Part shown: positions 1 through 46,555 of the stretch, one piece after another
Numbering within the stretch: the first letter of the stretch is position 1
Layout of the letters: each line of letters opens with the position of its first letter
Program-made: the position numbers and the translations under genes
DNA from: Candidatus Gallispira edinburgensis
Lineage (GTDB): Bacteria; Bacillota; Clostridia; Lachnospirales; CAG-274
NCBI GenBank assembly: GCA_904395805.1
Contig: CAJFNV010000026.1
Location: 1-46,555 of the forward strand
Direction: 5' to 3'
DNA: 46,555 nt
Notes under the pieces: model-generated
Seen by the model: only the letters and a program-made list of their open reading frames with translations
What the model was told of the DNA's origin: nothing
Databases searched by the model: none

Positions 1-180
1 GCTCGCCCGCAATCAGCCTCCTTTGTAAAGGAGGGGGACCGCGTCAGCGGTGGAGGATTTTTATCCTAGCTGTTAAATTCCAATTTAAATCACTAACTAA
101 GGCTCCCTTCTAAGGGAGCTGTCCGAAGGACTGAGGGTTTTCACTCCTCATTCCTAACTCTGCTAAATTCCAATTCAGCC
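1..180. repeat. Modular palindromic intergenic repeat, copy 1
   Basis: This gap holds no gene. It begins inside a GC-rich palindrome (GCTCGCCCGCAA) that appears whole near 4932 and 32728. Next come a module starting CCTCCTTTGTAAAGGAGG with the variable stem CCGCGTCAGCGG, a TTAAATTCCAATTTAA spacer, a second hairpin module (CTCCCTTCTAAGGGAG, then GTCCGAAGGAC and CTGAGGG), and a CACTCCTCATTCCTAACTC tail. The same modules in other combinations fill four other gaps of the window. A non-coding mobile or structural repeat (MITE/REP-like) is an inference; no transposase is present. Confidence 0.8.
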
Positions 181-247
181 CGGCATTATCTTCTAAAACA
201 ACATATAAAGACTCAAAACAATTAAAAAATATTTTATGCATGTTTAT

Positions 248-1603
248 TTAAACAACCTGCTTTCCCTTCCACTTGCCGCTTCTGTATCTTGTAATAAAGC
301 ACACAGCTCTGACGCACCAGTCCATGATCATAGCTACCCATACACCAAATACACCAAGACCCATATACTTGCCTATAACATAACTGAATATAACTCTGCA
401 TATCCACATAGACACAATTGATGTGATCATACTAAACTTTACATCCCCTGCAGCCCTGAATACACAAGGCAGAGTAAAGGCAAGAGGCCAGATAACCATA
501 GCACATGTACCATGAAGCATAAGTATATGAGTTGCAGCCGCAGCTGCCATATCAGACAAGTTATATGCCCTCAGAATAAGAGGTAAAAGAGCATAAGTAA
601 TGCCTACAGTAATAAATGTGCCCACATAAGCAAAAATATGAAGCTTTTTTGTATAATACTTTACCTGCTCATAATCTCCTGCACCGATACATCTTGAAAT
701 AACCGTGATCATAGCAAGGTTTGTAGCAACTCCCGTCAGTGTCTGAAAACTTGCAACAGTATTGCTTATTGCATTTGCGGCTATAGCATATGTACCAAAT
801 GTTGAAACCAGACTTAAAACAAGTATTTTACCAAGCTGGAACATACTGTTTTCCATACCGTTAGGTATACCTATGTAAAGTATTCTCTTTACCATACTCC
901 ACTTTATCCTGTACTTAAAAGATTTTTTAATGTGGAGAGGCAGATTCTGATTACATGCAAGGCATATAATTACAATACCTGCAAACATTCTTGAAACAAG
1001 TGTAGGTATAGCAACACCTTCGGTACCCCGGTTAAATCCATATACCAATATAGCATTACCTGCAACATTTATAGCATTCATCATTATTGATATTTTCATT
1101 GACACCTTGGAATTACCCATAGAGCGGAATATAGCCGCACCGCAGTTATAAAGAGCAAGGAATGGTATGGATGCAGTTACAATAAGGAGATATGTATTTG
1201 CGTGCATTTCAACATCAGCCTCGATCTGACCGAAAACACCATTCAGAATTAAATTTCTGCACATATACACAATAACCATTATTACAACAGACATAAGTGT
1301 CACAAACCACACAAGCTGATTTGAAGCCTCACAGGCATTTTTCTCATCCTTAAGTCCCAGATACTGACCTGCAACAACGGCACCGCCTGTAGCAAGGGCA
1401 GAAAACACTTGTATCAAAAGCACAAAACAGCTGTCCACAAGTGAAACTCCTGAAACAGCCGCTTCACCTACGGAAGCAACCATTATTGAATCCGCCAGAC
1501 CCACAAGTATCGACAGCATCTGCTCAACAATAAGGGGTATCAGCAGTGTTATTAAGTCCTTCCCTGAAAATAAATAATTGCTTGTATCTCTCTTTTCTCT
1601 CAT
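248..1603 (-). CDS. MATE family multidrug/cation efflux transporter
   Basis: An integral membrane protein of 451 residues, the usual MATE size, made almost wholly of hydrophobic segments that fit about twelve transmembrane helices. The N-terminal half carries typical MATE features (LIPLIVEQMLSILVGLADSIMV near residue 20 and a GQYLG loop), and the second half repeats the fold. Family members export drugs or other cationic compounds using a Na+ or H+ gradient; the substrate cannot be told from sequence. The ATG follows GGGAGTG at good spacing and has its own promoter at 1624-1652, so the gene is probably transcribed separately from the minus-strand operon upstream. It runs into the repeat region at 1-180. 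Confidence 0.93.
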   Translation of the reverse strand: MREKRDTSNYLFSGKDLITLLIPLIVEQMLSILVGLADSIMVASVGEAAVSGVSLVDSCFVLLIQVFSALATGGAVVAGQYLGLKDEKNACEASNQLVWFVTLMSVVIMVIVYMCRNLILNGVFGQIEADVEMHANTYLLIVTASIPFLALYNCGAAIFRSMGNSKVSMKISIMMNAINVAGNAILVYGFNRGTEGVAIPTLVSRMFAGIVIICLACNQNLPLHIKKSFKYRIKWSMVKRILYIGIPNGMENSMFQLGKILVLSLVSTFGTYAIAANAISNTVASFQTLTGVATNLAMITVISRCIGAGDYEQVKYYTKKLHIFAYVGTFITVGITYALLPLILRAYNLSDMAAAAATHILMLHGTCAMVIWPLAFTLPCVFRAAGDVKFSMITSIVSMWICRVIFSYVIGKYMGLGVFGVWVAMIMDWCVRAVCFITRYRSGKWKGKQVV

Positions 1604-1623
1604 ATAATCACTCCCAAAGGAGT

Positions 1624-1652
1624 ATTATACTAGCTTTACATTGATTTTACAA
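1624..1652 (-). promoter_or_regulatory. Sigma-A-type promoter of the MATE gene
   Basis: On the minus strand, TTGTAA (1652-1647) and TATAAT (1629-1624) are separated by 17 bp, ending about 20 bp before the MATE start codon. Predicted by eye. Confidence 0.65.
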
Positions 1653-1690
1653 CATATATTTTTATACTTTACATAAAAAACACAGTTAAA

Positions 1691-2095
1691 TTACTCACTT
1701 TCAATGTCCCTGACCTTTTCTTCCATAGTATCCGAAAATTTATCAAATGCAGGAATATAACTTTCTATTATTCTGTCAATTACTTCTTCTATAGCATCTT
1801 CATTGTAAATATGCACAGACACATTCCTGTCCTTAAGCATGTTAAGCCATTCCTTTTCTTCATCAATCATTCCAAAGCGAAAACCCAGCTTAACAATTTC
1901 ACGGGGTGAACCATTTTCAGCCTCTGCCACACCGCTTGCTCTTAGTACGGCTTGAAGCACTTTCCACGCAAGCTCAAATGTAATATAAAATTGCCATATT
2001 ACTCCCCTGCGGTATATTTCATCATATCTTGTAACATCATAATCAACTGTTTTCAATACTTTTAAACGCTTTTTAAAGTTATTAAACTTTTTCAT
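1691..2095 (-). CDS. Orphan HepT/HI0074-like HEPN protein (nucleotidyltransferase substrate-binding family)
   Basis: A helical protein of 134 residues of the HI0074 'nucleotidyltransferase substrate binding' family, part of the HEPN superfamily. It carries the RX4HXY signature of HepT-type RNases: R90, H95 and Y97 in DRNVSVHIY. In characterised MntA-HepT modules HepT is an RNase toxin, and MntA, a minimal nucleotidyltransferase encoded next to it, inactivates it by adding AMP to the motif tyrosine. No such nucleotidyltransferase (GSX10DXD) lies beside it here. The start overlaps the aminotransferase stop by four bases (ATGA), so it is translated as the last gene of that operon. The motif is intact, but RNase activity is an inference. 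It may be an orphan toxin or may be paired in trans. Confidence 0.82.
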   Translation of the reverse strand: MKKFNNFKKRLKVLKTVDYDVTRYDEIYRRGVIWQFYITFELAWKVLQAVLRASGVAEAENGSPREIVKLGFRFGMIDEEKEWLNMLKDRNVSVHIYNEDAIEEVIDRIIESYIPAFDKFSDTMEEKVRDIESE

Positions 2096-3279
2096 CTCTT
2101 ATAAAAATCAATCAATTCCTTAAAGCTTTCAAGGGAATTTTCAACAACAGCCTTGTCCACACAATAAGCTATTCTGAAATATCCGGGGCAGGCAAAGTTA
2201 GAGCCGGGCACAACAATAAGTCTGAACTCCTTAGCCTTTTCACAGAACTCCTTGTCATCGGCTATAGGGCACTTTGGAAACATATAAAAAGTTCCCTTTG
2301 GCTCAACGCACTCATAACCCATTTCAGTAAGAGCCTTATATAATATATTTTTGTTTTCTTCATATACGGATAAATCGGAAGTATTTCCAATTACTTTCTT
2401 AATTACCTTCTGCATTAAAGTCGGAGCATTTACAAAGCCAAGTATTCTGTTTGCAACAACCATAGCGCCTATAACCTCATCAAAGTCATCAAGCTCACTT
2501 GGCACAACCAGATAACCTATTCTCTCTCCGGGAAGAGAAAGGCTCTTTGAATAAGAATACCCTACTATGGTATTTCTGTAATACTTTGTTACATAGGGTA
2601 TTTCAAGTCCGTTAAATGCAATTTCCCTGTAAGGCTCATCGCTGAAAAGATAAATTGAAGTACCGAATTCAGCCTGCTTTCTTTCAAGTATCTCAGCCAT
2701 TTTCTTAATATCATCTTCGGTATACACGGCACCTGTAGGATTGTTAGGAGTATTTATGATCACGCACTTTGTTTTAACTGTGATTTTCCTTTCAAAATCT
2801 TCAAAATTGATTGCAAATCTTTCAAGGTCGGCATCAACCATTACCTTTACACCGTCAAAATTGCTTATATAATTATCATACTCTCCGAAATAAGGAGCAA
2901 TAACAATAACCTCATCTCCGGGATTTATTATAGCTTTCAAAGCTACATTAAGTCCCCCGGCCGCACCTACAGTCATAATAATATTGCCTGCACTAAGATT
3001 TGTGCCAAAAGCCTTGTTTGTATAGTCGGCAACAGCCTGTCTTACATCCTCATATCCTGCATTGTTAGTATAGCCGTGAAGCTCCATTTCAGGCTCATTG
3101 TTTACTATGTCAATGATAGCCTCCTTAACACTTACAGGTGGCACTATTGAAGGATTGCCAAGTGAAAAGTCATATATATTTTCCTTTCCGTACTTAGCCG
3201 CCATAATTTTTCCTTCCTCAAACATAGCTCTTATGGCAGAGCCGTTTTTAACAAGTTCCTTCATTTTTTCTGAAATCAT
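2092..3279 (-). CDS. Pyridoxal-phosphate-dependent aminotransferase, class I/II
   Basis: A fold-type I aminotransferase of 395 residues from the chosen start. Visible landmarks are the NTPNNPTG loop (about residues 176-183), the SDEPY aspartate that contacts the PLP ring nitrogen (about D214), the Schiff-base lysine in SYSKSLSLPGERIGY (about K245) and a C-terminal FRIAY substrate-binding segment. The family transfers amino groups between amino acids and 2-oxo acids; the aspartate-like or aromatic substrate is not decided. I chose ATG 3279 because GGAGG lies 7 bases upstream of it. A longer in-frame ATG at 3297 would place that Shine-Dalgarno inside the gene. It follows the methyltransferase by 17 bases and is translationally coupled to the HEPN gene. 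Confidence 0.93.
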   Translation of the reverse strand: MISEKMKELVKNGSAIRAMFEEGKIMAAKYGKENIYDFSLGNPSIVPPVSVKEAIIDIVNNEPEMELHGYTNNAGYEDVRQAVADYTNKAFGTNLSAGNIIMTVGAAGGLNVALKAIINPGDEVIVIAPYFGEYDNYISNFDGVKVMVDADLERFAINFEDFERKITVKTKCVIINTPNNPTGAVYTEDDIKKMAEILERKQAEFGTSIYLFSDEPYREIAFNGLEIPYVTKYYRNTIVGYSYSKSLSLPGERIGYLVVPSELDDFDEVIGAMVVANRILGFVNAPTLMQKVIKKVIGNTSDLSVYEENKNILYKALTEMGYECVEPKGTFYMFPKCPIADDKEFCEKAKEFRLIVVPGSNFACPGYFRIAYCVDKAVVENSLESFKELIDFYKR

Positions 3280-3296
3280 TTTACATCCTCCGTTCA

Positions 3297-4469
3297 TTAA
3301 TTAATTTTATTCTCAATCAGAAGCTTATAAAGAGTAGGTTCAATATTATACTCCTTAATAATTCTTTCAAGGTCATACAGAAGCTTTTTATCTGCTTTTC
3401 TTCCTGTTTTAACAGACCTTATCATAATATTTTTGGGAGTATGCTCCATATCTATAAACTCCATTACCTGAACTCTGTAGCCCATTATTTCAATAATTCT
3501 TGCCCTTATGGAATCTGTAAGAAGGGCAGCAAATCTTTCCTTTATTATACCATGATCAAGCATGATATTCATACTTTCATTTTTCATCTGATGGAAAAGC
3601 TCATGCTGGCAGCAAGGTACATTCATCATGACCCTGCAGCCCCAGCGTATACCGTGATATATTGCATAATCAGTTGCAGTATCACAGGCATGGAGAGTTA
3701 TTATCATAGCAATTCTTTCATCGGTATTTTCAATATCAGCAATATCCTGACAATAAAATTTAAGATTTTTAAAGCCAAACTTTTCACTGAGACTGTTGCA
3801 GTATTCCACAACATCCTTCTTCAGATCATATCCTCTTATTTCAACATTTTTATTGTGAATTATGTTAAAATAGTGATACATTGCAAATGTCAGATAGCTT
3901 TTGCCGCAGCCCATATCCACAATTACAGAATTTTCGGGAATTTCCCTTTCAATATCCTTAAGCATTTCAAGGAATTTGTTGATTTGTCTGAATTTTTTCT
4001 GCCTGTGTTTAAGAACAACACCGTTTTTGTCCATAAGTCCAAGCTGATACATCCAGTCTACATATTCCCCTTCGCCTATTATGTAATTTTTGACCTTGTT
4101 ATGCTCCTTAGGCGTCATTACTGCATTTATATTTTCCTTGACACCTGTCAGTGTAAACTGCCTTTTCTTATTCATAAGTATAGTACAATACCTGTTTGCG
4201 GTTATATTACACTGCTTAAAATTATCCTCCATAGCATCGGTAATTTCATCAAATATACTTTCAGGCTCCACATTCCTGTGTATGACCTTCTGCCCTATAT
4301 ATTCAGAGATCTGGTACTTAAGCTCACCCTTTATATTAACAGGAGATATTTTAATTTTAAAAGCCTTATCCTCTGTTTTTTTCAGAGGATTGCTTATGCT
4401 CATACCTTCTATTTCGTTTTTATTTATAATATTTTCAAGCTGTTTTTTAAGCTCCCTTTTATCCAACAT
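3297..4469 (-). CDS. Class I SAM-dependent methyltransferase (Methyltransf_32-like)
   Basis: A protein of 390 residues with a methyltransferase core in its second half. The SAM-binding motif I is VIVDMGCGKSYLTF (about residues 182-195), followed by an acidic RGYDLKKD loop and a conserved VPCCQHEL segment (284-291) typical of the Methyltransf_32/METTL25-like group. The N-terminal 150 residues are lysine-rich and could bind nucleic acid. The substrate is unknown; an RNA target is plausible only by analogy. The ATG follows GAGGAA, and the gene starts 3 bases after the PRC-barrel gene, so both share a transcript. A 427-codon plus-strand reading frame lies antisense to it and is treated as a shadow. 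Confidence 0.85.
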   Translation of the reverse strand: MLDKRELKKQLENIINKNEIEGMSISNPLKKTEDKAFKIKISPVNIKGELKYQISEYIGQKVIHRNVEPESIFDEITDAMEDNFKQCNITANRYCTILMNKKRQFTLTGVKENINAVMTPKEHNKVKNYIIGEGEYVDWMYQLGLMDKNGVVLKHRQKKFRQINKFLEMLKDIEREIPENSVIVDMGCGKSYLTFAMYHYFNIIHNKNVEIRGYDLKKDVVEYCNSLSEKFGFKNLKFYCQDIADIENTDERIAMIITLHACDTATDYAIYHGIRWGCRVMMNVPCCQHELFHQMKNESMNIMLDHGIIKERFAALLTDSIRARIIEIMGYRVQVMEFIDMEHTPKNIMIRSVKTGRKADKKLLYDLERIIKEYNIEPTLYKLLIENKIN

Positions 4470-4472
4470 AAA

Positions 4473-4742
4473 TTATTCCTCACACATTCTGATACAGCCT
4501 CTTACATCAGTATCTATAAGTACAATATCAACCCCGACCTTAACAACATTGCACCAGTTTATACAGTACTCTTTCTTTTTACCGAAAAAAGAAAAAAATC
4601 CCTTTACGGCAGGCACAATAAGAGTACACACATTCCCCGATTTACAGTCAACACATACATCGGTAATTCTGCCTATCCTGCCGCCGTCTTTTACATTTAT
4701 TACTTCCTTGCCTATAATCCTTGATAAACCGCCTTCACTCAT
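4473..4742 (-). CDS. YlmC/YmxH family PRC-barrel sporulation protein
   Basis: From the chosen ATG at 4742 the protein has 89 residues, close to the family norm. It opens with SRIIGKEVINVKDGGRIGRI, the PRC-barrel entry typical of YlmC/YmxH proteins, followed by a second strand pair and an FFSFFGKKKEYCINW segment. Members are widespread in endospore formers and annotated as sporulation-related, but their molecular role is unresolved. A longer frame begins at 4799, but its 19 extra residues look unlike the family and have no ribosome site. ATG 4742 is preceded by GGGTGA. It is the first gene of the operon running down to the HEPN gene. Confidence 0.85.
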   Translation of the reverse strand: MSEGGLSRIIGKEVINVKDGGRIGRITDVCVDCKSGNVCTLIVPAVKGFFSFFGKKKEYCINWCNVVKVGVDIVLIDTDVRGCIRMCEE

Positions 4743-4825
4743 ATAAATCACCCATATTTTATATGTTCTATTATATGACAGTAAAGGGCATTTAAACAAT
4801 CAAATTTTCAATTCTATTATTTTAT

Positions 4826-5163
4826 ATAAATGATGAGTTAGGAGTTATAGTTACTCAAACACAACCACGATAACTTATCAATTAAATTCCAAATTACCGC
4901 ACCAATACACTAACAACCCAACCATTTGTAGGGGCGAGCATTGCTCGCCCGCAAATAGCCTCCCTTGCCTAAAGGGCTGGTCGCATTGCTACGCAATGCT
5001 GCTCGCCCAAGCAACCAGGGAGGGGGACCAACGCAGTTGGTGGAGGGATATTGAACTGTAACTATTGAGCAAATGCTTGCATTTGCGGGGTATTGATTTT
5101 TCTGAAATTGACAGTATTGTTTGACTGAGGGATTCAACTCATCACTCATAACTCCTCACTCCC
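4826..5163. repeat. Modular palindromic intergenic repeat, copy 2
   Basis: No gene is supported in this 340-base gap. It holds a GATGAGTTAGGAGTTATAG edge, a TTAAATTCCAAATTA spacer, the palindrome GGGCGAGCATTGCTCGCCC at 4935-4953, and a CCTCCCTTGCCTAAAGGG module. That module is interrupted by an extra hairpin, GCATTGCTACGCAATGC. It continues as GGGAGGGGGACC with the stem CCAACGCAGTTGG and GGAGGGA, and closes with GACTGAGGGATTC and a mirrored edge (CATCACTCATAACTCCTCACTC). The two AGGAGT-type edges face each other, giving the block an inverted-repeat frame. A short reading frame across it is not a gene. Confidence 0.8.
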
Positions 5164-5958
5164 TTACCTCCACACTCTCTTAATCCAGTTACAGAAAAGC
5201 CCGAACCACTGTTCAGTCCCCTCAACACCCTCTGCCAGGTCAAGTCCGTGCTTTCCCTCAGGAAAGATATGCATTTCAAAAGGGCAGCCCTTTTCCTTCA
5301 TAGCCATTCCCATTTCAAGAGAATTTCTGCAGTCTACGCTTTTATCCTCAAATGTATGCCATATAAAAGTCGGGGGCATATCATCTCTCACAGCCTTTTC
5401 ACCTGAAAGCTTTTCCTTAAGCTCATCACTGTCACCGCATAAATTTTCACCTGAACGTGCATGTGAAATTTCCCTTGAAACACTTACCACGGGATAACAC
5501 ATGCAAAGAGCATCAGGTCTTGCAGAAACGCCATCTGCCTCATCCACAGGTTCATATTCAAACCCGTCATAATTTTCCGCAGTAATGCAGGCAAGATGTC
5601 CCCCTGCACTGAAACCCATTATACCTATCCTGTTTTCGTCTATATTGTACTTTCCGGCATTGTACCTTATGTATCTCATTGCCCTTTTAGCATCCCATAA
5701 GTATATAGGGTGGCTGTAAGGTGCGACCCTGTAATAGAGCACAAAGGCACTTATACCCTGCTCATTAAGCTTCTTTGCCACATTTGCACCCTCATGGTCA
5801 GAAAGGTGGTCATATCCCCCTCCCGGCAAGATAAGAAAACAACTGTGCTTTTTACCGTCATTTATAACAAACTCTTCAAGCTCAGGCTTATTTAAATTTG
5901 TGCCATTGTCATACTCAGCTTTATACCCCAAAGGTTTTCCATTCCATATATTTATCAT
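5164..5958 (-). CDS. Alpha/beta hydrolase, BD-FAE/acetyl-xylan-esterase-like
   Basis: A cytoplasmic hydrolase of 264 residues with no signal peptide. It shows an LPGGGYDHLS oxyanion segment (GGG at 46-48), the nucleophile elbow GFSAGG with Ser117, a probable acid Asp205 (HTFEDKSV) and the catalytic His237 (GKHGLDL). This arrangement matches carbohydrate-deacetylating and BD-FAE-type esterases, so removal of acyl groups from imported oligosaccharides is a reasonable guess; the substrate is not shown by the sequence. Its ATG overlaps the methionine aminopeptidase stop (ATGA), making it the last gene of the peptidase operon. It ends directly at the repeat block at 4826-5163. Confidence 0.87.
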   Translation of the reverse strand: MINIWNGKPLGYKAEYDNGTNLNKPELEEFVINDGKKHSCFLILPGGGYDHLSDHEGANVAKKLNEQGISAFVLYYRVAPYSHPIYLWDAKRAMRYIRYNAGKYNIDENRIGIMGFSAGGHLACITAENYDGFEYEPVDEADGVSARPDALCMCYPVVSVSREISHARSGENLCGDSDELKEKLSGEKAVRDDMPPTFIWHTFEDKSVDCRNSLEMGMAMKEKGCPFEMHIFPEGKHGLDLAEGVEGTEQWFGLFCNWIKRVWR

Positions 5959-6842
5959 ATTCCCACCTGCTTTGTAATTATTTCACAACCGTCCTCGGTT
6001 ACAAGCACAGTATGCTCCCACTGTGCAGAAAGACTGCCGTCAGCAGTAGTCACTGTCCAGCCGTCAGTTCTTGACACATTGCAGTCCCATGTGCCTGCAT
6101 TTATCATAGGCTCTACAGTAAACATCATTCCCGGCACCATTATCATTGTTTTCCTGTTCATTCTGAAATGATTTACAATAGGATCATCGTGGAATTTAAG
6201 TCCCACACCATGACCGCATAAGGCTCTTACAACTCCGTATCCGTTTTTGTCTGCAATGTCATTTATAACATTTCCTATATCTCCCACAGGTCTGTATGGC
6301 TTAACAGCCTCAATACCTGCATACATGCACTCCTTTGTCACTTCAACAAGCTTTCTTGCCTCATCACTTACATTACCTATCATATACATCCTGCTCATAT
6401 CGGAATAGTAGCCGTTTAAAATGGTAGTTACATCTACGTTTACAATATCTCCGTCTTTCAGTATTTCCTTTGTGCTTGGTATACCGTGGCAAACCACATT
6501 GTTTATTGACGTACAGCAGTGCTTTGGAAAATCACCGTATTTATATGGTGCACAGATCCCTCCTGCCTCTGTAGTCATATCGTAAACAAGCTTATCAATT
6601 TCCTCTGTGCTTATTCCCTCTTTTATAAAATCATCAAGAGCATCCATAATAGCAACGGAAACCTTAGCACTTTCCCTCACCCCCTCTATCTGTTCCGGAG
6701 ATAATATAAGACGTCTGTCAGGCATTGGATAAGCCTCTTCCACAAACTTTTCAAGCTTTTCCTCGTCACTTCTTTCATGGCAGGCTTTATATTTTTTGCC
6801 TGAACCACACCAGCATCTGTCATTTCTGCCTATTTTAAACAT
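5955..6842 (-). CDS. map: Methionine aminopeptidase type I with N-terminal SEC-C zinc motif
   Basis: Removes the initiator methionine from nascent proteins. The catalytic M24A domain has all five metal ligands: D137, D148, H211, E244 and E276, with H119 as the substrate-side histidine. The first 25 residues add a SEC-C motif (C10, C12, C21, H22 in CWCGSGKKYKACH), as at the SecA C-terminus. In family members this extension is linked to ribosome association. The length of 295 residues fits the SEC-C-bearing subfamily rather than the 250-residue short form. ATG 6842 follows GAGG at 7 bases. Its start lies inside the end of the DUF2161 gene, and it is not in the usual secY-adk-map ribosomal context, so it may be a second map copy. 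Confidence 0.94.
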   Translation of the reverse strand: MFKIGRNDRCWCGSGKKYKACHERSDEEKLEKFVEEAYPMPDRRLILSPEQIEGVRESAKVSVAIMDALDDFIKEGISTEEIDKLVYDMTTEAGGICAPYKYGDFPKHCCTSINNVVCHGIPSTKEILKDGDIVNVDVTTILNGYYSDMSRMYMIGNVSDEARKLVEVTKECMYAGIEAVKPYRPVGDIGNVINDIADKNGYGVVRALCGHGVGLKFHDDPIVNHFRMNRKTMIMVPGMMFTVEPMINAGTWDCNVSRTDGWTVTTADGSLSAQWEHTVLVTEDGCEIITKQVGI

Positions 6843-7519
6843 AATTCAACCTCGTTTCTGTAATATTCAACTATATCCTTGTAATCCTTGTCATTAAGAG
6901 CCTTTCTTCCATGTTCATTCATTGTATAAACTCCCCTGTCAAGCTTTACAAACCAGTTATAATGATTTTTCTGGACAACGTATCTTATATTTTCTTTGCA
7001 GTCTCTTGTCTTTAACTGTCCGTATTTTTCTATGTAGCATAAGGCAGCTATAACGCTTTCCTTATGAGCCGTCACAATTTTTCTTCTTGTCTGTCCTCCA
7101 AGATTAAGTGACATTTTTCTTACTTCAACTTCTTTTTCAATTCCCCGTCTTCTGTACTTCTTAGCCTCGGAGTCGGTTCCTCTTGGCTCAAGTACAAGGT
7201 CAACTCTCTTAGTGGAATTAAGCACCACAAGCAAACCGCAGTCAAGAGCCTTTAAAAGCTCAATTTTCTTTCTGAATGCCCTGTTGCCCATATTTTTAGG
7301 TCTGGGAATTACGGCATAAACATAAGGTGTCATTTTCTTTCTGTCAACAAGCTGATACATAAGCTCAATTGTAAAGCCCTTTTTCAGCTCACATATAACA
7401 ACAATATCATCTCTCGTTGCCACAACATCGCAGTCTCTGACCTCTGCATCCACCTTAAAACCCATATCGGCAAAATACTTCTGTACAGGCAGATACATTT
7501 CAGTTTCACTTTTTATCAT
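6830..7519 (-). CDS. DUF2161 protein, predicted PD-(D/E)XK-fold plus winged helix
   Basis: A protein of 229 residues matching the DUF2161 family. The N-terminal part contains DCDVVATRDDIVVICELKKG, which fits a PD-(D/E)XK core with D31, E44 and K46, followed by YQLVDRKK. The C-terminal 60 residues (from YGQLKTRDC to NEHGRKAL) look like a winged helix. A nuclease or phosphodiesterase acting on nucleic acid is the family-level prediction; no substrate is known. It overlaps its upstream neighbour by four bases (ATGA) and its last 13 bases overlap map, so the four genes are translationally coupled. No restriction-modification partner is nearby, which argues against a classical restriction enzyme. 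Confidence 0.82.
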   Translation of the reverse strand: MIKSETEMYLPVQKYFADMGFKVDAEVRDCDVVATRDDIVVICELKKGFTIELMYQLVDRKKMTPYVYAVIPRPKNMGNRAFRKKIELLKALDCGLLVVLNSTKRVDLVLEPRGTDSEAKKYRRRGIEKEVEVRKMSLNLGGQTRRKIVTAHKESVIAALCYIEKYGQLKTRDCKENIRYVVQKNHYNWFVKLDRGVYTMNEHGRKALNDKDYKDIVEYYRNEVELCLK

Positions 7520-8766
7520 TTTTCATTACCTGCCATAAAGTCTTCAATTTCATCAGCAGTTCTTATTATATCCTTTGAAAGCACTCTGCAGCCTTCTTTA
7601 GTTACAATTACATTGTCCTCTATTCTTATACCTATTTCCTCTTCAGGAATATAAAGTCCCGGTTCAACAGTAAATACCATGCCCTCCTGTAAAAGACCTT
7701 CATTGTATCTTCCCACATCATGAGTTTCAAGTCCCAACATATGGCTCACACTGTGGAAATAGTATCTGTTTACTTCTTCATCATTTTTTATAAGCCCTAT
7801 TTTCTTTAATTCGCAGGCATAGTGTTCCTTCAAAATTTCATTTAGCCTTTTAAATTCAAGTCCGGGTTTAACAGCATCTATGACCTTTTTCTGTCCTTCA
7901 AGAACTATGTTGTAAATTTCCTTCTGTCTTTCTGTAAATTTACCGTTTACAGGGAATGTTCTTGTAATATCCCCGTTGTAATATTCCCACTGGGCTCCCA
8001 CGTCAAAAAGTATAAGGTCGCCCTCCTTTGTTTTACAGTTGTTATCGGAATAGTGGAGCACAGTACCGTTTATACCCCTTGCGGCAATGGATTTAAAAGC
8101 AAAATCCTTTACACCGCTCCTCTTTAATTCAAAGTCAAAATATGCTTCAATTTCATATTCCATCATACCTGCCCTTGAATTTTTCATCATGGCATATATA
8201 CCCTTTTTAGTTATATCTATTGCCTTTTCTATTTTTTCAACTTCACAGTCTTCCTTAATCATTCTGAATTCAGCAATTATATTGTGAGCATTTATAAAAT
8301 CAACATAGGGATAATTTCTCCTTATTTTTTCAGCAAGAGGCATAGAATCACCCCATATTTCAAAATCCCTGTTTTCAAAGTCCATATATACATTTTCAAT
8401 TCTCTTATTAAACATAACAGAGGCAAAAACTTCGTTAAATTCATCAATATATGAAACATTATCAATACCGCTTATTTTTCTGACCTCATCAGGCAGCATA
8501 ACAGCACCGACCCATTTAGCCTTGACCTCGTCATATCTTTCAATAAAAGCAGTTGTTTCACAAACCTGACCCTTTTTATACATAAGAATTATCATATTCT
8601 GTCTGTCAAGACCTGTCATATAATAAAAATTTCTCAAAGGTGTAAAGGGATAATTCTCATCTCCAAGCTTTTTGGGAGCCTTGCCGCTGAAAAGCACGGC
8701 AGCGGAATTATCCTTCATAGCATTATAAAGTTTCCTTCTGTTTCCTTCAAAAAAACTACTGTCCAT
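7516..8766 (-). CDS. M24B aminopeptidase P family (Xaa-Pro aminopeptidase)
   Basis: A cytosolic metallopeptidase that cleaves the residue before proline. From the chosen start it has 416 residues: an N-terminal creatinase-like domain (about 1-165) and a pita-bread catalytic domain with all five metal ligands, D255, D266, H342, E368 and E383. I chose ATG 8766, which follows GGAGTGG. The in-frame ATG at 8784 lies at or before the predicted transcription start (about 8783, from the promoter at 8790-8818), so it is unlikely to be used. It is the first gene of the operon with DUF2161, map and the esterase, which pairs two M24 enzymes that trim N-termini in succession. Confidence 0.93.
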   Translation of the reverse strand: MDSSFFEGNRRKLYNAMKDNSAAVLFSGKAPKKLGDENYPFTPLRNFYYMTGLDRQNMIILMYKKGQVCETTAFIERYDEVKAKWVGAVMLPDEVRKISGIDNVSYIDEFNEVFASVMFNKRIENVYMDFENRDFEIWGDSMPLAEKIRRNYPYVDFINAHNIIAEFRMIKEDCEVEKIEKAIDITKKGIYAMMKNSRAGMMEYEIEAYFDFELKRSGVKDFAFKSIAARGINGTVLHYSDNNCKTKEGDLILFDVGAQWEYYNGDITRTFPVNGKFTERQKEIYNIVLEGQKKVIDAVKPGLEFKRLNEILKEHYACELKKIGLIKNDEEVNRYYFHSVSHMLGLETHDVGRYNEGLLQEGMVFTVEPGLYIPEEEIGIRIEDNVIVTKEGCRVLSKDIIRTADEIEDFMAGNEK

Positions 8767-8789
8767 ATTAACCACTCCAATCATAAACT

Positions 8790-8818
8790 AGTATACCTCT
8801 AATTCAGATTTTTTTCAA
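8790..8818 (-). promoter_or_regulatory. Promoter of the aminopeptidase P-DUF2161-map-esterase operon
   Basis: TTGAAA (8818-8813) and TATACT (8795-8790) on the minus strand are 17 bp apart. The expected start of transcription, about 8783, supports the downstream start codon at 8766. Confidence 0.72.
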
Positions 8819-9044
8819 TATTTTTATTGTATTTGAAAAAAACAGATATCTTTTAACTCAATGATACAATTACATTTATGGAGTACAAATAATATTCAGT
8901 AAAATCAGGTTCTATAATTTTTTATGTGGTTTATTTCTTCAACTCTATTTTAAGCCTCCTTGTAAGGGTAATACTGTCAACTTAGGCTTTTTCGTAAAAC
9001 TTTCCAAAAAGAACAGCCAACACAATCTTTCGCCTTTTCAGACG
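8819..9044. other. Intergenic stretch without a recognised gene
   Basis: AT-rich sequence between the operon promoter and the tRNA terminator. At 8952-8970 the string AAGCCTCCTTGTAAGGG resembles a decayed half of the palindromic repeat module seen elsewhere in the window, and AAGCCT/AGGCTT (8952 and about 8983) form a loose inverted pair. I see no other feature. Confidence 0.45.
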
Positions 9045-9067
9045 AAAAAAAAAAGAGCCATCGGCTC
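9045..9067 (-). terminator. Rho-independent terminator of the tRNA-Lys pair
   Basis: On the minus strand the stem GAGCC-GAT-GGCTC (9067-9055) is followed directly by ten T residues (9054-9045). It lies 17 bases past the second tRNA. Confidence 0.85.
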
Positions 9068-9083
9068 CTTCTCAATTCTCAAA

Positions 9084-9156
9084 TGCGCGATCGGGGGCTC
9101 GAACCCCGGACCTTCTGATTAAGAGTCAGCTGCTCTACCAACTGAGCTAATCGCGC
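9084..9156 (-). tRNA. tRNA-Lys (anticodon CUU), copy 2
   Basis: The 73-nt cloverleaf folds fully. The acceptor stem is GCGCGAT/ATCGCGC, the D arm holds TAGCTCAGTTGGTAGAGC, the anticodon loop is CTCTTAA with anticodon CTT, the T arm is CGGGG-TTCGAGC-CCCCG, and the discriminator base is A. The 3' CCA is not encoded. It is base-for-base identical to the copy at 9188-9260, from which it is separated by 31 AT-rich bases, and it lies downstream on the same transcript. Confidence 0.97.
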
Positions 9157-9187
9157 TCATTATATATCTTTTATAAAAATTTATCAG

Positions 9188-9260
9188 TGCGCGATCGGGG
9201 GCTCGAACCCCGGACCTTCTGATTAAGAGTCAGCTGCTCTACCAACTGAGCTAATCGCGC
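9188..9260 (-). tRNA. tRNA-Lys (anticodon CUU), copy 1
   Basis: Identical to the neighbouring copy at 9084-9156, with the same fold and CTT anticodon that reads AAG lysine codons, discriminator A and no encoded CCA. It is the promoter-proximal gene of the pair. Its 5' end directly abuts a perfect 12-bp inverted repeat. Confidence 0.97.
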
Positions 9261-9296
9261 ATATCTCTTGTGCCCTGCATCGAACACAAGAGATAT
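9261..9296. repeat. Perfect 12-bp inverted repeat at the tRNA-Lys promoter
   Basis: ATATCTCTTGTG (9261-9272) and CACAAGAGATAT (9285-9296) are exact reverse complements separated by 12 bases. The distal arm touches the -10 element and the proximal arm ends at the first base of the tRNA. Because transcription should start inside the distal arm (about 9288), most of that arm would not be in the RNA. A DNA operator is therefore as likely as an RNA hairpin. Confidence 0.7.
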
Positions 9297-9323
9297 TCTA
9301 TCACAACTTCATATCTTTGTCAA
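9295..9323 (-). promoter_or_regulatory. Strong promoter of the tRNA-Lys pair
   Basis: Consensus TTGACA (9323-9318), a 17-bp spacer and TAGAAT (9300-9295) on the minus strand, 35 bases ahead of the first tRNA. Confidence 0.8.
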
Positions 9324-9354
9324 CACTTTTTTTGTCAAATCTTCACATTTTATT

Positions 9355-10386
9355 TTAGTTAGTGCTTTCTTCAGCTGATGTATCCTCTGTTTCGGCACTG
9401 TCTGCACTTGCATCTTCTGAGCCTTCTGTATTTTCTGTACCTTCAGAACTGCTCTCACTGTATCTTTCCTGCATCATCTGAGTATACTCATCAGCAGTCA
9501 TATATGAATCTATATCATCTACAGCCTTAGTTTCTGTTGTTCCTCTGTCGCTGAAATCAGCCTGAAGAGAGTAGTTATATGGTATTGTTTCCTGATCATT
9601 AATATACTCTGCATTTATTACAAAGCCATAGCCAAGGAGATTATTTTCACCGTCTACCTTAGCAACTATATTTGCATAATTTACATTCATAGCCTCACCG
9701 TCAGCCATAGTCTGCCCTGAAGCCTCCATATTTGTATTCATAGTAGTTTCAAAGAGTGAAGGGTCATATGAAATATAGTATGTCTTACCGTCATTATCCT
9801 CAACACAGGCAGCCTTGCTTATACAGTCATCAAAAAGATTTAATCCATAAGTATTTACAACAGCAAGAAAATCGTCATAGCTCATTTCCTCCTGTACCTT
9901 ATCACCGTCATTTGTAATAAAGTATAATCTGTCACCTAAATAGTAGCCTGTTATGTTATTCGTTTCCTCTGTAAGGTCGGCACTGCCCTCACCTGTTGTT
10001 TCCTCGGTACCTGCAGAAGGTACATATCTGTAAATATTTTCAATATCAACATTACCTGTCTGAGTTTCCCCGCCTTTATCAATCTTTATATCTGAATTGC
10101 TGACACTTTCCTGATAGCTTGCCTCACCTTCTGTACCCATTACAATATTGTTTTCAACTCTTATTGTAATGTTTTCCGCAGAATCAACTGCAGCCATAGC
10201 ATTTGTAAAAGCCTCTGATGCTTCGCTATTTTCAACAACCGCATCATCACCGATATTTGCAAAAATATCCTCTGTATCAACAACAGAAATATCCACAGCA
10301 CTCTTACTTTCAAAAGGATTAAAGCTGCATCCTGCAGCTGAAACACACATAAGTCCAACTAATATGATCGCAATTTTTCTTTTCAT
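9355..10386 (-). CDS. Predicted lipoprotein of unknown function
   Basis: A protein of 343 residues with a lipoprotein signal peptide: positive MKRK, a hydrophobic stretch, and the lipobox SAAGC with the acylated Cys20. It should be anchored to the outer face of the membrane. The body (about 55-300) is a mixed alpha/beta domain with repeated acidic strands (for example GYYLGDRLYFIT), similar in style to lipoproteins built on a LolA/LppX-like scaffold, but I do not recognise a named family. The last 35 residues are a low-complexity Ser/Glu/Thr/Asp tail. ATG 10386 follows AAGGAG. It starts three bases after recN, occupying the position where spoIVB and spo0A usually follow recN. Confidence 0.8.
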   Translation of the reverse strand: MKRKIAIILVGLMCVSAAGCSFNPFESKSAVDISVVDTEDIFANIGDDAVVENSEASEAFTNAMAAVDSAENITIRVENNIVMGTEGEASYQESVSNSDIKIDKGGETQTGNVDIENIYRYVPSAGTEETTGEGSADLTEETNNITGYYLGDRLYFITNDGDKVQEEMSYDDFLAVVNTYGLNLFDDCISKAACVEDNDGKTYYISYDPSLFETTMNTNMEASGQTMADGEAMNVNYANIVAKVDGENNLLGYGFVINAEYINDQETIPYNYSLQADFSDRGTTETKAVDDIDSYMTADEYTQMMQERYSESSSEGTENTEGSEDASADSAETEDTSAEESTN

Positions 10387-10388
10387 TT

Positions 10389-12074
10389 CTAAATCTCCTT
10401 CAGCTTTTCAGCCATTATTTTCATTTCTCTTGCAGCCTCAAGGGTCGCCTTTGTTATTTCGGCTCCGCCAATGAGTCTTGCTATTTCATTATACACCTTT
10501 TCCCCTGACAATTCAACAATATTTGTATTTGTTGTATTGTCATTGCTGCTTTTTTCGATCAGATAATTATTGTCAGCCATTGCTGCTATCTGAGGCAGAT
10601 GTGTAATACAAAGTATCTGGTGATTTTTAGCTACGGCAATCATTTTTTCGGCAACTTTCTGAGCTGTTCTTCCGCTTATTCCCGTATCGATTTCATCAAA
10701 CACAAAGGTATCTATATTATCCACATCAGCCAGCACATTTTTAAGGGCAAGCATTACCCTGCTCATTTCACCGCCTGATGCAATTTTACTTAAAGGCTTG
10801 AGCTTTTCGCCTCTGTTGGCGGAAATAAGGAATTCAACATTGTCGCTTCCCTTTTCATCAAAGCCTTCTTTTTCACTGATGTTTATTTTAAACTCGGCAT
10901 TTTCCATACTCAGATCCCTGAGTATACTTACTATTTTAATTTCAGCCTTTTCAGCGGTTTTCTTTCTTATTTCGGATATTTCAGCACAAAGCTTTTTTAT
11001 TTTTTCCTCAATTTTTTTCTTCTTTGCCGTATATTCCGCAGCAAGGGCCTCGCTGTTTTCTATTATGTCAAGCTTTTCCCTGACCTTGTCAAGATAATTC
11101 AGTATTTTCTCAATTGTATTGCCATACTTGTTTTTAAGGTCATAAATTGTCTGAAGTCTTTCCTCGACCTGATTTAACTCTTCAGGATCACTGTCCATAC
11201 TGTCCTCATAACCCCTTACCGTCTTTACAACATCCTCAATAATTGCATAGGCATCATTAAGTGCCTCAAGGGTCTTTTCCTGGCTGTCATCTATTTCCGA
11301 AATACTTTCCAGATTTTCAATGGCATTCCCTATAGTTTCAACAGCGGAATTATCCCCTCTGTAAAGGGAATTAAGACATTCACTTATGTATTCCTGAAGC
11401 CTTACACTGTTTATAAGAATATTTCTCCTTTCGGAAAGTTCTTCATCTTCACCGATTTTAAGAGCAGCATCCTCTATTTCATCAATCTGGTATTTATAAA
11501 GCTCCACCTTGTCCTGAATGTCCCTGTCATTCATATCGATTTCCTTAAGCTTTTTTGAAACCTGCCTGTACTCACCGTAAAGCTCCTTAAGTTTTTCCAG
11601 TTCCTTTTCAAGAGGCTCACCGCAAAGTCTGTCAAGCATAACAATATGGCTTTTAGGGTTTAAAAGGGACTGATGGTCGTGCTGCCCGTGTATATCCACA
11701 AGATAGGCTGATATTTCCCTTACCATTGAAACTGTGGCAGTTTTTCCGTTTATTTTACAGTAAGACTTCCCGTTTGTATTAAAAGTTCTCTTTATAAGAA
11801 CATAGTTGTCATCGTCAACCGTCACATCACAGTTTTCAAGTTCCCTTTTAAGCTCATCATTGTCAACATATATCAGAACAGATGCCTCTGTCATATCACA
11901 CCCGCTCTTTATTATATCCTTGTCAGCCTTTCCGCCAAGGACAAAATTAAGGGAACCTATTATAATTGACTTACCGGCACCGGTCTCACCGCTTAACACA
12001 TTCAGCCCCGGTCCGAAGTCCACTTCAAGCTCATCTATTAAAGCAAAATTATTAACATAAAGTTTTTCTATCAT
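10389..12074 (-). CDS. recN: DNA repair protein RecN
   Basis: An SMC-like ATPase that gathers double-strand break ends for recombination. It has 561 residues, a normal RecN length. The Walker A motif is GETGAGKS (29-36), there are long coiled-coil arms (about 150-360), the ABC signature is SGGEMSRVMLALK, and the Walker B segment is TFVFDEIDTGISG, followed by the ITHLPQIA histidine switch. It follows argR by 17 bases. The argR-recN order is conserved across Firmicutes and supports both calls. Confidence 0.97.
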   Translation of the reverse strand: MIEKLYVNNFALIDELEVDFGPGLNVLSGETGAGKSIIIGSLNFVLGGKADKDIIKSGCDMTEASVLIYVDNDELKRELENCDVTVDDDNYVLIKRTFNTNGKSYCKINGKTATVSMVREISAYLVDIHGQHDHQSLLNPKSHIVMLDRLCGEPLEKELEKLKELYGEYRQVSKKLKEIDMNDRDIQDKVELYKYQIDEIEDAALKIGEDEELSERRNILINSVRLQEYISECLNSLYRGDNSAVETIGNAIENLESISEIDDSQEKTLEALNDAYAIIEDVVKTVRGYEDSMDSDPEELNQVEERLQTIYDLKNKYGNTIEKILNYLDKVREKLDIIENSEALAAEYTAKKKKIEEKIKKLCAEISEIRKKTAEKAEIKIVSILRDLSMENAEFKINISEKEGFDEKGSDNVEFLISANRGEKLKPLSKIASGGEMSRVMLALKNVLADVDNIDTFVFDEIDTGISGRTAQKVAEKMIAVAKNHQILCITHLPQIAAMADNNYLIEKSSNDNTTNTNIVELSGEKVYNEIARLIGGAEITKATLEAAREMKIMAEKLKEI

Positions 12075-12091
12075 ATGTCATCTACCTGTTA

Positions 12092-12535
12092 CTATACTTC
12101 CTTAAGCCTTTCAATAAGCTTTACAGCCTTTTCCTCATCCTTAGTTACACAAAACACGGTATCATCCCCTGCAATAGTACCTATAATTTCCGTATTCTCC
12201 ATTGCATCAAGGGCGGCCGCCACAGCCATTGCCATGCCTGTAAGAGTTTTAATAACAATTATATTCCCGGCAAAGTCAATAGATGTCACACCGTCTTTAA
12301 AAACTCTTTTAAACTTTTCATTTACAAGTCCGTCATCATTTGAAATAACTCCATACTTCTGCCTGCCCCTGCCTGCAGAAATTTTAGTTATTCCAAGCTC
12401 TCTTATATCTCTTGACACAGTTGCCTGAGTCACATTAAAGCCTTCGGCATTAAGTCTTTCCGCAAGCTCTTCCTGTGTACAAATTTCATTATTTCTTATA
12501 ATTTCCAGAATTTTCGATTGTCTTTTTACTTTCAT
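12092..12535 (-). CDS. argR: Arginine repressor ArgR/AhrC
   Basis: Arginine-dependent transcription regulator of arginine synthesis and breakdown genes. It has 147 residues: an N-terminal winged helix (VKRQSKILEIIRNNEICTQE onward, with the VTQATVSRDIRELGI recognition helix near 36-50) and a C-terminal hexamerisation domain with the arginine-binding GTIAGDDTVF segment (about 124-133). I start it at ATG 12535, 8 bases after GGAG; a GTG one codon upstream is also possible. It lies between nadK and recN in the usual gene order. Confidence 0.95.
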   Translation of the reverse strand: MKVKRQSKILEIIRNNEICTQEELAERLNAEGFNVTQATVSRDIRELGITKISAGRGRQKYGVISNDDGLVNEKFKRVFKDGVTSIDFAGNIIVIKTLTGMAMAVAAALDAMENTEIIGTIAGDDTVFCVTKDEEKAVKLIERLKEV

Positions 12536-12557
12536 CACATATTCTCCAGATATACAT

Positions 12558-13415
12558 TTATATATTCACCGCAACCATTTTTCTTCTCAAAATGTCAAAA
12601 AAGGACAGATCCGTTGTTTTTATAATATCCGTATAATATCTTGATTTTTTAATAACAACAGTATCCCCGCTTTTAACTCTCTCTCCGTTCTGCCCGTCAA
12701 AAGTAACCTGTGTATTGCTGTAATCTCCTGCTACCTTTATTTTTATAACATCATCTCCCGACACAACGATAGGTCTTGCATAGAGGGCATGAGGACAAAT
12801 ATGAGTTATTGTCATAAGCTCTGTATTTGTATTGAGTATAGGTCCTCCTGCCGAAAGATTATAAGCAGTTGAGCCTGTAGGAGTTGAAACAATTATGCCG
12901 TCAGCCCTGAATGTATTTATATATTCATCATTGACTTCAACACTTAAGCTTATCATACGGGAGATATTTGCATTGTTCACACACACTTCGTTTAAGGCAA
13001 GCTGTGTATCATGGCTTACACAGCCTCTTTCTATATATGCCTCAAGCATCATTCTCTTTTCGATTTTATAATTACCCTCCAGGACTTTTTCAATAGCAAC
13101 CTTCGCATCAGCCTTTTCAACATCTGCAAGATATCCCAGAGTACCGAAATTAATACCAAGTATCGGGGTTGAATACTTCGCCGTACGTCTTGCCACTCTC
13201 AGTATTGTTCCGTCGCCTCCAAGCACAACAACAAAATCAGCCTTTTCATATAACTCATCTGTGCTTGACATAGGCACTCCCCTGCCTATCTTCCTTGACA
13301 GTGAAGAGTTAAGAAGAACATCACAGCCCTTTTCCTCGATCCACATAGCAATATCATGGGTGTGCGTCAGCTCCGGATCTTTATCTATATTTGTAATTAT
13401 TCCGATTTTCTTCAT
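12558..13415 (-). CDS. nadK: NAD kinase
   Basis: Phosphorylates NAD to NADP, the main source of NADP for biosynthesis, including the fatty acid and isoprenoid genes in this window. It has 285 residues. The GGDGT motif is at 66-70, the conserved NE pair at 142-143, and the TPTGSTAYNLSAGGP loop at about 178-192. ATG 13415 follows AGGTGATAAA. It lies between tlyA and argR, as in other Clostridia; the 111-base gap after tlyA is the largest in this operon and could hold an internal promoter, though none is clear. Confidence 0.96.
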   Translation of the reverse strand: MKKIGIITNIDKDPELTHTHDIAMWIEEKGCDVLLNSSLSRKIGRGVPMSSTDELYEKADFVVVLGGDGTILRVARRTAKYSTPILGINFGTLGYLADVEKADAKVAIEKVLEGNYKIEKRMMLEAYIERGCVSHDTQLALNEVCVNNANISRMISLSVEVNDEYINTFRADGIIVSTPTGSTAYNLSAGGPILNTNTELMTITHICPHALYARPIVVSGDDVIKIKVAGDYSNTQVTFDGQNGERVKSGDTVVIKKSRYYTDIIKTTDLSFFDILRRKMVAVNI

Positions 13416-13526
13416 TTTATCACCTGTTTCATAGTATGGGGCATGATCACCATTAAGCCCTGTGTTATGGATCAGTTATTGTTCGCCTGTTACTTCATCT
13501 CTAATGCAATATAAATATTATTACAA

Positions 13527-14315
13527 CTAACCAAGTCTTTCAAAGGCACTCTCGACAACATCATCAATATCCTGCAGACTTATCATATATCCATTTTTCT
13601 TATCAGCAAGGGCAAGATACTCAATATTTCCGTCTCCGCCTCTTATTGGGGAGAATGTCACAGCCTTTACATAAAGACCATTCTCAACGGCACATTCTGT
13701 TACATCCCTTATTACCTTTTTATGTATTTTAGGATTTTTAACAATGCCCTTTTTACTGAGATTTTCCCTTCCCGCCTCAAACTGGGGCTTAATAAGAAAA
13801 ACGCACACACCTTCATCTTTAAGAAGTTCACTTATTTTTTCAAGTATCTTTTTTAAAGAAATAAAAGAAACATCACAGCTTATAAAATCCGCTTTTTCAA
13901 TTTCCGCAGTTCTTATATCGGTGTTTTCCATTGATATTACTCTTTTGTCGTTTTTGAGCTTTTCAGCAAGCTGAGCACTTCCCACATCAACGGCATATAC
14001 CTTTTCAGCTCCCTTTTGGAGCATACAGTCGGTAAAACCGCCCGTGGATGCACCAATGTCAATACACACACCTTTTATTTCAACATTAAATTCATTTACT
14101 GCCTTTTCGAGCTTGTAACCGCCTCTGCCCACATACTTGAGCACGTTTTCGGTACTTTCTGTTTTAACAATATCATTTTCCGATATTTTAAAAGCAGGCT
14201 TTAAAACCTGTCTGCCGTTTACGGTAACATTTCCTGCCTCAATAAGTTCACGGGCTTTCTGCCTTGATATATTCATACTGTCCTTAATATACATATCCAG
14301 TCTTATATCAGTCAT
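13527..14315 (-). CDS. tlyA: TlyA family rRNA 2'-O-methyltransferase
   Basis: A protein of 262 residues with an N-terminal S4 RNA-binding domain (about 4-60, RLDMYIKDSMNISRQKAREL) and an FtsJ-type methyltransferase domain. It shows YVGRGGYKLEKA before the SAM motif CIDIGASTGGFTDC (about 84-97) and FLIKPQFE near 185. Characterised TlyA proteins 2'-O-methylate 16S or 23S rRNA and affect capreomycin susceptibility in mycobacteria; some family members are also called hemolysins. Its start overlaps the dxs end by eight bases, so the two are coupled. Confidence 0.93.
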   Translation of the reverse strand: MTDIRLDMYIKDSMNISRQKARELIEAGNVTVNGRQVLKPAFKISENDIVKTESTENVLKYVGRGGYKLEKAVNEFNVEIKGVCIDIGASTGGFTDCMLQKGAEKVYAVDVGSAQLAEKLKNDKRVISMENTDIRTAEIEKADFISCDVSFISLKKILEKISELLKDEGVCVFLIKPQFEAGRENLSKKGIVKNPKIHKKVIRDVTECAVENGLYVKAVTFSPIRGGDGNIEYLALADKKNGYMISLQDIDDVVESAFERLG

Positions 14316-16188
14316 TATTTTTATCTCCGATTATATCAGTAATTTTATTAAGGATTTTTTCGGCAGATAAGCCGTATCTGTCAAAAAGCAGATCTCTTTT
14401 TCCGTGCTCAACGTACATATCTGGAAAAGCAAAATTATGAATAACATTTCCATTTATTCCATATTCACACATTTTCTGTGAAAGAAGAGCACCAAAACCT
14501 CCGGAATAAATATTGTCTTCCATTGTGAATATATATTTGTAATTTTCTGCCAGATCCTCAATCATAGCAGTATCCATAGGAGAAGCAAATCTGGCATTTA
14601 TAAGTGTAGGGTTGTACCCCATATCCATAAGAGATGAGTATACATCGGCAGCCTCATCCATCATAGCCCCATAGCTTACAAGGGCAATATTTTCACCTGT
14701 GTATATATACTCAGCCTTTCCCTGTTCAATATGTTTACATTTAGCGATCATTATTTCTGATGCCTCACCTCTCGGGTATCTTATGGCAACAGGTCCGTCA
14801 AACTCTACTGCATAATCAAGCATTCTTTCAAACTCGACCTTGTTTTTTGGAGCCATTACTGTCAGATTAGGTATATGGGCAAGATATGATATATCGTATA
14901 TGCCCTGATGTGTTTCACCGTCGTCACCTACAATACCTGCTCTGTCTATAGCAAATATAACATGAAGATTTTGTATACATACATCATGTAATATCTGGTC
15001 ATAGCTTCTCTGCAAAAATGTGGAATACACAGCAAAAACAGGAATAAAACCGCCCTTTGCAAGCCCTGCCGCAAAAGTAACGGCATATTCCTCGGCTATT
15101 CCCACATCAAAAAACCTTTTGGGAAACATATTTGCAAATTTACTCAGTCCTGTTCCCGAAGGCATGGCTGCCGTAATTGCACATACCTTTTTGTTATTTG
15201 CCGCTATCTCAAGCATCTTTCTGCCGAATACATCGGAATAAGTTTCTTTTTTAGTATAATCAGGCACCACGCCTATTTTGGCATCAAACTTACCCACACC
15301 GTGATAAACACTTGGCAGGCTTTCAGCAGGCTCATAGCCCTTGCCCTTTTTTGTTATAACATGTATCAAAACAGGAATATCCAGTTTTTTAGCCTTGTTC
15401 AGAACATTGACCATCCTCTTGATATCATGTCCGTCAATAGGACCCACATATTTTATTCCCAGATGTTCAAACATGCTGTTTTCGGGCATAATAGCATTTT
15501 TAAGGGTCCCCTTGCCCTTGTAGAGAAGATTGTAAATTTGTTCTCCGCCTACAGGCAGATTTTTAAGGCTTTTTTGTATTCCCGATTTTGCATTCATATA
15601 TTTCTGTGTAAGTATAAGCTCACTTAAATACTTGCTCATTGCACCAACATTTTCGGAAATTGACATCTGATTGTCATTTAATATTATAATAAGCTTGGTA
15701 TGATCTCTTCCAACATTGTTAAGAGCCTCATAGGCAAGTCCTCCCGTCATGGCACCGTCACCTATAACGGATACAACATTGTAGCTGTGTCCCATAAGAT
15801 CTCTTGCCTTGGCAAGTCCTATTGCCGCCGCAATTGAAGTTGAGCTGTGTCCTGTATTAAAGGAATCATACCTGCTTTCATTTGTTTTAGGAAAGCCGCT
15901 TAAGCCGTCAAGCTTTCTTAATGTATTAAATTCATCTTTCCTGCCCGTCAGTATTTTATGGGTATATGACTGGTGTCCCACATCCCACACAAATTTATCT
16001 CTGGGACAGGAAAAGCAGTAATGCATTGCAATAGTCAGATCTACAACACCCAGATTTGAGGCAAGATGTCCTCCTGTCTGAGAAACAGATCTGACTAAAA
16101 ATTCTCTTATTTCACCTGCAAGAATATCAAGTTTGTCTATAGTAAGTTTTTTTATATCCTCAGGGGAATTTATTTTTTCCAAATACAC
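14308..16188 (-). CDS. dxs: 1-Deoxy-D-xylulose-5-phosphate synthase
   Basis: Thiamine-diphosphate enzyme that joins pyruvate and glyceraldehyde-3-phosphate, the first step of the MEP isoprenoid pathway. It has 626 residues, full family length. Features are the GHQSYTHKILTGR segment (H72, H77), the ThDP/Mg site GDGAMTGG starting at 143, the catalytic glutamate region IAEEYAVTFAAG and the DRAGIVGDDGETHQG loop. The start codon appears to be GTG (16188-16186), six bases after AGAGGG; an ATG two bases upstream is out of frame. With ispA two genes upstream, the operon supplies both ends of prenyl chain synthesis. Confidence 0.97.
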   Translation of the reverse strand: MYLEKINSPEDIKKLTIDKLDILAGEIREFLVRSVSQTGGHLASNLGVVDLTIAMHYCFSCPRDKFVWDVGHQSYTHKILTGRKDEFNTLRKLDGLSGFPKTNESRYDSFNTGHSSTSIAAAIGLAKARDLMGHSYNVVSVIGDGAMTGGLAYEALNNVGRDHTKLIIILNDNQMSISENVGAMSKYLSELILTQKYMNAKSGIQKSLKNLPVGGEQIYNLLYKGKGTLKNAIMPENSMFEHLGIKYVGPIDGHDIKRMVNVLNKAKKLDIPVLIHVITKKGKGYEPAESLPSVYHGVGKFDAKIGVVPDYTKKETYSDVFGRKMLEIAANNKKVCAITAAMPSGTGLSKFANMFPKRFFDVGIAEEYAVTFAAGLAKGGFIPVFAVYSTFLQRSYDQILHDVCIQNLHVIFAIDRAGIVGDDGETHQGIYDISYLAHIPNLTVMAPKNKVEFERMLDYAVEFDGPVAIRYPRGEASEIMIAKCKHIEQGKAEYIYTGENIALVSYGAMMDEAADVYSSLMDMGYNPTLINARFASPMDTAMIEDLAENYKYIFTMEDNIYSGGFGALLSQKMCEYGINGNVIHNFAFPDMYVEHGKRDLLFDRYGLSAEKILNKITDIIGDKNND

Positions 16189-16201
16189 ATTTATCCCTCT
16201 T

Positions 16202-16648
16202 TTACTTAAAGCATAATTTATATATTATTGCTATAATTATGCCCAGAATTGCACCTGCCCCGACCTGTATGGGGGTGTGTCCCAAAAGTTCCTTAAGGTT
16301 TTCATCTATTTTAATATTAAGGTTATCCAGCAGCTTATTAATAACAACAGCATGGGAACCTGCTGCCCTTCTTACTCCTGCCGCATCATACATAACTACA
16401 ATTGCAAGAACAAAGGAAATTGCAAATTCAACTGAATCAAAACCTCTGCTTAAGCCCACAGCAGTTGCCATAGAGCACACAAAGGAACTGTGTGAACTTG
16501 GCATACCGCCTGATGAAAACATAAGCTCCCAGTCAATTTTGCCTGTTGCAATAACATCAAGTATCATTTTAATGATCTGAGCCGCTGCCCATGAGATTAT
16601 TGCAATAAAAATTATTTCATTGTTCAGTAACTGATGAATATATGTCAT
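16202..16648 (-). CDS. Divergent PAP2 family membrane protein
   Basis: A polytopic membrane protein of 148 residues of the DUF212/divergent PAP2 family. It has the phosphatase-like GGMPSSHSSFVCSMATAVG segment (about 47-65) and a downstream VRRAAGSHA segment. In PAP2 enzymes these residues dephosphorylate lipid phosphates; here a polyprenyl-phosphate substrate is an attractive guess because it lies between ispA and dxs, but this is inference. The same position between these two genes is common in Clostridia. Confidence 0.9.
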   Translation of the reverse strand: MTYIHQLLNNEIIFIAIISWAAAQIIKMILDVIATGKIDWELMFSSGGMPSSHSSFVCSMATAVGLSRGFDSVEFAISFVLAIVVMYDAAGVRRAAGSHAVVINKLLDNLNIKIDENLKELLGHTPIQVGAGAILGIIIAIIYKLCFK

Positions 16649-16680
16649 ATAACCAACCCTGTTTCATATAAATTAGCTCT

Positions 16681-17559
16681 TTATTTTTCCCTGTTCACAA
16701 GTGAGCACGCATACCACTTAAGGAAATCAGCCTTTTCTCCCAGATCTCCGATCATTTTTACAGCCCCCGCAGAAAGAGTTTCATAATCCTGCTGTGCATT
16801 ATCAAGTCCGTATAATGACACATAGGTCTGCTTTTCATTTCTAACATCGCTTAAAACAGGCTTTCCGAGAACCTCCTGAGTACTTGTCAGGTCAAGAATA
16901 TCATCCTTTATCTGGAAAGCAATACCCATATTGTAGCCTATTTTTTCAAAGTTTCTCACTGTGTCACCGTCTGCACCGCCTATAAGAGCGCCTGCCATAA
17001 GTGCAGCCTTTATAAGACCACCGGTCTTGTTGTCATGTATAAACATAAGAGTTTTGTCATCAATCTTTTTACCCTCTGACTCTATATCCACGACCTGACC
17101 TACAAGCATACCTTCGCTTCCGCTGTAGTTTGCAATAAGTCTTGCAGCCTTTGCAAAGCTGCGTTCATTTTCCCTGCACACAGCTTCAAGCATTACCTCA
17201 AAAGCCATTGTAAGGAGGCCGTCCCCTGCAAGGATAGCAAGAGCCTCATCAAACTGTTTGTGACATGTAGGCTTGCCTCTTCTGAAATCGTCATTGTCCA
17301 TAGCAGGCAAGTCATCATGTATAAGTGAATAAGTATGGATCATTTCCATAGCACAGGCAAAAGGAAGAGCCCTGTTAATATCTCCGCCCACAGCCTCGCA
17401 TGCAGAAAGAAGAAGTACGGGACGCAATCTCTTTCCTCCTGCAAAAACACTGTAATTCATTGCCTCGTAAAGTCTTTCGGGATACTTCGGTTTAAGATAT
17501 TCCTTTAAGGCTCCGTTTATTAATTCTATTCTTTCATTAAGCTTATCTTTATATTCCAT
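16681..17559 (-). CDS. ispA: Polyprenyl synthetase, farnesyl-diphosphate-synthase type
   Basis: Condenses isopentenyl diphosphate with allylic diphosphates to make C15 (or C20) prenyl chains for undecaprenol and quinones. It has 292 residues. The first aspartate-rich motif is HDDLPAMDND (81-90), with the basic RRGKP just after it; the second is FQIKDDILD (about 215-223). Its ATG overlaps the xseB stop (TAATG), so translation is coupled. Product chain length is inferred from the short family. Confidence 0.95.
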   Translation of the reverse strand: MEYKDKLNERIELINGALKEYLKPKYPERLYEAMNYSVFAGGKRLRPVLLLSACEAVGGDINRALPFACAMEMIHTYSLIHDDLPAMDNDDFRRGKPTCHKQFDEALAILAGDGLLTMAFEVMLEAVCRENERSFAKAARLIANYSGSEGMLVGQVVDIESEGKKIDDKTLMFIHDNKTGGLIKAALMAGALIGGADGDTVRNFEKIGYNMGIAFQIKDDILDLTSTQEVLGKPVLSDVRNEKQTYVSLYGLDNAQQDYETLSAGAVKMIGDLGEKADFLKWYACSLVNREK

Positions 17560-17792
17560 TACTCTTCTCCCATATTAAAATTTTTCTTGCTGAATACTCC
17601 GTCAGCACTTTCCTTTAACTCCATGACCTGCTGTTCCGCCTTATTAAGTATTTCAGAACAGTAGACGGAAAGTTCAACCCCCTCTTTGTAAAGCTTTACG
17701 GAATTTTCAAGTCCCGTTTCACCCTTTTCCATAAGGTCCGCTATTTCCTCAAGTCTCGTAAGTGCTTCTTCAAAAGTTTTCTTTCTTGCCAA
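17559..17792 (-). CDS. xseB: Exodeoxyribonuclease VII small subunit
   Basis: Small helical subunit of exonuclease VII, which degrades single-stranded DNA together with XseA. The conserved TFEEALTRLEEIADLMEKG core and LYKEGVEL segment are present. I favour a TTG start at 17792, six bases after AGGTG, giving 77 residues, the usual size, and beginning just after the xseA stop. The frame is open upstream to an ATG at 17837 (92 residues) and includes a GTG at 17801, so the start is not settled. Confidence 0.92.
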   Translation of the reverse strand: MARKKTFEEALTRLEEIADLMEKGETGLENSVKLYKEGVELSVYCSEILNKAEQQVMELKESADGVFSKKNFNMGEE

Positions 17793-17793
17793 A

Positions 17794-18990
17794 TCATTCA
17801 CCTGCCTCTGTAACTTTCGCCTTAATGCTTCCTTCATTAAGTTTCACAGTTATATCATCACCGATCTTTACATTTTCACTGCTTTTTAATATATTTCCCC
17901 TGCTGTCATAGGCAAGAGAATATCCCTTTTTAAGTATATTAAGGGGCGACTTGTTTTCAATATTATCAAGACAATTTTTAAGCATCAGCTTATTCTGATT
18001 TATACTGCTGCCTATATTTTTATATATTCTGTCAAAAAGCTCACTGACATAAATTTCATTGTCATAAACAGTATTTCCGAAATTTTTAAATCCATAGCTG
18101 TTTATACAATATTTGTAAGCGGAAATCCCTTCATTTAAAGAGCTTATAACGCTCTTTGAAATTCTGTTATAAATATTCATTACTCTGTCATTTATTTCAT
18201 TTCCTGCAGGCACAGCTATTTCAGCCGCCGCAGACGGAGTAGGCGCTCTCATATCGGCAATAAAATCTGCAATTGTAAAGTCTGTTTCATGACCGACTGC
18301 GGAAATTATAGGTATATCCGAATCAAAAATTGCTCTTGCAACAATTTCTTCGTTAAATGCCCATAAGTCCTCAATGGAGCCGCCGCCTCTTCCAAGAATT
18401 ATAGTGTCAGCCTTGCCCCAGCGGTTCACCATTTCAATAGCCCTCACTATATCGGGAGCGGCATTTTCACCCTGAACAAGTACGGGAACGATCACTATTT
18501 CAACATTAGGATTTCTTCTTCCCGTCACATTAATAATATCCCTTACGGCAGCTCCCGTAGGAGAAGTAATTACCGCCACAGTTTTTGGCATTTCAGGTAT
18601 GGGCTTTTTGTATTTGGCATCAAATACTCCCGCTTTTTCAAGTCTTGCCTTAAGCTGTTCATAGGCAAGATAGAGGGCACCTATTCCCGCAGGCTCCATA
18701 GATGTAACATAGAGCTGATAAACCCCCGTTTTTTCATAAAGGGATATATATCCTCTTGCCACTACCTTCATTCCGCTTTCAGGCATAAACTTAAGCTTTG
18801 CGGCAGAACTTCTGAACATTACACTGTTAATTGCGGCACCGCTGTCCTTAAGGGTAAAATAAAGATGCCCGCTAGTGTGAGCCTTAAAATTTGAAATTTC
18901 GGCTTCAACATAAATATCCCTTAATAAAATATCATTTTCAAGTATTTTTTTAATATAGCCTGTTATCTGGGATACAGTATAAACCTTCAT
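17794..18990 (-). CDS. xseA: Exodeoxyribonuclease VII large subunit
   Basis: Catalytic subunit of exonuclease VII. It has 398 residues: an N-terminal OB-fold (about 1-100, with SNFKAHTSGHLYFTLKD near 31-47) and a catalytic domain with GAAVRDIINV, ILGRGGGSIEDLWAFN (about 198-213) and SAVGHETDFTIADFIADMRA segments, the last holding the conserved histidine and aspartates. It begins directly after the nusB stop and precedes xseB. Together they act in mismatch repair and recombination, beside recN in the same transcript. Confidence 0.96.
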   Translation of the reverse strand: MKVYTVSQITGYIKKILENDILLRDIYVEAEISNFKAHTSGHLYFTLKDSGAAINSVMFRSSAAKLKFMPESGMKVVARGYISLYEKTGVYQLYVTSMEPAGIGALYLAYEQLKARLEKAGVFDAKYKKPIPEMPKTVAVITSPTGAAVRDIINVTGRRNPNVEIVIVPVLVQGENAAPDIVRAIEMVNRWGKADTIILGRGGGSIEDLWAFNEEIVARAIFDSDIPIISAVGHETDFTIADFIADMRAPTPSAAAEIAVPAGNEINDRVMNIYNRISKSVISSLNEGISAYKYCINSYGFKNFGNTVYDNEIYVSELFDRIYKNIGSSINQNKLMLKNCLDNIENKSPLNILKKGYSLAYDSRGNILKSSENVKIGDDITVKLNEGSIKAKVTEAGE

Positions 18991-19404
18991 TTATTCAACA
19001 TCCTTGCTTTTAACTATTTTGGATAACACTGCATTTATAAATGCAGGTGCCTTATCTCCGCTGAATTCCTTTGCAAGTTCCACAGCCTCATTTACAGCTA
19101 CGGCATCAGGTATTTCATTGTCAAACATTATTTCATATACGCCTATTCTGAGTATAGCAAGATCTGTTTTTGCAAGTCTTTCAACACTCCATCCAACAGC
19201 ATACTTGTCTATATATGAATCTATGCTCTCTGTATTTGCAAGTATACCTCTGTATTCTCTTGAAACAAAGTCACTTTCACCCTTCTGAAAATCCTCATAC
19301 TCCTCTGTATATGTTTCAATAGCTTCCTTAACATCGGTATCGGTATTAAATTCTGTCTGAAAAACTAAATTAAATATATGTTTTCTGGCATTTCTTCTGC
19401 TCAT
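18991..19404 (-). CDS. nusB: Transcription antitermination factor NusB
   Basis: RNA-binding, all-helical protein of 137 residues that works with NusE in rRNA antitermination. It shows the N-terminal SRRNARKHIFNLVFQTEF arginine-rich motif and the C-terminal IPDAVAVNEAVELAKEFSGD segment followed by FINAVLSKI. The start overlaps the Asp23 stop by one base (TAATG). Confidence 0.95.
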   Translation of the reverse strand: MSRRNARKHIFNLVFQTEFNTDTDVKEAIETYTEEYEDFQKGESDFVSREYRGILANTESIDSYIDKYAVGWSVERLAKTDLAILRIGVYEIMFDNEIPDAVAVNEAVELAKEFSGDKAPAFINAVLSKIVKSKDVE

Positions 19405-19769
19405 TATTTTTCACCTTCACTGCTTTCATTTTTTTCTTTAACTGCCACGTCTGTCACATCCACATTTACACTTCCGCACACAAGACCTGTCATTGTTTCA
19501 ATTGCTTCTGCAGCTTTTTTCTGAACCATTTCTGCAGTTTCTGTAATTTTGTACCCGTAATACACAATTATACTTATATTAACATCAATTTTATCTTCTT
19601 CTCTTGTGAAGCTTATACCCTTATTCTTTTTACCTATAAAGCCCTTTATAACAGACTGTCCCCCTGCAACAGCGGCAACCCCCTCTGTTCCTGTAACAGC
19701 CTCTCTTATTATTGCACTTATAGTTTCATCACTTATTTCAACATTGCTTTTACTGCCTGTATTTTCCAA
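19404..19769 (-). CDS. Asp23/Gls24 family envelope stress protein
   Basis: A protein of the Asp23/Gls24 (YloU-like) family, small soluble proteins tied to envelope homeostasis. The core runs from EISDETISAIIREAVTGTEG to VNVDVTDVAV, with an INISIIVYYGYKI-like strand pair in the middle. I prefer a TTG start at 19769 (121 residues), preceded at 8 bases by GAAGGAGTGG. The upstream ATG at 19796 lies only about 2 bases after the predicted transcription start and has no ribosome site. It is the first gene of the 10-kb operon running to the lipoprotein gene. Confidence 0.9.
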   Translation of the reverse strand: MENTGSKSNVEISDETISAIIREAVTGTEGVAAVAGGQSVIKGFIGKKNKGISFTREEDKIDVNISIIVYYGYKITETAEMVQKKAAEAIETMTGLVCGSVNVDVTDVAVKEKNESSEGEK

Positions 19770-19804
19770 AAAAGCCACTCCTTCAAAACTTTTCATTATT
19801 TCTA

Positions 19805-19832
19805 ATTATAACATATTATCCCGTATTTGCAA
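19805..19832 (-). promoter_or_regulatory. Promoter of the Asp23-nusB-xse-ispA-dxs-recN operon
   Basis: TTGCAA (19832-19827), a 16-bp spacer and TATAAT (19810-19805) on the minus strand. Transcription should begin near 19798. Confidence 0.68.
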
Positions 19833-19867
19833 AGACTATTTCTTTTTTTATACAACTCTGCAATATT

Positions 19868-19895
19868 TAAAAAAATGCGACCCTGTCGGGTCGCA
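19868..19895 (-). terminator. Terminator of the S-layer protein gene
   Basis: A perfect 8-bp stem TGCGACCC/GGGTCGCA with loop GACA (19895-19876 on the minus strand), followed by a run of A/T that reads as a T tract (19875-19868). It separates the surface protein gene from the Asp23 promoter. Confidence 0.88.
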
Positions 19896-19928
19896 TATGT
19901 CAAATCGCATTAAATAATATAAAATCAC

Positions 19929-21731
19929 TTATCTTACAATAGGCTGTTTAGAATAAGGGATGAGCTTACCGCCCAATACCAGATCATATTCCTTCATATC
20001 AAGCCAGCTGTTATCTGAATTTGTTTCATTATAATAAATATTGAAACCATTGTCGATTATATTATTAAAGTCAAGATCAGCTTCATTTATAAAACCATCA
20101 AGATATAAGTCACTGTTAAGTTCAAGAGCACCGTTCTGACTCAGATTAAGATTAATATAGCCCACTACATCTGTATCGATCTGACCTCCCAGATAGCAGT
20201 CATCATCAATATCAATGCTTAATACTGTTTTAGGATCAAGTACAATACGTGTATTCTGAATATGAGCACCGTCTGTAAGGTTAAGCTCTATATCATTTCC
20301 GTATTCCTGTTCTTCCTTAACGATCTGAGGTGAATTTATAAGCATAGCAGCGTTTATCGTATTGCCGCCCTTTATATTTATTGTTACATCACTTTCTCTT
20401 AAATAGAAGGCAGCACCCTTACTGTTGTCTATAGTAGAGTTTTCAAGAGTGATCTCACTGTGTTCTCTGCCTGTTGATATAACATCAACAGCACCTGTAT
20501 ATGTCGCTTTACCTGTACCTGTTACAGCACTTATTGTGGAATTTGAAATATTAAGAGTTCCTCCGTCACCTACAGTAACAGCACCCTTGTTATCTGCAGC
20601 AGTCAAAGTGGCATTTTCAATGTCAATTTCTCCGCCCTTTGCAGATGCTGCATACTGAGGTGTATTTCCGTTTGCAGCAAGTTTGGTACCATCAATACTT
20701 ACTTTCGCCCCGCTTTCAGCATTTACGCCGTTGCCGTTAGTTCCTGTTGCTGAACCACTCTTTACATTTATTACCGAATTATTTTTAGCATCTATTGCAT
20801 TACCGCCTACTGATTTAACAATAGTTCCTGAAACATCGATTTCACTGCTGTTGTCGGCAGAAATCGCATTTTCACTTGTTACACTTACAGTACAGTTATC
20901 CACGCTTATTGAACCGCCGTTTGAAGCAGAAATGGCCTCTTCAACATTTTCACCGCTGTAATCTCTGCTTTCATCAGCTATAGCCTGCTGCTGTTCCTCT
21001 TCTTCCTGCTGTGCAGCTTCTTCTTCAGCCTTCTGAGCATCCTCCTCAGCCTTCTGAGCTGCTTCTGTCTGATATTCATCTATGTACTGATCAAGCTTTG
21101 TAAACACAACAGCCATTTCAGCTCTTGTCATTGTAGCATCAGGATTTAAAGCACCCTTATCATCACCGTTTATTAATCCAAGCTTATTAAGAGTTGCCGC
21201 AGCCATCTGTCTTTCAACTGTTGTAAGAAGATTTCCGTCTGTAAACATTGAAACATCAGTTGTCAGTCCCCCTGAAATAAGACTGTTGTTAGTTAATGCT
21301 CTGTAAATCATAAGGATAGCATCAATTCTTGTTATATCACTTTCAGGATAGAACATACCCCTTTCGGTTATAACTCCTGCACCGCAGCAATTTGCTATTG
21401 CCTGAGCATAATAATCATCCTCGCTTACATCCTTAAGGGCATAAGTTTCAAGCTTTGCTTCCCTGAATGTAAAAGTTTTATTCAGGAGAACAGCAAAATC
21501 ACCTCTTATTATGTTACTGCCGGGTGCATACATATTGTTTCCCACACCTGAAGCGATACCGTTGCTTGCAATATAGTCAATATACTCAACAGCCCAGCCG
21601 TAATTATCAGCCGTTACATCAATAAAATATTTTGAATCACCATCAGCAGCCATCGCAGGAACAGCCATTGCAGGAACAGCCATTGCCAGAGACATAGCAA
21701 TTGCAGCCGAACTTATAATAAATCTTTTCAT
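19929..21731 (-). CDS. S-layer homology protein with coiled coil and beta-helix repeats
   Basis: An exported surface protein of 600 residues. Order: signal peptide (1-29, ending in PAMAADG), three SLH domains (about 36-89, 99-147, 158-214) that should anchor it to wall pyruvylated polysaccharide, a Glu/Gln/Ala-rich helical linker (214-255), then a long run of short repeating strands with Asn ladders (about 262-470; GGSISVDNC, NSVINVKSG, GGTLNISNS) typical of a right-handed beta-helix, and a C-terminal beta domain. Polysaccharide binding, adhesion or a structural S-layer role are possible; no catalytic residues are recognisable. The AVPAM segment of the signal peptide is duplicated by a 15-base tandem repeat (about 21652-21690). 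RBS is AAAGGAG. Confidence 0.9.
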   Translation of the reverse strand: MKRFIISSAAIAMSLAMAVPAMAVPAMAADGDSKYFIDVTADNYGWAVEYIDYIASNGIASGVGNNMYAPGSNIIRGDFAVLLNKTFTFREAKLETYALKDVSEDDYYAQAIANCCGAGVITERGMFYPESDITRIDAILMIYRALTNNSLISGGLTTDVSMFTDGNLLTTVERQMAAATLNKLGLINGDDKGALNPDATMTRAEMAVVFTKLDQYIDEYQTEAAQKAEEDAQKAEEEAAQQEEEEQQQAIADESRDYSGENVEEAISASNGGSISVDNCTVSVTSENAISADNSSEIDVSGTIVKSVGGNAIDAKNNSVINVKSGSATGTNGNGVNAESGAKVSIDGTKLAANGNTPQYAASAKGGEIDIENATLTAADNKGAVTVGDGGTLNISNSTISAVTGTGKATYTGAVDVISTGREHSEITLENSTIDNSKGAAFYLRESDVTINIKGGNTINAAMLINSPQIVKEEQEYGNDIELNLTDGAHIQNTRIVLDPKTVLSIDIDDDCYLGGQIDTDVVGYINLNLSQNGALELNSDLYLDGFINEADLDFNNIIDNGFNIYYNETNSDNSWLDMKEYDLVLGGKLIPYSKQPIVR

Positions 21732-21951
21732 TTCAATACTCCTTTCTCATCACACCAAAACTTCTACCTATATTTTCTCACATATCGATAAAAGTTGCAA
21801 TGTTTTTTTATTACAATAACATTAAAATTTGGTAATATTATTCACCATTTATTTAATATTATAATTCTATTAGTTGTTTTATGCATAATTTCCCATAAAT
21901 CAAAATTTATGTTTACAATCATTATAAATTACTTTCTTTCTGCTCACAATA

Positions 21952-21987
21952 TAAAAACAGAGGTGATATACTACTGTACATCACCTC
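21952..21987 (-). terminator. Terminator of the fatty acid synthesis operon
   Basis: A 12-bp stem GAGGTGATGTAC/GTATATCACCTC (one wobble pair) with a 4-base loop, followed on the minus strand by TGTTTTTATATT. It lies 9 bases past the accA stop. Confidence 0.87.
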
Positions 21988-21995
21988 CGCTGCTA

Positions 21996-22790
21996 TTATT
22001 CAGTAAATTCACCGAAATTTCTGAATCTGTTATATCTTTCCTCAAGAAGAGTATCAATATCCTCAGCCATAAGTTCCTTAAGCTCTGCCTCAAGTTTTGA
22101 CTTTAAAAGGTTTGCTGTAAAGCCGAAGTCGTTCTGACAGCCACCCTCAACTTCCTTAATAACTTTATCCACCGCATTAAGCTTAAGAAGATCATCAGCA
22201 GTTATTTTCATAACATCTGCAGCCTCTTTGGCTCTCTTTGGATCCTTCCATAAAATACTTGCAAAACCTTCGGGAGAAAGAACAGCATAAATTGAATTTT
22301 CAAGCATCCATACTCTGTCAGTCACAGCAAGGGCAAGGGCACCGCCGCTTCCGCCTTCACCAATAAATATGGAAATTGTAGGCACCTTTAACACAGCCAT
22401 TTCCATAAGGTTTCTGGCAATAGCCTCGCCCTGACCTCTTTCCTCTGCTCCCACACCGGGATAAGCACCGCTTGTATTAATAAAGTTAATAACAGGTCTG
22501 TGGAACTTTTCAGCCTGTTTCATAAGTCTTAAAGCCTTTCTGTATCCCTCGGGATGGGGCTGACCAAAATTTCTTGCAATATTTTCTTCCATTGTCTTGC
22601 CCTTCTGTATACCTATAACAGTTACAGGTGTACCGTTAAAAAGAGCAATACCTCCAATAACAGCCTCATCATCTCTGAAATTTCTGTCGCCGTGGAATTC
22701 AATAAATTCATCAAAAATATGGTTTATATAATCAAGAGCAGTTGGTCTTGATACCTTTCTGGCAATTCTCACCTTATCATAAGCCGGCAT
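21996..22790 (-). CDS. accA: Acetyl-CoA carboxylase carboxyltransferase subunit alpha
   Basis: Together with AccD it transfers the carboxyl group from biotin to acetyl-CoA to make malonyl-CoA. It has 264 residues and lacks much of the N-terminal helical extension of longer homologues. Visible core segments are [35 protein letters not shown] (as [13 protein letters not shown]), [18 protein letters not shown] and the oxyanion-forming [13 protein letters not shown]. The ATG overlaps the accD stop (TAATG). It is the last gene of the fab operon; accB and accC are not in the window. Confidence 0.95.
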
Positions 22791-23737
22791 TACATTTCAC
22801 CTGCTTTCTTAATATTATGAAGCTTTAATATTCTGCTTAAAACTTCGGGAAGCATTTCTCTTTCAACAATAGAGTCTATAAAGCCATGCTCAAGAAGAAA
22901 TTCAGCAGTCTGGAATTCATCGGGAAGCTTCTGCTTAATAGTACCTTCAATAACACGTCTGCCTGCAAAGCCGATAGCAGCCTTAGGCTCTGAAAGTATA
23001 ATATCACCAAGCATAGCATAGCTTGCAGTGACACCACCGTATGTGGGGTCAGTAAGGACCGTAACATAGAGCAGTCCCGCCTGAGAATGCTTGGCAACTG
23101 CAGCACTTACCTTAGCCATCTGCATAAGGGATATAATACCCTCCTGCATTCTGGCGCCCCCTGAACAAGTAAATACGATAACAGCCATTTTGTGTTCTGT
23201 GGCGTATTCAAATGCTCTTGTAAGCTTTTCACCTACAACAGAACCGAGAGAAGCCATCATAAAACCACTGTCCATTACAGCAATAACACATGGTCTGCCC
23301 TCTATTGTACACTTACCTGTTTTTATGGCATCCTTTAAGCCCGTCTTTTCCTGAGTACTCTTTATTTTTGCAGTATAGTCAGGGAAGTTAAGAGGATTTT
23401 TAGATTCCATATTAACATCAAACTCTTCAAAGCTGTCCTTGTCTGCAATAGCTCTTATTCTGTCCCTTGCATTCATTCTGAAAAGCTTGGCACACTTAGG
23501 GCATATTTTAAGATGACCCAAAGCTCTTTTTTCAATTATGTTTCCGCAGCTTGGACACTTGATATGTCCTTCGGGTATCTCCTCCTTTTTATCTGGAGCC
23601 TTTTCAGCCGCTTTTTCAGGCTTTTTTTCAGCCTTATCCTTTTTAGGCATTGTTTCCTTTATTGCCTCAACCTTATCCTTAAGGCTGTCAACACTGATTT
23701 TATCAATGCCAGACTTAATATTGTCAAATAGTTTCAT
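22790..23737 (-). CDS. accD: Acetyl-CoA carboxylase carboxyltransferase subunit beta
   Basis: Beta partner of AccA in the carboxyltransferase. From ATG 23737, seven bases after GAGGTG, it has 315 residues. The zinc ribbon is C61, C64, C79 and C82, followed by the crotonase-fold domain with [14 protein letters not shown] and [16 protein letters not shown] segments. The first 55 residues are unusually rich in Lys, Glu, Ala and Pro, which places the zinc ribbon about 35 residues later than in E. coli AccD. The frame is open a further seven codons upstream to a TTG that overlaps fabZ. Confidence 0.95.
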
Positions 23738-23750
23738 ATTCAGCACCTCA

Positions 23751-24173
23751 TCAGCCAATCATAAATGTAAGCTCTCCCTCGGCAATTTTTTTGCCGTCAA
23801 CATAGGCAATGCCCTTGCCTATGCCTGCATTACGCTTGATCTTGATCATTTCAACCTCAAGACGTAATGTATCACCGGGAACGACTTTTCCTCTGAACTT
23901 TGCCTTGTCTATGCCTCCGAAGAAAGCAATTTTCCCTTTAAATTCCTCCATTGAAAGCATGGCAACAGCACCTGTCTGAGCAAGTGCCTCAATAATGAGA
24001 ACTCCCGGCATTACAGGCTCCTGAGGGAAATGTCCCTGAAAGAAAGGCTCATTCATTGTTACATTTTTAAGGGCAACACATCTTTTACCTTCCTCCATTT
24101 CAAGAACTCTGTCTATTAACAGGAAAGGGTATCTGTGGGGCAGTATTTTCTGTATTTCCTTTATATCAAGCAT
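23751..24173 (-). CDS. fabZ: 3-Hydroxyacyl-ACP dehydratase FabZ
   Basis: Hot-dog-fold dehydratase that forms the trans-2-enoyl-ACP in each elongation cycle. It has 140 residues with the catalytic His48 in FFQGHFP and Glu62 in VLIIEALAQ, plus the N-terminal [17 protein letters not shown]. It sits between fabF and accD. No separate FabA or FabN is visible, so whether this organism makes unsaturated chains cannot be judged here. Confidence 0.97.
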
Positions 24174-24176
24174 TTA

Positions 24177-25409
24177 TTATTCCTCCCACTTCTTTAAACA
24201 AAGAACACCGTTGTGTCCGCCAAATCCGAGAGTATTGCTCAAAGCATACTTAATATCTCTTTTGACAGCTTCATTTACTGTATAATTAAGGTCACATTCC
24301 TCATCAGGCACCTTATATCCTATTGTAGGAGGGATTATACCGTTTTTAAGGGCAAGTATAGATGCTATAGCCTCAACAGCACCTGTGGCACCCAGAAGAT
24401 GACCTGTCATAGACTTTGTAGAGCTTATGTTAAGGTTATAAGCATGATCCCCGAAAGCTTCTTTAATAGCCTTAGTTTCAGTTGAGTCATTTGCAGGAGT
24501 TGATGTTCCGTGAGCATTGATATATCCCACTTCCGTTTTATCGATTCCCGCTTCTGCCATAGCAGCCTTCATAGCTCTTGCAGCACCCTCTGAAGCAGGA
24601 GCTGTAATATGATAAGCATCACAAGTTGAACCGTATCCCACAATTTCTGCAATAATTTCTGCGCCTCTTGCTTTTGCAGATTCAAGAGTTTCCATAAATA
24701 ATATACCTGCACCCTCACCCATTACAAAGCCGCCTCTCTCCTTGTCAAAAGGAGTTGACGCTCTGTCAGGATCCTCGCTTGTGGAAAGTGCCTTTAATGC
24801 AGCAAATCCGCCTATACCAAGCTTACATACTGAAGCCTCTGAACCACCCGCAATAATGTAATCAGTGTAACCATGCTTTATACTTCTGAAAGCCTCACCT
24901 ATAGAATGAGATGAAGAAGCACAAGCAGTTACAACATCAAGACAAGTGCCCTTTGCTCCGAATCTTATTGCAACATTACCTGCAGCCATATTTGATATAG
25001 CCATAGGTATAAACATAGGTGCAATTCTTGACATACCCTTTGTTGCCATTTTAGTTGCCTGCTCTTCAATTGTGCAAAGTCCGCCTATACCTGAGCCAAT
25101 AATTACACCAAGTCTTTCCCTGTCAATTTCATCAAGATTGATCCCTGACATTTTAACAGCCTCATCAGCAGCTGCCATAGCATAAATACTGAAAAGATCG
25201 TTTCTCTTTACTTCTTTTTTATCAACAACCGTTGCAGGATCAAAGCCTTTAACCTCTCCCGCACACTTCACCTTGCTTTCTGCTGTATCAAAACGTGTAA
25301 TGAAGTTAATACCGTTTTTACCGTTCTTTAATCCATCCCAGAACTCAGCAATATTGTTTCCTATAGGCGTAATTGCACCCATACCCGTAATAACTACTCT
25401 GCGTTCCAT
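24177..25409 (-). CDS. fabF: 3-Oxoacyl-ACP synthase II (KAS II)
   Basis: Elongating condensing enzyme. It has 410 residues and the Cys-His-His triad: C163 in VVTACASSSHS, H300 in NAHGTSTPAND and H337 in KSMTGHLLGATGA. The N-terminal RRVVITGMGAITPIGN is standard. It follows fabG by 18 bases and is the only FabF/FabB-type enzyme in the window. Confidence 0.98.
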   Translation of the reverse strand: MERRVVITGMGAITPIGNNIAEFWDGLKNGKNGINFITRFDTAESKVKCAGEVKGFDPATVVDKKEVKRNDLFSIYAMAAADEAVKMSGINLDEIDRERLGVIIGSGIGGLCTIEEQATKMATKGMSRIAPMFIPMAISNMAAGNVAIRFGAKGTCLDVVTACASSSHSIGEAFRSIKHGYTDYIIAGGSEASVCKLGIGGFAALKALSTSEDPDRASTPFDKERGGFVMGEGAGILFMETLESAKARGAEIIAEIVGYGSTCDAYHITAPASEGAARAMKAAMAEAGIDKTEVGYINAHGTSTPANDSTETKAIKEAFGDHAYNLNISSTKSMTGHLLGATGAVEAIASILALKNGIIPPTIGYKVPDEECDLNYTVNEAVKRDIKYALSNTLGFGGHNGVLCLKKWEE

Positions 25410-25427
25410 TGTAAATCCTCCTTAATA

Positions 25428-26159
25428 TTATCTTCCGATTACCATACCGCCGTCAACAGTAATTACCTGACCTGTAATATACTTAGCCTTGGCAAGGAAA
25501 AGAGCAGCCTCAGCAATTTCCTCCGGCTGACCAAATCTCTTTAACGGAATGTTTGAAAGAATCTGTTCCTTAGTCTTGTCTGAAAGCACTTCTGTCATAT
25601 CTGTTGCTATCATACCGGGAGCTATTGCATTACAAGTAATATTTCTTGAAGCAAGCTCCTTTGCAACACTGTATGTCATACCGAGAACACCTGCCTTACT
25701 CGCGGCATAGTTGACCTGACCGACATTTCCCGCAAGACCGATAACGCTTGACATATTTATAATAGAACCACTTCTCTGCTTCATCATAATCTTGTTTACA
25801 GCCTTCATCATATTAAAGCAGCCCTTAAGGTTTGTATCAATAACGGCATCGAAATCCTCTTCACTCATTCTCATAAGAAGTGTATCTCTTGTAATGCCTG
25901 CATTGTTTACAAGCACATCAACACCGCCGAACTCTGCAACAGCAGCATCAACAAGCTTCTGTGCCTCATCAAATTTACTTACATCAGCCTGAACAGTAAG
26001 ACACTTTACGCCCATAGCCTCAATTTCATTTTTTACGGCTTCGGGAGATGTACTTCTGTAATTTAAAACAATATTTGCGCCCTCTTTGGCAAATCTTACA
26101 GCAATAGCCTTGCCTATACCCTTGGCGCCTCCTGTAACTATAACAGTTTTATCCTTCAT
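25428..26159 (-). CDS. fabG: 3-Oxoacyl-ACP reductase FabG
   Basis: Short-chain dehydrogenase that reduces 3-oxoacyl-ACP using NADPH. It has 243 residues with the dinucleotide-binding TGGAKGIGKAIA (9-20), the NNAG motif at about 85-88, and the catalytic Ser138, Tyr151 and Lys155 in YAASK. The start codon overlaps the fabD stop by one base. Confidence 0.97.
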   Translation of the reverse strand: MKDKTVIVTGGAKGIGKAIAVRFAKEGANIVLNYRSTSPEAVKNEIEAMGVKCLTVQADVSKFDEAQKLVDAAVAEFGGVDVLVNNAGITRDTLLMRMSEEDFDAVIDTNLKGCFNMMKAVNKIMMKQRSGSIINMSSVIGLAGNVGQVNYAASKAGVLGMTYSVAKELASRNITCNAIAPGMIATDMTEVLSDKTKEQILSNIPLKRFGQPEEIAEAALFLAKAKYITGQVITVDGGMVIGR

Positions 26160-27100
26160 TATAAGCCTAAACCTCCTAAAGTCTTTTCAAGAGTTTTTAA
26201 ATCCTCAACATTATATATGGAAACATCAGCTCCCACTTCCTTGGCAGCTTTTTTAACAAAGCTTGAAAGTGTTTTCCCCGGACCCATTTCAACAAATGTA
26301 TCCACACCAAGCTCTATCATATTTTTAACAGACTGTTCCCATTTAACAGGATTCATGACCTGCTTTGTAAGTATGTCTTTAACCTGGCTCTTGTCCTCTA
26401 CAACCTGAGCTGTAAGGTTTGTAATAACAGGTATTTTCATATCATTTAAATCAATTTTTTCAAGTTCCTCAGCAAGCTTTTCTGCTGCTGGCTTTAAAAG
26501 TGATGTGTGGAAAGGACCGCTTACATTGAGCATAACAGCTCTCCTTGCACCCTTTTCAACAACAAGCTCACTTGCCTTTTCCACAGCAGCCTTGTCACCT
26601 GCAATAACGATCTGTCCGGGAGCATTGTAATTAGCTATCATACATCTGCCGATCTCTGCAACCTCATCACAGGCTTCCTGAATTTTATCTGCACCAAGGT
26701 TTAAAACGGCACACATAGCACCCTCACCCTTAGGCACAGCCTCTGTCATAAACTTGCCTCTTTTTCTCACAAGCTTAACTGCATCCTCAAAGCTCATTGT
26801 ACCGCTTGCCACATGAGCAGAATACTCACCTAAGCTTAAGCCAGCCACATAGTCTGCCTTAAGACCTTTTTCCTCCATAAGTCTGCATACACCATAGCTC
26901 ATTGTCAAAAGTGCAGGCTGAGTATACTCTGTTTCATTAAGTCTTTCATCCTCGCCAAAGCACATATCCGTAACCTTAAAGTCCAGAACAGAATCCGCCT
27001 TGTCAAATACTTCCTTAACACATTCAAAATTGTCATAAAGCTCCTTGCCCATACCGGCATACTGAGCTCCCTGACCGCTGAAAATAAAAGCTGTTTTCAT
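26159..27100 (-). CDS. fabD: Malonyl-CoA:ACP transacylase
   Basis: Moves the malonyl group from CoA to ACP. It has 313 residues with the N-terminal FSGQGAQYAGMG, the nucleophile Ser89 in GLSLGEYSAH, and the catalytic histidine in GPFHTSLLKPA (about 195-205). It follows fabK by 17 bases in the operon. Confidence 0.97.
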   Translation of the reverse strand: MKTAFIFSGQGAQYAGMGKELYDNFECVKEVFDKADSVLDFKVTDMCFGEDERLNETEYTQPALLTMSYGVCRLMEEKGLKADYVAGLSLGEYSAHVASGTMSFEDAVKLVRKRGKFMTEAVPKGEGAMCAVLNLGADKIQEACDEVAEIGRCMIANYNAPGQIVIAGDKAAVEKASELVVEKGARRAVMLNVSGPFHTSLLKPAAEKLAEELEKIDLNDMKIPVITNLTAQVVEDKSQVKDILTKQVMNPVKWEQSVKNMIELGVDTFVEMGPGKTLSSFVKKAAKEVGADVSIYNVEDLKTLEKTLGGLGL

Positions 27101-27117
27101 AGATTTCTCCTTTGTAA

Positions 27118-28053
27118 TTATTTCACCAGTTCTTCAAACTGAGCCATAATTTCTTCGATTATTTCCTTACATGACTGTTCCTTGTTTACCATACCTGCGA
27201 TCTGACCGCTCATTACAGAACCGTTATCCACATCACCAAGCTTAACAGACTTCTGGAGAGCACCTGTACCAAGCTGGTCGAATCTTGCCAGATCAGGCTC
27301 GTCCTTGCCCATTTCTTCCTTTTCAGCCTTTAAGAAAGCATTTGAAAGCTTGTTTTTAATTACTCTTACAGGGTGACCTGTAATGTTGCCTGTAATAACG
27401 GTAGCAATGTCATTAGCCTTTAATATCTTAGCCTTATAATTTTCATGAACTGTACATTCTGTTGCAACAAGGAAACGTGTACCGATCTGAACACCTTCGG
27501 CACCAAGCATAAAGCCTGCTGCCATACCTCTGCCGTCAGCAATACCTCCTGCTGCAAGTACAGGAATTGTTACAGCATCAACAACCTGAGGAACAAGAGC
27601 CATAGTAGTAAGCTTACCGATATGTCCGCCTGATTCCATACCTTCGGCAATAACAGCACTTGCGCCTATTTTTTCCATTTTCTTTGCCTGAGCAACAGAA
27701 GGAACAACAGGAATGAGGCAAATATTATTCTCCTTAAACTTATCCATAAACTTTGAAGGATTTCCCGCACCTGTTGTAACGACCTTGATCCCTTCTTCAC
27801 ACACAAGGTCAACAATGTCATCAACATATGGTGAAAGGAGCATTATATTTACACCAAAAGGCTTGTCCGTAAGCTCCTTACATTTTCTTATTTCCTCTCT
27901 TACAACATCGGCAGGGGCATTGCCTGCGGCAATTATACCAAGTCCTCCCGCATTTGACACAGCAGAAGCAAGACTTGCGTCAGCGATCCAAGCCATAGCC
28001 CCCTGAAAAATAGGATATTTGATACCTAACATATCACAGATTCTGGTTTTCAT
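27118..28053 (-). CDS. fabK: Enoyl-ACP reductase II, FMN-dependent
   Basis: Completes each elongation cycle by reducing enoyl-ACP. It has 311 residues, a TIM-barrel flavoprotein related to nitronate monooxygenases. Segments include PIFQGAMAWIAD near the N-terminus, GVNIMLLSPY, VIAEGMESGGHIG and VLAAGGIADGRGMAAG with GAEGVQIGTRFL, which bind FMN. FabK enzymes are not blocked by triclosan, unlike FabI; no FabI is seen here. The fabH-fabK pair lacks the acpP gene that often lies between them. Confidence 0.96.
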   Translation of the reverse strand: MKTRICDMLGIKYPIFQGAMAWIADASLASAVSNAGGLGIIAAGNAPADVVREEIRKCKELTDKPFGVNIMLLSPYVDDIVDLVCEEGIKVVTTGAGNPSKFMDKFKENNICLIPVVPSVAQAKKMEKIGASAVIAEGMESGGHIGKLTTMALVPQVVDAVTIPVLAAGGIADGRGMAAGFMLGAEGVQIGTRFLVATECTVHENYKAKILKANDIATVITGNITGHPVRVIKNKLSNAFLKAEKEEMGKDEPDLARFDQLGTGALQKSVKLGDVDNGSVMSGQIAGMVNKEQSCKEIIEEIMAQFEELVK

Positions 28054-28088
28054 TTAATTCACCTTTATTACCTTTCTTGCTTATTATT

Positions 28089-29060
28089 CTACCATTCAAT
28101 CAGCATACTGCCCCATGTCAGACCTGCACCGAAGCCTGTAACAATTATTTTGTCTCCCTTTTTGAGAAGACCCTTTTCGGACATTTCTCCCAGCGCTATA
28201 GGAATTGATGCTGCTGATGTGTTTGCATACTCATTTATATTTAAATAAAATTTTTCAATAGGCACATTAAGTTTTCTGGCAACAATATCGATGATTCTTG
28301 AATTTGCCTGATGAGGAACTATGTATTTCACATCATCCATACTTATGCCGCTTTTTTCAATAATTTCATTTACACTGTGAGGCACAACTTTTGTTGCAAA
28401 GTTAAATATTGCTCTTCCATCCATTACAAGATATGGATTGTTTTCACTTTCGGGAGTACAAAGCATATTTTCAGGTTTTCTTTCATTCCCTGTCATTTTA
28501 AGTCCGTCCTCGCCTTTGGAATGCATATCCTCTGCCAGAATACCGCCCTTATCAACAGGTTCAACTATAACTCCCCCTGCTCCGTCTCCGAAAAGCACAC
28601 ATGTAGATCTGTCTTTCCAGTCTACAATTTTTGACAATGTTTCAGCTCCGATAACAATGGCTTTTTTATAACCGCCTGATTTTATAAACTTGTCCGCTAT
28701 GCTCAGTGCATAAACAAAGCCGCTGCATGCGGCGCTTATATCAAAAGCAAAAGCATTCACGGCACCAATGGCACCCTGCACAAGACAAGCTGTACTTGGA
28801 GTTGCATAATCAGGTGAAATTGTACCGACAATAATAAGGTCTATTTCCTCCGGTGATGTTCCCGATTTTTCAAGAAGCCTTTTTGCCACCTCAATACAGA
28901 GCTGAGAAGTATCCTCACCTGTTGACAAATGTCTTTGCTTTATACCCGTACGGGTATATATCCATTCGTCACTTGTATCCACGATCTGACTTAAATCGTC
29001 ATTTGTAACGATCTTCTCAGGTGCATAGTGATCCACTGCCCTAATACCTGTATTCAACAT
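28089..29060 (-). CDS. fabH: 3-Oxoacyl-ACP synthase III (KAS III)
   Basis: Starts fatty acid synthesis by condensing a primer acyl-CoA with malonyl-ACP. It has 323 residues and the triad Cys112 (DISAACSGF), His250 (VPHQANSRI) and Asn280 (NEYANTSAAS). Primer preference (acetyl or branched) cannot be decided by eye. It is the second gene of the operon, 18 bases after the MarR regulator. Confidence 0.97.
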   Translation of the reverse strand: MLNTGIRAVDHYAPEKIVTNDDLSQIVDTSDEWIYTRTGIKQRHLSTGEDTSQLCIEVAKRLLEKSGTSPEEIDLIIVGTISPDYATPSTACLVQGAIGAVNAFAFDISAACSGFVYALSIADKFIKSGGYKKAIVIGAETLSKIVDWKDRSTCVLFGDGAGGVIVEPVDKGGILAEDMHSKGEDGLKMTGNERKPENMLCTPESENNPYLVMDGRAIFNFATKVVPHSVNEIIEKSGISMDDVKYIVPHQANSRIIDIVARKLNVPIEKFYLNINEYANTSAASIPIALGEMSEKGLLKKGDKIIVTGFGAGLTWGSMLIEW

Positions 29061-29078
29061 AATTTTCTCCTTTTTACA

Positions 29079-29528
29079 TTAATTTAAAGCACTGCCTTTT
29101 TTAAGGAACTGGTTAAGGCATGAAAGAGCTTCAATAAACATATCCGCCTCATAGTCCGATAAATTTACAATAAGAGACTTTACCATATCAAAATGAAACT
29201 TCTGATGTACTTTAAAAAGCCCTTTTCCCTTTTCCGTAAGGCTCAGCATAAAAACACGTCTGTCTGTTTCGCTTTTCACCTTATTAACATATCCTTTTTT
29301 AACCAGATGGTTAATGGATACAGTTAAAGTTCCCATAGTTATATCAAGCTTTTCAGCAACGGCAGACATAGTTTTAGGCAAATATACACCAATGGCATCT
29401 ACTGTATGAGCTTCATTTACCGAAACATCCGTAAAGCCCCCGGCCCTTATTGCCTGCTGTTCACTTCTTGACATATCATTAAAGGCACCGCTTATAAGCC
29501 TGTTTAATGTAACCATTGTACGTTCCAT
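29079..29528 (-). CDS. fabT: MarR-family regulator of the fab operon (FabT-like)
   Basis: A winged-helix protein of 149 residues; the MarR core shows LDITMGTLTVSINHLVKKGYV as the recognition helix and RRVFMLSLTEKG as the wing. It leads the fatty acid operon, the same position as FabT in streptococci and relatives, where FabT bound to acyl-ACP represses the fab genes. A TTTGATAATCAAA box overlapping its own promoter (29608-29620) matches the FabT-type operator pattern and implies autoregulation. The FabT name rests on context plus this box. Confidence 0.88.
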   Translation of the reverse strand: MERTMVTLNRLISGAFNDMSRSEQQAIRAGGFTDVSVNEAHTVDAIGVYLPKTMSAVAEKLDITMGTLTVSINHLVKKGYVNKVKSETDRRVFMLSLTEKGKGLFKVHQKFHFDMVKSLIVNLSDYEADMFIEALSCLNQFLKKGSALN

Positions 29529-29607
29529 AAGTCAATGCCTCCTTAAATTCAATTTTTCTCCGACAAATCCACTTATAAATGTTTTACATACAGAATGCCA
29601 AAGATAG

Positions 29608-29620
29608 TTTGATAATCAAA
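29608..29620. promoter_or_regulatory. FabT-type operator
   Basis: TTTGATAATCAAA is a palindrome around its central base. It touches the end of the -10 element of the fabT promoter, so bound repressor would block initiation. A second, unrelated 7-bp palindrome, CTATAAG-T-CTTATAG (29662-29676), lies just upstream of the -35. Confidence 0.75.
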
Positions 29621-29649
29621 GTATATACTATTTGGGGCTAAAAGTCAAT
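29620..29649 (-). promoter_or_regulatory. Promoter of the fabT-fabH-fabK-fabD-fabG-fabF-fabZ-accDA operon
   Basis: TTGACT (29649-29644), an 18-bp spacer and TATACT (29625-29620) on the minus strand, about 90 bases before the fabT start codon. Confidence 0.75.
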
Positions 29650-29692
29650 ACACTACAGCCCTATAAGTCTTATAGCCTATATAACATCAATA

Positions 29693-30112
29693 CTATTGTT
29701 CATCCTTTACAATTTCAAGACATTTTTCATAAAATTCAGGGAATTTCTTTTTTATACTGCAAGGTCTGAAATCTTCATTCACAAAACAATGACTGCTTGT
29801 TCCTGTGACCCTTGTTTCTCCCGTTTCCATATCATAAATTTCATAACCAAACTCAAGCTTAACAGCTGTTATTTTATTAACTCTTGTTTTGATACCTACC
29901 CTGTCACCGTAGGCAGCACCTGATTTATACTGAGCAGTTATCCCCAGTACGGGTATCATAACCCCCTTATTCTCCATTTCTTTGTATAAAAAACCCATTT
30001 CCTGCATATAAAATATTCTTGCTTCTTCAAACCATTTTATATAATTTGAATGATGTACAATACCCATTTTATCTGTTTCATAATATTGAACATTTCTTAT
30101 GTAATCTCTCAT
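29693..30112 (-). CDS. YbgC/4-hydroxybenzoyl-CoA thioesterase-type acyl-CoA thioesterase
   Basis: A hot-dog-fold thioesterase of 139 residues. The N-terminal YYETDKMGIVHHSNYIKWFEEAR carries the conserved Asp14 and the HHxNY segment of the YbgC/4HBT group. It hydrolyses acyl-CoA or acyl-ACP thioesters; the substrate is unknown. It has its own promoter (30146-30174) and lies upstream of, in the same direction as, the fab operon, a plausible link to acyl chain turnover. Confidence 0.9.
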   Translation of the reverse strand: MRDYIRNVQYYETDKMGIVHHSNYIKWFEEARIFYMQEMGFLYKEMENKGVMIPVLGITAQYKSGAAYGDRVGIKTRVNKITAVKLEFGYEIYDMETGETRVTGTSSHCFVNEDFRPCSIKKKFPEFYEKCLEIVKDEQ

Positions 30113-30145
30113 ATTCTCATCTCCGTTAAAGTTTCATATTATAAT

Positions 30146-30174
30146 ATTATAGCATAATTTTCATTTATGGGCAA
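30146..30174 (-). promoter_or_regulatory. Promoter of the thioesterase gene
   Basis: TTGCCC (30174-30169), a 17-bp spacer and TATAAT (30151-30146) on the minus strand. Confidence 0.62.
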
Positions 30175-30234
30175 ATCCTTAATTACACACCTCTTTCCAA
30201 AATAATAAATTTTATTTACAATTTCATACTTCTA

Positions 30235-30263
30235 TTGACAATATTTCAAACAAAGTTTACAAT
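30235..30263 (+). promoter_or_regulatory. Promoter of ftsQ/divIB
   Basis: Consensus TTGACA (30235-30240), a 17-bp spacer and TACAAT (30258-30263). Transcription should begin near 30270. Confidence 0.78.
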
Positions 30264-30301
30264 AAAAATATATGGCTTATTTTTTAATAAGGAGAGTTTT
30301 T

Positions 30302-31030
30302 ATGAGCAGAAATCACAAGAAAAAAAAATCAGCAGCAGTACCTGTTGCTTTCTGTTGTCTGGTAATACTGGCAGCAATAATAACACTTTTTATGATGCCT
30401 TTTTTCAGTATTACGGAAATACGTGTCACAGGCAATGACTCTGTCACTGCAGACCAGATAAAAAGCTACCTTACATTTAAGGAAGGAGATAATGTATTCC
30501 TTTTTAATAAATCCAAATGTAAGAATACAATACTTGACAATCATTACATAGAAAGCGTAAATATTAACAGAATACTGCCCTCAACAGTTGAGATCACAGT
30601 AAACGAGTATAAGCTCAGGGGATATGTACCCTATTCCGGAAGCTATCTTTTTATAGACGGAGAAGGCAGAGTTCTCGATGTGCAGAAGGAAACTACAAAG
30701 TCACTTCCTGTAGTTGAAGGTCTTAAGTTCAGCAATGTAACAGTAGGCGAAATACTTCAGGTAGATAATCCTTCCGCCTTTGAAACCATGGTCCACCTTT
30801 CAAAGCTTTTTGAAAAATACGAGCTTTTGTCAGACGTTATAAGAGTGGATCTTACAGATGTTTCGGACATTCACCTCTACACGGGAAATGTAGATATTAA
30901 TTTCGGCAGCTTTGACGATGCCAACAGAAAACTATTGATGCTTATAGAGGTGCTCAAAACTTTTGACACGAGTGTGCCCGGTACGATCAATCTTACAGCA
31001 GATAAAGCAACATATAAATATATGCTGTAA
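30302..31030 (+). CDS. ftsQ: Cell division protein FtsQ/DivIB
   Basis: A bitopic divisome protein that links early and late division proteins. From ATG 30302 it has 242 residues: a very basic cytoplasmic tail (NHKKKK), one membrane helix (about 11-36), a POTRA domain starting at FFSITEIRVTGND, and a beta domain. The frame extends to an ATG at 30272, but that would sit at the transcription start, while ATG 30302 follows AAGGAGAG, so the shorter form is preferred. It lies ahead of ftsZ with no ftsA between. Confidence 0.9.
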   Translation: MSRNHKKKKSAAVPVAFCCLVILAAIITLFMMPFFSITEIRVTGNDSVTADQIKSYLTFKEGDNVFLFNKSKCKNTILDNHYIESVNINRILPSTVEITVNEYKLRGYVPYSGSYLFIDGEGRVLDVQKETTKSLPVVEGLKFSNVTVGEILQVDNPSAFETMVHLSKLFEKYELLSDVIRVDLTDVSDIHLYTGNVDINFGSFDDANRKLLMLIEVLKTFDTSVPGTINLTADKATYKYML

Positions 31031-31112
31031 ATACAAAAAAGTGAATTTTTTAATAAAATAATGTAAAAATTTAGATAAATCACACAAAGTTAAAAATTAT
31101 ATTATTTTCCTC

Positions 31113-31141
31113 TTGAAATATGCATTAAAAAAGGTTACAAT
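31113..31141 (+). promoter_or_regulatory. Promoter of ftsZ
   Basis: TTGAAA (31113-31118), a 17-bp spacer and TACAAT (31136-31141), about 130 bases before the ftsZ start. ftsZ can thus be transcribed apart from ftsQ. Confidence 0.68.
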
Positions 31142-31157
31142 AATATATTATGAGTTG

Positions 31158-31176
31158 GTGTCAAAAGTATTGACAC
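31158..31176. repeat. Inverted repeat in the ftsZ leader
   Basis: GTGTCAA-AAGTA-TTGACAC is a perfect 7-bp inverted repeat with a 5-base loop, 17 bases after the -10 element of the ftsZ promoter. It could be an operator or a leader hairpin. An AGCC/GGCT pair follows at 31181-31194. Confidence 0.6.
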
Positions 31177-31269
31177 TATGAGCCAATATGGGCTTATTTG
31201 ATTTATACTGTAAATATATGAAAACAAGATATTCTTAATATAAACGGAGAGATACATAGGAGGTATATC

Positions 31270-32400
31270 ATGATTGAAGTTCTCAATGAAACGAACGATG
31301 TAGCCAAGATAGTAGTTCTTGGTGTAGGCGGCGGCGGCTGCAACGCTGTAAACAGAATGCTTGCTTCAAATCCCGAAGCTATTGATTTTATAGCAGTTAA
31401 TACTGATTCAACAGCTCTTGAAAATTCAGCAGCCAAGAAAAAAATAAAAATCGGTGCAAAGCTTACAAAGGGCTTAGGTGCAGGCGGCAGACCTGAAGTT
31501 GGTGAAAAAGCTGCAGAGGAAACAGCTGCTGAAATTTCACAGGCACTTGAAGGTGTTGATATGGCATTTATTACCGCTGGTATGGGAGGCGGAACAGGTA
31601 CAGGAGCTGCTCCTGTTGTTGCAAGACTTGCAAGAGAAATGGGAATCCTTACAGTAGCAGTAGTTACAAAGCCTTTTAAGTTTGAAGGTCCTAAGAGAAT
31701 GAAGTATGCCCTTCAGGGAATTGAAAACTTAAAAGAATATGTAGACACTCTTCTTGTTATACCTAACCAGAAATTAATTGAAACAGCAGACAAATCTACA
31801 ACAATGAGCGACGCCTTCAAAATGGCAGACAGCGTTTTAAATCAGGGTGTTACCGGTATTTCAGACCTTATTACAAAGCCGGGTGAGATCAATGTTGACT
31901 TTGCAGATGTATGCACTGTTATTTCTAACCAGGGACTTGCACACTTTGGTATCGGCGAAGCAGAAGATATTCAGGAAGCTGCAAAGATGGCTATTACATC
32001 ACCATTGCTTGAAACTTCAATTGACGGTGCAAAGAGTGTTATTGTTAACTTTACAAGCGGTCCCGACCTTAATCTTATTGAAGCTAATGCAGCTGCCGAG
32101 CTTATTTCAGAAGCTCTTGATCCTGAGGCAGAATTTATATTCGGTACTGTAGTTGATAACACTATGGGTGAAAAGGTTAAGGTTACAGTTATAGCAACAG
32201 GACTTCATTCAGAGGATGAACCTAAGGTACAGCCAAAGGCACCTGAGCAGGAAGCTCCAAGAGCAACTGTGAGACCTGCACCTGCAGCAACTTCATCTTT
32301 CAGATCAAGCTATTCATCAGCACCTGCTCAGAATACAACTGACGACGATGAAGATACTTCAAGCGACCTTATTATCCCTACTTTTTTAAGAAGAAGATAA
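31270..32400 (+). CDS. ftsZ: Cell division GTPase FtsZ
   Basis: Tubulin-like GTPase forming the cytokinetic ring. It has 376 residues: N-terminal [11 protein letters not shown], the GTP-binding tubulin signature [13 protein letters not shown], the T7 synergy loop NVDFADV, a Pro/Ala-rich linker (about 320-360), and the C-terminal peptide [11 protein letters not shown] that binds FtsA/SepF/EzrA-type partners. The start follows AGGAGG. A factor-independent terminator follows the gene; sigE/sigG, often found downstream of ftsZ in sporeformers, are absent. Confidence 0.98.
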
Positions 32401-32450
32401 CAGGTCTGTATAAACTTATTTTAAAATTGTTAAGACTTGAAATAACATAA

Positions 32451-32480
32451 GGGTTATTGCTTTATGCAATAGCCCTTTTT
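32451..32480 (+). terminator. Terminator of ftsZ
   Basis: Stem GGGTTATTGC/GCAATAGCCC (one wobble pair) with loop TTTAT, followed by five T. Confidence 0.9.
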
Positions 32481-32494
32481 AAACAATATCTTTT

Positions 32495-32757
32495 TTTTGC
32501 AAGGGTGAGCATTGCCCGCCGCATAGGCTCCCTTGTAAGGTTTGCACCGCAAGAATATGCGGACGGCATCTTGTGTGCCGGCTTTCAGCCTTTGCACCGA
32601 CAGAATAGTCGGACGACCGTGAGGTCGGCTTTTACCGCAGGTAAAAGTGCTGAATGGCTGGAAGTGCTGAAGAGCTGTCACCGTTAGGTGACTGAGGGTT
32701 TCTCCTTTCGGCTGGATGACATTTTTGTAGGGGCGAGCATTGCTCGCCCGCAATTAA
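32495..32757. repeat. Modular palindromic intergenic repeat, copy 3, with a nested hairpin array
   Basis: Begins with a decayed palindrome (GGGTGAGCATTGCCCGCC) and the first half of the CTCCCTTGTAAGG module. About 130 bases of short hairpins are then inserted, before the second half, GAGCTGTCACCGTTAGGTGACTGAGGG. The insert contains two diverged copies of a unit TTTGCACCG-n-AGAATA-n-CGGACG (about 32539 and 32591), each with a complementary stem (CCGC/GCGG and CCGAC/GTCGG), and TTTTACC/GGTAAAA. An intact GGGCGAGCATTGCTCGCCC palindrome ends the block at about 32731-32749. No gene is supported. Confidence 0.75.
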
Positions 32758-32802
32758 TAAAATATTTAAACTGACAAACATTTTCATTTCGGAGGTTGTA
32801 TT

Positions 32803-33468
32803 ATGACAAGAACAAAGCTTGCCGACAGAGCATTGCCTCAATACTCCAAAGGCGAGGAAATATTCAATATGGTTAGTCACATAGTTGGCGGTGCATTATC
32901 AATAGCTGCCATGGTATTATGTATAATTGTAGCCGCCCTTCACCACAATCCATGGGGAGTTGTATCCTCATGCATATATGGTGTTACAATGATAGCTCTT
33001 TACACTATGTCAAGTATATATCACGGTTTAAGACCCGGAACAGCCAAAAAGGTATTCCAGATCATAGACCACTGCACAATATACTTTATGATAGCAGGTT
33101 CTTATATGCCCTTTATATTCTGTACAATAAGGGAGCAAAACCTTGCTGCCTGCTGGATAATATTCGGCATTGAATGGGCTCTTGTAGCAATTGCCACAAC
33201 TCTTACGGCAATTGACCTTGAAAAGACAAAGAAGCTTTCAATGCTCTGTTACATAGGTATGGGCTGGGCAATAATTTTCTTTTACAAGGACCTGGCGGCA
33301 GGACTTGCCAAGCCGGGACTTATACTCCTTGTTATATCAGGTGTGCTTTATACTCTGGGTGCCGTTATTTACAGCTTTAAAAGAAAATATGCTCACAACA
33401 TCTTTCATGTTTTTGTTGTCTTTGGCAGCATAGCACATTTCTTTTCTGTTATTCTCTATGTGTTATAG
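32803..33468 (+). CDS. Hemolysin III family/PAQR membrane protein
   Basis: A protein of 221 residues with about seven hydrophobic helices and the conserved PAQR histidines: NMVSHIVGGALSI near the N-terminus, SSIYHGLRP around 70, IDHCTIYFMIAGSY next, and NIFHVFVVFGSIAHF at the C-terminus. PAQR relatives are metal-dependent membrane hydrolases or receptors; bacterial members are called hemolysin III for historical reasons, and a toxin role is not implied. RBS is GGAGG. It is separated from ftsZ by the repeat block and a terminator. Confidence 0.93.
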   Translation: MTRTKLADRALPQYSKGEEIFNMVSHIVGGALSIAAMVLCIIVAALHHNPWGVVSSCIYGVTMIALYTMSSIYHGLRPGTAKKVFQIIDHCTIYFMIAGSYMPFIFCTIREQNLAACWIIFGIEWALVAIATTLTAIDLEKTKKLSMLCYIGMGWAIIFFYKDLAAGLAKPGLILLVISGVLYTLGAVIYSFKRKYAHNIFHVFVVFGSIAHFFSVILYVL

Positions 33469-33544
33469 AAAATGTATAAAAATTATATAAATAACAAAAA
33501 ATACTTCCGACTGATAAGTGTATTCATATAGGAGGTATTTTTTT

Positions 33545-34690
33545 ATGCTGAAAAAAATAATAGCAATTACATTATCACTGGCATTTTTAACGGTGCCCGT
33601 TTACGCCGAACCACCTGCGATAGATGCCAAGTCCTATATACTTATGGAGGCATCAACAGGCACAATATTATCGGAAAACAATTCCGAAGAACCTCTTCCC
33701 CCTGCAAGCGTCACAAAAATTATGACTCTGCTCCTTATATATGATTCTGTAGATCAGGGGAAAATAAAATGGGACGATATGGTAACAGTATCTGAGCACG
33801 CTGCAAGTATGGGAGGTTCACAGATTTTTCTTGAGCCAAATGAACAGCAAAGTGTTGAAACTCTTACAAAATCCATAGCAATAGCCTCAGCCAATGACGC
33901 TGCCGTTGCAATGGCAGAATTTATAGCAGGCAGCGAGGAAGGCTTTGTTTCAATGATGAATGAAAAGGCACAGGAGCTTGGTATGAAAAATACTACATTT
34001 GTCAATGCATGCGGACTAGATGCTGAAGGTCATAAAATGAGTGCAAAAGACATTGCCCTTATGAGCAGGGAGCTTATTACAAAATATCCCGACATTAAAA
34101 AATATACGACCACATGGCAGGATACCATAACCCATACAACATCAAAGGGCACAACGGAATTCGGACTCACAAATACAAACAAGCTCATAAAATGGTATAA
34201 GGATGCAACAGGCTTAAAGACAGGCTCCACAAGTGAAGCTCTTTACTGTCTTTCAGGGACGGCAGAAAGGGACGGCATGGAGCTTATTGCAGTTGTAATG
34301 GCAGCTCCCGATCCAAAAGTGCGTTTTCAGACAACAATGAAACTTCTAGACTACGGTTTTGCAAATTACAGACTTCAAAGCGGAAAAGCTGCAGGAGAGA
34401 TTGTAGGAAAGGTCCCTGTATACAAAGGTATGCTTGATTATGTTGACGGTGCTGTTGCAAGCCCAGTAAATATTGTAACACCAAAGGAAAACAAGGCAGA
34501 GCTTACAAGCAAAACAGAACTCGTTGAAAATATTAACGCACCTGTTAAAAAAGGAGATAAGATAGGCGAAATTATTTACTACACAAATAACAAAGAAATT
34601 GCAAGAGCCAATATAATAGCAAATGAGGATGTTGAAAAAGCAAATCTCACAAAAAATATTTCAAGACTCCTTCAGTTTTGGCTCAGCTAG
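33545..34690 (+). CDS. D-alanyl-D-alanine carboxypeptidase (PBP5/DacF type)
   Basis: Low-molecular-weight penicillin-binding protein that trims the terminal D-Ala from peptidoglycan stem peptides. From ATG 33545 (AGGAGG upstream) it has 381 residues: signal peptide 1-21 (ends VYA), the active-site SVTK (Ser55, Lys58), SAN at 115-117 and KTG at 225-227, then a PBP5-type beta domain and a C-terminal amphipathic helix for membrane attachment. The frame opens 9 codons earlier (33518), but that extension would spoil the signal peptide. In sporeformers such enzymes work in growth or spore cortex synthesis; which applies here is open. Confidence 0.95.
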   Translation: MLKKIIAITLSLAFLTVPVYAEPPAIDAKSYILMEASTGTILSENNSEEPLPPASVTKIMTLLLIYDSVDQGKIKWDDMVTVSEHAASMGGSQIFLEPNEQQSVETLTKSIAIASANDAAVAMAEFIAGSEEGFVSMMNEKAQELGMKNTTFVNACGLDAEGHKMSAKDIALMSRELITKYPDIKKYTTTWQDTITHTTSKGTTEFGLTNTNKLIKWYKDATGLKTGSTSEALYCLSGTAERDGMELIAVVMAAPDPKVRFQTTMKLLDYGFANYRLQSGKAAGEIVGKVPVYKGMLDYVDGAVASPVNIVTPKENKAELTSKTELVENINAPVKKGDKIGEIIYYTNNKEIARANIIANEDVEKANLTKNISRLLQFWLS

Positions 34691-34711
34691 TCTGTTTTTT
34701 TGAGGCAATAA

Positions 34712-34738
34712 GCCCTCTGACAATATTTGTCAGAGGGC
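34712..34738. terminator. Hairpin between convergent genes
   Basis: GCCCTCTGACAA-TAT-TTGTCAGAGGGC is a perfect 12-bp stem placed between the converging carboxypeptidase and PepSY genes. T tracts on either side are weak, so it is probably a bidirectional terminator of moderate strength. Confidence 0.72.
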
Positions 34739-34755
34739 AATTTAAATTCAATATC

Positions 34756-35682
34756 CTAATCCCTGTCCATATCCTTTGAAATGATATTTCCATCTGCTGC
34801 ATTTATCTCATATTCATATTCTGTATAATCAACAGCAAACTCAACTTCATAAACAGTTCTTCCATCGTCCCTGTCCAGTTTAGATTTGATATATCTTACA
34901 CTGCTCCTTGAAACACCTGCATCTTTTAAGGCAATATTTTCAGCCTCTTCTGCTGTTATAGTTGTCTGTGCAGTAGTGCTGCCATTATTTGCCCCATTGT
35001 TTCCATTACCGCCACGGTATCTTTCATAATCTATGTCAGACTGGAGTATATTTCCCTTTGATGCATTTATTTCATACTCATACTTCTTATCACCGGCAAA
35101 AAATTCAACATCATAAAGATATATTCCGTCATCTCTGCCCTGGTGAGAAGTAATAAAGTCAACATCATTTCTTGAAACTCCTGCATCCTTTAAGGCAATG
35201 TTTTCAGCCTCTTCTGCTGTTATAGAATACTGACCTGAATTATTAGCGGTACTGCCGTATCTTTCATAGTCAATATCCTTCTTTAATATACTTCCGCCTG
35301 AAACAGCAATTTCATATTCATATTCCTTATTATCATATATGAATTCAATTTCGTATACAGCTCTGCCGTCATCATGATCTCTTTTTTCTTTTGTAAAAGT
35401 TGCATTCGTAACACCTGCATCCTTTAAAGCAATTGATTTAGCCTCTTCAATTGTAATTTCCCCATTAGCAGATGTGTCTGACTTATTTGCATTTTCAACA
35501 TCACCTGTATAAGGATTAAGATTTAATTCATACTTCTTTCCGTTGAGGGTAAACACAAGCTTAACATTATCCCCCTCACCCTCAACATCTACATTAAAGG
35601 GGTCGGCAATGCAAAACTGAATTGTACCCAAAACGAGAACCAAAGCTAAAACAATCACCGCAAAAATTCTGAATTTCTTCAT
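34756..35682 (-). CDS. Membrane-anchored protein with three PepSY repeats
   Basis: A protein of 308 residues with an N-terminal signal anchor (about 5-25), a short domain (VKLVFTLNGKKYELNLNPYTG) that resembles a half PepSY unit, and three tandem PepSY domains (about 76-142, 154-222, 242-308). Each begins with an ALKDAGV helix and ends with YEYEI-n-ASxGNIL. Repeats 2 and 3 are closely similar, which points to recent duplication. PepSY domains often act as inhibitors or chaperones of secreted peptidases, but no partner is adjacent. Upstream, TAATAG-n-ATATCCT occurs twice at a 20-base period (35705-35737), near the -10 region. Confidence 0.9.
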   Translation of the reverse strand: MKKFRIFAVIVLALVLVLGTIQFCIADPFNVDVEGEGDNVKLVFTLNGKKYELNLNPYTGDVENANKSDTSANGEITIEEAKSIALKDAGVTNATFTKEKRDHDDGRAVYEIEFIYDNKEYEYEIAVSGGSILKKDIDYERYGSTANNSGQYSITAEEAENIALKDAGVSRNDVDFITSHQGRDDGIYLYDVEFFAGDKKYEYEINASKGNILQSDIDYERYRGGNGNNGANNGSTTAQTTITAEEAENIALKDAGVSRSSVRYIKSKLDRDDGRTVYEVEFAVDYTEYEYEINAADGNIISKDMDRD

Positions 35683-35704
35683 ATCAATACCTCCCTCTTA
35701 ATTA

Positions 35705-35737
35705 TAATAGGAATATCCTTTGTTTAATAGATATCCT
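35705..35737. promoter_or_regulatory. Direct repeats upstream of the PepSY gene
   Basis: TAATAGGAATATCCT (35705-35719) and TAATAGATATCCT (35725-35737) are imperfect direct repeats with TAATAG starts 20 bases apart, overlapping a TATAAT-like element (35702-35707 on the minus strand). Such spacing suits a regulator bound on one face of the helix; which regulator is unknown. Confidence 0.45.
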
Positions 35738-35837
35738 CTATTTAATAATAACATTTATCCTTTCATAACGCAATAGCAATAACAGGTATAACATGTTAAT
35801 TTTTTATGAATATTATAAAATTTCCAATTTATATGAG

Positions 35838-36108
35838 TAAGGAGTTAGGAGTGAGGAATGAGGAGTTAAATTTACTTTAACCAACCTGTCTTTCAATTAA
35901 ATTCCAATTTAGCACAGCAACTACCTGACAACCCACCATTTTGTAGGGGCGATCATCGATCGCCCGTGGCTCCCTTGCCTAAAGGGAGCTGTCAGCCGAA
36001 GGCTGACTGAGGGATTCTCCTAAATTCCAATTTACCATACCACCAAATAAATTAATTTCTAACTTACTTCAACTCCTCATTCCTCACTCTATTAAATTCC
36101 GATTTCCC
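35838..36108. repeat. Modular palindromic intergenic repeat, copy 4
   Basis: A gene-free block framed by mirrored edges: GAGTAAGGAGTTAGGAGTGA at the left and CAACTCCTCATTCCTCACTC at the right. Inside are AATTCCAATTTA spacers, the palindrome GGGCGATCATCGATCGCCC, and a full hairpin module, CTCCCTTGCCTAAAGGGAG then GTCAGCCGAAGGCTGAC and TGAGGGATT. The palindrome differs from copies 2 and 3 by paired changes that keep the stem intact. Confidence 0.82.
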
Positions 36109-36110
36109 AC

Positions 36111-36139
36111 TAAAAAAGAGAGTGCCAAAAGGCACTCCC
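36111..36139 (-). terminator. Terminator of ileS
   Basis: Stem GGGAGTGCC/GGCACTCTC with a TTTT loop (one wobble pair), followed by six T on the minus strand. Confidence 0.9.
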
Positions 36140-36159
36140 TATTAAATCAAATTATTGAA

Positions 36160-39100
36160 TTACATCTTCTCAACAGAAAGAGTAACCATCTCTCCGTTAA
36201 TATTCCATTCCTTATTTATTTCGGATGTACCCTCGCAAATATCATTTGCAAGAACATCGGTAGATATAGATTCCTTATTGTCGGCAAATATCTTTCCTAT
36301 CTTGTCATTGCCTGAATAGTAAACCTTTATTCTGTCAAGAACTTCAAAGCCTGCTTCTTTTCTCATTGTCTGTATCTTTGATACAAGCTCTCTTACAAAG
36401 CCTTCTTCAATAAGCTCAGGAGTAAGCTCTGTACTTAAAACAACAGTAGTGCTCTTGTCACTTTCAGCCACAAAGCCATCAGCCTGTGCGGTTTCAGTAA
36501 GAACATCTTCTTCACCAAGCTCAATGTCTGTACCTTCAATGTTAAACTTGATAACACCAGTTGTCTTTAACTCATTCATAAGGGCATTGCCGTCATTTTC
36601 CTTAAGGTATGCACCTATAGCAGGAACAAGCTTGCCGTACTTCTTACCGAGAGTTCTGAGCTGGGGCTTAAAGCTGTAGCTTGTAAACTTGGAAGCATCC
36701 TCAACAAACTCAATCTTCTTAACATTAAGCTCATCAAGAATAATGTCATAATACTCCTCATCAAGCTTTCTTTCAGCCTGAACATACATATTGCCTATAG
36801 GCTGTCTGTTCTTGATACCTGATGTATTTCTTGCAGCTCTTCCCGCAACTACGATTGAAAGCACAAGGTCCATATTTACCTCAAGCTTGTCATCGATCAT
36901 GCTTTCATCAGCCACAGGGAAATTACATAAATGAACTGACTTAGGCGCATCCTTGTCTGCTTTTCTTACAAGATTCTGATAAATGCTCTCAGCCATAAAC
37001 GGAGTAAAAGGAGCAGAAAGTCTTGTCATAGTTTCAAGCACAGTATAAAGTGTCATGTAAGCATTGACTTTGTCCTGAGGCATATCCTTACCCCAGAATC
37101 TTTCTCTTGAACGTCTTACATACCAGTTTGAAAGCTCATCCACAAAGTCAGCCATAGCTCTTGCAGACTCTGTTATCTTATAACTGTCAAGAGATTTGTC
37201 AACATACTTAACAAGAGAGTTGAGCTTTGAAAGTATCCATTTATCCATAGGAGCAAGCTTGTCATATTCAAGTTTATATTCCATAGGATCAAAGTTGTCA
37301 ATGTTAGCATAGAGTACATAGAAGGCATAAGTATTCCACAATGTACCCATAAACTTTCTCTGATACTCATTTACAGCCTTATCATCAAATCTGTTTGGAA
37401 GCCATGGAGCTGAATTTGCATAGAAGTACCATCTTATAGCATCAGCGCCCTGATTGTCAAGCACAGACCATGGGTCAACAACATTGCCCAGATGCTTTGA
37501 CATCTTTCTTCCGTCTTTATCCTGAACATGTCCCGTTACAATAACATTCTTATATGGACTCTTGTCAAAAATAAGAGTAGAAATAGCCATTAATGTATAG
37601 AACCAGCCTCTAGTCTGGTCAACACCCTCTGATATATAGTCAGCAGGATAATTTTCATCAAATATTTCCTTGTTTTCAAAAGGATAATGCCACTGAGCAA
37701 AAGGCATTGAACCTGAGTCAAACCAACAATCAATAACCTCGGTAACTCTGTGCATTTTTCCGCCGCATTCAGGACAGTTAAGTTCAACTGCATCAATATA
37801 AGGCTTATGCAGCTCAATATCATCAGGACAGTTGTCGCTCATTTCCTTTAATTCGGCAATTGAACCTATCGCATGTCTGTATCCGCACTTACACTCCCAT
37901 ATAGGAAGAGGAGTACCCCAGTATCTTTCTCTTGAAAGACCCCAGTCGATAACATTTTCAAGGAAATTACCGAATCTTCCGTGCTTAATGTTGTCAGGCA
38001 TCCAGTTTACTGTTTCATTATTCTTTAAAAGATTATCTCTCACCTTAGTCATTGCAATAAACCATGTATCTCTTGCATAGTAAAGGAGAGGTGTATCACA
38101 TCTCCAGCAGAAAGGATAGCTGTGTTCAAAAGGAAGTGCAGCAAAAAGCTTACCGCTTTCCTCAAGCCTTTTCAATATTTCCTTGTCACCGTCTTTAACA
38201 AATACTCCTGCAAGACCCTCTACTTCTTCAGTAAAACAGCCCTGTTCATTTACAAGCTGAACAAAAGGAAGGTCATATCTTCTTCCCACCTGGGCATCGT
38301 CCTCACCAAAGGCAGGAGCAATATGAACAATACCAGTACCGTCTGTAAGAGTTACATAATCAGCCTCTACAACGTAAAAGGCTTTTTTATCAGGCTTTGC
38401 ATAAGGGAATAAAGGCTCATACTCTGTTCCCACAAGATCCTGACCCTTATATTCTTCAATTACTTCATAGCCCTCTTTTAAAACATCATCAAGAAGAGCC
38501 TGTGCCATAATATATATCTTTCCGTCATTTGCCCTGACCTTACTGTATACTTCCCTCTTGTTTACACAAAGAGCCACATTTGAAGGAAGTGTCCATGGAG
38601 TAGTAGTCCATGCAAGGAAATAAGTATTTTCCTCTCCTATTACAGCAAATCTTGCAATACAGGAAGTTTCCTTAACATCCTTGTAACCCTGTGCAACCTC
38701 GTGAGAAGAAAGAGCAGTACCGCATCTTGGACAGTAAGGTACGATCTTATGACCTTTGTATAAAAGTCCCTTATCCCATATCTGCTTTAAAGCCCACCAC
38801 ACAGACTCAATATAATCATTGTGATATGTTACATAAGGATCATCCATATCAGCCCAGAAACCAACTCTGTCACTCATTTCTCTCCAGAGGCTTTCATAGG
38901 TAAATACAGAATCCTTACACTTCTTGATAAAAGGCTCAACGCCGTAATTTTCGATCTGAGGTTTACCGCTTATTCCCAGCTGTCTTTCAACTTCAAGTTC
39001 AACAGGCAGACCATGAGTGTCCCATCCTGCCTTTCTGAGAACTTTATATCCCTTCATAGTCTTGTATCTTGGTATAAGATCCTTTATAGCTCTTCCCAGT

Positions 39101-39276
39101 ACATGACCGATATGGGGCTTGCCGTTAGCAGTAGGAGGTCCGTCATAAAATGTAAATACGGGACAGTTTTCCCTCGCCTTTATAGACTCGCCGAAAATAT
39201 CGTTTTCCTTCCAGAATCCAAGAATTTCCTTTTCTCTCTCAACAAAGTTGAGATTGGTACTTACCTTGTCATACAT
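36160..39276 (-). CDS. ileS: Isoleucyl-tRNA synthetase, type-2-like
   Basis: Class I synthetase that charges tRNA-Ile. It has 1038 residues: HIGH at 55-58, CP1 editing domain (about 190-400, with TWTTTPWTLPSN and GTGIVHIAPAFGEDD), zinc ligands in CPRC (182-185), CKC (462-464) and CPEC (501-504), and the KMSKS-loop variant KMSKH at 591-595, then the anticodon-binding domain and a DUF5915-like C-terminus. It lacks the C-terminal zinc finger of type 1 IleS. This layout matches the eukaryote-like IleS2 group, several of which are poorly inhibited by mupirocin; that property is inferred. It is controlled by the T-box at 39314-39577. Confidence 0.96.
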   Translation of the reverse strand: MYDKVSTNLNFVEREKEILGFWKENDIFGESIKARENCPVFTFYDGPPTANGKPHIGHVLGRAIKDLIPRYKTMKGYKVLRKAGWDTHGLPVELEVERQLGISGKPQIENYGVEPFIKKCKDSVFTYESLWREMSDRVGFWADMDDPYVTYHNDYIESVWWALKQIWDKGLLYKGHKIVPYCPRCGTALSSHEVAQGYKDVKETSCIARFAVIGEENTYFLAWTTTPWTLPSNVALCVNKREVYSKVRANDGKIYIMAQALLDDVLKEGYEVIEEYKGQDLVGTEYEPLFPYAKPDKKAFYVVEADYVTLTDGTGIVHIAPAFGEDDAQVGRRYDLPFVQLVNEQGCFTEEVEGLAGVFVKDGDKEILKRLEESGKLFAALPFEHSYPFCWRCDTPLLYYARDTWFIAMTKVRDNLLKNNETVNWMPDNIKHGRFGNFLENVIDWGLSRERYWGTPLPIWECKCGYRHAIGSIAELKEMSDNCPDDIELHKPYIDAVELNCPECGGKMHRVTEVIDCWFDSGSMPFAQWHYPFENKEIFDENYPADYISEGVDQTRGWFYTLMAISTLIFDKSPYKNVIVTGHVQDKDGRKMSKHLGNVVDPWSVLDNQGADAIRWYFYANSAPWLPNRFDDKAVNEYQRKFMGTLWNTYAFYVLYANIDNFDPMEYKLEYDKLAPMDKWILSKLNSLVKYVDKSLDSYKITESARAMADFVDELSNWYVRRSRERFWGKDMPQDKVNAYMTLYTVLETMTRLSAPFTPFMAESIYQNLVRKADKDAPKSVHLCNFPVADESMIDDKLEVNMDLVLSIVVAGRAARNTSGIKNRQPIGNMYVQAERKLDEEYYDIILDELNVKKIEFVEDASKFTSYSFKPQLRTLGKKYGKLVPAIGAYLKENDGNALMNELKTTGVIKFNIEGTDIELGEEDVLTETAQADGFVAESDKSTTVVLSTELTPELIEEGFVRELVSKIQTMRKEAGFEVLDRIKVYYSGNDKIGKIFADNKESISTDVLANDICEGTSEINKEWNINGEMVTLSVEKM

Positions 39277-39313
39277 AGGTAATTTTCTCCTTTCAAAACT
39301 TGCTTTTCCAAAT

Positions 39314-39577
39314 AAAAAAATAAGCGCTGCACGTCCCCAGGACGCAGCAGCGCGGTACCACCTGAATTAACATATAATCATGTAGCAAAAATATGTTCTC
39401 TCTTTATCCGTAACGGGGATAAGCCGTCATAGCCTACTGGGCGATCAGCCTTTCGGTATGCCACAGTCAGGGTGATGTTCGGAATATACACTGACGCCGT
39501 GCTCTCACCTTCCACAGCTCTCTTTGGTCTTTTGCATATACCTACTGTCCCTGCTATAGTGTTTATATTAAACAATT
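39314..39577 (-). promoter_or_regulatory. T-box leader (isoleucine) controlling ileS
   Basis: The conserved T-box AGGTGGTACCGCG is at 39363-39351. It is followed by a terminator, GCGCTGC-n-GTCC-TGG-GGAC-n-GCAGCGC (39353-39324), with a T-rich run (39320-39311). Upstream lies a large stem I with a GGTGAGAGC bulge segment and the specifier in GAACATCACC. The codon ATC at 39476-39474 selects tRNA-Ile. Uncharged tRNA-Ile would bind the specifier and the T-box bulge and favour the antiterminator. A 60-codon frame across it is not a gene. Confidence 0.95.
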
Positions 39578-39583
39578 ACATTA

Positions 39584-39612
39584 ATTATAATATGTTTTTT
39601 CCGATTTGTAAA
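39584..39612 (-). promoter_or_regulatory. Promoter of the T-box/ileS transcript
   Basis: TTTACA (39612-39607), a 17-bp spacer and TATAAT (39589-39584) on the minus strand. Confidence 0.72.
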
Positions 39613-39680
39613 GCATTTATTTTAATTTTTATAAAAAATTCAGGTATATTTTAAATTTTAGTCCCAAAATCAAACATATA

Positions 39681-39724
39681 AACAGAAAAACAGAGTAATT
39701 TTAACTCTTGGTCAAATTACTCTG
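39681..39724 (-). terminator. Terminator of the small divergent transcription unit
   Basis: CAGAGTAATTT/AAATTACTCTG is a perfect 11-bp stem (39724-39714 and 39701-39691). On the minus strand it is followed by TTTTTCTGTT. On the plus strand no T tract follows, so it works for minus transcription, for which the only source is the short unit starting near 39880. The stop codon of the small ORF lies inside the stem. Confidence 0.75.
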
Positions 39725-39839
39725 CTTTAATTCCCCCGGCAAATTTGACAAAATTAATGTTTTCTGTCAGAATAAAATTTATGCCATAAGCTGCAATTAT
39801 CAAATGTATAAGCACTCCCCCATATAATCGTGCTAACAT
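39717..39839 (-). CDS. Candidate 40-residue peptide gene, possible LytTR-controlled signal or effector
   Basis: I do not recognise this product. The frame encodes 40 residues: MLARLYGGVLIHLIIAAYG, then INFILTENINFVKFAGG and IKAE. The N-terminal half is hydrophobic with one arginine, and the C-terminal half is mixed and ends in GG-IKAE. There is no cysteine, so a cyclic-thiolactone AgrD peptide is unlikely. GGGAGG lies 21 bases before the ATG, which is too far. An internal GGGGGAG precedes an in-frame TTG at 39803, giving 28 residues. It fills a unit with its own promoter, direct-repeat operator and terminator, divergent from a LytTR regulator. The RNA itself may be the product. Confidence 0.35.
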   Translation of the reverse strand: MLARLYGGVLIHLIIAAYGINFILTENINFVKFAGGIKAE

Positions 39840-39887
39840 TTTAAATACTGTTGATATCTGCCTCCCGCAGAATTATTTTATGTTTTT

Positions 39888-39916
39888 ATATTATATCAAA
39901 ACCTCAAATATTTCAA
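39888..39916 (-). promoter_or_regulatory. Predicted promoter of the small divergent unit
   Basis: TTGAAA (39916-39911) is followed by TATAAT (39895-39890) at 15 bp, or by TAATAT (39893-39888) at 17 bp, on the minus strand. Off-consensus spacing of this kind is common at promoters activated by LytTR regulators. Two 9-bp direct repeats end 12 bases upstream of the -35. Confidence 0.55.
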
Positions 39917-39928
39917 TATGCTATGTTT

Positions 39929-39957
39929 AAAAATCATCTTTTAGGCACAAAAATCAT
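39929..39957. promoter_or_regulatory. Tandem 9-bp direct repeats, candidate LytTR binding site
   Basis: AAAAATCAT occurs exactly at 39929-39937 and 39949-39957, a 20-bp period (11-bp gap), so both copies lie on one face of the helix. AgrA/LytTR-type regulators bind two such repeats next to the -35 element. Read on the minus strand, the pair sits 12 bases upstream of TTGAAA. On the plus strand the regulator promoter starts 65 bases further on. Confidence 0.6.
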
Positions 39958-40021
39958 GTTTTTTAATATATACATTTATCTAAAGCTCAAATTTCAGGTC
40001 TAAAACTCAGCCAATTATTTA

Positions 40022-40050
40022 TTGTCTGTAATTATCATATATGGTATAAT
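40022..40050 (+). promoter_or_regulatory. Promoter of the LytTR regulator operon
   Basis: TTGTCT (40022-40027), a 17-bp spacer and TATAAT (40045-40050), about 28 bases before the regulator start codon. Confidence 0.72.
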
Positions 40051-40077
40051 TATATAAAAAACAAACGGAGGTAAAAT

Positions 40078-40809
40078 ATGCAGATTGCGGTAATTGATGA
40101 TTCGGTTAATGACAGAAAAATTATGCAAAGCCTTTTAAAATCTTTTTCGTTGGAAACAGGTATTAATGTTGATGTATCAGACTTTGAGAGCGGAGAAGAT
40201 TTTTTACATGATTTCAAGCCCGGAAAATATGATGCCATATTCTGTGATATATATATGAACGGCATATCAGGTATTGACACTGCAAAACAAATACGGCTTC
40301 ATGACAATACTTGTATTATTGTATTTCTCACAATGAGCAATAATTTTGCCTCTGAAAGCTATGAAGTTAATGCCTTTGGATACATTATAAAACCTGCTGA
40401 CAAAGAACAGCTTTTCAGACTTTTATCACGTATTACCAAAATAACAGGAAACAGATGTCTTTACTTTAATGCAACTCTCAGGGACAAATCCTCTCTTAAA
40501 CTTTCTATACCCTTTGACAATATTATGTATATTAATATTGCAAACCGAAAAGTTTACATTCATATGCCAAATGAAACAGTTGCTATTACTGAAACAATAT
40601 CACAATGTGCAGAACAGCTTTTAAAGGACAGCCGTTTTTCAAACTGCTGTAAGGGCATAATTGTCAATTTTGAATATGTATCAAAGATACTTAACAATGA
40701 CTTTATTATGAATAACAATGATACGGTGCCTATAAGAAAAAGATACAGCAATGATATAAAAAATCAGTATATGAGTTATAAACTGCATAGTATAATCAAG
40801 GAGCAATAA
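40078..40809 (+). CDS. LytTR-family response regulator (AgrA/LytR type)
   Basis: A DNA-binding response regulator of 243 residues. The receiver domain (1-120) has the acidic pair D7/D8, phosphoacceptor D57 in FCDIYMNG, T85 and K105. The LytTR domain (about 135-237) starts at RDKSSLKLSIPFDNIMYINI and includes NRKVYIHM, plus a C-terminal VPIRKRYSNDIKNQYMSY. ATG 40078 follows GGAGG. Its stop overlaps the next start (TAATG). Its partner kinase is the GHKL protein two genes downstream. The tandem repeats at 39929-39957 are its likely target. Confidence 0.95.
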   Translation: MQIAVIDDSVNDRKIMQSLLKSFSLETGINVDVSDFESGEDFLHDFKPGKYDAIFCDIYMNGISGIDTAKQIRLHDNTCIIVFLTMSNNFASESYEVNAFGYIIKPADKEQLFRLLSRITKITGNRCLYFNATLRDKSSLKLSIPFDNIMYINIANRKVYIHMPNETVAITETISQCAEQLLKDSRFSNCCKGIIVNFEYVSKILNNDFIMNNNDTVPIRKRYSNDIKNQYMSYKLHSIIKEQ

Positions 40810-42500
40810 TGAAAACAAAAATATTAACATTTATATTAATTGTAAATTTTATATCTGTATTTCCCGTAAACGAAAAGGTCTCAGCCCAATCTCTTTCCGT
40901 TATCAGTGAGGATATACTCTCAGGCTCTGCCCTTGAAACAGTCGGTGATAATATCGAATCAGGTTCTTCAGCCGATACCGGCACCGATAACATCATCACA
41001 GTCCTTGAAGTATCGGGGGAAGAAGTTCCTTTACAGTTTTTTCCTGTAAATTCGGAAATAACCGGGCTTGAACTGTATAATTATGCTGCCGTAATAACAA
41101 AGGAATATCTATATATCCACTGTAAGATCAAATGGGACTCTCCTGAGACCATAGACACCTCAACCCCGGGCAGGAAAACTCTCAAAGGTTATTTAATTCC
41201 TCCCGATGGCTGTATTTTTGAAAATAATGCCAAGCCTTACGTTGAAATTCCCATTATTATATATGATGAGTCAGGTGAAGGTACAGAAACACTCCTGCCC
41301 CCTACAGAAATTGATTATAATGATGACATAATCATCGTAACACCAGGCACAGATATATCCTCATATCTTGAAACAGAATATGAATATCCTGTTTACACAG
41401 AAACAGGCGATTATTTTTACTGCAATGTAAAATGGGAAAATATTTCATCCTTTACCGAAACAGGCTATCACAATATTCAGGGCAGACTTCGGCTCCCAAA
41501 GGGAATTAAAGCCCGGAATGAAGATGATACCATTGTTTACAAACGCTTTTATGTAATGAAGGACGATAAAATATATATCGGACCCCATTACAAGCATGGC
41601 AGCAGCGCCATAATATTCCCGTGGCTTAAAGAAATAGCTGACCCTGAAAACATTGAATTTTACTACTCATATGACGGAGAAAACTGGAGCATAGTTCAGG
41701 ATGATTATTACGGTTTTGCAGATTATAACTATCTTTTCATATCCACATTAAAGCTTGAAGCAGATAAAGATTATTATTTCAGACTTTGCTATAAGGGCGA
41801 ATATACAGACATTATCAAAATAAATTTAAGCAAAGATGAAATAACAAGCATAGGAGGCGACCGTGACGGCGGCGACAACAGCGAGCAGGAAATGCCGCCT
41901 GTCAAACAGTCCTACAGATCAGGCGGTCACGGTGTCACATCAGACAAGGATGAAAACCCTGTTATTACAGAAAAATCTGACGAAAACTCTACAACAGTTT
42001 CAGGTAAAAGACTTAAGGATATGATAAAAACACCTGATAACAAAATAACATTTGAAAAAGACGGTATTGAAGTTAAAATTCCCGGTGACTTCATAGAAGA
42101 AAATAACATCGAAGAAAATGATGCTGTTACTGTAACCATAGACAAAAAAGATGATAACAAATTTTCATTCTCTCTTGATATAAATGATAAAAAAATTAAA
42201 GATATTCCCCATTCGGAAGTTTATATTCCTCGCAAAAATTCTAAAGAGCCGGAAAAGTTTATAATAAACAGCACAGGTGAATATGATCTTCCCCCTGATA
42301 ACATCATTGAAAACGAACCGTCTGATAACCCAAAAATTTCAGATAAAAATTTAACTTCAGCCGATGATATTATAACTGCCGAACAAAAAAACACTGTAAC
42401 TCCGATACCTGTAATTTCAATAATAATTTTTTGTTCCCTGTTTATTGCCATATTGATCATTTTATGGAGGACTGTATTTTATGAAAAGCAGCAGAGATAA
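40809..42500 (+). CDS. Membrane-anchored multidomain surface protein within a two-component operon
   Basis: I do not recognise a named family. The 563 residues comprise: a signal peptide (about 1-26, ending KVSA), an acidic Ser/Gly/Thr linker, two related Ig-like units (about 55-140 and 170-250; CKIKWDSPETIDTSTPG and CNVKWENISSFTETG align), a third beta domain (about 255-340, EFYYSYDGENWSIVQDD), a Gly/Asp/His/Ser-rich linker, a further beta domain (about 400-490), and a C-terminal membrane helix (VISIIIFCSLFIAILIILW) with a short KQQR tail. The bulk is outside the cell. Being between a regulator and its kinase, overlapping one by 1 base and the other by 20, it may be a sensor accessory or ligand-capture subunit. 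This role is inferred. Confidence 0.75.
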   Translation: MKTKILTFILIVNFISVFPVNEKVSAQSLSVISEDILSGSALETVGDNIESGSSADTGTDNIITVLEVSGEEVPLQFFPVNSEITGLELYNYAAVITKEYLYIHCKIKWDSPETIDTSTPGRKTLKGYLIPPDGCIFENNAKPYVEIPIIIYDESGEGTETLLPPTEIDYNDDIIIVTPGTDISSYLETEYEYPVYTETGDYFYCNVKWENISSFTETGYHNIQGRLRLPKGIKARNEDDTIVYKRFYVMKDDKIYIGPHYKHGSSAIIFPWLKEIADPENIEFYYSYDGENWSIVQDDYYGFADYNYLFISTLKLEADKDYYFRLCYKGEYTDIIKINLSKDEITSIGGDRDGGDNSEQEMPPVKQSYRSGGHGVTSDKDENPVITEKSDENSTTVSGKRLKDMIKTPDNKITFEKDGIEVKIPGDFIEENNIEENDAVTVTIDKKDDNKFSFSLDINDKKIKDIPHSEVYIPRKNSKEPEKFIINSTGEYDLPPDNIIENEPSDNPKISDKNLTSADDIITAEQKNTVTPIPVISIIIFCSLFIAILIILWRTVFYEKQQR

Positions 42501-44373
42501 ATATATTTACATATATGTTCTGGTTACAGCATTTTTACTGCCTGCTGCTCTTTTTTCATTTTTTAATGTTTTCAACAATAAATACACACATAAATCATCT
42601 CAGCCTATAAACGGTATTTTATACTTAAATCAGGCTGACAGCAGCAATATTACATTTTTAATAAACCAATGGGAATACTATGAAAATAAGCTGCTTACCC
42701 CCGATGATTTTAATAACGCCGCAGATTTATATGTTCAGTATGTATCTATAGGTGAATACACATCAATGCACACATATAAAAAGGGGACACCTTATGGCAG
42801 GGGCACATACAGCTTAAGGATAGTGTTTCCCGAACATGAGGATTACTACTCTCTTTATATTCCCGAGATCTATTCAGCCTATGATCTCTATATAAATGAC
42901 AGCCTTATGCTTAAAATGGGGGATGCCGAAAATTACGAACCTGCTACCCAAAACCGAACTGTCACATTTAAGGCATCGGGAGACACCCGTATTATATTTG
43001 CCGTAAGTGACAACTCGGGCATATACAGCGGCATGGTATACCCTCCCGCAATAGGAAGCCCTCATATTATAACAAGCTACAGTAATAAAATAATATTTAT
43101 AAATTCTTCTGTACTTGTATTTTTGATCATATGTTTTTTCCTTTCCCTTTACACGGCATTAAAAACGGGAGAAAAGACAACATATATATTCGCCCTTCTC
43201 TCCTTTGCAGCAATGGGCTTTATATGTTACCCCCTTCTGCATACCTTTTTTGTATCAACAAACAATTTCTGGTATGCCCTTGAAATATTTTTTCTTTATT
43301 TTGCCTGCAGCCTTATAATTCTGCTCCAGAGCAAGCTTACGGGAGTAAAAGTTTCTGCGGCATCGGCAGCATTTATTGTAAGTATAGCCATGTGCATACT
43401 TTCGGTTTTTTACTGTATAGGAGCACCTTTATTCACTGCAGGTATCAGAAGTACCTTTTCCCATATACTTACAGTGTATAAATGGTCAGTGCTTCTCTAC
43501 TTGATATATACTGATATTTATTCCATTCTCCGTAATTCGGAAAAGACTGCACCTTTGATTTTCGGCACTGTCTTTTTTGCCTCTTCTCTTGTATTTGACA
43601 GGCTTTATCCCCTTTATGAGCCAATATACGGAGGCTGGTTTATAGAAACAGGCTGCATTGTAATGATAATATCATTGGGCTTTGTCCACTGGCGAAATAT
43701 GATTTATTCATACAAAAAGGGAATTTCCTTTGAAGAAGAGCATAAATATATGCAGAAGCAGATAGAAATACAGAAAGAAAACTATGTCAATATAAGGGAT
43801 AAAATAGAAAAGACAACAAAGCTCAATCACGATTTCAGGCATCATATTTTCGTAATAGAGGAATATCTGCAAAACAGGGAGTATAATAAACTTACGGAAT
43901 ATTTAAAGTCAATAAACAATGATTTTTATGTTTCGGAACCTGTTGTATTCTGTTCCAACACAGCCATGAATGCACTGATACACTACTACTATACGGTATC
44001 TCTTAAAAATTCAGTTGATTTCAGTGCATCTGTCAATGTGCCCTCTGATATACCAATAAGTGATACAGACATAAGCATAATCACAGGCAATCTTATTGAA
44101 AATGCCCTTGAAGCAACTCTAAAGCAAAGAACAAATGACAAAAGATATATAAAAATTTACGGCAATGCCGAAAAATCACAGCTTATACTGACTATTGAAA
44201 ATTCATTTGACGGAAGTATAAGAAAAGACGGAGACAAATTTTATTCCTCTAAAAGAGATGATTTCGGTATAGGTATAGAATCCGTAAAGGCTGCTGTAAA
44301 TAAATATAACGGCATAATCAACATTTCCCACACCAACAGCGTATTTACGGTATCGCTCATTTTATTCTATTAA
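42481..44373 (+). CDS. GHKL sensor histidine kinase with 7TM sensor region
   Basis: A kinase of 630 residues. A first membrane helix (about 8-30) is followed by an extracellular beta-sandwich (about 40-195; GTYSLRIVFPEHEDYYSLYI, SAYDLYINDSLMLKMG) resembling 7TMR-DISM sensor domains, then seven hydrophobic segments (about 204-402), a short coiled coil, the AgrC-like phosphoacceptor segment KLNHDFRHH (H450), and a GHKL ATPase with N box GNLIENALEA (536-545) and G box DDFGIGIESV (593-602). Its ATG follows GGAGG inside the end of the surface protein gene. The only sensor kinase in the window, it should phosphorylate the LytTR regulator. Confidence 0.93.
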   Translation: MKSSRDKYIYIYVLVTAFLLPAALFSFFNVFNNKYTHKSSQPINGILYLNQADSSNITFLINQWEYYENKLLTPDDFNNAADLYVQYVSIGEYTSMHTYKKGTPYGRGTYSLRIVFPEHEDYYSLYIPEIYSAYDLYINDSLMLKMGDAENYEPATQNRTVTFKASGDTRIIFAVSDNSGIYSGMVYPPAIGSPHIITSYSNKIIFINSSVLVFLIICFFLSLYTALKTGEKTTYIFALLSFAAMGFICYPLLHTFFVSTNNFWYALEIFFLYFACSLIILLQSKLTGVKVSAASAAFIVSIAMCILSVFYCIGAPLFTAGIRSTFSHILTVYKWSVLLYLIYTDIYSILRNSEKTAPLIFGTVFFASSLVFDRLYPLYEPIYGGWFIETGCIVMIISLGFVHWRNMIYSYKKGISFEEEHKYMQKQIEIQKENYVNIRDKIEKTTKLNHDFRHHIFVIEEYLQNREYNKLTEYLKSINNDFYVSEPVVFCSNTAMNALIHYYYTVSLKNSVDFSASVNVPSDIPISDTDISIITGNLIENALEATLKQRTNDKRYIKIYGNAEKSQLILTIENSFDGSIRKDGDKFYSSKRDDFGIGIESVKAAVNKYNGIINISHTNSVFTVSLILFY

Positions 44374-44374
44374 A

Positions 44375-44404
44375 AGGGTGCCGCATTTGCAGCACCCTGA
44401 TTTT
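44375..44404. terminator. Shared terminator of the kinase operon and the convergent micro-protein gene
   Basis: AGGGTGC/GCACCCT stem (44375-44381, 44392-44398) around a 10-base loop with an extra GC pair. It is followed by ATTTT on the plus strand and by TTTTAATAG on the minus strand, so it can serve both directions. Confidence 0.82.
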
Positions 44405-44412
44405 ATAATAAT

Positions 44413-44547
44413 CTATTTTCTTTTATTACAGTTCATTTTACACCCGTTACAGCCTCCGCAGCCGCTTTTTCTTTCTCTTATGTAGCTTCTCACCGCCAGA
44501 AGGATCAATATAAAAACAATTACCCCTGCTATAATATTTGAAATCAT
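44413..44547 (-). CDS. FeoB-associated Cys-rich membrane protein
   Basis: A 44-residue protein: one membrane helix (NIIAGVIVFILILLAVRSYI), then a basic RERK stretch and a cysteine-rich tail CGGCNGCKMNC followed by NKRK. This fits the FeoB-associated Cys-rich family (PF12669), small proteins often encoded by feoAB operons for ferrous iron uptake. ATG 44547 has AAAGGAG at 7 bases. No feoA or feoB is in the window, so it is an isolated member. Function beyond the association is unknown. Confidence 0.85.
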   Translation of the reverse strand: MISNIIAGVIVFILILLAVRSYIRERKSGCGGCNGCKMNCNKRK

Positions 44548-44574
44548 TGCAAAGCTCCTTTCAATTTATAGAAT

Positions 44575-44611
44575 ATACATAAAGCCGGAAGCAAAACATG
44601 CTCCCGGCTTT
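44575..44611 (-). terminator. Terminator of spoVS
   Basis: AAAGCCGGGAGCA/TGCTTCCGGCTTT forms a 13-bp stem (one wobble pair; 44611-44599, 44593-44581), seven bases past the spoVS stop. The T run after it is short. Confidence 0.75.
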
Positions 44612-44617
44612 TGTTAT

Positions 44618-44878
44618 TTATCTCCTTACAATATCAAGCCTTATTCCTGTCTTGACATCTCCGTCAATTTCTGACTGGGTAAAGGCAGGCACACATACCA
44701 CATCAATGCCGTTTGGTGCCACATAACCTCTTGCAATAGCCACAGCCTTAACTGCCTGATTGACAGCCCCTGCACCTATTGTCTGTATTTCCACATCATC
44801 GTTATTTCTCAAAATTGCTGCAATTGCTCCTGCCACAGACTTAGGCTGGGAGTTTGCTGAAACCTTTAACATTTCCAT
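44618..44878 (-). CDS. spoVS: Stage V sporulation protein S
   Basis: A small protein of 86 residues, exactly the family size, with the highly conserved LKVSANSQPKSVAGAIAAIL start, the GAGAVNQAVKAVAIARGYVA centre and the GIRLDIVRR end. SpoVS affects spore coat assembly and septation in Bacillus and has an Alba-like fold. I start it at ATG 44878, which follows GGAGG by 8 bases; the frame extends five codons to 44893, but that would put the ribosome site inside the gene. A degenerate sigma-H-like element (AAGGATAT at about 44951-44944) may lie upstream, with low confidence. Confidence 0.95.
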   Translation of the reverse strand: MEMLKVSANSQPKSVAGAIAAILRNNDDVEIQTIGAGAVNQAVKAVAIARGYVAPNGIDVVCVPAFTQSEIDGDVKTGIRLDIVRR

Positions 44879-44955
44879 TTCAAATACCTCCATAGCTGTA
44901 AATTACAAAAACAAAGTACAACCACAATCTGGTTCTGAAATTATTATATCCTTTT

Positions 44956-44997
44956 AAAATTAATATATTCAGGCAGCAATTCCAAAATTAATATATT
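44956..44997. repeat. Exact 14-bp direct repeat upstream of spoVS
   Basis: AAAATTAATATATT at 44956-44969 and 44984-44997, a 28-bp period with the intervening CAGGCAGCAATTCC. Each copy contains a near-palindromic TTAATATATT core. They lie 80-120 bases ahead of the spoVS start, where an activator or repressor could bind. Confidence 0.6.
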
Positions 44998-45021
44998 TTG
45001 ATTTTTACTTTATACCAATAT

Positions 45022-45597
45022 TTACCCTTCCTTGTCAATTACCTCAATATCATTTGCAACCTTTGCATTACTGTCATCATTTAAAAGGGACTGTAATATG
45101 GTATTGTAAATAGAGCTTACATTTTGTTTCCAGTTTTTCTTTACCTGCTTAGCCATTTCCTTTGTCACAACAGTAATATTAAGCTCCATAAGAGTAACAT
45201 CATCTTCAATAAAGCTGCATTTTACAATATACTCATCCTCGTCATACATAAAGTAATTTGCGGAAACGGCATATTCCTTTTTTATTACTCCCCTGTTTTT
45301 ACGGACGTAAGTAATTATGCTTTTTCTCTTTGACTCGGGGATCAGCTTTGAGAAAGTATTGACGGTTTTTTCACCGTCATCTGTAAGGCTGTAATATGTA
45401 ATGGTATCTTCCTTGTTAGTTTCGATAATACCGTTCTGTTCCATTTCGGTAATGTAAGTCTGGAATTCAAAATAGTCCATATAGTCATTAACGGCAAAGT
45501 TATACAAATGCTCCCATGACAGCGGCATATCCATCTGATACATTAAATATAAAATTATTAATCTGTTTTCCGTAACCAATCTGTTAGACTTGTACAT
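45022..45597 (-). CDS. DUF4364 winged-helix protein
   Basis: A 191-residue protein of the DUF4364 family, common in Clostridia. The N-terminal 90 residues look like a PadR/MarR-like winged helix (NRLIILYLMYQMDMPLSWEH, YITEMEQNGII, YYSLTDDGEKT), which suggests DNA binding. The C-terminal part (GVIKKEYAVSANYFMYDEDEY onward) is an alpha/beta domain that may dimerise or bind a ligand. Its target genes are unknown. A promoter is predicted at 45633-45661. Confidence 0.9.
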   Translation of the reverse strand: MYKSNRLVTENRLIILYLMYQMDMPLSWEHLYNFAVNDYMDYFEFQTYITEMEQNGIIETNKEDTITYYSLTDDGEKTVNTFSKLIPESKRKSIITYVRKNRGVIKKEYAVSANYFMYDEDEYIVKCSFIEDDVTLMELNITVVTKEMAKQVKKNWKQNVSSIYNTILQSLLNDDSNAKVANDIEVIDKEG

Positions 45598-45632
45598 ACC
45601 ATAATACCTTCTTAAAAAGTGAAATCTTAATA

Positions 45633-45661
45633 ATTATACTGCATTTTGTCGAATATGTAAA
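45633..45661 (-). promoter_or_regulatory. Promoter of the DUF4364 gene
   Basis: TTTACA (45661-45656), a 17-bp spacer and TATAAT (45638-45633) on the minus strand. The rest of the gap up to 45845 is very AT-rich and shows nothing else. Confidence 0.7.
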
Positions 45662-45845
45662 TCTAATTATTAATAAAAATTTATATAAATATTTTGTATA
45701 AAAACAACAAAAATTTTAGTAAAATATACTTAAATGGAATATTTTAGGATATATTGTATAATTTTACATATACTTAACATTGCAATTTTCTCTGAACAGA
45801 TAAAGTATCACCCGGAAACAATACTTCACATCAGCCTGAAATCAA

Positions 45846-46196
45846 CTAACAAAGCTTTTCTTCCCATTCCTTTTCTCTGAATCCCGTAAGCACAAAATCT
45901 TCGCCTGCAAGCACAGGTCTTTTAACAAGCATACCGTCACTTGCAAGTATTTCAAGAGCCTCATCCTCACTCATTGCAGGGATCCTGTCCTTTAATCCAA
46001 GCTCTCTGTACTTCATACCGCTTGTATTAAAAAATTTCTTAACAGGCATTCCGCTTTTGTCAAGCCACGCCTTAAGCTCCTCCTTTGTAGGATTTTCTTC
46101 CACAATATGTCTGTCCTCAAATTCAATTCCTCTGTCCTCAAGCCACTTTTTAGCCTTACGGCATGTACTGCACTTAGGATATTCCACAAATAACAT
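45846..46196 (-). CDS. ArsC/Spx-family thioredoxin-fold protein
   Basis: A 116-residue member of the arsenate reductase (ArsC)/Spx superfamily, close to the YffB/'arsenate reductase family' size. The CSTC pair is at C9 and C12 (PKCSTCRKAKKWLE), with a central GMPVKKFFNTSG and the family RPV near residue 93. True glutaredoxin-coupled ArsC and the RNA polymerase regulator Spx share this scaffold. The paired cysteines allow a redox role, but arsenate reduction cannot be claimed, as no ars genes are nearby. ATG 46196 follows GGGAG. Confidence 0.88.
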   Translation of the reverse strand: MLFVEYPKCSTCRKAKKWLEDRGIEFEDRHIVEENPTKEELKAWLDKSGMPVKKFFNTSGMKYRELGLKDRIPAMSEDEALEILASDGMLVKRPVLAGEDFVLTGFREKEWEEKLC

Positions 46197-46382
46197 ATAA
46201 TTTCTCCCTTCTTTACTTATGCTTATAACCTGTATATACGACCATTATAAGACATGCTTTCATTGCATACCCGGTATATATATATTTCATATCTCCCATC
46301 TGCTTTAATTCCACTGCTTATAAAACAAATTCCGTAAATTTATTATATCACAGCCGTTCTTAAACCACAAGAGAGAATACCC

Positions 46383-46555
46383 TGTACAAATTAAATTCCA
46401 ATTTAACGCACCACTCCCCAAGCCTCCCTTGCCTAAAAAACATACATTATTTTGCAACTAACTAAGCCCCCCTTGCCTAAAGGGAGGTGGCTGTGCCGTA
46501 GGCACAGACGGAGGGATTCCCCTAAATTCCGGTTTATATGAGTGAGGAGTTAGGA
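46383..46555. repeat. Modular palindromic intergenic repeat, copy 5
   Basis: Gene-free end of the window: AAATTCCAATTTAA spacer, a truncated CTCCCTTGCCTAAA module, then a complete one (CCCCTTGCCTAAAGGGAG, variable stem CTGTGCCGTAGGCACAG, ACGGAGGGATT), an AAATTCCGGTTTA spacer and an outward GAGTGAGGAGTTAGGA edge that runs off the window. Confidence 0.8.

Follow-up and report, generated by a model that had tools for sequence, protein, structure and literature searches.

A surface protein that probably serves as external co-receptor of a DISM-like 7TM kinase in Clostridia

In the QseE-QseG-QseF system of Enterobacterales, the accessory protein QseG binds and activates the kinase QseE (PMC12691602). 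The operon described here is located in a 46,555-nt stretch of Candidatus Gallispira edinburgensis (contig CAJFNV010000026.1, positions 1 to 46,555, forward strand; referred to as the window) and resembles this system in being a three-gene cluster of a kinase, a regulator and an accessory envelope protein, which we call SURF. However, QseG is a Gram-negative outer-membrane lipoprotein, a description that sets SURF apart from it, and QseE and QseF carry no description as 7TM or LytTR proteins in that paper, unlike those of the present system (PMC12691602). In the RgsP-RgsM pair of Rhizobiales, a 7TMR-DISM receptor likewise interacts with a membrane-anchored, wall-binding partner, but the outputs of RgsP are PAS-GGDEF-EAL domains and RgsM is a putative peptidoglycan metallopeptidase, whereas SURF has no enzyme domain (PMC6107284). 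7TMR-DISM kinases of the RetS and LadS type share with the window kinase, as modelled, the order TM1, beta-sandwich ectodomain, 7TM block and kinase; in contrast to these, the window kinase has no PF07695 or DISMED match and possesses a dedicated surface-protein partner. To our knowledge, the ligands of DISM-like 7TM kinases are mostly unknown. The kinase core and LytTR regulator are reminiscent of GHKL/LytTR systems such as AgrC-AgrA and the LytS-type BtsS-BtsR, from which the present system differs by its added ectodomain and surface partner and by having no peptide precursor or exporter gene. Accessory proteins tuning a kinase are also found in LiaF-LiaSR and CpxP-CpxA; LiaF and CpxP are inhibitors and are unrelated to SURF in sequence and architecture. 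No description of a combination of DISM, LytTR and accessory protein was found in the literature searched, to which the 2003 paper defining 7TMR-DISM did not belong, and a literature search for the GGDRDGGD motif of SURF found no paper. The partnership of SURF and kinase is apparently undescribed, and SURF has no family model of its own in Pfam or NCBIfam. By analogy, the system may work like other accessory-protein two-component systems, with a different surface-protein family and a DISM-like 7TM kinase.

The operon encodes, in this order, a LytTR response regulator, SURF and a GHKL histidine kinase, with the following features in and around it:

39335-39566, minus strand: T-box leader of ileS (Rfam RF00230), containing the small ORF 39378-39575
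39929-39956, plus strand: first tandem LytTR-like box, AAAAATCA-N12-AAAAATCA, 20 bp apart (predicted; perfect genome match)
39982-40009, plus strand: second tandem LytTR-like box, AAAGCTCA-N12-AAAACTCA, 20 bp apart, just upstream of the -35 (predicted; perfect genome match)
40022-40050, plus strand: promoter-like site TTGTCT-17-TATAAT with TG before the -10 (consensus scan alone, 10 of 12)
40078-40809, plus strand: response regulator, receiver and LytTR DNA-binding domain, 243 aa (PF00072 E 1.4e-19, PF04397 E 3.3e-13)
40809-42500, plus strand: SURF, single-pass surface protein, 563 aa (ORF, AlphaFold2 model, relatives)
40989-41558, plus strand: predicted Ig-like (Big_4-type) pair of SURF, residues 61-250, units about 61-162 and 170-250 (AlphaFold2 model; Big_4 in relatives)
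41562-41834, plus strand: predicted third beta domain of SURF, FN3/Ig-like, residues 252-342 (model; VIA Z about 6 to many Ig/FN3 domains, generic)
41853-41876, plus strand: GGDRDGGD motif of SURF, residues 349-356 (conservation over 27 rows)
41979-42293, plus strand: predicted C-domain (fourth beta domain) of SURF, residues 391-495, start near SGxRL (model, about 390-495; HMM matches)
42411-42485, plus strand: predicted C-terminal membrane helix of SURF, residues 535-559 (model, 535-562; hydropathy)
42481-44373, plus strand: GHKL histidine kinase with TM1, ectodomain and 7TM block, 630 aa (PF14501 E 2e-17; model pLDDT 87)
43024-43056, plus strand: YSGMVYPPAIG of the kinase, residues 182-192, at the ectodomain end (kept in nearly all SURF-partnered kinases)

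The first-pass annotation had placed regulator, surface protein and kinase in tandem overlap, and the ORF coordinates agree exactly, with overlaps of 1 and 20 bases. Its account of SURF as two Ig-like units, two more beta domains and one C-terminal membrane helix, and of the kinase as carrying an extracellular beta-sandwich and a 7TM block, is borne out by the AlphaFold2 models (mean pLDDT 78.7, based on an alignment of 27 rows, and 87, respectively). The divergent small unit that it included has to be dropped: the sole small divergent ORF upstream (39378-39575, minus strand) falls inside the ileS T-box leader, and a small divergent peptide gene was therefore rejected as part of the system. 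An Agr-like peptide system was likewise rejected, as neither a peptide precursor nor an exporter gene lies beside the operon. The SpoVS gene downstream of the kinase is convergent and unrelated to the operon.

Regulator and kinase belong to the GHKL/LytTR two-component systems: Response_reg and LytTR are matched in the former and HATPase_c_5 (GHKL) in the latter, with PF00072, PF04397 and PF14501 all above the Pfam cut-offs and the phospho-acceptor His present. In the kinase model, TM1 is followed by a beta-sandwich ectodomain (residues 32-193) and seven more helices (194 to about 405), after which a long helix carrying H450 leads into the ATPase core. H450/D451, N537, E540 and N541 are invariant in the alignment, and the best solved-structure match of the core is AgrC (VIA Z 16). 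PF07695, which covers the 7TM block, is matched by 8 of 30 relatives (best E 3.4e-6) and not by the window kinase, the modelled topology of which agrees with it; DISMED1 and DISMED2 have no Pfam match in any member, including the window kinase, and the ectodomain is still modelled as a beta-sandwich. Support for DISM membership of the window kinase thus comes from its predicted topology and from those relatives that match the Pfam model, and not from a match of its own. The fold predicted for the 7TM block is also similar to that of class A GPCRs (VIA Z about 14, with 3.7-4.7 A over about 213 residues), a likeness that may reflect a common helical arrangement, given that this could produce a VIA Z near 13. 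Foldseek matched the block to human Wntless (7kc4, E 3.8e-5). Wntless has its parts in the same order as the kinase.

In the SURF model, a signal helix precedes the two Ig-like units, the third beta domain, a flexible stretch, the fourth beta domain and the C-terminal TM. The GGDRDGGD motif is placed in the flexible stretch after the last outer domain; D356 is invariant, and D351, D353 and G354 are kept in at least 90% of 27 rows. Homology to Big_4 Ig domains reaches E values down to 1e-8 in SURF relatives, and searches of SURF against Pfam and NCBIfam gave nothing beyond a weak Big_4 match and no enzyme domain. PDB sequence searches with SURF, the kinase or their profiles yielded no significant match, and VIA-align of the SURF model returned generic Ig matches alone (Z below 7), a comparison by which the C-domain was barely probed. 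An HMM of the C-domain matches 29 proteins of the scanned loci described below. The tail of the window SURF has no LPXTG-type sorting signal, which sets it apart from sortase-anchored proteins; one of 27 SURF relatives matches PF00746 weakly (E 0.048), and some tails in the Anaerotignum group are LPXTG-like (LPVTGG, LPVSGG). Parts of SURF also occur in stand-alone proteins with no adjoining kinase, one with the C-domain and TM (locus L057, 7695-8810) and one with the third domain (L058, 3947-4603). At L080 (1137-2800, same contig as L045), the SURF frame is broken before the TM helix, representing a pseudogene or an assembly error.

We think it reasonably probable that SURF is the external co-receptor of the DISM-like 7TM kinase in a three-gene, self-regulating surface-sensing system. 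SURF would be exported and held in the membrane by its C-terminal helix, and its Ig/FN3-like domains, on a flexible stalk, would bind something at or beyond the wall. SURF may thus bind a ligand and present it to the kinase ectodomain: its membrane-proximal C-domain and TM, the GGDRDGGD motif, or both, would couple, presumably by physical contact, to the beta-sandwich ectodomain and 7TM block, and engagement would change the state of the 7TM kinase. The kinase would then phosphorylate the LytTR regulator, which would bind at its own promoter to the tandem repeats with their 20-bp spacing and raise or lower expression from that promoter; in relatives, the same operator may also serve giant secreted-protein operons.

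The co-receptor reading draws support from the distribution of the genes. SURF homologues are present in 8 of 48 genomes of the window's own family. In the six with strong matches, SURF is directly followed by the kinase, or by the start of it where the contig breaks off, and is preceded by the regulator wherever the contig reaches; other neighbours vary. The LytTR/GHKL pairs that come next in similarity share about 26% identity and are made up of two genes, with no SURF. A profile search revealed distant SURFs in other families of the order, directly upstream of a like kinase, with the regulator moved in some. Scanning genome contigs with SURF alone gave no match; since SURF diverges too fast, we used the kinase sensor half alone (alignment A4: ectodomain and 7TM), which avoids searching with SURF itself, and scanned 84,980 species genomes. 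This gave 48 loci across Clostridia, including Blautia, Ruminococcus callidus, Hungatella, Lactonifactor, Anaerotignum, Anaerovorax, Marasmitruncus, Intestinibacillus and C. difficile. Two were set aside, L126 (cut by a contig end) and L098 (a decayed copy), and SURF adjoins the kinase in 42 of the 46 analysable loci, a count that combines an automatic architecture rule (29/47), C-domain HMM matches and a reading of the remainder. Under the same automatic rule, SURF was found beside 2 of 36 lower-scoring DISM-like kinases versus 29 of 47 in the scan set, which supports the co-receptor reading. The SURF and kinase genes mostly overlap or stand within tens of bases of each other, and conservation is far above chance. 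SURF is hence a conserved partner gene beyond kinase and regulator. The first-pass annotation regarded the three genes as one sensing system, a view that kinase-regulator pairs frequently occurring without the surface protein in relatives would have undermined; orthologous kinases without SURF are rare, and SURF tracks the sensor half through changes of core and regulator. At the decayed Sporanaerobium locus (L098, 5566-7878), the regulator is cut to 99 aa, SURF is gone and the kinase is split.

Two branches of the system can be distinguished. In type I, which includes the window, SURF lies upstream on the same strand and is combined with a GHKL core and a LytTR regulator; in type II, SURF is divergent from a HisKA-type kinase and the regulator is of the OmpR type. 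Judging from sequence impression, the N-terminal region of type II SURFs may resemble a parallel beta-helix. One short motif recurs across both branches, as GGDRDGGD in type I and GxRGG in type II. In the mosaic locus L077, the sensor falls within the type I clade (support 0.942), as sister to a GHKL member (0.998), and SURF carries GGDRDGGD, while the core is HisKA and the nearby regulator OmpR-type, which ties SURF to the sensor half rather than the output half. This association persists while gene order, regulator type (LytTR/OmpR) and kinase core (GHKL/HisKA) change, and its persistence supports a co-receptor. So does the minimal SURF of genome G278, which is reduced to signal peptide, C-domain and TM and is retained beside its kinase.

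Three of the four SURF-negative loci among the 46 belong to C. difficile. The C. difficile-type genome G679, whose 675-aa kinase is flanked as in the C. difficile loci, contains two tandem SURFs (643 and 660 aa; L216, 4249-8229) unlinked from the kinase and beside a SpoIVA-like gene, which again favours the co-receptor reading. These copies were picked up by a type II SURF profile run with controls; a type I profile, run without a positive control, had no match in G679, G438, G758 or G048. Locus L119 of Anaerosphaera is a clear SURF-less case as far as the locus itself goes, with none beside the kinase. In G438, which encodes the kinase L186, profile searches of the genome detected neither type I nor type II SURF; SURF has been lost and kinase and regulator are intact. 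That this kinase manages without SURF counts against the co-receptor reading.

Nearly all SURF-partnered kinases have Y[SG]GxxYPP or a close variant at the ectodomain end and EP[IVA]xxGW in the last TM hairpin, with variation in some partnered members (L092, L106, L111, L140). Both YSGxxYPP and EPIxGW are lost in the SURF-less kinases L119 and L186, which have IHIGENTSNPLVFG and IRAGITSPPTLG in place of the former and FESIYSGH and YDSIYTDQS in place of the latter; L186 has evolved faster, yet modestly so. In the Blautia group, SURFs without GGDRDGGD accompany kinases with SGI[QR][FY][VI]PV instead. The loss of the motifs adds support for the co-receptor reading, but the correlation amounts to about three independent events, which counts against it, and we regard it as a lead to a docking surface, short of proof. 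In a more specific version of the co-receptor reading, which we offer tentatively and consider rather unlikely, the flexible GGDRDGGD/GxRGG segment would act on the YSGxxYPP face of a GPCR-like 7TM kinase as its tethered ligand or docking peptide. A single signalling core would then be conserved across Clostridia, and the varied outer domains (Ig-like, FN3-like or beta-helix-like) would be exchanged on it. Two further points weigh against a co-receptor: the long stalk would set GGDRDGGD far from the membrane unless folded back, and the sortase-like tails of some relatives would put SURF in the wall.

The operator pattern bears on the co-receptor reading and on its nearest rival. The perfect tandem box occurs just twice in the 2.5 Mb own genome, both times at this operon's promoter. 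A direct repeat at exactly 20 bp (at least 8 of 9 positions) lies upstream of the regulator in 10 of 15 loci, compared with 0.35 on average and at most 3 in shuffles, and in 6 of 10 when one locus per close clade is counted. These predicted sites are of the LytTR-type tandem direct-repeat kind, and their conservation at the promoter supports a self-regulating co-receptor system. A wider regulon in the own genome was rejected, as 17 sites with at most one mismatch compare with 8 in a reversed-pattern control and form no clear pattern. The corresponding box CAAGCGGT-N12-CAAGCGGT is present at the regulator promoter in Anaerotignum neopropionicum (G292) and G089, and in both also before operons for orphan receiver-like proteins and a giant secreted protein. 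This suggests autoregulation generally and, in some lineages, control of giant surface proteins. Co-transcription equally fits SURF as an output, which counts against the co-receptor reading: SURF could be an adhesin or wall protein under two-component control and autoregulated with it, the kinase sensing something else by itself. SURF does lie inside an apparently autoregulated operon, the operators before giant surface proteins make surface proteins plausible outputs, and Ig-like domains are common in adhesins. Nevertheless, we judge such an output unlikely, given that SURF remains with the sensor half when kinase core, regulator and gene order change, that one kinase still has beside it a minimal SURF devoid of surface domains and that SURF-less kinases have lost the sensor motifs.

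Alternatively, SURF could be a brake that keeps the kinase off, until engagement, displacement or cleavage near GGDRDGGD frees it. Accessory inhibitors are known, namely LiaF and CpxP (PMC3543457, PMC4160245), and a near-invariant motif in the flexible segment that follows the last outer domain would fit a processing site. However, no protease gene accompanies SURF at the examined loci, and a pure brake would leave the kinase of G438, which keeps its regulator intact, constitutively active; we find this arrangement quite improbable. That SURF is a mere passenger in an otherwise ordinary two-component operon is already disfavoured and most improbable: the same family commonly has DISM-type LytTR/GHKL pairs that lack SURF and consist of two genes (L050-L055), but SURF is present at 42/46 loci over much of Clostridia despite changed neighbours, gene order and output modules, and is retained even when unlinked.

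If SURF is the co-receptor, having a dedicated, variable subunit at the surface would account for the reading of many external cues by a single sensor core, and those cues could then be put to the test. The carriers are common gut and environmental Clostridia, among them Blautia, Ruminococcus, Hungatella, Anaerotignum and C. difficile. Since the operator ties the system to giant surface proteins, the system may govern what these bacteria display on their surface. Operons in Anaerotignum/Anaerovorax relatives, located close to the system or on their own, carry the same tandem operator and encode small receiver-like proteins and, after these, giant secreted proteins (L227, 7307-19001; L228, 7077-12001; L091, 2572-3024; L095, 1-3399), and one of these small receiver-like proteins matches PF00072 (E 2.9e-7).
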